Shown here one piece after another: positions 1 to 49,819 of a DNA stretch of 49,819 nucleotides. The stretch is from Paraglaciecola hydrolytica. GTDB taxonomy: Bacteria; Pseudomonadota; Gammaproteobacteria; Enterobacterales; Alteromonadaceae. The stretch is from positions 210,513-260,331 of the forward strand of contig NZ_LSNE01000002.1 of assembly GCF_001565895.1 (NCBI RefSeq), read 5' to 3'. Both the position numbers and the translations under genes were made by a program. The notes below the pieces were generated by a model, which had not been told where the DNA came from, ran no database searches, and worked only from the letters and a program-made list of their open reading frames with translations. Every line of letters starts with the position of its first letter. Position 1 is the stretch's first letter.

Positions 1-1020
1 CAAGTCTAGTTTGTCGTAATACACCACGGCCAATACGGTAAAACCGGCAATCATAAAATAACGAATAGGCATTAAAATCACAGAAACAAAACCGCTCATT
101 AAAGCACCTTCACGAGGTGATTTAGTGGCCAATATTTTTTGCATATCATAGTTAGGCATGGGGCCTGCGGCACTTTTGAAAATGCCGTTAAACAAGGTCA
201 TCATCACAAATATGCTAAACAGTGAGAAACCATCAGAGAGGATTTTTTCGTTTACTTCCGCAAAAATACCTTGCCAGTTTATATCTAAGTTCCATCCAAA
301 GAAGGGATCCATCCAACCTGCTGGTACTGCAGCATTGAGTGCTTCTGGTGACACTTGCATCATGGCTACGATGCCGATAAATAGGGCAGAGAAGGTCATA
401 ATCGAAAACTGCAACACGTCAGCCCACACTATGCTCATCATGCCGCCTAATATCACGTAGATGGTAGCGATGGCGGTAAATACTATGCCATAAAAATGCG
501 GAACGTAGGCGTCGGCAACGTCGAAAGGTACATAGGGGGAAACATTTTCCCAAGGGATGAAAATTTCAATAAACTTGCCTATGCCAACAAAACCATAGGC
601 TAGAAAACCCAGTGCGCCGATGACCGCAAAGGCAATAACAATCATGTGGGATAACTTGCCACTTTGACCGTCGCCAAAACGACTGCGTATCCACTCAGCA
701 CCGGTCAGTACATTAGAGCGGCGTAACCACATGGATAAATAAACGGCGAGGAAAATTTGATTAAATACCGGCCACAACCAAGGGATCCAGATGCTTTTCA
801 TGCCGTACACAAAACACAGAGTAACTAACCACATGGTTCCGGAAATATCGAACATGCCTGAGGCATTGGATAGCCCCAGTAAATACCAAGGGAGCTTTTT
901 ACCACCAACAAAGTAATCATCCATACTTTGTGCGGCACGTTTTTTAAGATAAAAACCAATACCAATAATGGCTGCGAGGTAAGCAGCGATAATGATAAGG
1001 TCAAGTAAGGCTATTTTCAT
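1..1020 (-). CDS. Sodium:solute symporter (SSS family), 3' end cut by window
   Basis: This is the N-terminal 340 residues of an inner-membrane sodium-coupled symporter. The reading frame is open from an ATG at 1020 to the window edge and the C-terminus is missing. The protein begins with a hydrophobic helix (IALLDLIIIAAYLAAIIGIG), followed by a DDYFVGGKKLPWYLLG stretch and GTMWLV typical of SSS helices 1-2, and later LGGMMSIVWADVLQF and GPMPNYDMQK, which are common in this family. At least eight hydrophobic segments are visible. Substrates of SSS proteins range from sugars to organic acids, and the sequence does not show which one applies. It shares operator motifs with the TonB receptor gene further upstream, so I infer that it carries the same nutrient across the inner membrane. 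Confidence 0.88.
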   Translation of the reverse strand, partial: MKIALLDLIIIAAYLAAIIGIGFYLKKRAAQSMDDYFVGGKKLPWYLLGLSNASGMFDISGTMWLVTLCFVYGMKSIWIPWLWPVFNQIFLAVYLSMWLRRSNVLTGAEWIRSRFGDGQSGKLSHMIVIAFAVIGALGFLAYGFVGIGKFIEIFIPWENVSPYVPFDVADAYVPHFYGIVFTAIATIYVILGGMMSIVWADVLQFSIMTFSALFIGIVAMMQVSPEALNAAVPAGWMDPFFGWNLDINWQGIFAEVNEKILSDGFSLFSIFVMMTLFNGIFKSAAGPMPNYDMQKILATKSPREGALMSGFVSVILMPIRYFMIAGFTVLAVVYYDKLDL

Positions 1021-1182
1021 TCGGGGATCCCAGTTTACTTTGTTGTGTTGCGCAACATATAGATATATCGCATTGAAATACAACAATTAATTAACAAGCC
1101 ACTTTGTGTTTCAATAAACTTTTGAATTAGTTTCTTTCGAACAAGGCTTTGCCTGAACTACAGTTAACAACATAAATTAGAA

Positions 1183-1196
1183 TGAAAACGTTTTCA
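1183..1196. promoter_or_regulatory. LacI-family operator upstream of the symporter gene
   Basis: TGAAAACGTTTTCA is a perfect 14-bp palindrome that fits the LacI/GalR-family consensus TGNAANCGNTTNCA at every fixed position. It lies 163 bp upstream of the symporter ATG. On the minus strand a -10-like TATCTT (1196-1201) directly abuts it, although the matching -35 is poor. The TonB receptor promoter has nearly the same layout, which suggests that one repressor controls both genes. Confidence 0.75.
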
Positions 1197-1468
1197 AGAT
1201 AACTTTGTTAAATTTGTTAAATAAATGTGCTTTTTTGATGTGGGCAGGCAAGGGGCTAAACCAATATGCTCTAATGTCTGGTTAGATCTTTATAAAAGGA
1301 ATGAACAATAGTCGTCTTGCTAAGCCTTTGTTATTGAGATTTAATTAAGGTTATTAAAAATTTTTTATTCTGCGTTTAGCTACATCGATGTAGTGCTGCA
1401 GAGGATATTTTATAAAGGCTAGTAACATTGTATTGGCAAGGGTGAATATCAAACGCATATTTCATTAG

Positions 1469-1482
1469 TGCAAACGATTACA
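1469..1482. promoter_or_regulatory. Second LacI-family operator, distal to the symporter
   Basis: TGCAAACGATTACA matches TGNAANCGNTTNCA at all eight fixed positions. It sits 286 bp upstream of the site at 1183 and about 35 bp beyond the 3' end of the DUF6445 gene. It has no clear promoter of its own, so it may be an auxiliary site for repression by looping. Confidence 0.6.
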
Positions 1483-1515
1483 CTTACTGTGCCTAAGCCA
1501 GTTTTTTGAATACCC

Positions 1516-2211
1516 TTAAAGGCAGTCAATAAAACTACTGATCGTAAGTCTGCCTTTTTGCGGATCGTCACTGAAATTAAAATCAGTGGGGATGGAGCCT
1601 GAATGTAGTGAATTACGACGATAAACTATCAACCGATTGAATATCCCTTTTTGTTCATTAATACGTTCAAATAAGGGGGTATTACCATTGATATAGCCTT
1701 CTTGCGGGATGTTATCACCATCATTTTCGCTTTCCAGTGACTTATAATAAGTGAGTTGGCGTGAAGCATCTATATATTCAAAGCCCGTTTTTTTATGCCG
1801 ATAAAATGAAGTACCGCCAAAATCTTGTTTAAAGAGATAAAAAACTGAGGCTAGGGCATTTTGCTCAACGGAGTCAAAATGGGGAATGCGTTGGAGTAGC
1901 TTGAGTTGCTTAGCAGGAGTTGTAACTAATGAATAGTGGCACAAGGCTAAGCTCAGTTTATTGCCTGTTAATGCGAAGATAGAAGGCGCATGTAGCTGCA
2001 AGGTACTCATCAAGAGTAATTGAAATTCTTTTGGCGCAAGCGCTCTTGGCCCTGGATAAAAAGGAGAGTTATATTCAAAAGACTGCTGGCTAGCGTGATC
2101 TAGTAATAATTCTGGGTTTTGTAAAAAGTTATCAATTACCAATAATGGCGCTTGCTCTGCACCAAGCTGATGAACACTGATAGCCATATTGTTGTGTAAG
2201 GATAAGTGCAT
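1516..2211 (-). CDS. DUF6445-family protein, probable Fe(II)/2-oxoglutarate dioxygenase fold
   Basis: Predicted 231 residues. It has the pattern of DUF6445 proteins: LLVIDNFLQNPELLLDHA near the start, then FYPGPRA. Function is not established. I see a possible iron-binding set typical of 2-oxoglutarate oxygenases: H111-F-D113 in PHFDS, H203 in SLHSG and R221 in KGRLTISSF, which together read as HxD...H...R. No signal peptide is present. The start chosen is the ATG at 2211, eight bases after the halogenase TGA stop. The frame stays open to 2238, which would overlap the upstream gene. It is the last gene of the receptor operon. The dioxygenase idea is inference from the residue pattern. Confidence 0.75.
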   Translation of the reverse strand: MHLSLHNNMAISVHQLGAEQAPLLVIDNFLQNPELLLDHASQQSFEYNSPFYPGPRALAPKEFQLLLMSTLQLHAPSIFALTGNKLSLALCHYSLVTTPAKQLKLLQRIPHFDSVEQNALASVFYLFKQDFGGTSFYRHKKTGFEYIDASRQLTYYKSLESENDGDNIPQEGYINGNTPLFERINEQKGIFNRLIVYRRNSLHSGSIPTDFNFSDDPQKGRLTISSFIDCL

Positions 2212-2219
2212 TTCAGTTC

Positions 2220-3716
2220 TCAGCGCGGGGCCTTGCAATAATGATTAACAAAATCCTGATGGCTAGGGAGTTTAGCCACCGCAGTATTAATTGTATTACG
2301 GGTATTGCTTAAGTGGCCCATTAACTCTTGGTCAGTCATGGTTTTAAATATGGAATGGTAGTGTTTAGGCATAATACCTTGACCTAACATGACGTGAGTC
2401 CAAGACTCGAGTCTGAATAGCTCTCTTTCGCCTTGAAAAGCGAGGGCATTTTCTCTAAACAGTTCCATGCGATGGGATAATGAATCCGGTACCTGCATAT
2501 TTTTACAATAACGCCAGAACTCACTGTCTTCGCGGGATGTGGCATGGTAGTGCAATATAATAAAGTCGCGTACGTTTTCTAGTTCAGCAATGGATTGTTG
2601 GTTGTATTCATCAATGGAGGATTTTGTTACACCATTAAATGGAAATATCTTCATCAAACGCACAATACCATTCATAAACATATAAATACTGGTTGATTCT
2701 AAAGGTTCAACAAAACCACTAGAAAGTCCTAAAGCAACACAGTTGCGGTTCCAAAAGACCTTACGTCGTCCAGTCTTATATTTGATTACTCTGGGCTCGG
2801 TTAATACTGCGCCTTGTACGTTGTCTAACAGATGTTTTTTTGCCTCAACGTCAGACATAAATTTATCGCAAAAAACATTGCCATTACCCACGCGGTGCTG
2901 CAAGGGAATATGCCACTGCCAACCAGCATGATGAGCAGTACAAGTCACATAGGGCGCTGCGGCGCCTACCGATTCGGTTTGTATCGCGATAGCGCTGTTA
3001 CACGGCAGCCAGTGTGACCAGTCTTCATATTCAGTTTTTAGCGTTTTATCAATTAACAAACCTGCAAAGCCTGTGCAATCGATAAATAAATCAGCATCAA
3101 TGACTTGTCCTGACTCTAACTGTAAGGCTTTAATATCACCATTAGCATGTTGCTGAACCAGTTGGATCTTGCCTTCAATACGTTTAGTACCGAGTTTTTC
3201 ACTAAACTGACGTAAGTATTGAGCATAACGAGTGGCATCTAAATGATAGGCATAATTAATACTACTGTTTTTAGAGGTAGCGAATTTCCCTGCTTTAGCG
3301 GCTTGAATTTCAAAGCTATATTCGCCAAATTCGGCGTTTATGCCTTTGCTTTTGCCATGTAACCAAAAGTGTTGAAAATCGGCTAAAAAGCTACTTTGGC
3401 CGGTAGTACCAAAGGGATGAATATAATGATCGCCAATTTGGCCCCAATTTTTAAATGAAATTCCTAACTTAAACGTGGCCTCAGTTGCAGCCATAAATTC
3501 TTGTTCATCAATACCCAACAATGAATGGAATACTTTCATGGGGGGAATAGTGGCTTCGCCAACTCCAACCGTACCGATTTGGTCAGATTCGACTAATATT
3601 ACCTCTACAAACTGTCCAAGTTTTTTAGACAAAGCGGCCGCCGCTACCCAACCCGCGGTGCCTCCACCTGCAATGACGACTTTCTTTACTTCATTGTTCT
3701 GCAAAATAGTTCTCAC
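2220..3716 (-). CDS. Flavin-dependent tryptophan halogenase-like protein
   Basis: 498 residues, the usual length for the Trp halogenase family (PF04820). An FAD-binding GGGTAGW motif lies at residues 17-23, followed by GVGEATIPP. The family signature WxWxIP is present as W266-Q-W268-H-I270-P271. Residues equivalent to the catalytic Lys and Glu of PrnA appear to be kept: K83 in ATFKLGISF and E340 in EPLESTSIY. It should be cytoplasmic and would need reduced FAD from a partner reductase, which is not encoded here. The start is GTG at 3716. Relatives in TonB-receptor loci have no assigned substrate and may not act on tryptophan. The gene lies 35 bp after the cupin gene, consistent with one operon. 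Confidence 0.88.
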   Translation of the reverse strand: MRTILQNNEVKKVVIAGGGTAGWVAAAALSKKLGQFVEVILVESDQIGTVGVGEATIPPMKVFHSLLGIDEQEFMAATEATFKLGISFKNWGQIGDHYIHPFGTTGQSSFLADFQHFWLHGKSKGINAEFGEYSFEIQAAKAGKFATSKNSSINYAYHLDATRYAQYLRQFSEKLGTKRIEGKIQLVQQHANGDIKALQLESGQVIDADLFIDCTGFAGLLIDKTLKTEYEDWSHWLPCNSAIAIQTESVGAAAPYVTCTAHHAGWQWHIPLQHRVGNGNVFCDKFMSDVEAKKHLLDNVQGAVLTEPRVIKYKTGRRKVFWNRNCVALGLSSGFVEPLESTSIYMFMNGIVRLMKIFPFNGVTKSSIDEYNQQSIAELENVRDFIILHYHATSREDSEFWRYCKNMQVPDSLSHRMELFRENALAFQGERELFRLESWTHVMLGQGIMPKHYHSIFKTMTDQELMGHLSNTRNTINTAVAKLPSHQDFVNHYCKAPR

Positions 3717-3751
3717 TTAGTTAACTTAGCTTACTATCACTTGGTGCCTGC

Positions 3752-4786
3752 TCAGCGATTGAGCTTATTTAATAACATGGCGCGCAAAGTTCTGGCTTTC
3801 ATTGGGTCTAATTTTCCTAAATGACCTTGGGCATGTTCTGGCAGATGCTGCGCGGCCTGCTGGCCATCACCAAAAATGTAATAATCAAAAACATGCCGCC
3901 ACGCTTGTTTTTCATGTTCTGGCTTATCCCGTAAACTCAACATAGCGTGATACAACACGTTCATGGCTGTACCTGTGTATTGAGGGGCTTCACTCCACCA
4001 ATAATTGATGAGTATGTTAAAAGGGCTCAAACCTTCAACTTGATGCCACCACATACTAGGCAAATACAGGGCATCGCCGGCTTCTAGTTCAGCAATCTGC
4101 CCATGAGCAAGAGCCTCAGGGAAATTTGGATAAAGATTTAAATCTGGTTCAGCAAAATCCACCATACTCAGAGCTTGGCCACCAGGGGTAATATCCAAAG
4201 GGCCAGGGTATAAATTAGCAATTTGCTCGGGTGGAAATAAGGTAAAGCGTCTTTTACCCACCACACAACAGGCTAAATTATCAGACATATCATAATGGCA
4301 GCAGGCCGTCGTGCGATTACCTATCCAGATACCAGCACGAATAGACTCAACTGGAGTCGTGCTATCTGGCCTTGGAATAACAATGTCATTGTCAGCTCTG
4401 AGCTGTGGAAAATGACTATCAATAAGGTTAGAGGCGATATAAAGCGATGGGGGTAGGGGATCATCAATTGTGGCTAAAATGAGATCTAAAAACTCGTCAA
4501 TACGGATTTGTTTGTTTTCGTAATTTAATCGAGTAACGTGCTCATCATAAAAAAAACGTCCTTTTAGTGAGGAAGAACCAAAATAGCCAAATGATGGCCT
4601 GCCATTATAATGCTGTTTCAAATAGTCGATACTAGCTTGAGGGGATTGCAAACCTAATTTAACTAACTTCCAATCACTCACTATCCCTTTCAGAATAATA
4701 GGCTCGGGAGAGACAAATATCTCTGCTGGGATCTGCCCCGCGGGGCAATTTTCTATGACCTTTGTTAGGGTTTTTATATTGCTCAT
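3752..4786 (-). CDS. Cupin-like / JmjC-domain hydroxylase (Cupin_8 type)
   Basis: 344 residues resembling FIH/JmjC-like Fe(II) and 2-oxoglutarate-dependent hydroxylases. The likely metal ligands are H164 and D166 in CCHYDMSDN and H248 in MWWHQVEG. Between them are the family hallmarks GKRRFTLFPPEQ and GDALYLPSMWW. No signal peptide is seen, so it should be cytoplasmic. Known relatives hydroxylate protein side chains, but no substrate is known for members in TonB-receptor loci. It lies between sapC-like and halogenase genes with 35-bp gaps on both sides, which fits one transcript. The ATG at 4786 has only a weak ribosome-binding site. Confidence 0.85.
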   Translation of the reverse strand: MSNIKTLTKVIENCPAGQIPAEIFVSPEPIILKGIVSDWKLVKLGLQSPQASIDYLKQHYNGRPSFGYFGSSSLKGRFFYDEHVTRLNYENKQIRIDEFLDLILATIDDPLPPSLYIASNLIDSHFPQLRADNDIVIPRPDSTTPVESIRAGIWIGNRTTACCHYDMSDNLACCVVGKRRFTLFPPEQIANLYPGPLDITPGGQALSMVDFAEPDLNLYPNFPEALAHGQIAELEAGDALYLPSMWWHQVEGLSPFNILINYWWSEAPQYTGTAMNVLYHAMLSLRDKPEHEKQAWRHVFDYYIFGDGQQAAQHLPEHAQGHLGKLDPMKARTLRAMLLNKLNR

Positions 4787-4821
4787 CGTTTATTCATTCA
4801 GTGCTAGTTTATTGCGCCGTT

Positions 4822-5559
4822 TTATTGTTTATGTTCTTGCCGATTTTTGAGTTCAATTAATTTTCTTATATTGGTCATTGAAAAAACGACAGCAAACGCG
4901 AGTTGTAAAAAGCCAGCTTTATTCAACTGCATTAATTGATCTGCAGTTAAGGCCTGAAGTTTGCTCTCGTTAATCGTAAAGTTACCGGTTAAACGATGCT
5001 TTTGACCATTATCTAAATCAATTTCAATCTTCACCGGCTCTATCAATTCAAATTGCTTAAAAGCGGTAAACATCAGGTCATTTACGGTCATACCTTGATG
5101 AGCAATATTCAATACTTTTGAAATGTATTCTAAATACGGGCTATTGCCACCTTGTTCTAAAAACAAGGCTTGGCCTTGTTCCTCGTTTACTCTAGGGTGG
5201 TCAACATCAATATGGATAACGGCTGTTTGTTGTTCATTATCATTTTGCTGACGTTGAAAACCAATTAAAAATGGACCACGAGCGATATTGGCCGGAATAT
5301 ACCGGGCCGCCCAACCAGATTCAGTAGTGGGATCTAAAAATAAATTTTCGTTTTGTTGCAAACCTAATAATGTCGTTGCAAAAAAATTTCCATTGGCTGG
5401 ATCTTGACGAAACAATATGGGGTACTCTTTTTGTAATTCTAAAAATTCCGTTGGATATACCATAACACTTGCAACATCGTCGCCGTAGCTATCAGCAAAC
5501 TGAGTGATCACGCGGATATTTTGATGATGAATATTATTGAGCAAAACATGTTTAGTCAT
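4822..5559 (-). CDS. SapC-like family protein
   Basis: 245 residues matching the SapC-like family (PF07277) by its early VMVYPTEFLELQKEYPILF block and the following GNFFATTLLGL. Members were first noted next to an S-layer gene in Campylobacter. In marine and plant-associated Gammaproteobacteria they recur beside TonB-dependent receptors, and their molecular role is not known. There is no signal peptide, membrane helix or recognised catalytic motif. The gene is second in the receptor operon, 173 bp after the receptor, and that gap contains a strong hairpin. Confidence 0.85.
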   Translation of the reverse strand: MTKHVLLNNIHHQNIRVITQFADSYGDDVASVMVYPTEFLELQKEYPILFRQDPANGNFFATTLLGLQQNENLFLDPTTESGWAARYIPANIARGPFLIGFQRQQNDNEQQTAVIHIDVDHPRVNEEQGQALFLEQGGNSPYLEYISKVLNIAHQGMTVNDLMFTAFKQFELIEPVKIEIDLDNGQKHRLTGNFTINESKLQALTADQLMQLNKAGFLQLAFAVVFSMTNIRKLIELKNRQEHKQ

Positions 5560-5672
5560 AAAGGGGATACCGTAATATTGCTGTTGTAAAAATTACATAA
5601 TCTATATTAACTCATTGAAAGAGTAACAATTATTTAACCATAAACAGGTGGTAATTAGAATGGAAAATAAAC

Positions 5673-5698
5673 AAAAGCCGCTGAGATCAGCGGCTTTT
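5673..5698. terminator. Strong hairpin between the TonB receptor and sapC-like genes
   Basis: A 12-bp perfect inverted repeat (AAAAGCCGCTGA and TCAGCGGCTTTT) with a very short loop and flanking A/T runs makes a good intrinsic terminator in either direction. It lies 34 bp after the receptor stop, within what otherwise looks like one operon. Partial termination here would make the receptor far more abundant than the downstream enzymes. Confidence 0.75.
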
Positions 5699-5732
5699 AA
5701 TTAACACTTTTTGGTACTAACTAACATCGCTA

Positions 5733-8700
5733 TTAGAATTTGTAACGTGCACCAACTTGGTAACGAGCACCTAAGTCATACATGTCCCACATCATGTCGT
5801 AGTTACGACCATGAGAGCGGCTGTTTTCACCTGTTACGTTGATACCTTCAAATGAAACAGTTAAGTCTTCAGTCACATCGTAACTGACGTTAACATCAAT
5901 TTGTGAATAAGCTTCAATATAACGCGGGTTAGCTGAACCACCACGGCTTGTTTCATTCAAATACTCACCGCGCCAGTTGTAGGATATCCGAGCTTGTAGG
6001 CCGTCTTTTTCGTACATACCGATTAAGTTTGCGGTATCACTTAAACCAACTAAAGCAAATTGTGACACTGTAGTACTGCCTTCGTTATCAAAACCTATAT
6101 CACCACGAACGATAGTGTAGTTGGCTTGTACACCAAAGCCTGTTTCACCAAAGAAGTGTTGTACGGCAAATTCTGCACCGTAAATTTTAGCTTCTTTACC
6201 GTTATTTGGCGTATTGGTTCTAAAAGTGATCTCTGGATCTTCATCACGAGACTCAATATCCCATAAACCGCCGCCTCTGTTGGCTAGGTAGAAGTTTTGT
6301 GCATCAGTGGCTGTATATTCAACGTTACCAAATTGCGCAATCCAATCTGGATGACCTTTAGCAAATTCAGTGTAAACCATCATGCCGTGTAAGTTATCAT
6401 CGTTGAGTGCATATCCAGCGGCTTGTAACGCAGCAGCTGCAGCTTGTGCACGAGGACCACCGGTAACATCACGAATACCCAAAATTTTACGGTTTACTTG
6501 TTCGGAACCAATAAAGTTATAAACGTTTTTCTCGAATATGCCCGCAGAAACATAACTGTAAGGGTTGTAATACCACTCAACAGATAAATCAAAGTTAGTT
6601 GATTCTAAAGGCAACAAACCTGGGTTTGAAGCCGAAGCTGTAGGCACTGCACCTAACAAGGTTGAACCACCGCCAGCACCAAAACCAGAAGCAGACACAC
6701 CTAAACTGCCTAAACCAGCACGTGCAATTGTTTTACTAAAAGAAAAACGGCTGACTATATCATCGGTAACTTTAAGAGTTAAATCTAAGCTCGGTAACAA
6801 GTTATCATAGCTTGCATCAGCAGATGCTAGAGCAGAAGGCTTACTGCTATCTACACGAATAGCAACATCGTTGTTATCTTCCCACACACCTTTGTAAGCA
6901 GCAGCTAATGAACTTGAAAATACATCAGTAGCTTCATAACGCAAACCAGCCAAAACATTAAAAGGCATGTTGCCAACTTCACCGTTAAGGGTAAATTGGA
7001 AATAAGCTGCTGTGGTTTTTTCGTTTACTAGGTTATCAGCTGTTTGGCTCATAGCTGCTGGTAAAAAACCGCTATAACGACCAATTTTTTGTGCTGCTTC
7101 ATACATTTCTACTGCACTTGCATTAAAACCATAACCGCCTGCACGAGGGTTCCAGTCATCAAATTCACCCTGAATATCAAAAGGTTGAACGATATCGCCA
7201 AACTCACCTGGATATCCCGCATTCCAGTTACCTAAGGCAACGTTGTTTGCAGCATAGTTAAGTGAGTGAGATTCCATATCACGGGTTTCAAGACCAAAAT
7301 CAAACTTACCATCGTCAAATTCATATGTCCCATCAACTTTAATTTGAGTAATAGATGATTTTTGATCAGCTTGACGTAAGTTAAACATGGATGAACTAAT
7401 GTCACCACTTTCAACTATACCGTTACCATTAGATTCAAAACCAGTGTTACCACCTTTGGTATCATCATAAACGTTTAAGTAAGTTGGGAATTCACCACCA
7501 AACCACCATTCTCTTTCAACAACAGTTGGATTACCAAGTCCCATACGTACAGATCCTGTACCGTAAGGGCCGGTACCACGGCTGTGCATTTCTGAATCAT
7601 GTACGTCTAAGCGTAAGCTAAAGGCGTCGTTAACTTGATAGGCTAAGTTAATACCTAGTGACGTTAGAGTGTTGGTTTGGTCACGGTCTTGTTGCTCATG
7701 ACCTTCGTCAATTCCACTTGGATAAATTTCACGAGCATAAATAGGTGTTGCGATAGTTTGGTTATCAAATTCAATTTCTTGAAGTCTGGAACCTGCTTGC
7801 ATCCAGTTACCTGTTTGACCTAAATGTTCTTGGATGTGGTTTTCCGCAAAAGTGTAATCTACGGTACCAGTGAAATTATCAGTAGGAGCAAATTGCAGGG
7901 TTAATTGTGCGTTATCACGAGTACGCTGAGTATCAGTAAATTCATAACGCAAATCGTTGAAACGAGCATATAACTGACCTTCGTCCGGCGCATTTATTAC
8001 CACAGTATCGGCGTTATTCCAGTGGCGACCAGGGTTGTTAATACTATCCCAAACGCGAATATTCCAATCGTTAACAGTGGCGCCAACAGTACCTGAGTCA
8101 CGCTCTTGATGACTTGCAGATAAAGATACACCCCAAGTTGAATCATCATTAGTAAAACTGAAAATGCCTGATACTTCAGGTGTGACATCGTCACCTGCAC
8201 GATTAGTGGTATCCATTGCTGCTTTTGCACCAACGCTGGCAACAAAACCTTCACTACTTAGCGGTTTGCCAGTAATGATGTTAATTGTTGCACCTATGCC
8301 ACCTGTTGTAATTGCTGCTTTACCAGTTTTATAAACTTCAACCGCGCGTACACTTTCAGACGCTAGGTTAGCAAAATCAAATGCGCGAGAACCGCCGCCA
8401 TCACCATTAAAGGTTGATGCTGCTGGCATGGTACGTCCGTTTAAGGTCACCATGTTATTGCCGGCACCAAAACCACGCACCGTTACTTGTGAACCTTCAC
8501 CGTTACTACGGCTTATTGATACACCTGTAATACGTTGAAGTGATTCAGCAAGGTTAGTATCAGGGAATTTACCTATATCTTCTGCAGATATTGCATCAAC
8601 AACACCCATAGATTCGCGTTTGATAGACGTTGAAGCTTGTAAGCTGCCGCGTATACCACGAACCTGAATGATTTCAGTGTCGTCTGTGGCAGGTGCCGCT

Positions 8701-8795
8701 TCTTGAGCCATCAATGGTGACATCACAGATGCCCCCAACATTAAGGTAATACTTTTAGCGAGTAGCGTTTTATTAAATTTATTATATGAATTCAT
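5733..8795 (-). CDS. TonB-dependent outer-membrane receptor (Xanthomonas/Caulobacter type)
   Basis: 1020 residues. A signal peptide starts MNSYNKFNKTLLAKSITLML and ends near MSPLMAQEA. A TonB-box-like EIIQVRG follows, and then a plug domain with DIGKFPDTNLAESLQRITGV and VTVRGFG. The C-terminal beta-barrel ends in phenylalanine (VGARYKF). The N-terminal pattern matches the large TIGR01782-like subfamily that often imports oligosaccharides. The frame is open to 8876, but that extension would run close to the promoter and lacks a signal peptide, so the ATG at 8795 is chosen. The promoter upstream abuts a LacI-type operator. It probably leads the operon with sapC-like, cupin, halogenase and DUF6445 genes. 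Substrate unknown. Confidence 0.93.
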   Translation of the reverse strand: MNSYNKFNKTLLAKSITLMLGASVMSPLMAQEAAPATDDTEIIQVRGIRGSLQASTSIKRESMGVVDAISAEDIGKFPDTNLAESLQRITGVSISRSNGEGSQVTVRGFGAGNNMVTLNGRTMPAASTFNGDGGGSRAFDFANLASESVRAVEVYKTGKAAITTGGIGATINIITGKPLSSEGFVASVGAKAAMDTTNRAGDDVTPEVSGIFSFTNDDSTWGVSLSASHQERDSGTVGATVNDWNIRVWDSINNPGRHWNNADTVVINAPDEGQLYARFNDLRYEFTDTQRTRDNAQLTLQFAPTDNFTGTVDYTFAENHIQEHLGQTGNWMQAGSRLQEIEFDNQTIATPIYAREIYPSGIDEGHEQQDRDQTNTLTSLGINLAYQVNDAFSLRLDVHDSEMHSRGTGPYGTGSVRMGLGNPTVVEREWWFGGEFPTYLNVYDDTKGGNTGFESNGNGIVESGDISSSMFNLRQADQKSSITQIKVDGTYEFDDGKFDFGLETRDMESHSLNYAANNVALGNWNAGYPGEFGDIVQPFDIQGEFDDWNPRAGGYGFNASAVEMYEAAQKIGRYSGFLPAAMSQTADNLVNEKTTAAYFQFTLNGEVGNMPFNVLAGLRYEATDVFSSSLAAAYKGVWEDNNDVAIRVDSSKPSALASADASYDNLLPSLDLTLKVTDDIVSRFSFSKTIARAGLGSLGVSASGFGAGGGSTLLGAVPTASASNPGLLPLESTNFDLSVEWYYNPYSYVSAGIFEKNVYNFIGSEQVNRKILGIRDVTGGPRAQAAAAALQAAGYALNDDNLHGMMVYTEFAKGHPDWIAQFGNVEYTATDAQNFYLANRGGGLWDIESRDEDPEITFRTNTPNNGKEAKIYGAEFAVQHFFGETGFGVQANYTIVRGDIGFDNEGSTTVSQFALVGLSDTANLIGMYEKDGLQARISYNWRGEYLNETSRGGSANPRYIEAYSQIDVNVSYDVTEDLTVSFEGINVTGENSRSHGRNYDMMWDMYDLGARYQVGARYKF

Positions 8796-8881
8796 AGTGT
8801 TCTGGCCTTTTGTGTTCCTGTTTATAGAATCAAAAAATGTAACGTTTACAAAACGCATTGAAAATCCAGCGAACAATGTAC

Positions 8882-8925
8882 TGCAAACGTTTTCATAAGA
8901 TAAGGCTATGTTAAGGGAGTGTCAA
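8882..8925 (-). promoter_or_regulatory. Receptor promoter with abutting LacI-type operator
   Basis: On the minus strand a consensus -35 TTGACA (8920-8925) and a -10 TATCTT (8897-8902) are separated by 17 bp. The operator TGCAAACGTTTTCA (8882-8895) starts one base past the -10 and would cover the transcription start, a classic repression geometry. It matches TGNAANCGNTTNCA at every fixed position. The distance to the receptor ATG is about 87 bp. Confidence 0.75.
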
Positions 8926-9132
8926 TAATTTGTTGCTGCTTTTATTAACATTGGATTAACGTTTTTTGTTATTTTATATAAAATTTCAAACTGTTAATTT
9001 TTATTCGTCAATGCCAATAAATGCTTAGTTTTAAAGTGTTTTTTGGAGGGTGATACAATGTCAATGTAGCTAAACAAAATGTATTAAACAATCAGTTAAT
9101 AAAAATATGTTAATAAAAAGAAAAAAACGTAA

Positions 9133-9146
9133 ATAAAAACGTTTTC
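9133..9146. promoter_or_regulatory. Near-match LacI-type operator, distal to the receptor promoter
   Basis: TAAAAACGTTTTCA matches TGNAANCGNTTNCA except for A in place of G at position 2. It lies 251 bp upstream of the receptor operator, between the receptor and the convergent-side end of the M61 peptidase gene. The pairing of a proximal and a distal site mirrors the symporter promoter. The rest of the 8796-9216 gap is AT-rich with no gene seen. Confidence 0.45.
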
Positions 9147-9216
9147 AGTTGAGTGGGCTTCACCCTGTTACTGTAAGATTCAGCCCATTGAAAAGATAGT
9201 TTGGGTATAACAGGGC

Positions 9217-11022
9217 TTAATTTGCTAGCCAGTTTGACGTTTTTGACACTGAGTCTGTGGTTAAATAAATGGTGTCTAAGGGGGCTATTCGAACCTTAAA
9301 TGGTAATTGCAACAGGCGTTTATCCCGCAAGACGTACAATGTAGTGAGTTGCCCATCATCTAATTGATTCAGTAAACGGTAAGCATTTTGTGCACTCACT
9401 TGCCATGTATCAATAGCAATAAGTTGATCGCCTGCCATCAGGTTGGCCTCAAAGGCTGCAGAGTTTTGATTTACTTGAGTGACTTCGATACCAGTAGTGC
9501 TAGGTTTAAACTGGGCACCAAAATCATTTTTAATTACTTTGTCGGCGGGATTACCGCCTTTGTCATTGATGTCTACTCTGGCTCTGTAATTGACTTGTAC
9601 ACCAAAAGCCTTCAAAAGGGCTTCGACAGGCAGTTCATCTGTCGTGTAAATAGCTGCGTCTAAGTCGAAATAATCACTGAGATCCAATTGTAGATGTTCA
9701 CTTAAGATATCGTGGATAACTGTTTTAGGAGTAGGGCGAGCTGTCTTGCCAAACTCCTGCCAAAGGCACTGCATTACATCGTCGAGAGAATAACGTTGGT
9801 TTGATACCAATCTAATGGCTAAGTCTAAACATAAGGCCACAATAGCGCCTTTATTGTAATAACTGACAATATTATTAATGGCACCTTCATCTTGTTTATA
9901 AAACTTGGTCCACGCATCAAAACTCGACTCAGTTACACTTTGTTTTAATCTTCCGCTATTTCGTTGCAAGCGTGTCAGGTTTTGTCCTACTACAAGTAAA
10001 TAGTCTTGTAGTGAAATCAACTTGCTGCGTTGCAACAACAAATCATCGTAATAGCTGGTAAATCCTTCATAGATCCACAATTGTTCGGTGTAACTTTCAG
10101 TTGCTAGTGTGCCGCTTACCAGTTCAACAGGTCTGATACGTTTGACATGCCAAGTGTGGAAAAACTCATGACTGCACAAACTTAAAAAATTCCGATAGCC
10201 TTCGCTAGGTTGGCTATGTTCGGCTACGTCGGGTAGTTCATGACGGGCATACATCAAAGCGGTAGACGCTCTGTGTTCTAGCCCTCCAAAGGCTGAGTCG
10301 GTAAGCAAGGTAATAAAGATATAACGTTCAATCGGCGCGGGGCTGCCAAACAATTGCAAATGTTGTTGGCATACCACTGACAAATCATTAGCAATACGCT
10401 GCATATCACTTTGATGACCACCGGCAAATACTAATTCACAATCGATAGTGCCAATTTTAAACCGTACAGTATCAAAATCTCCCATTAAAAAAGGATGATC
10501 AATCAGCTCTGCGTAATTTTCTGCATGATAGCGTGTTTCATCTTGATTACTTTGAAGGGTAACAAGCGGCATGCTGGTGACCACGGCAAAGTTATTAAAA
10601 AGATGGGAGGCATGTTTTATGTTCAACAAACACGGACTGTTTGCCTGTCCTTCAACTTCTAAAAACAGGTTTGAGCCATTAAAAAATCCATACTGATCAT
10701 TAATATAGGCCCCTCTGACAGATAGATCGTAAGCGTAGAGTTGATACTCCACGATAATACATCCTTCAGTTGGTTCTACTAACCAAGTTTGTTTGTCAGA
10801 TTTGCTGAGTTTAAGACTTTTGCCATCTTCATTTTTAGCTGTCAGGGTGATGATATGTTTGGCAAAATCTCTGATCATATAACTGCCGGGGATCCACGCA
10901 GGTAAACGGAGGACTTGGCCCTGTGGTTCGGGTGACATTATATGTAATGTAACATTAAATAAATGCCCTGAAATTGAGCTTAGGGTAACGTCATAGCGGA
11001 TAGGGAAATTGGGAGTTGGCAT
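9217..11022 (-). CDS. M61-family metallopeptidase with PDZ domain
   Basis: 601 residues with the glycyl-aminopeptidase (M61) layout. The N-terminal beta region contains LPAWIPGSYMIRDFAKHI, the typical M61 block. The zinc motif is H285-E-F-F-H289 in SHEFFHTWHVKRIRP, with the third ligand probably E319 in LWIYEGFTSYY. A GGLEHRAS stretch (246-253) replaces the GAMEN-like motif. A C-terminal PDZ domain occupies roughly residues 490-580, with GIEVTQVNQNSAAFEANLMAGD. No signal peptide is visible, so it is likely cytoplasmic. It appears to be a single-gene unit, divergent from the PilZ gene. Confidence 0.9.
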   Translation of the reverse strand: MPTPNFPIRYDVTLSSISGHLFNVTLHIMSPEPQGQVLRLPAWIPGSYMIRDFAKHIITLTAKNEDGKSLKLSKSDKQTWLVEPTEGCIIVEYQLYAYDLSVRGAYINDQYGFFNGSNLFLEVEGQANSPCLLNIKHASHLFNNFAVVTSMPLVTLQSNQDETRYHAENYAELIDHPFLMGDFDTVRFKIGTIDCELVFAGGHQSDMQRIANDLSVVCQQHLQLFGSPAPIERYIFITLLTDSAFGGLEHRASTALMYARHELPDVAEHSQPSEGYRNFLSLCSHEFFHTWHVKRIRPVELVSGTLATESYTEQLWIYEGFTSYYDDLLLQRSKLISLQDYLLVVGQNLTRLQRNSGRLKQSVTESSFDAWTKFYKQDEGAINNIVSYYNKGAIVALCLDLAIRLVSNQRYSLDDVMQCLWQEFGKTARPTPKTVIHDILSEHLQLDLSDYFDLDAAIYTTDELPVEALLKAFGVQVNYRARVDINDKGGNPADKVIKNDFGAQFKPSTTGIEVTQVNQNSAAFEANLMAGDQLIAIDTWQVSAQNAYRLLNQLDDGQLTTLYVLRDKRLLQLPFKVRIAPLDTIYLTTDSVSKTSNWLAN

Positions 11023-11180
11023 AGATCGACACTTAAAATTTACACATTATGGTTATGATCAATCTTATTAGCACTTACTGCAAGTCGATAGTTATACTTA
11101 TGTTGTTGTTTTTCCCAAGTTTAATTACCATAGTAAGGTATAAACTTAACTATTAAAGTTCAATTAGGAAGATTCTCGAC

Positions 11181-11864
11181 ATGGCAATTGTGCAGGATAC
11201 CGTAGGTTTAACTAATGAAGACTTTCGTAAAATTCGTTTAATGCGTCCAGGTACGGCAATTGATTTGCAAGTATCCTCGGCGAATATGATTAAACGAGTT
11301 AGAACTGAGTTTGTTGGTATGGATGGTACTCGCTGTATGATCATCCGTTTTCCGGATGAAAGTAAGTGGGGCAGCTTAAGAGATTCTATTTTTACAGATC
11401 AAAATTTGGTTATCCGTTACATACTGGAAGATGAAACCGGCGAAATCATTGCCTTCAAAGTTAAAATAACCCTGATATTAACCAAACCCAGTCATTTGAT
11501 TTTTACCTCATTTCCACTGTCTATTCAAAGCCATGATTTGCGTGCAGAGCCTCGAGCTCAGACACGAGCCGCTGTAACCTTAATTGATGCAGATAAAAAA
11601 AAGGATATTTGCCAGTGTCTGGTGCGTGATATTTCCTTGAAAGGCTGCCGTATCAGTATTGATAAATCCAGTGAATCCCGTCCGTTATTAAAACAAAACG
11701 TCATTATGAAATTTAAAGATGCGGCAGGTAATAATTTATTACTCAAAGGGAGTGTCATGAATTCCAAATTTGATGAAGTCACGGTGTATTTTGGCATTAA
11801 GTTTCAAAACACCGAGGAAGAAGTTGGGCTGTTGTTGCAAAAAATGATGTTAGTAACGAGTTAG
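11181..11864 (+). CDS. PilZ-domain c-di-GMP receptor (YcgR-like)
   Basis: 227 residues. The C-terminal PilZ domain begins near residue 120 and carries both c-di-GMP-binding elements: R121-A-E-P-R125 (RxxxR), followed by a second arginine pair, and D150-I-S152-L-K-G155 (DxSxxG). The N-terminal 110 residues resemble the YcgR-type flagellar-brake N-domain, with RFPDESKW. It is predicted to be cytoplasmic and to alter motility or surface behaviour when c-di-GMP rises. No flagellar or pilus gene is nearby. A good ribosome-binding site (AGGA) precedes the ATG. Confidence 0.85.
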   Translation: MAIVQDTVGLTNEDFRKIRLMRPGTAIDLQVSSANMIKRVRTEFVGMDGTRCMIIRFPDESKWGSLRDSIFTDQNLVIRYILEDETGEIIAFKVKITLILTKPSHLIFTSFPLSIQSHDLRAEPRAQTRAAVTLIDADKKKDICQCLVRDISLKGCRISIDKSSESRPLLKQNVIMKFKDAAGNNLLLKGSVMNSKFDEVTVYFGIKFQNTEEEVGLLLQKMMLVTS

Positions 11865-11954
11865 AATCAGTTTAATTGATAGATTAGTTTCTTTTTTATT
11901 GCTGCATGAATCCCTAGTTGTTAAATTAAGGTTAATAATAAAAAAGGAAATAAC

Positions 11955-12416
11955 ATGCGTCAGATTGAATTTTTACTTAATGAATACGGTGAGAGCCATA
12001 AAAACAAAACCAATATCATCATCCATGCTATAGCGGTTCCTGCCATTTATTTTGTGACTTTAGGTTTGTTATGGTCACTTCCCACTCCTAATTTTCTCGA
12101 TTATTTTGATTTAACTTGGGCCCACGTATTGGTTATTCCAGTACTGTATTATTACTTTAAATTGTCGGGCCCAATTGGAGCGGCAATGACTTTACTGTCC
12201 ATAGTGTCATTTTTTGGAATTAAATTACTGGAAGGTTTATCGATTCCCGTTTGGCAGGTTTGTGTGGCGCTTTTTGTGGTTATGTGGATTTTGCAGTTTG
12301 TGGGCCATCATGTTGAAGGCAAAAAACCGAGTTTTTTAAAGGATATTCAATTTTTGCTAATTGGCCCTGCTTGGTGGTGGGGACACTGGTTAAAACGCCT
12401 AAACATCAATTATTAA
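11955..12416 (+). CDS. Mpo1-like (DUF962) membrane protein
   Basis: 153 residues. It opens with QIEFLLNEYGESHKNKTNIIIH, a signature of the DUF962/YGL010w family with conserved His residues, and ends with VGHHVEGKKPSFLKDIQFLL and GPAWW. Four hydrophobic helices are visible. The yeast relative Mpo1 is an Fe(II)-dependent dioxygenase in 2-hydroxy fatty-acid alpha-oxidation. The bacterial role is not established, although the histidines are kept. It has a strong ribosome-binding site (AAAAAGGAAATAAC before the ATG) and is apparently monocistronic. Confidence 0.82.
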   Translation: MRQIEFLLNEYGESHKNKTNIIIHAIAVPAIYFVTLGLLWSLPTPNFLDYFDLTWAHVLVIPVLYYYFKLSGPIGAAMTLLSIVSFFGIKLLEGLSIPVWQVCVALFVVMWILQFVGHHVEGKKPSFLKDIQFLLIGPAWWWGHWLKRLNINY

Positions 12417-12452
12417 GTATTACCTACCTTACTAACTCTTATCATTGGAATT

Positions 12453-12494
12453 TCAGAAACGCTGAAACTCGTATCTTCAGGTTGTTTGGGTATA
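12453..12494 (+). repeat. 42-bp dispersed repeat, copy 1
   Basis: This 42-bp stretch is repeated in reverse orientation at 26525-26566 with 41 of 42 bases identical. It contains short internal inversions (TTTCAG/CTGAAA) that can form a small stem. Homology stops at both ends. It lies in the gap after the Mpo1-like gene. The remainder of the gap up to the kinase gene shows no other feature. Confidence 0.8.
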
Positions 12495-12592
12495 TATTGC
12501 GACCAACCACCTCTATCATCAGACCAAGGATAAGTATCTAAGGTCTGTTTTTTGTATAATTTCTGCAAATTCAAATCAATCTAAGGTTAATT

Positions 12593-13678
12593 GTGTATCA
12601 GTGGGAAAAGTGGGTTGATAGTCGTGAGCGCCTATTCTGGACTTTGCAAACTGCGGGCTGGTGCGGTTTCGCAATAGTTTATTACATTGGTTCTTTTCTT
12701 GCTGAAATGCGCAGTATTTGGCTATTTATTATTATACTAAATGCCTATGCCGGTTGGTTGCTGACGATCCCTTTAAGATACCTTTATCGCTGGGCGATGA
12801 GCCTGAGTCCACTTAAAATGCTGTTGATTGTGGTCAGTAGTATGTATGTGATAGCACTGGCTTGGGCGGTGGTTAAAAACTTTAACAACTGGACTATCTA
12901 TAAAAAAGGTTACCAACCAGAAGAATGGTATATGTATTTTTACAATACCGTTGATGCTTTGATTGTAATGGGATGTTGGACAGGGGCTTATTTTGGTATT
13001 AAAAACTATCAAATGCTGCTCAAAGAAAAACAAAATGTCCTTAAAGCTTCTTCTATGGCGCATCAAGCCCATATCAAGATGCTACGTTATCAACTTAATC
13101 CGCATTTTTTATTTAATACCCTTAATGCTATTTCTACTTTAATCCTGATGAAGGAAAACAAAACCGCTGGTGCCATGGTCTCGCGGTTAAGTGATTTTTT
13201 ACGTTACTCACTGGATAAAGATCCGATTAAACGAGTGCCTCTCAAACAAGAAATTCAAGCGCTGGAACTTTATCTTGAAATTGAAAAAGTGCGTTTTGAA
13301 GACAGATTACAAGTTACGTGGGACATCCAGCAAAAAGCGCAAGATGCTTTGGTTCCTAGTTTAATTTTACAACCTCTTATCGAAAACTCGATCAAGTATG
13401 CTATTTCTAGGTTACAAGAAGGAGGCCAAATCAGTATTGCGGCACGTACTTTTGGTGACGATTTAATGTTGGAGGTTGCTGATAATGGTCCACTTACCGA
13501 CATGTCTGAAGGCGAGTTATTTAGAACTAATGGTGTAGGTTTAACCAATATTCGTGAAAGGCTCCAGTCATTATATGCAGATAATTTTTCCTTTGTTATT
13601 GCTCAAAATAAGCCAAATGGTATAAAAGTAAATATTCGTATACCTCATGAATTAGCTGAGATGAGCCATGAAAATTAA
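12593..13678 (+). CDS. LytS-type sensor histidine kinase
   Basis: 361 residues. Four membrane helices lie in residues 15-138, a short linker follows, and then a His_kinase domain (PF06580). The phospho-acceptor is H171 in NPHFLFNTLNAIS. The ATP-binding domain has the N-box PLIENSIKYAI and G-box VGLTNIRERL. There is no periplasmic sensor domain, so the signal is probably sensed in or at the membrane. The start is GTG at 12593, preceded by AAGG at a good distance. The 3' end overlaps the response regulator gene by 11 bp, so the two should be translationally coupled partners. Confidence 0.92.
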   Translation: MYQWEKWVDSRERLFWTLQTAGWCGFAIVYYIGSFLAEMRSIWLFIIILNAYAGWLLTIPLRYLYRWAMSLSPLKMLLIVVSSMYVIALAWAVVKNFNNWTIYKKGYQPEEWYMYFYNTVDALIVMGCWTGAYFGIKNYQMLLKEKQNVLKASSMAHQAHIKMLRYQLNPHFLFNTLNAISTLILMKENKTAGAMVSRLSDFLRYSLDKDPIKRVPLKQEIQALELYLEIEKVRFEDRLQVTWDIQQKAQDALVPSLILQPLIENSIKYAISRLQEGGQISIAARTFGDDLMLEVADNGPLTDMSEGELFRTNGVGLTNIRERLQSLYADNFSFVIAQNKPNGIKVNIRIPHELAEMSHEN

Positions 13679-14486
13679 TACACTTATTGTGGATGACGAG
13701 CCTCTGGCTCGTAAAGGTTTGAGTTTACGTTTAGCGGAATTTGACAATATTAATTTGCTGGGTGAGTGTAAAAATGGTCTTGATGCGGTAGCGCTAATTC
13801 CCCAATTACGTCCTGATTTGGTTTTTCTGGATATTCAAATGCCAGGTTTAAATGGTTTTCAGGTGATTAATAAACTGAAAGAACTTAAGCAGCCAATCCC
13901 GATCATCATTTTTGTGACGGCATTTGACAGTTATGCCATAAAAGCCTTTGATATTCATGCACTTGATTACGTACTCAAACCAGTGGATGAACAGCGTCTA
14001 CGGGCTGCGGTGGCTAAAGTAGAACAGTATCTGGCGATGAAAAATGAGGGTGATAATACCCACAAACTTATCCGCCTAGTCGCTGATTTTACCGGTGATG
14101 ACTGTGAAGATATACTACGCAAACTCGCTGCAGGTGAAAAAATACAATCACCACATTACCCTGATATTCTGGCAATAAAAGATGGTTCCGAAGTCACTAG
14201 AGTACCGGTCAGTGATATCCATTGGGTAGATGCCGCCGGTGATTATATGTGTGTACATACCTCTGATCAGACTCACATTATGCGCCGCACGATGAAAGAG
14301 CTCGATCAACAACTCGACCCTCGTAAATTTGTGCGAGTACACCGCTCAGCAATTGTAAATATCAGTTTTGTGCAAAAGTTGGTAAGCCATATCAGTGGCG
14401 AATATCACTTGATATTAAGCAATGGCAGCGAATTAAAAGTCAGTCGTAGTCATCGTGATCGCGTCAAGGAAATGATCAACCTTTAA
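13668..14486 (+). CDS. LytTR-family response regulator
   Basis: 272 residues. The receiver domain (1-120) has the acidic pair D9/D10, phospho-acceptor D55 in LVFLDIQMPG, and the switch lysine in VLKPVDEQ. A C-terminal LytTR DNA-binding domain (about 165-270) contains IHWVDAAGDYMCVHT and RVHRSAIVN. It is the cognate partner of the overlapping LytS-type kinase. LytTR regulators bind imperfect direct repeats upstream of target genes, and no obvious target lies beside this pair. It converges on pfkA with an 11-bp overlap of the coding ends. Confidence 0.92.
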   Translation: MKINTLIVDDEPLARKGLSLRLAEFDNINLLGECKNGLDAVALIPQLRPDLVFLDIQMPGLNGFQVINKLKELKQPIPIIIFVTAFDSYAIKAFDIHALDYVLKPVDEQRLRAAVAKVEQYLAMKNEGDNTHKLIRLVADFTGDDCEDILRKLAAGEKIQSPHYPDILAIKDGSEVTRVPVSDIHWVDAAGDYMCVHTSDQTHIMRRTMKELDQQLDPRKFVRVHRSAIVNISFVQKLVSHISGEYHLILSNGSELKVSRSHRDRVKEMINL

Positions 14487-15498
14487 CATTAACAACATGT
14501 TCAGCTTGTTTGGTGATGTCAAAAAATTCCTGCTGGATTTTAACCAGATAGGGATCAAGTGTTTTGCGTTGTTGCCAACTGGTTTCGATAGGTAAACACA
14601 GTAGTTGATTATTTTGTTCTGCAACCATGATATTGGTCTTGCCGGCGATAGCCTGTTCTACTGCATAAGCGCCCATTTTAGTGGCAAGTAAACGGTCCTG
14701 ACTGACCGGTGAACCGCCACGTTGCACATGCCCGAGTATGACTGGACGACACTCAAGTTTGGTTTTTTCATGTAAGGTTTGCGCTAGATTAGTAACACCA
14801 CCTGGCCATAAATTTTCAGCAGTAACTATGATGTAGCTGCAGTTTCCACGTTTATTCATCGCTGCTTGTAGATGACTAACAATATTATCAACTTCAGTGT
14901 TTAAATCAGTGCAAAGTTCGGGTACTAATACCTGATCAGAGGCCGAAGCTAATGCCGCACTAAGACCTATAAAACCGGCGTGCCTACCCATAACTTCGAC
15001 TAAAAATATGCGCTCAAAAGCATCCGCAGTATCCCTCACTTTATCAATTGAATCTAAAGCGGTTTCTATGGCGGTGTGGTAGCCAATGGTGGCATCGGTA
15101 CCGTAAATATCATTATCTATGGTACCAGGAAGGCCAATTACCTGACCTTGCCAATGTTTAGCTAAATGACAAGCACCGCGAAACGAACCGTCTCCACCTA
15201 TGATCAATAGGGCTTCAATGCCTAAGGCATTAAGATTTTTAGCGGCTAGTTTTGCTGACTCTTCGGTTTTGAAGCTTGAGCAACGGGCACTGCGTAATAT
15301 AGTGCCGCCGCGTTGAATGATATTAGCGACATTACGGGCTTTTAAGGGCAAATATTCTTGATCAAGTAAACCATTGTAGCCATGTTTATAGCCTATAATC
15401 TGAACGCCAAAATGTTCAGCGGTTAATACAATTGCACGGATGCAGGCATTCATTCCGGGCGCATCGCCACCCGAGGTTAATACAGCAATTTTTCGCAT
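14476..15498 (-). CDS. pfkA: ATP-dependent 6-phosphofructokinase
   Basis: 340 residues, cytoplasmic, phosphorylating fructose 6-phosphate in glycolysis. Key motifs are the ATP-loop TSGGDAPGMN (8-17), GGDGS at 101-105 (the glycine expected for ATP rather than pyrophosphate users), and GTIDND with the catalytic aspartate at D128. MGRHAGF and HVQRGG, which contact the sugar phosphate, follow. Overall it resembles E. coli PfkA with a slightly longer C-terminus. The gene stands alone on the minus strand. Confidence 0.93.
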   Translation of the reverse strand: MRKIAVLTSGGDAPGMNACIRAIVLTAEHFGVQIIGYKHGYNGLLDQEYLPLKARNVANIIQRGGTILRSARCSSFKTEESAKLAAKNLNALGIEALLIIGGDGSFRGACHLAKHWQGQVIGLPGTIDNDIYGTDATIGYHTAIETALDSIDKVRDTADAFERIFLVEVMGRHAGFIGLSAALASASDQVLVPELCTDLNTEVDNIVSHLQAAMNKRGNCSYIIVTAENLWPGGVTNLAQTLHEKTKLECRPVILGHVQRGGSPVSQDRLLATKMGAYAVEQAIAGKTNIMVAEQNNQLLCLPIETSWQQRKTLDPYLVKIQQEFFDITKQAEHVVNVKG

Positions 15499-15643
15499 AA
15501 TTCACTCATATAAACTTCGTTTTTGTCTACAGTAGAGTAGAATGCAACATCCGAGTAAACAAGATCATTTGTACTTGTTGGTGACCTCTTTTTTATTCTC
15601 GCAATATTTTTCACTCACGCTACCAGCTAATGCCGTTTCAGAA

Positions 15644-15662
15644 TGATAAGTGCCACTTATCA
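15644..15662. promoter_or_regulatory. 19-bp palindrome, candidate operator upstream of the EamA gene
   Basis: TGATAAGTG and its exact reverse complement CACTTATCA are separated by a single C. The dyad lies about 90 bp upstream of the EamA transporter ATG and about 146 bp upstream of divergent pfkA. The short spacer and lack of a T-run argue against a terminator and for a dimeric repressor or activator site. Which protein binds it is unknown. Confidence 0.5.
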
Positions 15663-15751
15663 CTATGGAAGGATATAACTATATTGTATGATAAATGTGC
15701 CAAAGCAATTGGCGTTGAATTAATTTAATACTATTTAAAGGTAAAGATTAC

Positions 15752-16675
15752 ATGGATCCAATCAGGCATTGGTATGGTTTTGGTTTGTCGTTAACCACTG
15801 CTGTGTTGTGGGGGATCTTACCGATATTTATCAAGATATGTCTGGAAGCGATGGATGCTGTGACTATTACTCTTTATCGTTTTGTTGTTGCAGGTTTATT
15901 TGTTTTTATCGTTTTAATGCGTAAAAAATCGGTACCACGTTTAAAGTCGTTGGGTCTGAAAAAAGGCATGTTATTAGTTGTTGCGACCTTGTTTTTGGTT
16001 TTGAATTATGTGGCTAATGTTAAAGGTTTAGAGTATTTAGCCCCAGAAACCACTCAGGTTGTAATGCAAGTTGCGCCATTTCTACTGATGTTAGGTGGAG
16101 TGATCTTTTTTGGTGAGCGTTTAAAAAAGATCGAAATTATGGGCGCTGCTCTGATCTTTTCTGGTTTGTTGTTGTTTTTTAATGACAGGTTGGCTGATTT
16201 ATTTTTGTCGTTAAATCATTTCACGATTGGTGTTTTGATTGTTATTTTTGCCGCCACAACGTGGGCCGCATATGCCTTAATGCAAAAACCACTGCTACGG
16301 GTTTTGACTGCTAAACAATTAACGTTGTTGATCTACATTATTGGCGCATTGATGTTATTGCCTTTTGCACACTTGAGTCAGTTATGGGCAATGAATACCT
16401 TACAACTTGCTGCTTTGCTGTTTTGTTGTATTAATACCATAGTGGCTTATGGGGCGTTTACTGAAGCTATGCATGTTTGGCAAGCGTCTAAAGTCAGTGC
16501 GGTTATTGCATTATCCCCGCTCTTTACCTTCATCAGTATGGTTATTGCCGTACATTTTTTTCCAGAGCAAGTAAAAGCCAGTGATTTGGATATTTGGGCT
16601 TATATTGGTGCGGGCATTGTTATTACTGGCTCTGCTTTGACTTCCATGGGGCGTGCGTCAAAGCCAAAGATTTAG
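15752..16675 (+). CDS. EamA/DMT-superfamily inner-membrane transporter
   Basis: 307 residues with about ten hydrophobic helices and the internal duplication of the drug/metabolite transporter superfamily. The first helix region has TAVLWGILPIFIKICLE and then the YRFVVAG motif. The second EamA half starts near residue 150 with AATTWAAYALMQKPLL. The family exports amino acids, metabolites or drugs, and the substrate cannot be read here. An AAAGG ribosome-binding site precedes the ATG. A strong palindrome upstream suggests specific control. Confidence 0.88.
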   Translation: MDPIRHWYGFGLSLTTAVLWGILPIFIKICLEAMDAVTITLYRFVVAGLFVFIVLMRKKSVPRLKSLGLKKGMLLVVATLFLVLNYVANVKGLEYLAPETTQVVMQVAPFLLMLGGVIFFGERLKKIEIMGAALIFSGLLLFFNDRLADLFLSLNHFTIGVLIVIFAATTWAAYALMQKPLLRVLTAKQLTLLIYIIGALMLLPFAHLSQLWAMNTLQLAALLFCCINTIVAYGAFTEAMHVWQASKVSAVIALSPLFTFISMVIAVHFFPEQVKASDLDIWAYIGAGIVITGSALTSMGRASKPKI

Positions 16676-16698
16676 TTAAGCTGTAACATAGTAAAAAT

Positions 16699-16983
16699 TT
16701 AGTGTTCAGTTTTACTTTTGCCAATTGGGGTTTCGTTACCCTTACAAATCGTATCGTAGTCATCGCGATAATAACGTAAATCTTGGCACTCTTGCTCATA
16801 ACGCTTTTTAGCCGTCATGGCTTGTTGTGGATAGTTGTTATTATTCATGACTTTACGCCATTGTTCACATTGCTGAACCTGACGTTTTACTTCGAGTATT
16901 TCTTCGCAGGGATTGTCCTTAGATGCACAGGCATTCAGACCAGCCAATAAAAACGACATTAAGACTTTAGTGATACTGTTCAT
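16699..16983 (-). CDS. Small predicted lipoprotein
   Basis: 94 residues. A type II signal peptide with lipobox LNAC puts the acylated cysteine at residue 19. The mature part is short, hydrophilic and rich in Cys, Gln and Lys, with a likely helical KRQVQQCEQWRKVM stretch. I do not recognise a family. Its ATG overlaps the stop of the upstream response regulator-TPR gene by four bases (ATGA), so the two are probably translationally coupled and functionally linked. Cellular location is inferred to be the outer membrane or periplasm. Confidence 0.75.
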   Translation of the reverse strand: MNSITKVLMSFLLAGLNACASKDNPCEEILEVKRQVQQCEQWRKVMNNNNYPQQAMTAKKRYEQECQDLRYYRDDYDTICKGNETPIGKSKTEH

Positions 16984-18635
16984 CTTATATCCATTATTTT
17001 TTCGAGTTCTAAGGCCAGCAGGTTGAATTTTTGCCGATGTTTATCGAGCATAGTCATGTTTTGTAATAGACGGTATGTTTTTTTACTCGAATTCACTAAG
17101 GCTGGATCGTGTTTAGCGGTTTTTTGCAATAAACGTAAGCTGCACTGTAATAGGTTTAAGATGATGCCAATATTAACCGGTGCTGATTTTTGCGCCTCAC
17201 TGAATGCGCTAAAAGCCGCGGCAAATTTTCCTTCAGAATAGAAGTTAATACCTTGTTGATTGTATTTAAAAAAATGTTCCTGTTGCAGATTATTTCTGCC
17301 TGTGGCATCAGCCAATAACGCTAGGGTATTACAGTCAGATAATTTACCGCTGGCAAGCAGTGCTTCCGTTATGAGCTGAGCATCTTCAAATTCGCCCAAA
17401 TCAAGCAGAGCGGTAATTCCGTCTGGTGCTAAGGGTAGGGGGAAATCAGAGAATTTTGCGGCAACACTATTCTGTGCTTGTGTCATGGCTTGTTTGGATT
17501 GAAATAATTTGCCATTTTGACTATGAATACGCGCTTTTATGAGTTCTTCAAATATATCGAAATCAAATTCATCCTGAATATAAACATTCTCGTTATGGCG
17601 ATAACGTTGTAGGGCGTACAAAGCCTCCTGTTGAAAACGACCTTTGACTTTGTTATCACTGGTGTGCTGAGCGACTTCCAAATAGCTTCTGACATGGGCG
17701 CATAAGTAACTCAGGTTGCGGTATACCGATTTTTTTGAACATTCCCAAATATTTTGCGTTAAACCGATGATTTTTTCATAATTTTCATTTTTACGTGCAT
17801 AAGTACAAGCTTTAAACAGTCGTTCGATGGAAAAAGGCGACAGTCTGAGCGCGGTATCAATGGCAATTTCTGCCTCGGCAATCTTCCCCAGTTCAAACCA
17901 GCTCTGTGCAATAATGTCATGAGCTTCTATTAATAGATTATTTTTTCGCAAAGCATGGTTAGCGAGCTCAATGGCTATCTCATAATTTTTCAGTAACATC
18001 TCGGTTTGCGCTTTTGAAACGCCTAACCAGGTCCGTTTGTGATCTTCACTGTAGCTGTTTAACCATTTTTGAGCTTCGGTGAACTGAGTGGTTGTCCAGT
18101 ATAATTCGGCCAATAAACGGCCCACTAACTCTTTATAGCGATTATCGGCTTGAATAACCTGCTTGCAGACTTCGATCGCCATAGGGAAGTCTTTAGCATA
18201 AATGTGTTTATATATGGGGGCTAAAGCCAGTTTACGTGCATGGGCTTTTTCTAAACGTAAAATTAATTGTGCTTGTGAAAATGGTTTAACAACATACTCG
18301 TCGGGCTGTTTTTCTAAGCTGCCTAACACGGTAGGGCGCTGAGAATCTGCACTCACCAGCACAAATACCGTGGTCGGCTTTAATAATGATGTTTCTCTGA
18401 GCTCTTCTAAAAATTCGAAACCATTTTTTCTATTAGACCCTAAGTGTAAATCGCAAATAATAAAATCAAATTTCTCTTTGCGACAGCTGGCTAATGCGAC
18501 TTCACAACTTTTTGCAGTGACAATAGAATTGGCTTGGGCGCCAGCACTGTTCAGTACACTTTTTAGTAAAGCCAAAAAGGGCTTTTGATCATCAACAATG
18601 AGAATACGTTGCTTAGAAAAGTCAATTTTATTCAC
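16980..18635 (-). CDS. Response regulator receiver fused to TPR repeats
   Basis: 551 residues. Residues 1-125 form a CheY-like receiver with D15/D16, phospho-acceptor D62 in FIICDLHLG and the lysine of YVVKPFS. From about residue 140 to the end the protein is helical with several TPR-like units, for example ELVGRLLAELYWTTTQFTEAQKW and EAHDIIAQSWFELGKIAEAE. There is no DNA-binding or enzymatic output domain, so output is probably by protein contact. No kinase gene is adjacent. The start is GTG at 18635 with no convincing ribosome-binding site, so it is less certain. It overlaps the small lipoprotein gene. Confidence 0.85.
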   Translation of the reverse strand: MNKIDFSKQRILIVDDQKPFLALLKSVLNSAGAQANSIVTAKSCEVALASCRKEKFDFIICDLHLGSNRKNGFEFLEELRETSLLKPTTVFVLVSADSQRPTVLGSLEKQPDEYVVKPFSQAQLILRLEKAHARKLALAPIYKHIYAKDFPMAIEVCKQVIQADNRYKELVGRLLAELYWTTTQFTEAQKWLNSYSEDHKRTWLGVSKAQTEMLLKNYEIAIELANHALRKNNLLIEAHDIIAQSWFELGKIAEAEIAIDTALRLSPFSIERLFKACTYARKNENYEKIIGLTQNIWECSKKSVYRNLSYLCAHVRSYLEVAQHTSDNKVKGRFQQEALYALQRYRHNENVYIQDEFDFDIFEELIKARIHSQNGKLFQSKQAMTQAQNSVAAKFSDFPLPLAPDGITALLDLGEFEDAQLITEALLASGKLSDCNTLALLADATGRNNLQQEHFFKYNQQGINFYSEGKFAAAFSAFSEAQKSAPVNIGIILNLLQCSLRLLQKTAKHDPALVNSSKKTYRLLQNMTMLDKHRQKFNLLALELEKIMDIR

Positions 18636-18778
18636 TGGAGGGGGTGTTTCCGTGTATCGCTGTTGGGCAAGTAGTACAAATTAAGCCAGTTAATGTCATG
18701 GTAATCAAGGCGTGTTTAAATGATTAACATATCCAACAACATTAGAATTGCACGGCGACGGCAAATGAATGAGATCCC

Positions 18779-18973
18779 ATGAGCTTAGATCACAAAGTAC
18801 TAAGCTATTTACAAATCTCGGAGAATGAGTGCAACCACCTATCGCGCAGATCAAAGATGGGGGATATAGATAATTATTTGAAGGTTTTTTACGAACCAAG
18901 GCAAAGCGATTTGTATCATTACGTTTCGCTGGGTAGACTGTTAAAAAATCTAGTGAGTATTACATTTGATTGA
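18779..18973 (+). CDS. Possible 64-residue protein ahead of ubiF (uncertain)
   Basis: A 64-residue frame starting at an ATG with a weak GAG upstream. Its stop overlaps the TTG start of ubiF by eight bases, an arrangement often seen with translational coupling. The product is hydrophilic (NECNHLSRRSKMGDIDNYLK) and matches no family I know. There is no signal peptide or helix. It could instead be untranslated leader of ubiF. The rest of the gap from 18636 to 18778 shows nothing I can support. Confidence 0.35.
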   Translation: MSLDHKVLSYLQISENECNHLSRRSKMGDIDNYLKVFYEPRQSDLYHYVSLGRLLKNLVSITFD

Positions 18974-20144
18974 TGTTTGCATAGTCGGTGGTGGCATGGT
19001 GGGCTCTGCCTGTGCCCTAGGTCTGGCGAGGCTTGGTTTATCGGTGACGCTGATAGAACATCAGCAACCCCAGGCCTTCGCTCGAGAGCAAAAACCTGAT
19101 CTGAGAGTTTCTGCACTTAATTTAAACACTGAACAATTTTTTCAGAGTCTAGAGGTTTGGCAAGATATTAAGGACATGCGCAGCTGTACCTATAAACGTT
19201 TGTCTGTGTGGGAAAATAAAGGCTTTCGTACTGATTTTGATAGTGCCGCTATTAAGCAAAGTCATCTTGGGCATATTGTTGAAAACCGCGTTATTCAACT
19301 GGCCTTACATCAAGCTTTTTCAAAGTACAGTAATCTACGCTGTGTCTTTGCACAAAACATCCAAAAAATTGAGCAGCAAGGCCATGTCAGCATTACGCTG
19401 CAGAGTGGCGAGAATATTTGTGCGCGAGTATTGATTGGTGCTGATGGCCTTAATTCTGTGGTACGCCAAGCGGCTAATATTGGTGTGCAAGGTTGGCAAT
19501 ACAGTCAGCAAGCACTGGGGATTACTATCGAAACCAAGGCACCTCAACAAGATATTACGTGGCAACAATTTACCCCGCAGGGGCCGCTGGCCTTTTTACC
19601 CTTGTTTGATCGTTATGCCTCGTTAGTCTGGTACAACCATTCGCAGCAGATTGATAGATTAAAAAAACTAACAAAACATCAATTAAAACAAGAGATTATT
19701 CGCTATTTCCCAAATGAACTTGTCGATTTTGACGTGTTACAGTGGGCTAACTTCCCACTGACGAGAATGCACGCTAATCAGTATTGTAAAGGCAATATTG
19801 TATTACTTGGTGATGCGGCCCATAGTATTAATCCTCTGGCTGGGCAGGGAGTTAATTTGGGTTTTAAAGATGTACAGGTTTTATTAGAGGTTTTTGCTAA
19901 TAATCAACATAGGTTTCAGCCTATTGGTTCAGTGGCCAATAATGACAGTATGTGGTTAATGGATTATGAAAAACTCAGGCGTCGCGATAATTTGCTGATG
20001 ATGAGTGCCATGGATATTTTATATGCGGGTTTTGGCAATAATATTGCGCCACTAAGATTGTTACGTAATGTAGGACTTAAATTGGCCAACCATGCTGGTT
20101 TTCTTAAAACACGAGCTTTGCAATATGCTGTTGGTATTAAGTAG
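18966..20144 (+). CDS. ubiF: 2-octaprenyl-3-methyl-6-methoxy-1,4-benzoquinol hydroxylase
   Basis: 392 residues of the UbiH/UbiF/VisC FAD monooxygenase family, acting in aerobic ubiquinone synthesis at the inner membrane face. An N-terminal GGGMVGSACALGLARLG dinucleotide fold is followed by VLIGADGLNSVVRQAA, and the C-terminal FAD motif is GDAAHSINPLAGQGVNLGF. Stretches such as TWQQFTPQGPLAFLPLFD and MDILYAGFGNNIAPLR closely follow E. coli UbiF, more than UbiH or UbiI. The only possible start is TTG at 18966, since an in-frame TGA lies 12 bases upstream and the FAD fold begins at once. Confidence 0.87.
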   Translation: MIDVCIVGGGMVGSACALGLARLGLSVTLIEHQQPQAFAREQKPDLRVSALNLNTEQFFQSLEVWQDIKDMRSCTYKRLSVWENKGFRTDFDSAAIKQSHLGHIVENRVIQLALHQAFSKYSNLRCVFAQNIQKIEQQGHVSITLQSGENICARVLIGADGLNSVVRQAANIGVQGWQYSQQALGITIETKAPQQDITWQQFTPQGPLAFLPLFDRYASLVWYNHSQQIDRLKKLTKHQLKQEIIRYFPNELVDFDVLQWANFPLTRMHANQYCKGNIVLLGDAAHSINPLAGQGVNLGFKDVQVLLEVFANNQHRFQPIGSVANNDSMWLMDYEKLRRRDNLLMMSAMDILYAGFGNNIAPLRLLRNVGLKLANHAGFLKTRALQYAVGIK

Positions 20145-20197
20145 CGTAGGTGAAACTAACAATGACATTAAACAAATAGAAGGTTAAACATTAAATC

Positions 20198-22027
20198 ATG
20201 AAAATAAAATCTACTCTGCCTTTGTTAGTATCACTATTGTGCGTAGCTTGTTCACCAGAATCTGAGCAGGTTATTGCCAATCAACATTTAAGCGCAGTAG
20301 TTGACAAAAGCACGGTGACTTTTGTCGAACAGCAACCGACCTTATCTACCATGTTAGCTATTGAGCCAGCAAAAGCAGGTGGCACTTATAATGATCGTTT
20401 GCCTAATTATTCCATCGCCAGCATGCAAAACCTACAGAGTGAAATGCGCTATGGGGCCATTGCACTACATAAAATCGACGACAAATTATTAAGCAAAGAT
20501 AATGTACTACATAAAAAAGTTGTCACCGAAATTCTTAATTATTACGCTGGTGACGCTGACTTTGGCGCTGGCTACATCGACACTTGGGCAGGTCATTTAC
20601 CCTATATTATCAATCAAATTTCAGGCCCTCTTATTGATGTGCCTAAAGTCATGCAAGAACAACAAGCAGTTGTTAATCAGCAGGATGCACGGGACTACCT
20701 AGCACGTTTATCTAATTTTGATGGTTTTGTGGTTAATGTTCTCAACAAGTACCAAGATGATCTGAAAAGCGGCGTAGTACTTCCGAAAAATCTCCATGTT
20801 AAAACCTTGGCCTTTTTTGATAGCTTTCTGGCCGCCGCGCCAGCAGAACACGGCTTAGTCACCAGTTTTAAACGTAAATTACAAGATTCAAACATCGATG
20901 AAGCAACTCAGCAAACTATGCTAAATAAAGCAGTCGAGCTGGTAGAGAGCATGGTTTATCCCGCTTATCAAAGGGCTAGAGCTACTGTGGTAGCTAGTGA
21001 AACAGTTGCCTCAACCGATGATGGTATCTGGGCTCAAGTCGGTGGCGAAAAGTTTTATTTACATGCCATTCAATATTTAGGTGATTCAACACTTAGTGCT
21101 GATGCTATCCATGAACTCGGATTAAGTGAAGTTGAGCGTATTAGCCAAGAAATGGATAGCATATTAAAAGCCAATGGTTTTAATGAAGGCAGTGTCGGCG
21201 AGCGTATGGTTGCTTTAGCAAAAGAGCCACAGTTTTTATATGCCGATTCTGATGAGGGTCGACAAGTATTATTGGCTGATCTAAATCTACAAGTTAAAGC
21301 CGTCATGGCAAAAGCACCACAGTTTTACCACACAATTCCCACTCAGCAAGTAGAAGTTAAACGTATCCCGCAAGTATCTGAAGCGGGTGAGGCTGGTGGT
21401 TTTTATTCCCCTCCTTCTTTGGATGGTAAACGCAGCGGTATTTATTGGATCAATCTGCGTGACATGAATGCGGTACCCAAATTTTCCTTAAAAACGCTGA
21501 CTTATCACGAAGCCGTACCAGGTCATCATTTCCAGATTGCCATTAACATGGCCCAGCAAGATATTGGTTTATTACGTCAAAACGCGCCTTTTAATGCTTA
21601 CGTTGAAGGTTGGGCTTTATATTCAGAATTGATCGCCAAAGAAATGGGGATGTACGATAACGATCCCATTGGTGATTTAGGCCGTTTACAAGCAGAATTA
21701 TATCGAGCTGTGCGTTTAGTGGTAGATACTGGGCTACATCGTAAAAAATGGAGCCGCGAGCAAGCTATAGCGTATTTTCATACTACTACCGGCACATCAA
21801 TGACTGATGTCGTTGCGGAAGTGGAGCGTTATATGGCATGGCCGGGACAAGCCTTGGGTTATAAGTTGGGCATGTTACAATTTGTAGAGCTACGTAAACT
21901 AGCGCAAAACGAGCTTGCCGATAAATTTGACATTAAAACCTTTCACGATGTGTTGCTGTTGCCGGGTGCTAGACCCATGTCTATCGTTAGGTCAGATGTC
22001 ATGGCGTGGATTGCGTCTCAGAAATAA
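20198..22027 (+). CDS. DUF885-family lipoprotein, putative metallopeptidase
   Basis: 609 residues. The signal peptide ends in a lipobox-like CVAC, so the protein is probably a lipoprotein facing the periplasm. The DUF885 signature includes GGFYSPPSLDGKRSGIYW and the histidine motif H437-E-A-V-P-G-H443-H444. This HExxxxHH pattern is common to the family and suggests a metal-dependent hydrolase. A conserved YVEGWALYSE segment follows. No substrate has been established from this sequence. It follows ubiF by 53 bp and precedes a tiny membrane-protein gene. Confidence 0.85.
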   Translation: MKIKSTLPLLVSLLCVACSPESEQVIANQHLSAVVDKSTVTFVEQQPTLSTMLAIEPAKAGGTYNDRLPNYSIASMQNLQSEMRYGAIALHKIDDKLLSKDNVLHKKVVTEILNYYAGDADFGAGYIDTWAGHLPYIINQISGPLIDVPKVMQEQQAVVNQQDARDYLARLSNFDGFVVNVLNKYQDDLKSGVVLPKNLHVKTLAFFDSFLAAAPAEHGLVTSFKRKLQDSNIDEATQQTMLNKAVELVESMVYPAYQRARATVVASETVASTDDGIWAQVGGEKFYLHAIQYLGDSTLSADAIHELGLSEVERISQEMDSILKANGFNEGSVGERMVALAKEPQFLYADSDEGRQVLLADLNLQVKAVMAKAPQFYHTIPTQQVEVKRIPQVSEAGEAGGFYSPPSLDGKRSGIYWINLRDMNAVPKFSLKTLTYHEAVPGHHFQIAINMAQQDIGLLRQNAPFNAYVEGWALYSELIAKEMGMYDNDPIGDLGRLQAELYRAVRLVVDTGLHRKKWSREQAIAYFHTTTGTSMTDVVAEVERYMAWPGQALGYKLGMLQFVELRKLAQNELADKFDIKTFHDVLLLPGARPMSIVRSDVMAWIASQK

Positions 22028-22044
22028 TTTAACCAAGGAAAGAT

Positions 22045-22221
22045 ATGACAGTTGTTATTATTCTGGCTGTTTTATTAGTTGCACTACTTGTTGTAGTGCC
22101 TTTACTGGAACGCTCTAATTTCAAAATGTCCGACGGGCAAATGAATAAGTGGGCGCGCTGGATATTGCCATTGGCGATTGTTCTGGCATTAGTACAATTA
22201 TTTCGCCACTTGCTTAGTTGA
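22045..22221 (+). CDS. 58-residue two-helix membrane protein
   Basis: This frame starts at an ATG with a good AAGGAAAG ribosome-binding site, 17 bp after the DUF885 gene, and ends at a TGA. The first helix is MTVVIILAVLLVALLVVVPL. A charged loop with KMSDGQMNKWARW follows, and the second helix is ILPLAIVLALVQLF. The spacing suggests co-transcription with DUF885. I do not recognise a family. Its short length means it can be missed by default gene-length cut-offs. Confidence 0.7.
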   Translation: MTVVIILAVLLVALLVVVPLLERSNFKMSDGQMNKWARWILPLAIVLALVQLFRHLLS

Positions 22222-22275
22222 TGTTATATCTACATTAAGCGAAGCAAAGTTTGGCGTTTGACTAAGGGGCTCTAA

Positions 22276-23343
22276 ATGACAAATAAAGTGGTTCGTATAA
22301 TCCAAAATGGCGCACAGTTTATCGTGTTGTTACTGATATTAATGAGTACTCAAGCTTGGTCAACGTCTGAAAAACGCAAAATCATCATAGATTGTGATGC
22401 TGGTTTTGATGATGTCTTGGCATTGACTCTGGCATTGCAGTATCCGGGTTTTGAAGTCCTAGGTATTACCACGACTAATAACCATCCAGAGTCTGACCAT
22501 GCTACGCAAGTTGCTTTGCGCATTGTTGAATTATCCGGCCAAACCATACCTGTGTACAAAGGAGCGGCAAAACCCCTAGTGGTGGAGAGCACTACATTAT
22601 CTGGATTTAGCCCCTTAGCTAATACTCAGCACTTGAAATCCTCTGAACAAGCACAAGACATACCTGCGGCGCAGTATTTGGTAGAAACAGCCCACGCTTA
22701 TCCGGGGCAAATTACTGTAGTAGCAATTGGCCGTTTAACTAATTTAGCCCAAGCGATTAAGCAAGATCCAAATTTTGCTAAAAATATCCAGCAAGTAATA
22801 CTAACTGGCGGCAGCCTTTATACCCCAGGCAATGTGAGTCCTGTCGCCGAGGCCAATATGGCGGGTGATCCTCATGCTGCTGATATCGTGTTTACGGCAC
22901 CTTGGCTAGTCACTATGGTTGGACTGGACGTCATCAATAAAGTGAATATTGACGACAAAATGCTGACCAGAGTGAAGGCCCGTAATCAACGTTTTGGTGA
23001 ATACGTTTATGCACTTACGCGCAATTACGCTGATTTTCAGCAACAGCCCTTGTCAGTTGGTCGTTTTTTTGCACAAGATCCAGCGGCATTTGTTTATTTA
23101 ATTGAGCCTGCGCTTTTTCAACTTAAGCAGGGGCCAGTGCGAGTCGTCTTAGATGGTATCGCTATTGGTCAAACTATTATGGCAGCCAATGATGCTCAAT
23201 ATGCAATGCCAGCGTGGAAAAATCAGCCCATGGTCACTGCTGCGATAGGTGTAGATAAAATTCGATTTGAACGTAACCTAGAAACTTTGCTGTTGGGTGA
23301 GTGGCCGCCTTTGACAGATATGCGCCGCAGTAAAGCAAAATGA
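22276..23343 (+). CDS. Secreted nucleoside hydrolase (IUNH family) with altered catalytic motif
   Basis: 355 residues. An N-terminal signal peptide (FIVLLLILMSTQAWS) implies periplasmic location, unlike cytoplasmic E. coli RihABC. The calcium-binding DxDxxxDD motif is D39-C-D41-A-G-F-D45-D46, and E192-A-N194-M-A-G-D198-P199 matches the ribose-binding motif. The usual C-terminal HDP motif reads Q267-D268-P269, so the histidine that normally protonates the leaving base is replaced by glutamine. It probably releases ribose from nucleosides, but base specificity or activity may differ. Confidence 0.85.
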   Translation: MTNKVVRIIQNGAQFIVLLLILMSTQAWSTSEKRKIIIDCDAGFDDVLALTLALQYPGFEVLGITTTNNHPESDHATQVALRIVELSGQTIPVYKGAAKPLVVESTTLSGFSPLANTQHLKSSEQAQDIPAAQYLVETAHAYPGQITVVAIGRLTNLAQAIKQDPNFAKNIQQVILTGGSLYTPGNVSPVAEANMAGDPHAADIVFTAPWLVTMVGLDVINKVNIDDKMLTRVKARNQRFGEYVYALTRNYADFQQQPLSVGRFFAQDPAAFVYLIEPALFQLKQGPVRVVLDGIAIGQTIMAANDAQYAMPAWKNQPMVTAAIGVDKIRFERNLETLLLGEWPPLTDMRRSKAK

Positions 23344-23415
23344 TAGATAAACTTAACTTCAAGGGCGATGAATAGGGTACTATGCCGCTTTTTAGCATGG
23401 TAACAGGTTAAGTTT

Positions 23416-24438
23416 ATGGCAGTTCATTGGTATCCAGGGCATATGCACAAGGCCCAAAAAGAGATTAAAGAGGCTTTGCCTCAAGTCGACCTACTAATTG
23501 AAGTATTAGATGCCCGTATCCCTTATTCCAGTGAAAACCCTGCTATAGCACAAATGCGTGGCGACAAACCCTGTATCAAAGTCATGACCAAAACCGACCT
23601 AGCGGACCCTGAAGTCACGGCTCGTTGGCAAGCCCATTTTGAGCAGGATAGGGGAGTAAAAACCTTTGCCACCACCACTCAAGATCCTGCTAATATCAAA
23701 CAGTTATTGTCCCTTGTACGCCAAATGTTGCCTGAGAAAGACGCCAGTATAAAAGCGATACACACCATGATTGTGGGTATCCCTAATGTGGGTAAGTCTA
23801 CTTTAATCAATATACTGGCCGATAGGATCATTGCTAAAACGGGTAATGAAGCGGCGGTAACTAAAAATCAGCAACGCATTGGCTTGGGCAACGGTATTAC
23901 CTTGTTTGATACCCCAGGTATTTTGTGGCCTAAGCTTGAAAATCCAAATAGTGGTTATCGTTTAGCGGCCTGTGGCTCGATAAAAGATACCGCGATGGAA
24001 TACGACGATGTGGGCTTTTTTACCGCTGACTATCTGATTAAAGCTTATCCTGACTATCTTAAAGAGCGGTTTCAGTTAAAAGACATACCTGACACCGAAA
24101 TTGAATTTTTAGAATTGGCAGCAGCACGCCGCGGTGCTTTAATGGCTGGTGGTCGAGTAAACCTGCACAAAATCTGTGAAGTTTTAATCAACGAATTCCG
24201 CTCCGCTAAAATTGGTCGCATCAGCCTTGAAACACCAGATATGATCGCTCAAGAAGAAATCCTCATGGCCGAAGCGATCGCTAAAAAAGCCGCTGATAAA
24301 GTCAAACGTAAAGAGCAATTCAAAACCGGCTCGCTCACTCCAGATAAACGTGACCGCAAAGAAAAACGTGAACAAGATAGGCGTGAAATGTCGGCTAGGA
24401 TGAAAGCGGATAATGCTCGCAAGAAAAACACTAAATAA
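23416..24438 (+). CDS. ylqF: YlqF/RbgA-type circularly permuted GTPase
   Basis: 340 residues. The G-motifs occur in permuted order: G4 as MTKTDLAD near residue 57, then G1 as GIPNVGKS at 121-128, then G3 as DTPGIL. The first residues (MAVHWYPGHMHKAQKEI) are typical of the YlqF/RbgA family, which matures the large ribosomal subunit. The C-terminal tail after residue 290 is highly basic (KRKEQFKTGSLTPDKRDRK), suited to rRNA binding. It is cytoplasmic and apparently transcribed alone. Confidence 0.9.
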   Translation: MAVHWYPGHMHKAQKEIKEALPQVDLLIEVLDARIPYSSENPAIAQMRGDKPCIKVMTKTDLADPEVTARWQAHFEQDRGVKTFATTTQDPANIKQLLSLVRQMLPEKDASIKAIHTMIVGIPNVGKSTLINILADRIIAKTGNEAAVTKNQQRIGLGNGITLFDTPGILWPKLENPNSGYRLAACGSIKDTAMEYDDVGFFTADYLIKAYPDYLKERFQLKDIPDTEIEFLELAAARRGALMAGGRVNLHKICEVLINEFRSAKIGRISLETPDMIAQEEILMAEAIAKKAADKVKRKEQFKTGSLTPDKRDRKEKREQDRREMSARMKADNARKKNTK

Positions 24439-24622
24439 AGGCTAGATAAAAGCTGCTAGTAAAAACGAAATAATCACGGAAAACGGCTGTGTAAGTTGGA
24501 ATTATCCCTGCTAAAAGACTAGATTAACTTTCTGTGATATTTTCTGCTAATGTTGGGCTAGTTAAAACTCCGCTAGCTTTTAGTACATTTTTATAGGAGT
24601 TATTAATAAAAAGGACTTACCC

Positions 24623-24871
24623 ATGAAAGATGTGTTTTTTTTCGATTCAATGTTAACCCCTAAAATTATCACCTTTGTTTATTGGCTTATGCTTTTAGGC
24701 TCGTTAATTTCGGGCTTAGCTTCTATGTTCTCGCAGTATGGCGGCGGCTTTTTAGCTGGCTTAGCTATTATTGTTTTTGGTGCTATAGGTTCACGTATAT
24801 GGTGTGAACTATTAATTGTATTATTTAAAATTCACGAAAATCTACTAAAGATTGCCAACAAATCTGAGTGA
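24623..24871 (+). CDS. DUF4282 small membrane protein
   Basis: 82 residues with two membrane helices (FVYWLMLLGSLISGLASMF and LAGLAIIVFGAIGSRIWCEL) separated by a glycine-rich YGGGF. The segment RIWCELLIVLFKIHENLLKI is characteristic of DUF4282. No molecular role is known. The AAGGACTT ribosome-binding site sits well before the ATG. It converges on the AGCS symporter gene. Confidence 0.8.
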   Translation: MKDVFFFDSMLTPKIITFVYWLMLLGSLISGLASMFSQYGGGFLAGLAIIVFGAIGSRIWCELLIVLFKIHENLLKIANKSE

Positions 24872-24967
24872 AGCTGAATAGAACAGTGTTAAGCAGAATT
24901 GAGCAGAGCAAGTTGCGTTTCTTCTGCTTTGTCTTGTGCCAACCGTAGTTAAACACCTTAAGATTTT

Positions 24968-24989
24968 GGCTAGTATCTATTTACTAGCC
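24968..24989. terminator. Possible terminator hairpin between convergent genes
   Basis: GGCTAGTA and TACTAGCC form an 8-bp stem around a 6-base loop in the gap between the DUF4282 gene and the convergent AGCS gene. No clean T-run follows it on either strand, so efficiency is doubtful. Position is the main argument. Confidence 0.35.
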
Positions 24990-25016
24990 ACTATTTACTG
25001 CTGTTAAGTTGAGAGT

Positions 25017-26441
25017 TTAGTCCCAAATCCCATCTTCACTTTTACCTTGTATTTCGCAGTCACCGGCTTTGTATTCGATTTCCTTACCTTGTTTGCGTTT
25101 AGCAAAATAATCCTGACTAATGGAAACGATGGTAGGTGTCATCCACACTAGGGCGATAATATTAATCACTGTCATTAAACCTAGCGCCATATCTGCAGCT
25201 GCCCATACTTCAGGTAAGTTAGCCCGTGAACCCCAATATATCATCGCCAAGTAGCCCAAGGTATAAGCCGCCTTACCCAGTTTGTTATCAAGCTTAAACA
25301 TATGTAGGTTACTTTCACCGTAAGCGTAGTTTGCCACCACAGAGGTAAAAGCAAACAGGGTAATGGCAGCTGCAACAAAATCGCCACCTCCTGCTCCTAA
25401 ATGAGATGTCATAGCACTTTGGGTTAAACGGATACCTTCCATACCTTCGTTACTTGAACCACCAGCCAATAAGATGACAATGGCGCTACAAGTACACAAG
25501 ACCAAGGTATCGATAAACACCCCCAGCATTTGCACATAACCTTGAGAAACAGGGTGGTTGGGGTTGGGCGTAGCGCTTGCTGCGGCATGAGGCACGCTAC
25601 CAGAACCCGCCTCGTTAGAATACAAACCACGTTGCACACCATTTTTAAAGGCGGCGCCCATGGCTCCTGCGCCTGCTTCTTGTAAACCAAAGGCTGAATA
25701 AATAATATTAAGTAGCATGTCGGGCACCAGATCAATATTCATCACGGTGATAAAAATAGTGACAGCAACATATGTAAGGGCCATAAAAGGTACAACCCAT
25801 TCGGCAAAACGGGCGATGGCACGTAAACCACCAATAACAATGAGTCCAGCGACAAATATGATGGCTAAACCAGAATAATTAGTGGGGATGTCATAGGCGT
25901 TGTTAAGTGCGTCGGTTATGGTATTGGCTTGAACTGCACTGAAAATAAAACCATAACCTAAAAATAAACACAGCGAAAAGGCAATAGCTAACCAGCGTTT
26001 GTTTAATCCTTGTTGGATGTAATAAGCTGGACCTCCGCGATATTCACCGTTGGCATCTTTAACCTTATAAAGCTGGCCTAGCACACTTTCGGCAAAACCA
26101 GTGGCCATGCCTAAAATGGCAATCACCCACATCCAGAATATTGCGCCAGGTCCACCTAGTGATATGGCAACAGCCACACCGGCTAAGTTACCTGTGCCAA
26201 CTCGCGCTGATAAACTAGTACACAGGGCACCAAAGGAGCTGATCCCTGCTTTATCGCTTTTGGTACTGCCCTTCATGATGCTGAACATGTGTCCAAAATG
26301 GCGCAACTGCACAAAACCTAAACGGTAGGTAAACCATAGGCCGGCGGCCAACAGCATGAAGATCAGAACTTGGCCATTACCCCACAATACATTGTTGATG
26401 GCTGCTACTATGTCGTTGATCAAGTTGGTGCCTATAAGCAT
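25017..26441 (-). CDS. AGCS-family sodium:alanine/glycine symporter
   Basis: About 474 residues, a multi-helix inner-membrane protein of the alanine or glycine:cation symporter family. The signature SSFGALCTSLSARVGTGNLAG follows the second helix. GGPAYYIQQGL and GLYSNEAGSGSVPHAAASA later in the chain are also family hallmarks. It imports small neutral amino acids with Na+. The frame extends to a TTG at 26471, but the ATG at 26441 gives the usual N-terminus ahead of AAINNVLWGNG. Neither has a good ribosome-binding site. It stands alone, with repeats upstream. Confidence 0.9.
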   Translation of the reverse strand: MLIGTNLINDIVAAINNVLWGNGQVLIFMLLAAGLWFTYRLGFVQLRHFGHMFSIMKGSTKSDKAGISSFGALCTSLSARVGTGNLAGVAVAISLGGPGAIFWMWVIAILGMATGFAESVLGQLYKVKDANGEYRGGPAYYIQQGLNKRWLAIAFSLCLFLGYGFIFSAVQANTITDALNNAYDIPTNYSGLAIIFVAGLIVIGGLRAIARFAEWVVPFMALTYVAVTIFITVMNIDLVPDMLLNIIYSAFGLQEAGAGAMGAAFKNGVQRGLYSNEAGSGSVPHAAASATPNPNHPVSQGYVQMLGVFIDTLVLCTCSAIVILLAGGSSNEGMEGIRLTQSAMTSHLGAGGGDFVAAAITLFAFTSVVANYAYGESNLHMFKLDNKLGKAAYTLGYLAMIYWGSRANLPEVWAAADMALGLMTVINIIALVWMTPTIVSISQDYFAKRKQGKEIEYKAGDCEIQGKSEDGIWD

Positions 26442-26524
26442 TTGAATTATGGTTAGAAGTCTGCCGAACAATGGGTTTTATGTCTAGGTGAAAGCGGGGA
26501 ATAATTACTGCTTAATTAGGCTTT

Positions 26525-26566
26525 TATACCTAAACAACCTGAAGATACGAGTTTCAGCGTTTCTGA
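26525..26566 (-). repeat. 42-bp dispersed repeat, copy 2
   Basis: Reverse-complement copy of the element at 12453-12494, identical at 41 of 42 positions. It lies upstream of the AGCS symporter gene, within 85 bp of its probable start, and next to the MITE-like element. The surrounding bases are not shared with copy 1. Confidence 0.8.
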
Positions 26567-26636
26567 GGGAGCTTAGTTCACTAAGTGGCTCAGTCTAAAG
26601 CGGAGAATAAGTGTAGCTAACTAACGTGCCGTTTTA

Positions 26637-26901
26637 ATACCAACTCCATTAAATAAATGTCCACTCAGCGAGCATTTAAAAGCACATAATCAAGGCGCTT
26701 GAATGAAGTCATAGTGGCGCTCTTTCGAGTTCGAGCAACGCTGAGTAGGTGCTTTTAAAACACGCCCAAAGGGAACGCCCCAGCGGATAAGGCTCTGCGT
26801 TCTCGCTATTTGAAAGGCTAAGGCCATTCCTGCATAACGACGCCTTGTTCCTTAACCGCTGGATGCGTTCTAAGTACCTATTTATTTAATGGAATTGGTA
26901 T
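26637..26901. mobile_element. MITE-like element with 22-bp terminal inverted repeats
   Basis: A 265-bp element with no coding frame. Its ends, 26637-26658 and 26880-26901, are inverted repeats identical at 21 of 22 bases (ATACCAA then TCCATTAAATAAAT). Inside is a second long imperfect stem (26773-26792 against 26850-26870, about 18 of 20 paired with one gap). Shorter inversions (ACTCAGCG/CGCTGAGT and TTTAAAAGCAC/GTGCTTTTAAA) are also present. No convincing target-site duplication is seen at the flanks. The layout fits a non-autonomous transposon remnant moved in trans. Confidence 0.7.
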
Positions 26902-26927
26902 AAGGATGAAGGGTATGCAACACAAAC

Positions 26928-26956
26928 AAAAACGCCAGACAGAGTCTGGCGTTTTT
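26928..26956 (-). terminator. Intrinsic terminator of the tRNA operon
   Basis: A 13-bp perfect stem (AAAAACGCCAGAC with GTCTGGCGTTTTT) around an AGA loop. On the minus strand it is followed by a T-rich run. It lies 15 bp past the 3' end of the last tRNA-Gln gene, as expected for the end of the tRNA transcript. Confidence 0.88.
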
Positions 26957-26971
26957 GTGCATCTAATAAGA

Positions 26972-27046
26972 TGGCAGGGGTAGATGGACTTGAACCACCG
27001 AATGGCGGGATCAAAACCCGCTGCCTTACCACTTGGCTATACCCCT
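26972..27046 (-). tRNA. glnW: tRNA-Gln (anticodon TTG), second tandem copy
   Basis: 75 bases including an encoded CCA. The cloverleaf is complete: acceptor AGGGGTA/TACCCCT, anticodon loop TTTTGAT giving anticodon TTG, and T-loop GTTCAAGTC. It is identical to the neighbouring copy at 27088-27162. It differs from the copy at 31250 in the first acceptor pair (A1-T72 here). It is last in the array Met-Leu-Gln-Gln, which parallels the first part of the E. coli metT operon. The symbol is by position. Confidence 0.96.
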
Positions 27047-27087
27047 AAAGAGTCATGAATGACCAACAGTCAATCACATATAAAATT

Positions 27088-27162
27088 TGGCAGGGGTAGA
27101 TGGACTTGAACCACCGAATGGCGGGATCAAAACCCGCTGCCTTACCACTTGGCTATACCCCT
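27088..27162 (-). tRNA. glnU: tRNA-Gln (anticodon TTG), first tandem copy
   Basis: 75 bases with encoded CCA, identical in sequence to the copy downstream. Anticodon TTG reads CAA codons (and CAG by wobble). It sits 41 bp before the next tRNA-Gln and 30 bp after tRNA-Leu in transcription order, so processing from a common precursor is expected. Confidence 0.96.
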
Positions 27163-27192
27163 GTACTTTTGCTTTGTACATTTTTTGTAACA

Positions 27193-27277
27193 TGGTGCGG
27201 AAGGAGAGACTCGAACTCTCACGCCGTGAAGCACTGGAACCTAAATCCAGCGTGTCTACCAATTTCACCACTTCCGC
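27193..27277 (-). tRNA. leuW: tRNA-Leu (anticodon TAG)
   Basis: 85 bases with encoded CCA and the long variable arm of a class II tRNA. The acceptor stem is GCGGAAG/CTTCCGC, and the anticodon loop TTTAGGT gives anticodon TAG for CUA codons. Position after tRNA-Met and before two tRNA-Gln genes matches E. coli leuW. Confidence 0.96.
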
Positions 27278-27326
27278 ATTTATTTTTTTGTAATCTTTAC
27301 AGATTACTATCCAACTTATAAAAAGT

Positions 27327-27403
27327 TGGTGGCTACAGCGGGATTCGAACCTGCGACCCCATCATTATGAGTGATGTGCTCTAACCAACTGAGCTATGTA
27401 GCC
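27327..27403 (-). tRNA. metT: tRNA-Met, elongator type (anticodon CAT)
   Basis: 77 bases with encoded CCA. The acceptor GGCTACA/TGTAGCC pairs fully, which marks an elongator rather than an initiator tRNA. The anticodon loop CTCATAA gives CAT. It is the first gene of the array, directly behind a strong promoter. Confidence 0.95.
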
Positions 27404-27435
27404 ATTTATTCCACCCCGTTCCCGAAGTGGCGCGT

Positions 27436-27463
27436 ATTATGCCATCTGAATTAGGGTCGTCAA
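27436..27463 (-). promoter_or_regulatory. Promoter of the tRNA operon
   Basis: On the minus strand TTGACG (27458-27463) and CATAAT (27436-27441) are separated by 16 bp. A GC-rich stretch (ACGCGCCAC) follows, the discriminator type seen at stable-RNA promoters under stringent control. The tRNA-Met gene begins about 32 bp downstream of the -10. The rest of the gap up to ychF is AT-rich. Confidence 0.75.
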
Positions 27464-27589
27464 CCGTTTTTTCGGGGCAAACTAACTGTTTGCTTAGTTA
27501 CTAAACAAAGTTGAGTTTTTTTAAGCAAATTTTTAATTAAATCGACTTAAATCTTCCCTCTTTAAATGACAAATACACGTAAATCAATT

Positions 27590-28681
27590 TTAAACGTTAA
27601 ACAAAAAGTGCATTACATCGCCATCTTTGACGATATATTCTTTGCCTTCTTTACGGGCTTTTCCGGCGGTTTTTGCGCCTTGTTCGCCTTTGTATTGGAC
27701 AAAATCTTCGTAAGCGATAGTTTCAGCGCGGATAAAACCTTTTTCAAAGTCACTGTGAATTACTCCGGCAGTTTGCGGAGCAGTCGAACCTGCAGGGAAA
27801 GTCCAAGCACGTACTTCTTTAACACCTGCGGTAAAGTAAGTGTGCAACGCTAATAGTTCATAGCCACAACGAATAACTCGGTTTAAGCCAGGCTCTTCTA
27901 AGCCCATATCAGCCATAAACTCAGCTCTTTCATCATCGTCTAAACCGCCTATTTCAGATTCCATTTCGGCACATACTGCCACCACTACGGCATTTTCTTT
28001 AGCGGCGATGGCACGGACTTGATCCAGAAAAGGGTTATTTTCAAAACCATCATCATTAACATTGGCGATGTACATGGTGGGTTTGAGGGTCAAAAAGTTC
28101 ATGTAGCCTATGGCTTTTAATTCTTCTTTATCCAGAGTAAAGGAACGTAGCAAATGGCCTTCATCTAAATGGGGTTTGATTTTTTCTAGGACTGACAATT
28201 CGAATTTAGCATCCTGATCACCACCTTTGGCACGTTTAGCCACGCGTAATATGGCTTTTTCGGCAGTTTCTAAGTCAGCCAACGCTAATTCGGTATTAAT
28301 AACGTCGATATCGTCCTTTGGACTCACTTTGCCAGCAACGTGCACAATGTTGTCGTTTTCAAAACAGCGTACTACATGACCAATGGCATCAGTTTCGCGG
28401 ATGTTGGCTAAAAACTTGTTGCCTAAACCTTCACCTTTAGAAGCACCTTCTACCAAACCGGCTATATCCACGAACTCCATGGTGGTCGGGATAACACGTT
28501 GTGGTTTAACGATTTCAGCTAGTTTATCTAGTCTTGGATCAGGTACTGGTACCACGCCAGTATTTGGCTCAATAGTACAAAATGGAAAGTTTGCTGCTTC
28601 GATGCCTGCTTTAGTCAAGGCGTTGAATAGTGTTGATTTACCGACGTTAGGAAGGCCTACGATGCCGCATTTAAAACCCAT
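27590..28681 (-). CDS. ychF: YchF/OLA1 ribosome-associated ATPase
   Basis: 363 residues, the same length as E. coli YchF, with nearly the same N-terminus ([20 protein letters not shown]). It is an Obg-related P-loop protein that prefers ATP. The altered G4 region reads NVNDDG, and a C-terminal TGS domain follows. It has a role in translation and stress response. The frame is open to 28702, but the ATG at 28681 is chosen on homology and on an AGAGGA ribosome-binding site seven to eight bases upstream. It follows pth on the minus strand. Confidence 0.96.
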
Positions 28682-28755
28682 GTGAATATCCTCTTTGTTC
28701 ATTAATGTGATGACAGACCTGTACAGGCTGCAATCTATCTTGGTAGGTAGTTTAC

Positions 28756-29340
28756 CTATTCTGCCTTAAATGCGTGTAAACGGTTCATGGCTTTTTTTAA
28801 ATCATCTTTAATCAGTATGTCGGTGCAGCGTAATGCTTCGTCCATCACAGCATCAATTTGTTGTTGCTCTGTCTGCGAGGCTTTACCCAATACATGACCG
28901 GTTACGCGGCTTTTATCACCTGGATGGCCTATGCCGATGCGTAAACGTAAAAAATCTTTTTGGTTGGCTAATTGGCTGACAATGTCGCGAATGCCATTTT
29001 GACTTGAACTGCCACCTATTTTAAATTTGGCGATGCCTGGCGGTAAATCCAGTTCATCAAATGCCACTAATATGCTGGCAAGGGGAATACGATAAAAATT
29101 GGCCATGGCAGCGACAGCTTGCCCACTTCGATTCATAAACGTCGTTGGGATCAGCAATTTTATGTCTTGATTACCTATGGAGATACGGCCGGTATAGCCA
29201 AAAAATTTGTTTTCTAACTTGAGTGTGCAGTTATAGCTTTTTGCCAGATGTTCGACAAACCAAGCTCCTGCATTGTGGCGAGTTTGTTGATATTCGGGGC
29301 CTGGATTACCCAGGCCCACAATTAACTGAATATCAGTCAA
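28756..29340 (-). CDS. pth: Peptidyl-tRNA hydrolase
   Basis: 194 residues. It releases peptidyl groups from drop-off tRNAs in the cytoplasm. Motifs are [12 protein letters not shown], then the catalytic histidine H22 in [11 protein letters not shown], and FDELDLPPG with the catalytic aspartate. The start is TTG at 29340. No other start would keep the conserved N-terminus, and AGAGG inside the end of rplY can serve as its ribosome-binding site. The gap to rplY is five bases, so the two are likely coupled. Confidence 0.95.
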
Positions 29341-29345
29341 GAAAA

Positions 29346-29975
29346 TTAAGCCTCTGGGGCTACTTCTTCTTCAGCGTCATCGGCTTTTGGCCCTTTAGCT
29401 GTTTTGATAGTCACTACCGCTAAGTCGTGTGACTCACCTTTATTTAACTCAGGCAAAGTAACACCTTTTGGCAATACTAAGTCAGTTAAATGTAAGGTTT
29501 GGCCTAACTCAACATTTTGTAAATCTACTTCAATGAACTCTGGTAAGTCAGCTGGTAAACAGCTGATTGCAACGTCAGCCATGTGGTGTTCAGCGTGACC
29601 GCCTAATACCTTGATAGCGTTAGCTGTTTTTTCATTGATAAAATGTAGAGGAACATGAGTTTGAACCGCTTTTTTAGCGTCAACACGTAAAAAATCGATA
29701 TGAGTAACAAGTGGTCTAAACGCATGACGCTGCATAGCTTTAACCAATACTTCAACACTTTCACCGGCGATGTTTAAGGTCAACACGTGTGAATAAAAGG
29801 CTTCAAACTCTTGAGCTTGAAAAACTTTGTTGTGTACTAAAGTTAGTGAAACGGCTTTTTGGCCAGCTCCGTATAAAACAGCAGGTACTTTTCCGGCATG
29901 ACGAAGGCGGCGGCTCGCACCTTTCCCCAGGTCATTACGGACTTCTGCGTCTAGTGTAAAAATTCCATCAGACAT
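29346..29975 (-). CDS. rplY: 50S ribosomal protein L25, long CTC form
   Basis: 209 residues. The N-terminal L25 domain binds 5S rRNA ([18 protein letters not shown]), and a C-terminal beta domain follows, giving the CTC/TL5 form rather than the 94-residue E. coli L25. The tail is acidic ([13 protein letters not shown]). The frame is open to 30122, but the ATG at 29975 matches family N-termini and has a TGGAG ribosome-binding site. It is followed by pth and ychF. Confidence 0.95.
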
Positions 29976-30222
29976 TGAGATAACTCCAATTAAGTAAATA
30001 GTGTGTAGATTTTTGCGACCAAAACCTACTATTAAACCGCGTTGCTTGATTAATTTTAAACAACTTACGGCGACCCCTAAAAAAGGGCGGCGAATGTTAC
30101 CATCGCACTGTGGGCGAAACAAGCTAAGTACAGGTTTTTAGACTAAAAACGGTGATTAATTGTTATTAACTTGAAGGGATAGGAGGTAAATGGCGTTTAA
30201 TGGGTAAAAACAGCTGAGCTAA

Positions 30223-30256
30223 CTTGGTTAAGTCAGATGATTTTGACTTAACCAAG
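30223..30256. terminator. Hairpin after prs, likely terminator
   Basis: A 13-bp perfect stem (CTTGGTTAAGTCA with TGACTTAACCAAG) around an 8-base loop, 14 bp past the prs stop on the minus strand. The T-run on that strand comes only later (TGTTTTT), so termination may be incomplete. The remaining gap up to rplY shows no gene. Confidence 0.6.
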
Positions 30257-30270
30257 CTAATCAATGGATA

Positions 30271-31218
30271 TTAGTATTCAAACATCGCAGAAATGGATTC
30301 TTCGTTGCTAACTCGGCGAATAGCCTCAGCTAACATGTTTGAAAGAGTAAGCAATTTTACTTTGCTGACTTTTTTCATTTCTTCGCTTAAAGGAATACTG
30401 TCGGTAACCACAATTTCGTCAATCACTGAATCACGTAAGTTTTGTGCTGCATTACCAGAAAAAATGGCGTGTGTTGCGTAGGCATAAACATTTTTAGCGC
30501 CGTGAGCTTTTAAGGCCTCAGCCGCTTTTGCCAAGGTACCACCAGTATCAATCATGTCATCCACAATAATACAGTCGCGGTCTTGCACATCACCAATGAT
30601 ATGCATCACCTGAGCAACGTTAGCTTTAGGGCGACGTTTATCGATGATGGCTAAATCAGAGTCATTTAACAGTTTGGCGACTGCACGAGCACGTACTACA
30701 CCACCAATATCAGGCGATACAATTACTGGGTTTACCATTTTACGTTGACGCATATGGTCTAATAAAATGGGTGTACCAAAGGCGTTATCTACAGGAACAT
30801 CGAAGAAACCTTGAATTTGCTCTGCGTGTAAATCTATTGTCAGTACTCGGTCTACGCCAACGTTGGATAAAAAGTCGGCGACAACTTTAGCAGTAATAGG
30901 TACACGGGCAGAACGTACACGACGATCTTGACGGGCGTAACCAAAATAGGGGATTACCGCAGTAATACGTCCGGCAGATGCACGTCTGAAGGCATCGATC
31001 ATCACGATCAATTCCATCAAATTGTCATTTGTTGGGGCACAAGTTGATTGAATAATAAATACGTCAGCGCCACGCACGTTTTCGTGGATTTCTACGCTAA
31101 TTTCACCATCACTAAAACGTCCCACGCTGGCGTGGCCTAATTTAGTGTAGAGTCGGTTTGCCACTTTCTGGGCGAGTTCTGGAACGGCGTTTCCGGCGAA
31201 AATCTTCATATCGGGCAC
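30271..31218 (-). CDS. prs: Ribose-phosphate pyrophosphokinase (PRPP synthase)
   Basis: 315 residues, the E. coli length, and very close in sequence. It makes PRPP from ribose 5-phosphate and ATP for nucleotide, His and Trp synthesis. Motifs include [10 protein letters not shown] for ATP and the PRPP loop [12 protein letters not shown]. The C-terminus [11 protein letters not shown] matches E. coli but for the last residue. The start is GTG at 31218, as in E. coli, with GAGGA upstream. A tRNA-Gln gene ends 31 bp before it. Confidence 0.97.
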
Positions 31219-31249
31219 GTTAAAATCCTCGGTGCATTACGTTTGAAGG

Positions 31250-31324
31250 TGGCTGGGGTAGATGGACTTGAACCACCGAATGGCGGGATCAAAACCCGCT
31301 GCCTTACCACTTGGCTATACCCCA
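31250..31324 (-). tRNA. tRNA-Gln (anticodon TTG), third copy
   Basis: 75 bases with encoded CCA. It equals the two tandem copies except at the acceptor ends: TGGGGTA/TACCCCA here, so the first pair is T1-A72 as in E. coli tRNA-Gln. It lies between ispE and prs on the same strand with no clear promoter or terminator, so it is probably cut out of a shared transcript, leaving a short leader on prs. Confidence 0.96.
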
Positions 31325-31416
31325 ATAATCTGAATTTTACTCAGTTATCTTACTACACAGTTAGCTAATCGCCGTGTTAATTAATATTTATTTTAAACTG
31401 CAAACTAAAACAAATA

Positions 31417-32289
31417 TTAATCTGGCTGAGCGTCTAAAAGCTGATGCAATGGTGATCGGCTTAGACCTGCGGCAATAAAACTTATCGACCCTTCAGGTAA
31501 CAATTTTTGTACTTTTGTTGCTTGCGCAGCATCTTTAAACACTGCAAAAACACAAGAGCCTGTCCCCGTCATTCTCGACGGCGCGTATTCTAACAACCAG
31601 TGTAATGTTTTTGCAACATTAGGGTAGAGTTCGCAGACTAATTCCTGGCAATCATTGTGGGTATTGTCGAATTGGTAATCATTTGCTGAAATTTTGGCGG
31701 TATTACGAGGTAAATCAACATGAGTAAATACAGCTTGGGTCGAAACGTGGCAATCGGGAAATACCACCAAATAAGTTGCTGGAACAACAGTAAATGGCTG
31801 GAGTTTTTCCCCCACACCTTCGGCAAATGCAGTATCGCCCATAACAAAAATCGGCACATCAGCACCAAGCTGTAAACCTAAGTTGGCAAGTTCGTTAGGG
31901 TTTAGCCCTCCATGCCAGAGTTTGTTTAATACAACTAAGGTTGTCGCCGCATTAGATGAACCACCTCCAATGCCACCACCCATAGGTAAACGTTTTTTAA
32001 GGTAGATCTTACAACCTAAGGCACTTAGATCTCTGTTTGCGTGTTGAACCTTGATATGTTGTTGTAACAATCGTGCTGCCTTCACAATCAGATTGTCGTC
32101 GTGTTCAACACCTTCGATAGGCGTACACAATGCGATTTTGCCTGAGTTATCTATTTCAAAAGCTAATTCATCACCAAAATCCAAGAGTTGAAACACACTC
32201 TGTAATTGATGATAACCGTTGGCATAACGGCCATTAATATGCAGAAATAAATTAAGTTTGGCAGGACTGGGCCACCACTGCTTTAACAT
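31417..32289 (-). CDS. ispE: 4-diphosphocytidyl-2-C-methyl-D-erythritol kinase
   Basis: 290 residues of the GHMP kinase family, cytoplasmic, in the MEP pathway for isoprenoid precursors. The N-terminus PSPAKLNLFLHINGRYANGYH is typical, with the catalytic lysine. The ATP loop is PMGGGIGGGSSNAATT, and the third GHMP motif is MTGTGSCVFAVF. One base separates its ATG from the lolB stop, so both are in one operon, and synteny lolB-ispE-prs is as in E. coli. Confidence 0.95.
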   Translation of the reverse strand: MLKQWWPSPAKLNLFLHINGRYANGYHQLQSVFQLLDFGDELAFEIDNSGKIALCTPIEGVEHDDNLIVKAARLLQQHIKVQHANRDLSALGCKIYLKKRLPMGGGIGGGSSNAATTLVVLNKLWHGGLNPNELANLGLQLGADVPIFVMGDTAFAEGVGEKLQPFTVVPATYLVVFPDCHVSTQAVFTHVDLPRNTAKISANDYQFDNTHNDCQELVCELYPNVAKTLHWLLEYAPSRMTGTGSCVFAVFKDAAQATKVQKLLPEGSISFIAAGLSRSPLHQLLDAQPD

Positions 32290-32290
32290 C

Positions 32291-32917
32291 TTATTTTACT
32301 ATCCAAGTATTGATTTTAATGGTGACTTGCAACTGATTGTGTTGATTAAGTAATACTATTTTATGGGGCAACCACTGCTGATTGTTTAAGGCATATTCTG
32401 CATAATTGATCAGCCAACCTTCACAATTTTCGCAAGTAGGTTGTAGTTGAGTGATCCAGCCTTGCTCGGCTAGCACTACTTTGTCGTTAGGCAAGCTTTG
32501 CCCTTTTATCCACACGGGTAACTGTTCTACAGGCAAAGTCCAGCCAGTAATTTGCCAGATCAATTCACTGGCATTGTTACCACTATGGGTTTCGTCATCA
32601 GCTATCAAGGTCGCACCACTATGGTTGCCTTGCATAGAAAGAATTGAAGTACCTAATATGCTGTTGAGGGATAACTGATAATCATCCTGTTTTTGTTCCC
32701 AGGATAAACTGGCACTTTGTTTTTTTTCTGGGCTTTTAAAACCTAACTTACCTCTTATTTGCCAGTTGTTTAACTTAGCTAAGGCGCTTTGATGTTGTTG
32801 GCTATTTAAGTCAACGCTCACAGGCGGTAGGGTGCTACAGCCCACAAAGGCTGCACCGAGGATAAATATCCCAAGCCAACGGACTTTGTTAATAAAACAG
32901 GAATAATGGCAAGTCAC
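32291..32917 (-). CDS. lolB: Outer-membrane lipoprotein receptor LolB
   Basis: 208 residues. The lipoprotein signal peptide ends at the lipobox FVGC (acylated Cys27). The mature region has WQIRGKLGFKSPEKKQSASLSWEQKQ, matching the LolB beta-barrel start, and GWLINYAEY near the end. It accepts lipoproteins from LolA and inserts them in the outer membrane. The start is GTG at 32917. The gene is divergent from hemA and tightly linked to ispE, as in E. coli. Confidence 0.92.
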   Translation of the reverse strand: MTCHYSCFINKVRWLGIFILGAAFVGCSTLPPVSVDLNSQQHQSALAKLNNWQIRGKLGFKSPEKKQSASLSWEQKQDDYQLSLNSILGTSILSMQGNHSGATLIADDETHSGNNASELIWQITGWTLPVEQLPVWIKGQSLPNDKVVLAEQGWITQLQPTCENCEGWLINYAEYALNNQQWLPHKIVLLNQHNQLQVTIKINTWIVK

Positions 32918-32972
32918 AGATTGATTCTTAATATAAATGTGTGGCGCTATGGGAACATAGAAGTGAGTTTGC

Positions 32973-33001
32973 TTTCAATAGTTTTACCTTTTGCGTACAA
33001 T
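32973..33001 (+). promoter_or_regulatory. Candidate hemA promoter
   Basis: A -10-like TACAAT (32996-33001) has a weak -35-like TTTCAA 17 bp upstream. If used, transcription starts about 40 bases before the hemA ATG at 33051. The -35 match is poor, so this is tentative. Confidence 0.35.
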
Positions 33002-33050
33002 GCCGCCCTCTGTCTGTATCAACCTTAGTTGTAACCAATATTTACACTGC

Positions 33051-34313
33051 ATGACCCTAATTGCCTTTGGAATAAATCACAAAACAGCGCCTGTTGAGCT
33101 ACGTGAGAAAATTGCCTTTTCTCCAGATGCTATCGTCAGTGCTTTGGCTTCGCTAACCAGTAATACTGGCGCGCAGGAAGCGGTGATCGTGTCTACATGT
33201 AATCGTACAGAGGTTTATACCCAATTAGAGGTTGCAGACAAAAGCATTTTAATCAACTGGTTAGCTAATTTCCATCAGGTTGATGCGAGCTTTTTGGCGG
33301 ATAATTGTTATCACTATGAACAACACGATGCGGTGCATCACATTATGCGCGTGGCCAGTGGTTTAGATTCATTAATGGTCGGCGAGCCACAAATATTAGG
33401 CCAAGTTAAACAGGCCTATATTGACGCTAAAAATTCCGGTGTGATTAATAGTCAGTTTGAACGCTTGTTTCAACATACCTTTGCTGTCGCTAAACGGGTG
33501 CGTAATGAAACTGAAATTGGTGCTAACGCGGTCTCGGTTGCCTATGCATCAGTACAACTGGCTAAACACATATTTTCGTCCTTAAATAAAAGCCGAGTTT
33601 TGTTAATCGGTGCGGGCGAAACTATAGAGCTTGTCGCCAAACACCTCGCTGAACAAAATGTGCTGTCTTTAACTGTGGCGAATCGCACCTTAGCTAGAGC
33701 AGAGTTAATAGCTAAACCATTAGGCGCTAAAGTATTGACCTTGGCGCAAATTCCGCAACATTTAAAAGACGCGGATATTGTGATCAGTTCCACGGCCAGT
33801 CAGTTGCCTATACTGGGTAAGGGCTTGGTAGAAAGTGCTTTGAAAGAACGTCGACATAAACCCATGTTTTTGGTTGATTTAGCGGTGCCACGAGATATCG
33901 AACCTGAAGTAGGGCAACTCGATGATGCCTATCTGTACACAGTCGACGACTTACAACAGATAGTCGAAAAAAATCTGGCTAATCGTCAGGATGCCGCTTT
34001 GCAAGCCGATGATATGATCCAGCAACAAGCTGTGCAGTATTGGCAATGGCAACAAAGCCAGTCGTCGATAGATTTATTAAAAACCTTTAGGGATCAAAGT
34101 TCGGTTCAACGGGATGTTTTAGTCGCCAGAGCCTTAAATCAACTGGCAGATGGCAAAGACGCATCTATGGTGTTAGTAGAGTTAGCTAACAAGTTAACTA
34201 ATAGCTTAATCCATGCACCGACTACGGCCTTAAAAAAGGCCGCTCATGAACAAGATGTTGAGCGTCTCACTATGCTGCAAGACATACTAGGTTTGGCGAA
34301 TCAAAAAAGCTGA
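33051..34313 (+). CDS. hemA: Glutamyl-tRNA reductase
   Basis: 420 residues. It reduces Glu-tRNA to glutamate-1-semialdehyde, the first committed step of tetrapyrrole synthesis. The N-terminus MTLIAFGINHKTAPVELREK parallels E. coli HemA. Catalytic C50 lies in VSTCNRTEVY, and the NADPH fold contains LLIGAGETIELVAKHL. A longer frame starts with TTG at 32991, but homology supports the ATG at 33051 although its ribosome-binding site is poor. It heads hemA-prfA-prmC. Confidence 0.95.
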   Translation: MTLIAFGINHKTAPVELREKIAFSPDAIVSALASLTSNTGAQEAVIVSTCNRTEVYTQLEVADKSILINWLANFHQVDASFLADNCYHYEQHDAVHHIMRVASGLDSLMVGEPQILGQVKQAYIDAKNSGVINSQFERLFQHTFAVAKRVRNETEIGANAVSVAYASVQLAKHIFSSLNKSRVLLIGAGETIELVAKHLAEQNVLSLTVANRTLARAELIAKPLGAKVLTLAQIPQHLKDADIVISSTASQLPILGKGLVESALKERRHKPMFLVDLAVPRDIEPEVGQLDDAYLYTVDDLQQIVEKNLANRQDAALQADDMIQQQAVQYWQWQQSQSSIDLLKTFRDQSSVQRDVLVARALNQLADGKDASMVLVELANKLTNSLIHAPTTALKKAAHEQDVERLTMLQDILGLANQKS

Positions 34314-34397
34314 GCCAAGGGCATCAAGCTGGCGGATGAGTCACAAAATCGAATTATAAACAATATGGCCTGATAAGCAGGCGAGTACAGGAAACAC

Positions 34398-35483
34398 ATG
34401 AAAGCATCGGTACAACGCAAATTAGAGTCACTCGCTGAACGTTTTGAAGAAGTTCAGGCTTTATTAAGTGACTCGTCAGCCACTGCAGATCAGGACAAAT
34501 ATCGCGCCCTGACCAAAGAGTATGCCCAATTAGAAGACGTGGTTAAATGTTTTGCTGACTTCCAACAGGCCCAACGTGATTTTGCCTCAGCTCAGGACAT
34601 GATGGAAGAAGATGATGCTGACATGCGTGAGATGGCGCAGGACGAATATAAATCGTCTAAAAAACGTATGGAAGAGTTAACCCAAACCTTACAAATACTC
34701 CTGTTGCCTAAAGATCCCAACGATGACAATAACTGCTTTTTAGAGATAAGAGCAGGGGCGGGTGGTGATGAAGCCGCCATCTTTGCTGGTGACTTATTTC
34801 GTATGTATTCACGCTATTGTGAATCACAGCGTTGGAAACTTGAGCTTGTCACTTGTAACGACGGTGAACATGGTGGTTATAAAGAAATCATTGTTAACGT
34901 GATGGGCGAAGGCGTTTACGGCATATTAAAGTTTGAATCTGGTGGGCATCGTGTGCAACGTGTGCCAGAAACCGAATCTCAAGGACGTATTCATACTTCT
35001 GCTTGTACTGTAGTGGTTATGCCGGAAGTACCAGAATCAGAAGCCATAGAGATCAATAAAGCCGACTTAAAAGTGGATACCTTCAGAGCCTCAGGTGCCG
35101 GTGGTCAGCACGTTAACAAAACCGATTCGGCTATTCGTATTACCCATATTCCGAGCGGTTTAATCGTAGAATGTCAGGATGAACGCTCGCAGCATAAAAA
35201 CCGCGCTAAAGCCATGTCGGTACTGCAATCTCGTTTGAATCAGTTAGAAGAAGAAAAACGCAAAGCGGAAGAAACCACCACTCGTCGTAGTTTAGTGGCC
35301 AGCGGTGATCGTTCAGAGCGTATTCGCACTTATAATTTCCCGCAAGGTCGTGTGACGGATCATCGCATAAATCTTACCCTCTATCGTTTAGATGACATCA
35401 TTGCTGGTGAACTTGATGCGCTTATCGATCCGATCAGACAAGAGCATCAGGCCGACTTGTTAGCCTCGCTTTCTGATGAATAA
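34398..35483 (+). CDS. prfA: Peptide chain release factor 1
   Basis: 361 residues. It recognises UAA and UAG and triggers peptide release. The catalytic GGQ is at 235-237 in [15 protein letters not shown]. The stop-codon tripeptide, PAT in E. coli RF1, is P190-E-T192 here, which still fits the RF1 P-x-T pattern. AGGAAACAC precedes the ATG. PrmC, which methylates the GGQ glutamine, is encoded next. Confidence 0.97.
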
Positions 35484-35524
35484 AAGTCTGATGATTAAAG
35501 CTGTTTGACGGACAAGACTGCCTC

Positions 35525-36400
35525 ATGAGTAAAGCCGATTTGTCTGTTGGTTTTGATATTGCTGCCCAATTACGTTGGGCAGCAAATGAAATAACAGATT
35601 CAGCTGCACAATCAGATAGTGCCATATTGGATAGCAAACTTTTGCTGGCTTATTGCCTCAACTGCGAACAAAGCTATTTACATACTTGGCCTGAAAAAAT
35701 CTTAACGGAAGGCCAGATTCAGCAATTTCACAGCTTAGTGGCACAGCGAATGGCGGGGCATCCTATCGCTCATTTGGTGGGCTATCGTGATTTTTGGACT
35801 TTGCGTTTGCAGGTATCCAACGCCACGTTGATCCCAAGACCTGAAACTGAATTATTAGTCGAAAGCGCACTCGCATTAGCACTTGTGCCACAAGCCAAGG
35901 TACTGGATTTAGGCACAGGAACGGGCGCAATCGCTTTGTCTTTAGCCTTTGAAAAACCGGAGTGGCAAATTACTGGGATTGATAAAAGTCACGACGCGGT
36001 AACGTTAGCCCGTAGTAATGCCGTGTTAAATAAACTTGACGCTGTTAGTTTTAGACAAAGTGACTGGTTTAGTCAGCTTGACGCGCAGTTATTTGACTTA
36101 ATTGTGTCTAATCCGCCCTATGTTGAGCAACATAGCCCCTATCTTCAACAAGGTGATGTTAGGTTTGAGCCCTTAAGCGCCTTGACCTCTGGCGATGATG
36201 GGCTGGATGATATTCGTTTTATCATCGCGCAAGCAAAACCTTATTTAAATGACGGGGCTTATTTGATTTTAGAGCATGGATATCAGCAAGATGTACAGGT
36301 AAGAAGCATATTTGAATCAAATGCTTACGTCGAAATACAAAGTATTGCAGATTTTAATGGCTTACCTAGAATAAGCATGGCAAAGTTCTACCAGAAATAG
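35525..36400 (+). CDS. prmC: Release-factor glutamine methyltransferase
   Basis: 291 residues. It methylates the glutamine of GGQ in RF1 and RF2. The SAM fold has VLDLGTGTGAIALSL (127-141), and the catalytic N196-P-P-Y199 binds the glutamine amide. The HPIAHLVGYRDFW block is typical of PrmC. It follows prfA by 41 bp, the usual order in Gammaproteobacteria. Confidence 0.95.
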   Translation: MSKADLSVGFDIAAQLRWAANEITDSAAQSDSAILDSKLLLAYCLNCEQSYLHTWPEKILTEGQIQQFHSLVAQRMAGHPIAHLVGYRDFWTLRLQVSNATLIPRPETELLVESALALALVPQAKVLDLGTGTGAIALSLAFEKPEWQITGIDKSHDAVTLARSNAVLNKLDAVSFRQSDWFSQLDAQLFDLIVSNPPYVEQHSPYLQQGDVRFEPLSALTSGDDGLDDIRFIIAQAKPYLNDGAYLILEHGYQQDVQVRSIFESNAYVEIQSIADFNGLPRISMAKFYQK

Positions 36401-36506
36401 ACTTGTAGCTTGGTAAAATTCGTTTTATTTTAGATCACTTTTGATAGAAACGTGCCGAGCTTTTACGTTAGCTGGTGGTCTCAGGGCTGCAAATAGGAAG
36501 ATATAA

Positions 36507-38057
36507 ATGTCTGATGAAATACTTTTTGCTGAAGATGTTGAAGAAGAAATAATGGAATGCCATGGCAAATGGAAGGTTCTCATTGTTGATGATGAACCCG
36601 AAGTCCATGCCGTGACTAAGTTAGCCTTGAGTGATTTTGTATTTCAAGATAAACGTCTCGAATTTATCAGTGCTTATAGCGGTAAAGAAGCCAAGCAAAT
36701 TTTCATTGATCATAAAGATATCGCCGTTGTTTTACTTGATGTGGTAATGGAAACCGACGATGCCGGACTCCAAGTGGCAAATTTTGTACGCAATGAAGCC
36801 ATGAATAATTTTACCCGCATTATTCTACGTACCGGCCAGCCGGGACAAGCGCCAGAGCGTGATGTTATTATTAACTATGACATCAACGACTATAAATCCA
36901 AAACCGAACTCACCGCACAAAAACTCTTTACCGTGGTTATCGCAGCCTTACGCTCATACCGAGATATTACGGTAATTGAAGAAAACCGTATTGGTCTGGA
37001 AAAAATCATTTCCGCCTCTGCTGATTTGTTTAGTATTCATTCCTTAGAACATTTTATTGAAGGCATAGTGCAACAATTAGCCTCTTTATTGGGGGGAAGC
37101 AAGGATTGTGCTTATTTAACTTCAGCGGTCGCAGGCCCCAAACCCATCGAAAACCCCAATGCCAGTGAGTTATTTGTTTTTACCGGTAAAGGTGAATATG
37201 AATCACGGGAAGGTGAACGCTTAGAAAATGTTTTATCTGGCAAACAACTACTGTCTTGTAAAACGGCATTGGCGAATAAATCATTAGTATATGAAGACGA
37301 ATATTTGGTGGCGTATTGTAAAAGTAAATCCATGCGTGGTTCACTTTTGTATATGTCAGGTTTGCCTCGTAAGTTAACTAATGTTGATAAGAGACTCGTT
37401 GAAATATTTGCTCAAAATGTTCAGATTGCGTTTGATAATGTGTTGTTAAATAAAGATATTGAAGATACGCAGCGGGAAATTATTGAACGTATCGGACAGG
37501 CCATGGAAGACCATTTTAGCGAAGGTAAACATATCCTACGACTGGTTAAAATCTGTGAGTTGTTGGCGCGTAAAATAGGTTTGTCGGAAGATGACGTTAA
37601 AATGTTGGGTTTAGCGGTACCTATGCATGACATCGGTAAATTCAAAATTCCCGAAGTGATTTTGTACAAAACTGACAAACTGGATGCCTCAGAACGTAAA
37701 ATTATTCAAAACCATGCTGAATTTGGTTATACATTACTCAAAAATTCTAAACGCCCACTGATTAAAACTGCCGCTTTAATTGCTAGAGATCATCATGAGT
37801 ATTGGAATGGTCAAGGTTACCCACGAGGCAAGTCGGGTGAAGATATTCATATTTTCTGTCGTATAACGGCTTTGGCGGATACTTATGATGCACTTAGACA
37901 TAAACGCAACTACAAAGAGGCGTGGTCGCTTGAAAAAGTAATGGAAACTATTCATCAACAGAAAGGATTGCAATTTGATCCCACTTTGGTAGAAGTGCTA
38001 CAAGAAAATATCGCCTTGGTTGAAAAAATTGTGGCTGATAATCCTGATCCAGAATGA
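36507..38057 (+). CDS. Response regulator with DUF3369 and HD-GYP c-di-GMP phosphodiesterase
   Basis: 516 residues. A receiver domain (about 20-150) has D28/D29 and phospho-acceptor D78 in VVLLDVVME. A DUF3369 region follows (about 160-310), then an HD-GYP domain (325-500). The catalytic set is intact: H374-D375-I-G-K, H403, H429-H430-E and G437-Y-P439. It should hydrolyse c-di-GMP under control of phosphorylation, but no kinase is adjacent. AGGAAGAT precedes the ATG. It stands between prmC and sirB2, genes that are neighbours in E. coli. Confidence 0.92.
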   Translation: MSDEILFAEDVEEEIMECHGKWKVLIVDDEPEVHAVTKLALSDFVFQDKRLEFISAYSGKEAKQIFIDHKDIAVVLLDVVMETDDAGLQVANFVRNEAMNNFTRIILRTGQPGQAPERDVIINYDINDYKSKTELTAQKLFTVVIAALRSYRDITVIEENRIGLEKIISASADLFSIHSLEHFIEGIVQQLASLLGGSKDCAYLTSAVAGPKPIENPNASELFVFTGKGEYESREGERLENVLSGKQLLSCKTALANKSLVYEDEYLVAYCKSKSMRGSLLYMSGLPRKLTNVDKRLVEIFAQNVQIAFDNVLLNKDIEDTQREIIERIGQAMEDHFSEGKHILRLVKICELLARKIGLSEDDVKMLGLAVPMHDIGKFKIPEVILYKTDKLDASERKIIQNHAEFGYTLLKNSKRPLIKTAALIARDHHEYWNGQGYPRGKSGEDIHIFCRITALADTYDALRHKRNYKEAWSLEKVMETIHQQKGLQFDPTLVEVLQENIALVEKIVADNPDPE

Positions 38058-38075
38058 AGTTATAAATTTATACTC

Positions 38076-38204
38076 TTCATCCTTGAAACTGCACGTTTGT
38101 TGGCTGCAATCACACGCCGTGATTTGTAAGTAACTTAGTACTTAATGCAGCTAAGCTCATGGGGCTGAGTTCATTGGCCGCCACCTCGCAATTCCAATGA
38201 TTTT
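38076..38204 (+). repeat. Dispersed intergenic repeat, long copy
   Basis: The first 33 bases (38076-38108) are identical to 44809-44841. The last 34 (38171-38204) match 44843-44876 at 26 positions. About 61 internal bases are absent from the other copy. Both copies lie on the plus strand just after a gene. No coding potential is seen. Confidence 0.75.
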
Positions 38205-38230
38205 AAATATACATAAAAAGAGTGATAAAG

Positions 38231-38608
38231 ATGTACGAAGCAGTCAAACATATTCACATGAATGCCATGTTATTAAGCGTAATATTTTTTATTTTGCGCT
38301 TTGTATTAACCCTTAAAACATCACCCTTGTTACAAAAAAAATGGTTAAAGGTCGCGCCGCATATTATTGATACTTTGTGGTTGTTATCTGCCCTAGGCCT
38401 TTGTGTAATATTACAGCGTTATCCCTTTGTCGATGCTTGGGTAAGCGAAAAACTGCTGGCTTTACTTATGTATATGCTGATGGTGACAATTGCGCTGAAA
38501 CTGGCTAAAACTCACTTGATGCGTTTTATCGGTTTAATAGGCGCTTTCAGTTGGTTAGCTTATGCAATGATGCTTGTAATAACTAAACAGCCGCTTTTAT
38601 TGGGTTGA
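38231..38608 (+). CDS. sirB2: SirB2-family membrane protein
   Basis: 125 residues with four membrane helices. It starts MYEAVKHIHMNAMLLSVIFF, close to SirB2/YchQ proteins, which carry the conserved KxxH near the N-terminus. Its function is not established beyond genetic links to the Salmonella invasion regulator sirA. The ATG at 38231 is preferred over an upstream GTG at 38222 because AAGAG lies about eight bases before it. It is followed by sirB1, as in E. coli. Confidence 0.82.
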   Translation: MYEAVKHIHMNAMLLSVIFFILRFVLTLKTSPLLQKKWLKVAPHIIDTLWLLSALGLCVILQRYPFVDAWVSEKLLALLMYMLMVTIALKLAKTHLMRFIGLIGAFSWLAYAMMLVITKQPLLLG

Positions 38609-38703
38609 GTTTTAGTATTCAGTTTTTATCACCTGTGGGCTTAAGGATTTTCATAGAATCCCGATACAGTAAACAATGTAGTTATCTTTAAGCGAGAAAT
38701 GTT

Positions 38704-39522
38704 GTGCAGGGTTTAATACAAACTATCGCTAGTCAAGAGTGTTTTAAAGCGAGTCTGCTGTTAGCTCAGTATTTTCAGAAAGAGTGTTTGCCTGTCGAAC
38801 ACTATCAACAAACCTTAGATGAATGGGCTAAACAAGCAAAACAAAGTCTTGGGTTCTCTATACCTAATCTAAATGCACTTAAACAGTTCATCCGTTTTTT
38901 TTATGTTGAGTTAGCCTTTAGCGCTGATGAACAACATTATTTTGCTAAACAGAATAGCTTGATCAACAAAGTCATGGAGTATCGTACCGGCATCCCTATG
39001 AGTTTGGCGATAGTATTTCAGGCCCTTGCTGAAAAATTAGGTTTTAGTGTTCATGGCATCAATTTTCCGGGGCATTTTTTATTAAGAGCAGATTTTGTGC
39101 AGGCTGAATCTGTGTACCTTGATCCCAATAACGGTAATGTGCTGAGTTACAGTGATATAGAAGCACTTTATTTCAAGATACTAGGGGATGTTGAGCAGCA
39201 AAAAATGCCGCCAGAAGCTTTACTACCCGCGACTTGCGAAGAAAGTGTAGTGCGTTTATTACATAATCTAAAAGCGGCTTACATTAACGCACAGGATTTT
39301 CACTTTGCCTTGCTGGCGGTGGAATTATTGGTGGAATTGTGCCCCAATGATCCCTATGAAAGGCGTGATCGGGGCTTTTTACTCCATCAACTTGATTGTT
39401 TGCAAGTCGCCGTCGCTGACTACCAGTATTTTATCCGCCAGTGTCCGCAAGATCCGGCCAGTGAGTTATTAGCTGCTCAGGTCAAGCATCTCGTTGCTCA
39501 GCCCTTAGCCGTTTTTCACTAG
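38704..39522 (+). CDS. sirB1: SirB1/YchA-family transglutaminase-like TPR protein
   Basis: 272 residues. The N-terminal region belongs to the transglutaminase-like SirB1_N domain, with [20 protein letters not shown] and [11 protein letters not shown], including the conserved His of the fold. The C-terminus has a TPR-like stretch ([20 protein letters not shown]). Function unknown. The start is GTG at 38704. It converges on bioA, and the two stop codons share the four bases CTAG. Confidence 0.85.
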
Positions 39523-40787
39523 ACCAGTACCTTATAAATAGCGCTGGTCAGTTGTGTCAGTTGTGTAGGGCTGATGATGTAAGGTGGCATGATATAGATC
39601 AACTTGCCAAAGGGCCTTATCCATACGCCCATTTTTAACCAACGACGTTGTAAGTCTGCCACATTCACTGGGTTTTTACATTCCACCACGCCAATCGCCC
39701 CTAGTACTCGCACATCAGCTACCGCCGCAAGTTTACTGCACGCGTTTAGTTCATCTTTGAGTTGGCGCTCAATGCTGGCAACTTGAGTTTGCCACTGTCC
39801 TTCTAGTAAGAGTTTTAAACTGGCATTAGCTACCGAGCAAGCCAAGGCATTGCCCATAAAAGTGGGGCCATGCATAAAAACGCCGGGCTCGCCCTGACAG
39901 ACTCCTTGGGCGACATCTTCTGTGCATAAGGTTGCGGCCAACGTCATGTATCCTCCGGTTAGCGCTTTACCTAAACACATTATATCTGGGCTAATATCGG
40001 CATGTTCACAGGCAAAAAGTTTGCCGGTACGACCAAAACCGGTAGCAATCTCGTCGCAAATTAACAGCAAATTATAATCATCACATAACTGCCTACAGCG
40101 TTTGAGGTATTCGAGGTGATAAATTCGCATGCCTCCGGCATTTTGCACTATGGGTTCGATAATGAGAGCCGCTAGTTCGTGATGATGTTTTTCAATCAGG
40201 TCTTGCAGAGGTTTGATATCGTCTTCATTCCAATGCCTATCAAAACGAGTTTGTGGCGCAGGCGCAAAAATTTGCTGACTGAGAGTATTGTTAAAAATAC
40301 TGTGCATGCCGTTTACCGGATCACACACTGACATCGCGGCAAAGGTATCGCCATGATAGCCATTTCGGGGAGTGATAAATTTATGTTTTTTACCATTGCC
40401 CTGACACACCCAATATTGCAGGGCCATTTTCATCGCCACTTCGACCGATACTGAGCCAGAGTCAGCCAGAAATACCCAACTTAATCCTTGCGGTGTAATG
40501 TCTAACAAGGTTCGACACAAGTCGATAGCAGGTTGATGGGTCAGGCCACCAAACATAACATGAGAAAATTGACTGATTTGCTGATTGAGGGCAGCATTTA
40601 ATGCAGGGTGGTTATAACCATGGATAGCCGTCCACCAAGATGACACACCATCGATCAGTTTTTCGCCACTGGCTAATTCTATTTCGACACCTTGTGCACC
40701 AACAACCTGATAACAGGGCAGGGGATTTAGGGCAGAAGTATAGGGATGCCAAATATGTTGTTGATCGAAGTTCAGGTTTTCTTGCAT
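39519..40787 (-). CDS. bioA: Adenosylmethionine-8-amino-7-oxononanoate aminotransferase
   Basis: 422 residues from the ATG at 40787. It is a PLP enzyme that converts KAPA to DAPA using SAM in biotin synthesis. It begins near [10 protein letters not shown] with the typical [31 protein letters not shown] and the PLP lysine in [10 protein letters not shown] follow. The frame runs to 40859, but that start would lie beyond the bio operator, so the internal ATG is chosen. It is divergent from bioBFCD, as in E. coli. Confidence 0.94.
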
Positions 40788-40810
40788 GGAATTGCTCAAA
40801 ATATGCTCAC

Positions 40811-40843
40811 ATGTAAAGTTTGAAATTGATAAAAGGTTGACAA
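40811..40843. promoter_or_regulatory. Candidate BirA (biotin repressor) operator
   Basis: ATGTAAAGT and GGTTGACAA are separated by 15 bases, the spacing of the E. coli bio operator as I recall it (TTGTAAACC-N15-GGTTTACAA). The right half fits at 8 of 9 positions and the left at 6 of 9. It lies between divergent bioA and bioB, where BirA binds in E. coli, and overlaps the -35 of the bioB promoter. Confidence 0.55.
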
Positions 40844-40864
40844 TGTCCGGCCGCGACATAGACT
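40837..40864 (+). promoter_or_regulatory. Candidate bioB promoter
   Basis: A perfect -35 TTGACA (40837-40842) and a -10-like TAGACT (40859-40864) are separated by 16 bp. The -35 lies inside the right half of the candidate BirA operator, so a bound repressor would block it. The leader before the bioB ATG would be about 43 bases. Confidence 0.5.
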
Positions 40865-40881
40865 AAGCGCGCTCGTCCACT

Positions 40882-40906
40882 ATGTAAAGTTTGCTTATCT
40901 AAAAGG
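40882..40906 (+). repeat. Direct repeat of the bio operator left half
   Basis: ATGTAAAGTTTG, a 7-base spacer, then AAAAGG repeats the arrangement at 40811-40836, 71 bp further on. The second right half-site is lacking. AAAAGG here is also the bioB ribosome-binding site, seven bases before the ATG. Confidence 0.6.
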
Positions 40907-40913
40907 CACTATT

Positions 40914-42065
40914 ATGACAAATTCTTCCGTTTCGGCCAGTTCATCACCTGCTGCTATTCAAACCATTCGTCATGATTGGACGGTGGCTGAAGTTAATGCT
41001 CTGTTTGCCTTGCCATTTAACGATTTATTGTTCCAAGCCCAGACAGTACATCGTCAACATTTTGATGCTAACTATGTGCAAGTCAGCACACTGTTATCGA
41101 TCAAAACCGGAGCTTGCCCTGAAGATTGCAAATATTGCCCACAAAGTGCTCGTTATGATACTGGTTTAGAAAAAGAGCGTTTGATGGAAATTGAAAAAGT
41201 CATCCAACGTGCCAAAGAAGCCAAACAAGCGGGTTCAACCCGTTTTTGCATGGGCGCCGCCTGGCGTAATCCGAAAGAACGTGACATGCCCTACGTAACC
41301 GAAATGGTTAAAGAAGTTAAAAAGCTCGGCATGGAAACCTGTATGACGCTAGGCATGTTAAGCCGCGATCAAGCTGTGGCTTTGCAACAGGCAGGTCTTG
41401 ATTATTACAATCACAATCTTGATACCTCACCTGAGTTTTATGGTGACATTATTACTACTCGAACTTATCAAGACAGATTAGATACCCTCGCAAATGTTAG
41501 AGAATCAGGCATGAATGTTTGTTCTGGCGGGATTGTTGGTATGGGTGAAAGTGCTGCAGATAGAGCAGGTTTGTTAGTGCAATTAGCTAATTTGGAACAC
41601 CACCCCGAAAGTGTACCCATTAACATGTTGGTTAAAGTTAAAGGTACACCATTAGAAAAAGTCGAAGATTTGGATAATTTTGAGTTTATTCGTACTATTG
41701 CTATTGCACGGATCATCATGCCTAAGTCTTTTGTACGTTTGTCGGCGGGGCGTGAAGCCATGAACGAACAAATGCAAGCCCTGTGTTTTATGGCGGGTGC
41801 CAATTCGATTTTTTACGGCTGTAAATTGCTCACCACCTCAAACCCCGATACTCATGAAGATGTGATGCTGTTTAAAAAACTCGGCATTAACGCCAAACAG
41901 ACCCGTGAATATTCTGATGAAGCCCATCAGGCAGCCCTCTTGGATGAAATTAAGACCTCTGAAATAGCAAGGGATGAAATCAAAAGTGCTGGAATCGGCC
42001 AAAACCAAAAAGCCGAATTGTTTTATGATGCCAGCAAGCCACGTAAAGAACTAGCGACTAATTAA
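40914..42065 (+). CDS. bioB: Biotin synthase
   Basis: 383 residues, a radical-SAM enzyme that inserts sulfur into dethiobiotin. The SAM-cluster cysteines are C68, C72 and C75 in [23 protein letters not shown] and the later SAGREAM with the cluster-binding arginine are present. It is longer than E. coli BioB (346 residues), partly from a hydrophilic C-terminal tail ending in KPRKELATN. Its stop overlaps the bioF ATG by one base. Confidence 0.96.
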
Positions 42066-43261
42066 TGGCGTTTGAGTTTATCAGTAGTGTTTTAAACCAG
42101 CGTAAGCAGGATAAGCTGTGGCGCTCGCGACACATTATTGAATCAGCGGTTGATTGTATGATTCAAGTTGATGGTCGCCATTACCTGAATTTTTCGAGTA
42201 ATGATTATTTGGGCTTAAGGCGTTCAACTGTGGTTGCTCAAGCTTGGGTTGACGGCATTGCTGAATATACGGGGGGAAGCGGGGCTTCGCCTTTAGTTAC
42301 TGGTTATACCCAAGCGCATCATGAGTTAGAAGTCTATTTAGCTAAAGTGCTGAAGCGTGACAAGGTCTTATTGTTTAATTCGGGCTTTACCGCTAATCAA
42401 GCCATTTGTCAGGCTTTATTTTCCGCAGGCTCGCGCCAATCAACGGATTTAATCGTTGCTGATAAACTTATGCATGCTTCTTTTGTGGATGGTGCACAAG
42501 CTTGTGATGCGGTATTTAAACGTTTTCGGCACAATGATTGTCAGCATTTAAGTAGCATATTAAGAAGCCAATCCGCCGTAGCTACCAATACACTGATTGC
42601 CACTGAAGGCGTATTCAGTATGGATGGTGATCAAGCGCCGATACTGGAACTACTTAACATTACTCAACAACATGATGCGTGGCTAATGCTTGATGATGCT
42701 CACGGTTTTGGTGTGTTGGGTGAAACTGGTTTAGGTGTTAGCGAATTGCATCAGTTATCGCAGCAAAAATTACCAGTGTTAATGGCCACCTTTGGTAAGG
42801 CGATTGGCACAGCCGGAGCCTTTATCGCAGGTAGTGAGCAGCTGATTGATTATTTGGTGAATTTTGCCCGTCACTATATTTACAGCACCGCGATGCCAGC
42901 AGCTCAAGCCCATGCGACCTTAGAGAGTCTGAAAGCTAATGTTAAACCTGACAGGCGTCACTTGTTGCAAACCAGAATTCAGCAGTTTAAACAACTTGCC
43001 AAGGCGGTGAATATTCCATTATTGCCTTCCGATACGGCTATTCAGCCCATATTGATTGGTGATACCGATCTTACTTTGGCTTTGAGTGAAAAACTCAAAC
43101 AACTGGGAATTTGGGCTTCTGCCATACGTTACCCCACAGTGCCTAAAGGGACTGACAGATTGCGTTTAACCTTAAGTGCCATTCATCAGGAGCGAGATAT
43201 TGTTGCCCTGGTTGATGCCCTTTCCCTAGCTATCAGCAGCCTTAAAAAAAGCTATATTTAG
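42065..43261 (+). CDS. bioF: 8-amino-7-oxononanoate synthase
   Basis: 398 residues. It condenses pimeloyl-ACP and alanine to KAPA, a PLP-dependent step. The PLP lysine is K245 in ATFGKAIGTAG. Other marks are NFSSNDYLGLR, GSGASPLVTGY and LMLDDAHGFGVLG. It overlaps bioB by one base (TAATG) and abuts bioC, so translational coupling is likely. Confidence 0.95.
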   Translation: MAFEFISSVLNQRKQDKLWRSRHIIESAVDCMIQVDGRHYLNFSSNDYLGLRRSTVVAQAWVDGIAEYTGGSGASPLVTGYTQAHHELEVYLAKVLKRDKVLLFNSGFTANQAICQALFSAGSRQSTDLIVADKLMHASFVDGAQACDAVFKRFRHNDCQHLSSILRSQSAVATNTLIATEGVFSMDGDQAPILELLNITQQHDAWLMLDDAHGFGVLGETGLGVSELHQLSQQKLPVLMATFGKAIGTAGAFIAGSEQLIDYLVNFARHYIYSTAMPAAQAHATLESLKANVKPDRRHLLQTRIQQFKQLAKAVNIPLLPSDTAIQPILIGDTDLTLALSEKLKQLGIWASAIRYPTVPKGTDRLRLTLSAIHQERDIVALVDALSLAISSLKKSYI

Positions 43262-44074
43262 ATGCCACAAGTTCAAGCTGTAGATAATTATAAATCCCGT
43301 ATTGCTCGACAATTTAGTCGGGCCGCAACTCACTATGATGACTTAGCAACAGTGCAAGGTGAAATTGCCGCTGACGCTAAAAAATTACTCCCACTACAGT
43401 GCCATACTTTATTGGATATTGGGTGTGGAACCGGAAGGGTTACTCGTCAGCTATCACAACAAAGTGAACACGTGATCGCAATGGATCTGGCTTTGGGTAT
43501 GTTAAAACACGCCAGTTCTGGCAGTCATGATCAATCAATCACGTGGATACAAGGTGATGCAGAGCAACTCGCTTTGTTAGATGCATCGCTAGATACGGTG
43601 TTTTCTTCCATGGTATTGCAGTGGTGTAAGTCGCCTTTACAGGTTATGTCTGAAATAAATCGCGTTTTAAAAATGCAGGGGCAGGCAGTATTAGCAGTCA
43701 TGTGTGATGGTTCGTTCACTGAATTACAGCAGGTTTGGGCGCAGGTGGATAGTAAGCAACATATCAATCATTTTGCTACACCTGAAGTTTGGCAACAAGC
43801 TGCGGTAAATAGTGGGCTACAGGTAAAACTCACAACACAATTTTACCAAACGTGGCATGCCGATCTGCGCTCATTATTGGCCTCAATAAAAGGTATTGGC
43901 GCGAATGTGCTAATGAAACCACAAGTCGGACAAGATTTAGTGACCAAAGTTGGATTTAATCGGCGGACCTTAGCAAGCTTAGAGGCACTTTATTTACAAC
44001 AAAGTGGTGAAAATAGGCATCTTCCATTGTCCTACCACATTGCTTTTTTACATTGCACTAAATTAAAAGGATAA
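43262..44074 (+). CDS. bioC: Malonyl-ACP O-methyltransferase
   Basis: 270 residues. It methylates malonyl-ACP so that fatty-acid synthesis can build the pimeloyl chain. It starts KSRIARQFSRAATHYDDLA, typical of BioC. The SAM motif is LLDIGCGTGRVTRQL, followed by QGDAEQLALLDASLD. The ATG directly follows the bioF stop. The partner esterase BioH is not encoded in this window. Confidence 0.92.
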   Translation: MPQVQAVDNYKSRIARQFSRAATHYDDLATVQGEIAADAKKLLPLQCHTLLDIGCGTGRVTRQLSQQSEHVIAMDLALGMLKHASSGSHDQSITWIQGDAEQLALLDASLDTVFSSMVLQWCKSPLQVMSEINRVLKMQGQAVLAVMCDGSFTELQQVWAQVDSKQHINHFATPEVWQQAAVNSGLQVKLTTQFYQTWHADLRSLLASIKGIGANVLMKPQVGQDLVTKVGFNRRTLASLEALYLQQSGENRHLPLSYHIAFLHCTKLKG

Positions 44075-44078
44075 AACC

Positions 44079-44804
44079 ATGGGCAATTTGGCCGCGAACA
44101 GTCGGGCTTTTTTTGTAACAGGGACAGACACCGAAGTAGGTAAAACTTTCTTTTCAGTTGGATTATTAAGTGCCTTAAAGGCCAAAGCACTAACAACTGG
44201 GGCTTATAAACCTGTTGCGGCGGGCTGTACTCTTACCAGTGAAGGTTGGCAAAATGACGATGCTTTAGCTTTGCAACAAGCCTGTAGTCTTGAGCTGAGC
44301 TATGCAGAAGTAAACCCCGTGGCCTTGGCCGAACCTATGGCGCCACACATTGCTGCTCAAAAAGCAGCAGATAGTGGAAATATTGTTGATATGTCAATCG
44401 GGCGTATTCAACAAGGTTTTAGCCATATTTTGCAAAAGCAAGCTGATGTGGTGGTGGTGGAAGGCGCGGGAGGTTGGCGTTTGCCCTTAGGACTAAACCA
44501 ACAAGGCGAGCAAAGTTATTTGTCTGACTTTGTGGCCCAGCAAAATTTAGCAGTGATCTTGGTTGTTGGTATGCGTTTAGGCTGTTTAAATCACGCTATT
44601 TTAACCGCTGATAGTATTCGACAACATGGTTTAAAATTGGCGGGGTGGGTGGCAAATACCATGGACCCTGCGATGCCATGTTTAAGTGAAAATATTGAAT
44701 CCTTAAAAGGTCTATTAAACGCGCCTTTGATAGGGGTGATTCCACAATTAGCTAAACCTGAAGATGCCCAACACTATATCGATCTAAGTTGTTTAGCTTT
44801 ATAA
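44079..44804 (+). CDS. bioD: Dethiobiotin synthetase
   Basis: 241 residues. It closes the ureido ring of DAPA with CO2 and ATP. The P-loop is GTDTEVGKT at 15-23, followed by TGAYKPVAAGC, and VVEGAGGWRLPL carries the second nucleotide motif. It is the last gene of bioBFCD. A dispersed repeat follows directly. Confidence 0.95.
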   Translation: MGNLAANSRAFFVTGTDTEVGKTFFSVGLLSALKAKALTTGAYKPVAAGCTLTSEGWQNDDALALQQACSLELSYAEVNPVALAEPMAPHIAAQKAADSGNIVDMSIGRIQQGFSHILQKQADVVVVEGAGGWRLPLGLNQQGEQSYLSDFVAQQNLAVILVVGMRLGCLNHAILTADSIRQHGLKLAGWVANTMDPAMPCLSENIESLKGLLNAPLIGVIPQLAKPEDAQHYIDLSCLAL

Positions 44805-44808
44805 GTTG

Positions 44809-44876
44809 TTCATCCTTGAAACTGCACGTTTGTTGGCTGCACTCATTCGCCGCCGTTCTGCATTTCCATTGATTTT
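44809..44876 (+). repeat. Dispersed intergenic repeat, short copy
   Basis: Shares its first 33 bases exactly with 38076-38108 and its last 34 with 38171-38204 at 26 positions. The middle 61 or so bases of the other copy are missing here. It begins five bases after the bioD stop. The rest of the gap to 44983 shows no gene. Confidence 0.75.
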
Positions 44877-44983
44877 GCGTATAGCCAGATAAAAAGTAGT
44901 GGCATATTTTAACTAGACGCAAAAATATAGCGCGCTAGAATGCTAAGTTATAAAAAGTAATCAAAAAATTGGGAAATCTTGAG

Positions 44984-45466
44984 ATGGCTAACATCGTTAC
45001 CTCAGTATTGTTTGTGTGTTTGGGTAACATTTGTCGCTCACCAACTGCAGAAGCGGTATTCAAAGAAAAAGTTAAACACAGCGATTTATCTTTTGAGATT
45101 GATTCAGCTGGTACTATGGGTTATCACACTGGAGCGTTACCCGACCAACGCTCACAAGCGGTAGGTGAAATGCGCGGTTATAGCTTTAAAGGGCTGAAAT
45201 GTCGTAAAGTTGTTATCGAAGACTTTGAAAAATTTGATTATATTCTGGCTATGGATAAAGAAAACTTACGTCACTTGTTGGAGTTGTGTCCTCATGAACA
45301 CCAACACAAAGTAGCGTTATTTTTATCTTTTACTGACTCTGATGTACAGGAAGTGCCCGATCCTTATTATGGTGGTAAGCGCGGATTTGAGTATGTTCTA
45401 GACTTGATCGAGTTAGCAGCAGATGGACTTTTAGCTGCAATAAAGACTCGCGCTGGCAAGGTTTAA
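44984..45466 (+). CDS. Low-molecular-weight protein tyrosine phosphatase
   Basis: 160 residues. The active-site loop CX5R is C12-L-G-N-I-C-R18 near the N-terminus, and the general acid is D126 in PDPYYGG. Family members dephosphorylate tyrosine, often on exopolysaccharide kinases, or arginine residues. No polysaccharide gene is nearby. The ATG at 44984 is preferred to a TTG at 44969. It shares its reading frame with the next gene, separated only by TAA and TTT. Confidence 0.9.
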   Translation: MANIVTSVLFVCLGNICRSPTAEAVFKEKVKHSDLSFEIDSAGTMGYHTGALPDQRSQAVGEMRGYSFKGLKCRKVVIEDFEKFDYILAMDKENLRHLLELCPHEHQHKVALFLSFTDSDVQEVPDPYYGGKRGFEYVLDLIELAADGLLAAIKTRAGKV

Positions 45467-45469
45467 TTT

Positions 45470-46438
45470 TTGAACCATTCTGCCAAACTGTGGTTAAGTG
45501 CTTTTGTGGTGATGCTGATAGTCAGTGCATTACTACTATTGTTCAATGGCTTAAGTGCGCCTTTCACTGATCCTATCGACCAACAAATACTGTTAAAACT
45601 GCGACTACCCTTGGTACTGACCGCCTGTTTAGTCGGCTCTGCTTTGGCCCTAAGTTCAGCGAATTTACAAGTGTTATTGCATAATCCATTGGCCGATCCT
45701 GGCATTATTGGTATTACGAGTGGCGCCAGTTTGTGTGCGGCGGTGTTTTTGTTATTAGGTGGTCAACTCGCTCCGAACATAGTGCAGTATGTATTGCCTT
45801 TGTGTTGTTTTGTCGGCGCGATCTTATCTACAGCTTTGATTTATGGAGTAGCCCGTAAGTTAGTTAATAACCATTCTGCGGTGATACTGGCTGGTATTGC
45901 TATTTCGACTATCGGTGGTGCCATAGTGGCGTGGCTGCACTTTTTTTCTGATGCTCAGTCGATGCGCAATCTGACGTTTTGGTTAATGGGCAGTCTGCAC
46001 CAAGCTGATTGGCCAATATTGATGTTTGCTATCCCTTTACTTCTGCCATTAATCGTCTATTTAGCGAGTCAGGGCAGGGCATTGAACTGGTATTATTTTG
46101 GTCATAACAGTGCTCAACTAGCAGGTTTAGATGTACATAGGTTTCACAGAAAAATGTTGTTGTTATGTGCCCTAAGTGTGGGGGCTGCCGTATCAATGGC
46201 AGGTTCAATCGCTTTTGTGGGTTTGTTAGTGCCGCATCTGTTACGTAACTTTTTTGGCTACGATAATCGTTTTATATTGCCTGCCTCGGCGTTATTAGGT
46301 GCCTGTTTATTGTTATGGGTTGAGCTAGTCTCGAGTTGGGTTATTGGCATTAGTTTGCCCGTTTCAATGTTAACTGCGACTTTGGGGGGGCCGGTATTTT
46401 TATATTCGATTGCGCGCATGACTAGGGGCGCAAAATAA
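45470..46438 (+). CDS. btuC: BtuC-like FecCD-family ABC permease
   Basis: 322 residues, about ten helices. LRLPLVLTACLVGSALALSSA and LLHNPLADPGIIGITSGA match the first FecCD signature, and SIAFVGLLVPHLLRNFFG is the ATPase-contact loop. It resembles BtuC (vitamin B12) more than siderophore permeases, but heme or siderophore uptake cannot be excluded. The start is TTG at 45470; in-frame TAA precedes it by one codon. No periplasmic binding protein gene is adjacent. Confidence 0.82.
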   Translation: MNHSAKLWLSAFVVMLIVSALLLLFNGLSAPFTDPIDQQILLKLRLPLVLTACLVGSALALSSANLQVLLHNPLADPGIIGITSGASLCAAVFLLLGGQLAPNIVQYVLPLCCFVGAILSTALIYGVARKLVNNHSAVILAGIAISTIGGAIVAWLHFFSDAQSMRNLTFWLMGSLHQADWPILMFAIPLLLPLIVYLASQGRALNWYYFGHNSAQLAGLDVHRFHRKMLLLCALSVGAAVSMAGSIAFVGLLVPHLLRNFFGYDNRFILPASALLGACLLLWVELVSSWVIGISLPVSMLTATLGGPVFLYSIARMTRGAK

Positions 46439-46439
46439 A

Positions 46440-47180
46440 ATGCTAGATTTTAATCACGTTGAGATAAAACACCGACTTAAGAATGTAAGTGGCAGTGCGC
46501 AGGCAGGACAGTTTGTACATGTAATGGGTACTAATGGCTCTGGTAAGTCATCCTTGTTACATAGTTTGGCTGGTTTACTTAGCCTAGATAAGGGGATGGT
46601 CCGCTTAAATAGGCAAGATTTGCAGCACTATAGTTTGCCACAACTTGCCACTATTCGTTGTCTGCAAGAACAGCAGCAACAGAGCATGTTTGCTCTGAGT
46701 GTCGCAGAGGTACTGCATTTTTTTAGTGGTCAACATGGCTTACCAGAGGAATTGGAACAAGCACTTGAATTAAAAGATTTTTTGCCAAGACCTTTAAATC
46801 AATTATCCGGAGGCGAAGCCAGACGAGTACTAGTTGCTAGAGCGTTGTTACAAGTTTGGCCGGCCATTGAACGTGGACAGGCCTTAGTCTTGTTAGATGA
46901 GCCCAATCAGGGTTTGGATTTTAAACACCAGCATTTGTTATTTCAGTTGTTGGCCCAAATTTGCCAACAAAATAATCTAGTTATCGTAAATCATCATGAT
47001 TTAAACTTGTGCCAGCAATACGCCAATCAAATTTGGTTAATGCAAAAGGGCCAGATTGTAGAGTCTTTACGCTCTTTAGATAGTATTAGTAATCAAGCCT
47101 TAAGCCACATATTTGGCTGTGGTATTCAATGTGCAATTGACCACACCGGCAATAAGATATTTCAAACTTATCTAGATTAA
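46440..47180 (+). CDS. btuD: BtuD-like ABC transporter ATPase
   Basis: 246 residues. Walker A is GTNGSGKS (30-37), the Q-loop glutamine is near 76, the signature LSGGE is at 122-126, and Walker B is LVLLDEP (149-155). The H-loop lies in VNHHDLN. The short N-terminal region is typical of BtuD. It starts one base after the btuC stop, so the two form the transporter core. No cobalamin riboswitch-like leader was noticed ahead of the pair. Confidence 0.85.
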   Translation: MLDFNHVEIKHRLKNVSGSAQAGQFVHVMGTNGSGKSSLLHSLAGLLSLDKGMVRLNRQDLQHYSLPQLATIRCLQEQQQQSMFALSVAEVLHFFSGQHGLPEELEQALELKDFLPRPLNQLSGGEARRVLVARALLQVWPAIERGQALVLLDEPNQGLDFKHQHLLFQLLAQICQQNNLVIVNHHDLNLCQQYANQIWLMQKGQIVESLRSLDSISNQALSHIFGCGIQCAIDHTGNKIFQTYLD

Positions 47181-47287
47181 TACAGGTTATGATTGCTTTC
47201 GTTTATCATTGCCACTAACTTCTTATTCCAGCTCGTGTTTTATGGAAATACAGAGCTATTTTATATTGAAACCTAAAAGGAAATATT

Positions 47288-48631
47288 GTGAGCCAGTGGC
47301 AACCAGATAGTTGGCGTGCAAAACCCATTTTGCAACAACCTACGTACGAAGATCAGCAACATTTAGCATTAGTAGAGCAAAAACTGAAAGGTTATCCACC
47401 CTTGGTGTTTGCCGCAGAAACGCGCGAGTTATTTAGGCAATTAGGCGCAGTAGCAGAAGGCCAAGGCTTTTTGTTACAAGGCGGTGATTGTGCTGAATCA
47501 TTTAATGAATTTAATGCGCCTAAAATCCGTGATACTTTTAAAGTCATTCTACAAATGGCCATAGTACTGACTTTTGCTGGTCGTTGTCCGGTTACCAAAG
47601 TGGCACGTATGGCTGGCCAGTATGCCAAACCCCGTTCAGGTGATTTTGAAACCATCGATGGTGTATCTTTACCCAGTTATCGTGGTGACATCATCAATAG
47701 CTTTGAATTCACCGAAGCGTCTCGTAAGCCTGATCCACAAAGAATGTTAGAGGCTTATAATCAATCAGCTGCAACCCTAAATTTGTTGCGTGCTTTTGCT
47801 CAGGGTGGTTTGGCTGATTTACACGAAGTGAATCGTTGGAATATGGCTTTTGTTGACAATAATCCGCTTAAAGATCGTTATAAAGATCTGGCGCAACGTA
47901 TTGAAGAATCCTTGGAATTTATGAAGGTGATGGGAATTAACTCTGTTAATACCCCTACCTTACATGAAACGTCTTTATTTACCTCTCATGAAGCATTATT
48001 GCTGAATTATGAGCAGGCCTTAACTCGTGTCGATACCTTAACGGGCAATTGGTACAACTGCTCTGCGCATATGTTATGGATAGGTGAGCGTACCCGTCAA
48101 TTAGATCATGCTCACTTAGAATTTTTCCGAGGGATCCATAATCCTATCGGGGTAAAAGTAGGTCCAGGCATGGGGGAAGATGAGCTTATTCGTTTAATCG
48201 ATGCGCTGAATCCGCAAAATGATGCTGGTCGCCTTACCTTGATTACGCGTATGGGCGCGGATAACCTTGAGAAAAATTTGCCTAAATTACTGCGTCGAGT
48301 CAAACAAGAAGGGCGTAAAGTAGTATGGAGTTCAGATCCCATGCACGGCAATACTATCAAGGCGTCTAGCGGTTTTAAAACCCGTAACTTTGATGCTATT
48401 TTAAGTGAGATTCAGCAGTTTTTTGCTGCTCATAAAGCTGAAGGTACACATGCTGGTGGAATTCACTTGGAAATGACCGGTCAGCATGTAACTGAATGCA
48501 CTGGTGGGGCTTATCAGATCAGTGATGATGATCTTGCGCAAGCCTATAAAACTCAATGTGATCCTCGTTTAAATGCTGATCAGGTATTAGAAATGGCCTT
48601 CTTGGTGGCAGACCACTTGAGAGCTAAATAA
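47288..48631 (+). CDS. Class II DAHP synthase (plant/mycobacterial type)
   Basis: 447 residues. It makes DAHP from phosphoenolpyruvate and erythrose 4-phosphate, the first step of the shikimate pathway. It belongs to the class II family, unlike E. coli Aro[17 protein letters not shown], the metal cysteine C68 in [24 protein letters not shown] and SDPMHGNT. The first residues ([15 protein letters not shown]) are also typical. The start is GTG at 47288 with AAAAGG upstream. It is apparently monocistronic. Confidence 0.95.
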
Positions 48632-48657
48632 TTTTTAAATACGGTTAGTTAAAATAT

Positions 48658-48692
48658 GCCGAGAGTGTGATGTCATTGTTTGCACTCTCGGC
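48658..48692. terminator. Hairpin after the DAHP synthase gene
   Basis: GCCGAGAGTG and CACTCTCGGC form a perfect 10-bp stem around a 15-base loop, 26 bp past the stop. Only a short mixed T-rich stretch follows, so it may be a weak terminator or an RNA-end stabiliser. Confidence 0.55.
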
Positions 48693-48707
48693 CACTTTAA
48701 TGGTATA

Positions 48708-48726
48708 AATGCGAATAATTTGCATT
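48708..48726. promoter_or_regulatory. Fur box upstream of feoA
   Basis: AATGCGAATAATTTGCATT matches the 19-bp Fur consensus AATGATAATNATTATCATT at 14 of 18 defined positions and is almost a perfect dyad. It lies 25 bp before the feoA ATG. Repression by Fe-Fur under iron-replete conditions is the expected control of feoAB. Confidence 0.75.
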
Positions 48727-48750
48727 TGTGATGCTTTTAAAGGTAATGCC

Positions 48751-48981
48751 ATGACCCTCTGGGAACTTAAAAATAAACAGTCTGCTTCTATCGAAAGTTT
48801 AGATCCCACTTTATTACCTGCCATATTTCATCGATTAAATGAGATGGGATTTGCCGCAGGTCAAGTTATTCAATGTTTGCGTCGTAGTCCTATGAAGGGC
48901 CCTTTGGTCTTGCAATTGGGTGATTGTGTTTATTCACTAGAACAGAGCATTGCCAGCCGTATTAACATAAGTGCTGCCTAG
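48751..48981 (+). CDS. feoA: Ferrous iron transport protein A
   Basis: 76 residues with an SH3-like FeoA fold: MTLWELKNKQSASIESLD, then RLNEMGFAAGQVIQCLRRSPMKGP. It is a small cytoplasmic partner of FeoB. The frame is open to 48709, but that would place the start inside the Fur box, and AAAGG precedes the ATG at 48751. FeoB follows 89 bp downstream. Confidence 0.9.
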   Translation: MTLWELKNKQSASIESLDPTLLPAIFHRLNEMGFAAGQVIQCLRRSPMKGPLVLQLGDCVYSLEQSIASRINISAA

Positions 48982-49070
48982 TTTCGGTTCGAACAGCCTC
49001 TTTGTATCAATCAGTTCACATGTGTTATGTGGAATCAAAATATTACGTAGTGCACATCCTAAGGTAGTTA

Positions 49071-49819
49071 ATGAAGAATATTATCCTGGTAGGTAAACCC
49101 AATTCAGGTAAAAGCCTGCTGTTTAATCAATTGACCGGAATGCGTCAAAAAGTCGCGAATTTTCCTGGTGTAACCGTTGAGCTTAAAAGTGGCAAGTTTG
49201 ACCAATATCAAATGGTTGATTTTCCTGGCACTTATTCATTAAAAAGCTTGTCCCGCGACGAAGAACTTGCCATCGAAAAACTGCATGAAGCCATGCACAG
49301 CGATGACACAGCGCTAATAATATGTAATCTCGATGCTACCCGTTTAGAGCGTAGTTTAGTGTTTGGTTTGCAAGTCAGAGATTTAGCGCAGCAACATGAT
49401 AAAGGTGTGATTTTTGCACTGAACATGATTGATGAAGTACAGCGTTTTGGCCACAACATTGATACGGCAGAACTGGCAAAGGATCTTGGCTGTGCGGTTT
49501 ATGCCATGTCTGCCAAAACCTTAATTGGATTACATGAGTTTAAACTGGCACTGATTGATGCGGCTAAACATCCACAAGATTTTATCCCTTTAAAAAATGA
49601 CGACGCACCTCGACCTGTATTAGAAATCAGTCGTGAACTATCTGGCCGCTATGGTATTCACGCTGATGTAGTACTGAAAAGACAAAATAAAATTGATGAT
49701 TTTTTGTTGAACAATATGTTTGGTGGCCTGATGTTTTTGGTCATTATGTTTTTATTATTTCAAAGTATCTTTACTTGGGCGAGCCCATTGATGGATGCGG
49801 TAGAAGCCGCAGTTGGTGA
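49071..49819 (+). CDS. feoB: Ferrous iron transporter FeoB, 3' end cut by window
   Basis: The first 249 codons are present. The N-terminal G-domain has G1 GKPNSGKS (9-16), the switch VANFPGVTVE, G3 DFPGTYSL and G4 NMID. The helical domain follows, and the first membrane helix (LMFLVIMFLLFQSIF) begins just before the edge. It imports Fe2+ across the inner membrane. AAGG upstream of the ATG gives a good start. It is co-transcribed with feoA. Confidence 0.93.
   Translation, partial: MKNIILVGKPNSGKSLLFNQLTGMRQKVANFPGVTVELKSGKFDQYQMVDFPGTYSLKSLSRDEELAIEKLHEAMHSDDTALIICNLDATRLERSLVFGLQVRDLAQQHDKGVIFALNMIDEVQRFGHNIDTAELAKDLGCAVYAMSAKTLIGLHEFKLALIDAAKHPQDFIPLKNDDAPRPVLEISRELSGRYGIHADVVLKRQNKIDDFLLNNMFGGLMFLVIMFLLFQSIFTWASPLMDAVEAAVG

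Follow-up and report, generated by a model that had tools for sequence, protein, structure and literature searches.

To our knowledge, many flavin-dependent halogenases have no known natural substrate, and halogenase genes are reportedly mentioned beside receptors in studies of sugar-uptake loci of Xanthomonas and Shewanella. According to the portions of the articles available to us, the orphan enzyme Xcc4156 (structure 6y1w) catalyzes bromination only, and its authors suggest peptide substrates (PMC7336383). Indole derivatives are brominated in vitro by Xcc4156 (PMC7336383) and by BrvH (6frl; PMC5945002), another orphan flavin-dependent brominase, for which indole, its authors conclude, might not be the natural substrate (PMC5945002). 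In those same portions, the Xcc4156 paper does not mention an operon or a receptor (PMC7336383), and the BrvH paper does not mention TonB or SapC (PMC5945002). For an unknown tryptophan halogenase, action on virus-host receptor interactions is only speculated in the available text (PMC11337851). The protein-Trp maturases QhpG and LodB/GoxB are also halogenase-like flavoproteins, and QhpG is described in the accessible part of its report as modifying a Trp residue of a protein (PMC7876137).

Here we describe a five-gene unit from the marine bacterium Paraglaciecola hydrolytica that combines a halogenase of the Xcc4156 type with a TonB-dependent receptor, a SapC family protein, and two predicted oxygenases. 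It lies within a stretch of 49,819 nt (GCF_001565895.1, NZ_LSNE01000002.1, positions 210,513-260,331, forward strand), which is referred to as the window. No description of the unit was found in the open-licence papers searched, including the available parts of PMC5945002, PMC8407142, PMC12645471, PMC11337851, PMC8269204, PMC7336383, and PMC7876137.

Organization and conservation of the five-gene unit

The first gene (5733..8795, minus strand) encodes a TonB-dependent receptor of the TIGR01782 subfamily (632 bits versus a curated cut-off of 310), with plug and barrel domains and an N-terminus that, judged by eye, resembles a signal peptide. Its ATG at 8795 lies within an open reading frame that opens with TTG at 8876, and receptor residues are numbered according to the 1047-residue reading frame, in which the conserved Trp residues are W271, W276, W358, W551, W665, W768, and W968. 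The receptor gene is followed on the same strand by genes for a SapC family protein (PF07277; 4822..5559; 222 bits versus a curated cut-off of 28.9), a Cupin_8/JmjC-type Fe(II)/2OG oxygenase that is FIH-like (3752..4786; 226 bits versus 27.4), a predicted flavin-dependent halogenase (Trp_halogenase, PF04820; 2220..3716; 613 bits versus 21), and, counted from its ATG, a DUF6445 protein (1516..2211; 263 bits versus 24). The intergenic gaps are 173 bp (receptor/SapC), 35 bp (SapC/Cupin_8), 35 bp (Cupin_8/halogenase), and 8 bp (halogenase/DUF6445), and the shared direction, positions, and spacing given in an earlier note on this DNA were confirmed.

For comparison with other genomes, 375 confirmed relatives were ranked by DUF6445 similarity using a DUF6445 profile, and the best 80 loci were taken. 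Because the loci were picked in this way, DUF6445 is present in 80/80 by construction, which does not hold for the other four genes. The order receptor-SapC-Cupin_8-halogenase-DUF6445 on a single strand was found in 65 of the 80 loci, and all five families were present in 70. The operon is carried by, for example, Paraglaciecola, Microbulbifer, and Gilvimarinus. The 15 loci departing from the exact order included two with all five families in which an overshooting ORF start upsets the sorting (L099 and L114) and three in which the families are all there but are rearranged or have extra copies (L076, L109, and L118). One to three of the five families were missing from four loci (L044, L066, L067, and L078), the locus end falls inside the halogenase in two (L070 and L094), and DUF6445 occurred without the other four families in four (L084, L086, L093, and L113). 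The five genes are a conserved cassette, beyond chance; the co-occurrence with TIGR01782 receptors anticipated by the earlier note holds, and the possibility that these genes are rarely together clearly fails. When 12 genomes were compared, 70 of 83 flavin halogenase genes adjoined one receptor family, such that these halogenases are linked to receptors. The receptor family is a constant neighbor of the halogenase genes, and no other such family was detected among 54 neighbors scanned (of 136 candidates), which represented 83 Pfam families with the commonest occurring in 5/54. The same scan revealed no constant transcription factor in the unit (LacI domains in 3/54), and no biosynthetic genes belong to it. 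PADLOC gave no match for the four accessory proteins, and a role in anti-phage defence was set aside.

The receptor/SapC gap contains a terminator-like hairpin (5672..5699, minus strand) with a 12-bp stem and a T-rich tail (z-score of -2.9 for the gap). Among 66 five-gene operons, 37 have a similar hairpin after the receptor gene, compared to 9.3 expected by base shuffling. The hairpin is enriched at this position, where it may serve in attenuation.

Next downstream of the cassette is the 5' part of a sodium:solute symporter gene (1..1020, minus strand; SSF, 45 bits), and GH94 (543 bits) and GH5 (132 bits) genes follow on the same strand beyond the window. The receptor beside symporter, GH94, and GH5 genes matches the arrangement of carbohydrate-utilisation loci with TonB-dependent transporters, in agreement with the nutrient-uptake setting that had been proposed. 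Unlike those loci, the oxidative enzymes of the cassette are not members of carbohydrate-active families and they remain constant while the glycan genes change. Related loci have GH67, GH3, GH94, or GH9 genes nearby, and the cassette families elsewhere adjoin pullulanase, GH95, GH16, or GlcNAc-type genes.

Predicted activities of the cassette proteins

The best PDB relative of the window halogenase is Xcc4156 (6y1w, E 6.9e-177), with 488 residues aligned almost gap-free at ~53% identity. The window protein contains the motifs GGGTAG (GxGxxG) and GWQWHIP (WxWxIP) along with the putative catalytic residues K83 and E340, features that point to a flavin-dependent halogenase of PF04820. Across 66 halogenases, the glycines of GxGxxG, K83, W266, W268, I270, and E340 were retained in 66/66, and P271, the proline of WxWxIP, in 51/66. 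Membership in the QhpG, LodB, or GoxB families was rejected on the basis of scores of 31, 20, and 22 bits versus cut-offs of 240, 400, and 400, respectively. A halogenase 89-90% identical to Xcc4156 is encoded in a receptor-SapC-cupin-halogenase operon in two genomes of one genus. Judged from these operons of close relatives, Xcc4156, a studied orphan enzyme of the same type as the window halogenase, appears to be tied to the cassette; the operon of its orthologues differs from that of the window, which has DUF6445 as a fifth gene.

Among solved structures, the cupin is closest to the protein hydroxylases FIH (the best match, E 2.5e-18) and JMJD5, and the JmjC hydroxylases JMJD7 and TYW5 are also among its best relatives. 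The FIH alignment covers only part of the protein (residues 157-269). The window cupin retains the HxD...H metal site of these enzymes, and the corresponding H164, D166, and H248 were found in 66/66 sequences. Also present in 66/66 was R179, at the place of a Lys that binds 2OG in FIH. Because Arg replaces this Lys, the protein is described as FIH-like and is not classified as an FIH orthologue.

DUF6445 matched no PDB chain by sequence at E 1. Its predicted structure is a double-stranded beta-helix with the HxD...H...R residues, and its best structural alignment is to OGFOD1, followed by lysyl and prolyl hydroxylases. Identities to OGFOD1/Tpa1, PHD2, and the lysyl hydroxylases were 8-17% in the structural alignments listed, and small-molecule 2OG oxygenases were on top of the Foldseek ranking. 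The model suggests a 2OG-oxygenase fold of the prolyl/lysyl hydroxylase type, with the understanding that a shared fold does not reveal the substrate. Considered over 66 sequences, the catalytic residues of the cassette enzymes are invariant or nearly so, and the earlier assignment of two enzymes to the Fe(II) type (here Fe(II)/2OG) and of the halogenase to the FAD type is supported, with intact catalytic residues in each. The SapC name comes from a role in the surface layer. No convincing PDB match to the predicted SapC fold was obtained by Foldseek or by VIA, and this result does not prove a new fold because VIA only re-examines the list of Foldseek. The four accessory proteins appear to have no signal peptides according to a scan that is crude, with the receptor leader itself scoring 1.62, less than the threshold of 2.0.

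Search for a target of the proposed modification

The earlier note raised the receptor, its cargo, and a peptide or protein partner as possible targets. The cargo reading is weakened because the same families adjoin different glycan genes and the receptor family is constant. It is also unlikely that the operon is flanked by a gene for a precursor peptide: among 523 small ORFs in 198 flanking and gap regions (ATG starts, BLAST E 1e-4) none recurred widely, and the largest similarity cluster included 9 of the 198 regions, from Rheinheimera and one unassigned relative. The layout of a RiPP-type pathway, in which the precursor peptide is encoded next to its modifying enzymes, was not found. The receptor was retained as a candidate target, and residue-level comparisons gave no clean site.

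Enrichment of Trp in halogenase-linked receptors of the P. hydrolytica genome was not significant (10 versus 19 receptors, p 0.19). A search for a single residue marking linkage yielded only partial or weak differences between 46 linked and 55 unlinked receptors, and these followed the tree. In a first alignment, almost all of 71 receptors had W551 and W768, and three unlinked sisters had mostly lost them. These contrasts were dropped because a wider alignment showed Trp in the W551 column of 3/3 unlinked sisters, W768 in 9/16 comparison receptors, and a single clade uniting the 79 cassette receptors. P297 was rejected as a DUF6445-linked residue, being kept in 6/6 receptors checked from operons with no adjoining DUF6445. 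Co-evolution of halogenase and receptor paralogues was not significant (r 0.24, p 0.14, ten pairs). Some receptors close to that of the cassette also have no halogenase linked to them, including one from a genome (G019) that has no PF04820 match at E 1e-30. The lack of a receptor residue that clearly tracks the enzymes, the Trp and co-variation results, and these unlinked receptors count against tailoring of the receptor, as do the small-molecule ranking of DUF6445, the cupin Arg, and the crude nature of the signal-peptide scan.

Discussion

We tentatively propose, at somewhat less than an even chance, that the cassette makes a glycan-uptake receptor along with enzymes for the oxidative tailoring of a polypeptide, which is most likely the receptor prior to export. 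Transcription would mostly terminate at the hairpin that follows the receptor gene. Read-through would yield less of the four accessory proteins (SapC, the FIH-like cupin, the halogenase, and DUF6445), which would act in the cytoplasm given their apparent lack of signal peptides. There, bromination of a Trp or Tyr side chain would fall to the halogenase, whose active site would be open as in Xcc4156, and hydroxylation of residues in that polypeptide would fall to the two Fe(II)/2OG enzymes. The likeliest substrate would be the receptor ahead of Sec export, and SapC may be a binding or presenting factor for it.

FIH, a relative of the cupin, and PHD2, which is related to the DUF6445 fold, are oxygen sensors in animals. 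This lends some support to a scheme where the main task of the Fe(II)/2OG enzymes and SapC is to sense oxygen, iron, or 2-oxoglutarate and to set the receptor level, with help from the halogenase. Such regulation could act at the hairpin that follows the receptor gene, but the absence of a constant transcription factor from the unit and the intact halogenase, which is left unexplained, make this scheme very improbable. Modification of another protein or peptide encoded elsewhere, such as a surface lipoprotein or secreted enzyme acting alongside the receptor, is unlikely. It draws support from the same enzyme relatives, which favor a polypeptide substrate, and from the failure of any receptor residue to stand out; it is countered by the lack of a further constant family among the 54 scanned neighbors and of a recurrent small ORF.

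Also unlikely, in our view, is a small-molecule substrate, either an aromatic or phenolic moiety of the imported glycan material or a metabolite that the cell makes or takes up. The in vitro bromination of indole derivatives by Xcc4156 and BrvH in the available reports (PMC7336383, PMC5945002), the small-molecule 2OG oxygenases that top the Foldseek list for DUF6445, and the fit of xylan or beta-glucan use to the neighboring genes at some loci are consistent with this idea. However, the BrvH authors, in the text available, doubt that indole is the natural substrate (PMC5945002), the cassette families also occur beside pullulanase, GH95, GH16, or GlcNAc-type genes, the unit is without biosynthetic genes, and the receptor delivers its cargo to the periplasm, not to the cytoplasm in which the enzymes apparently reside.

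Should the cassette act on the receptor, as we prefer, it would explain what Xcc4156 and similar enzymes do in nature, DUF6445 and SapC would gain a function, and halogenation and hydroxylation would be steps in making bacterial surface receptors, for which we know of no precedent. The full statement, that bacterial outer-membrane receptors for glycan uptake are brominated and hydroxylated by the cell's own operon-encoded set of a peptide halogenase, FIH-like and prolyl-hydroxylase-fold oxygenases, and a SapC carrier, is at present doubtful, and it is directly testable since Xcc4156 has already been purified and crystallised. If it is true, receptor tailoring, rather than natural-product biosynthesis, would be the task of Xcc4156 and of many further orphan flavin halogenases.

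Conservation and Core of the Receptor-SapC-Cupin_8-Halogenase-DUF6445 Cassette

The five ORFs in which the earlier note had seen an operon were all confirmed in the window sequence, along with their strand and gaps: the TonB-dependent receptor of the TIGR01782 subfamily (5733-8795), SapC (4822-5559), a Cupin_8 protein (3752-4786), a flavin-dependent halogenase of family PF04820 (2220-3716), and a DUF6445 protein (1516-2211), all (-) and all scoring well over the cut-offs for their families. A DUF6445 profile built from 27 proteins led to 375 confirmed relatives; the best 80 of these, all in named genomes, gave the loci studied here, whose gene families were assigned with purpose-built HMMs. 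In these DUF6445-selected loci, all five families were present in 70/80, and in 65/80 they lay on a single strand in the order receptor-SapC-Cupin_8-halogenase-DUF6445; the median ORF gaps were 107, 3, 30, and 7 bp. The genera include Rheinheimera, Gilvimarinus, Paraglaciecola, Microbulbifer, Saccharophagus, Pseudoxanthomonas, Luteimonas, and Rhodanobacter. The sequence alone could not tell how conserved and how well defined the unit is. No description of it was found in the literature searched.

The orphan flavin-dependent brominase Xcc4156 (PDB 6y1w) was compared with the halogenases that the 80 loci encode and with the 18 intact ones of the genome holding the window. The nearest in that set were those of cassettes or rearranged cassettes, at best 58% identical; the window halogenase (53%) was the nearest of its own genome. 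Matches at E 1e-200 or better were obtained in 25 of 119 genomes of one other family. The top three, from a single genus (presumably Xanthomonas), were 88-90% identical to Xcc4156, and a fourth genome of that genus holds an 88% copy interrupted by an internal stop. The loci of two of these three genomes were examined, and both were receptor-SapC-Cupin_8-halogenase, with DUF6445 absent from the ∼18-19 kb covered. Six further genomes (62-71% identity) all kept receptor, SapC, cupin, and Xcc4156-like halogenase together, with a weak, opposite-strand DUF6445 match in one. In three of the six (loci L227-L229), a second, more distant halogenase lies between the receptor and SapC genes, so that the order becomes receptor-halogenase-SapC-cupin-halogenase; in two of them its identity to Xcc4156 is 32-34%. 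We conclude from these loci that the core is four genes; in the lineage of the window and related ones, DUF6445 makes a fifth.

Linkage of Halogenases to TIGR01782 Receptors

Across 12 genomes of the window's family, 70 of 83 halogenase-like genes (84 rows minus one belonging to the same ORF) had a TIGR01782 receptor at 5 kb or less, versus 3.9 expected by random placement; the other 13 comprised five on contigs with no receptor listed, one at 5,155 bp, and seven at 10.7-210 kb. Among 108 receptors, 46 were linked to a halogenase gene (≤3.5 kb), 7 had one at 3.5-20 kb, and 55 were unlinked. Mapped onto the receptor tree, linkage took 14 changes, whereas 500 shuffles gave 35 on average and never fewer than 28; halogenase linkage is therefore old in certain receptor lineages. 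Receptors placed close to the cassette's own on the tree were also found without a linked halogenase, and the genome of one such receptor gave no PF04820 match at E 1e-30.

The window's genome encodes 22 strong PF04820 ORFs and 29 full-length TIGR01782 receptors, together with 4 SapC, 4 Cupin_8, and 3 DUF6445 proteins. The GxGxxG and WxWxIP motifs are lost in four of the 22 PF04820 proteins (coordinates within each locus: L029:5992-7440(-), L031:8709-10172(-), L034:7373-8845(+), and L038:7459-8967(+)), each of which directly adjoins an intact PF04820 gene near a TIGR01782 receptor; they are possible pseudo-enzyme partners. At L031:3372-7148(-), an FG-GAP/UnbV_ASPIC protein and a protein with DUF6851 and vanadium-chloroperoxidase-like domains are flanked by three halogenase-like genes and one DUF6445 gene, so such clusters may also include a halogenating enzyme of a second kind.

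Putative Expression and Localization Signals

The gap between receptor and SapC contains a hairpin followed by a T-rich tail (window 5672-5699). Similar hairpins occurred in 37 of 66 receptor-SapC gaps, where base shuffling predicts 9.3. They were also present in 6 of the 195 remaining operon gaps; these are shorter, so that this second comparison is not length-matched. Read simply, the hairpin would be a terminator that lets some transcription through, leaving the receptor abundant and the enzymes scarce.

The receptor ORF begins with a TTG codon (8876), and the ATG at 8795 starts a stretch that by eye resembles a signal peptide; none was seen by eye in the window SapC, cupin, halogenase, or DUF6445 proteins. 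In a crude hydropathy scan, 1/66, 0/66, 2/66, and 1/66 of their respective orthologues had a strongly hydrophobic N-terminus; the scan has low power, since the receptor's own leader fell under its threshold. The gene for a PDZ-containing M61 glycyl aminopeptidase (9217-11022(-)) lies upstream of the receptor, on its strand, and M61 was also seen in 2 of 54 scanned neighbours of related loci.

Glycan Setting and Candidate Substrates

Genes for a sodium:solute symporter, GH94, and GH5 adjoin the window operon on the same strand. The symporter appears as two ORFs (contig C2:209531-211598(-), reaching into window 1-1020) and its Pfam match spans only the first part of the profile, as for a split gene, a frameshifted gene, or a sequencing error. 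In chosen relatives the cassette adjoins MFS and GH94 (Paraglaciecola), GH67 (Microbulbifer), GH3 (Gilvimarinus), or GH9 genes, and beta-1,4-glucan or xylan fragments therefore fit as cargo. Loci with such glycan genes are a minority among relatives: the 54 scanned neighbours (of 136 candidates) held 83 Pfam families, the commonest, GH3, in 5. Elsewhere in the window's genome the same enzyme families adjoin pullulanase, GH95, GH16, GH115, or GlcNAc-type genes. The cassette enzymes do not track one glycan. One cluster of the window's genome (L032:2325-13581), with a receptor and two halogenases, a third, convergent halogenase, a BadF-type kinase, SIS, and amidohydrolase, looks like GlcNAc use.

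The earlier note had proposed that the enzymes may modify the receptor, its cargo, or a peptide or protein partner. Tests of the receptor as target were mostly negative: Trp content did not differ between linked and unlinked receptors, column scans gave partial differences that followed the tree, and co-variation of halogenase and receptor paralogues was not significant (r 0.24, p 0.14, ten pairs). Apparent contrasts at receptor residues W551, W768, and P297 failed on further comparison. No recurrent precursor peptide was found near the operon. Polypeptide tailoring is the most economical reading of the three enzyme types, whose relatives modify proteins or have been suggested to take peptides as substrates; the chemistry, substrate, and order of events are inferred. 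PMC7876137 provides a precedent, a halogenase-like flavoenzyme that modifies a Trp of a protein in the cytoplasm. The constant partner of the cassette enzymes is the receptor.
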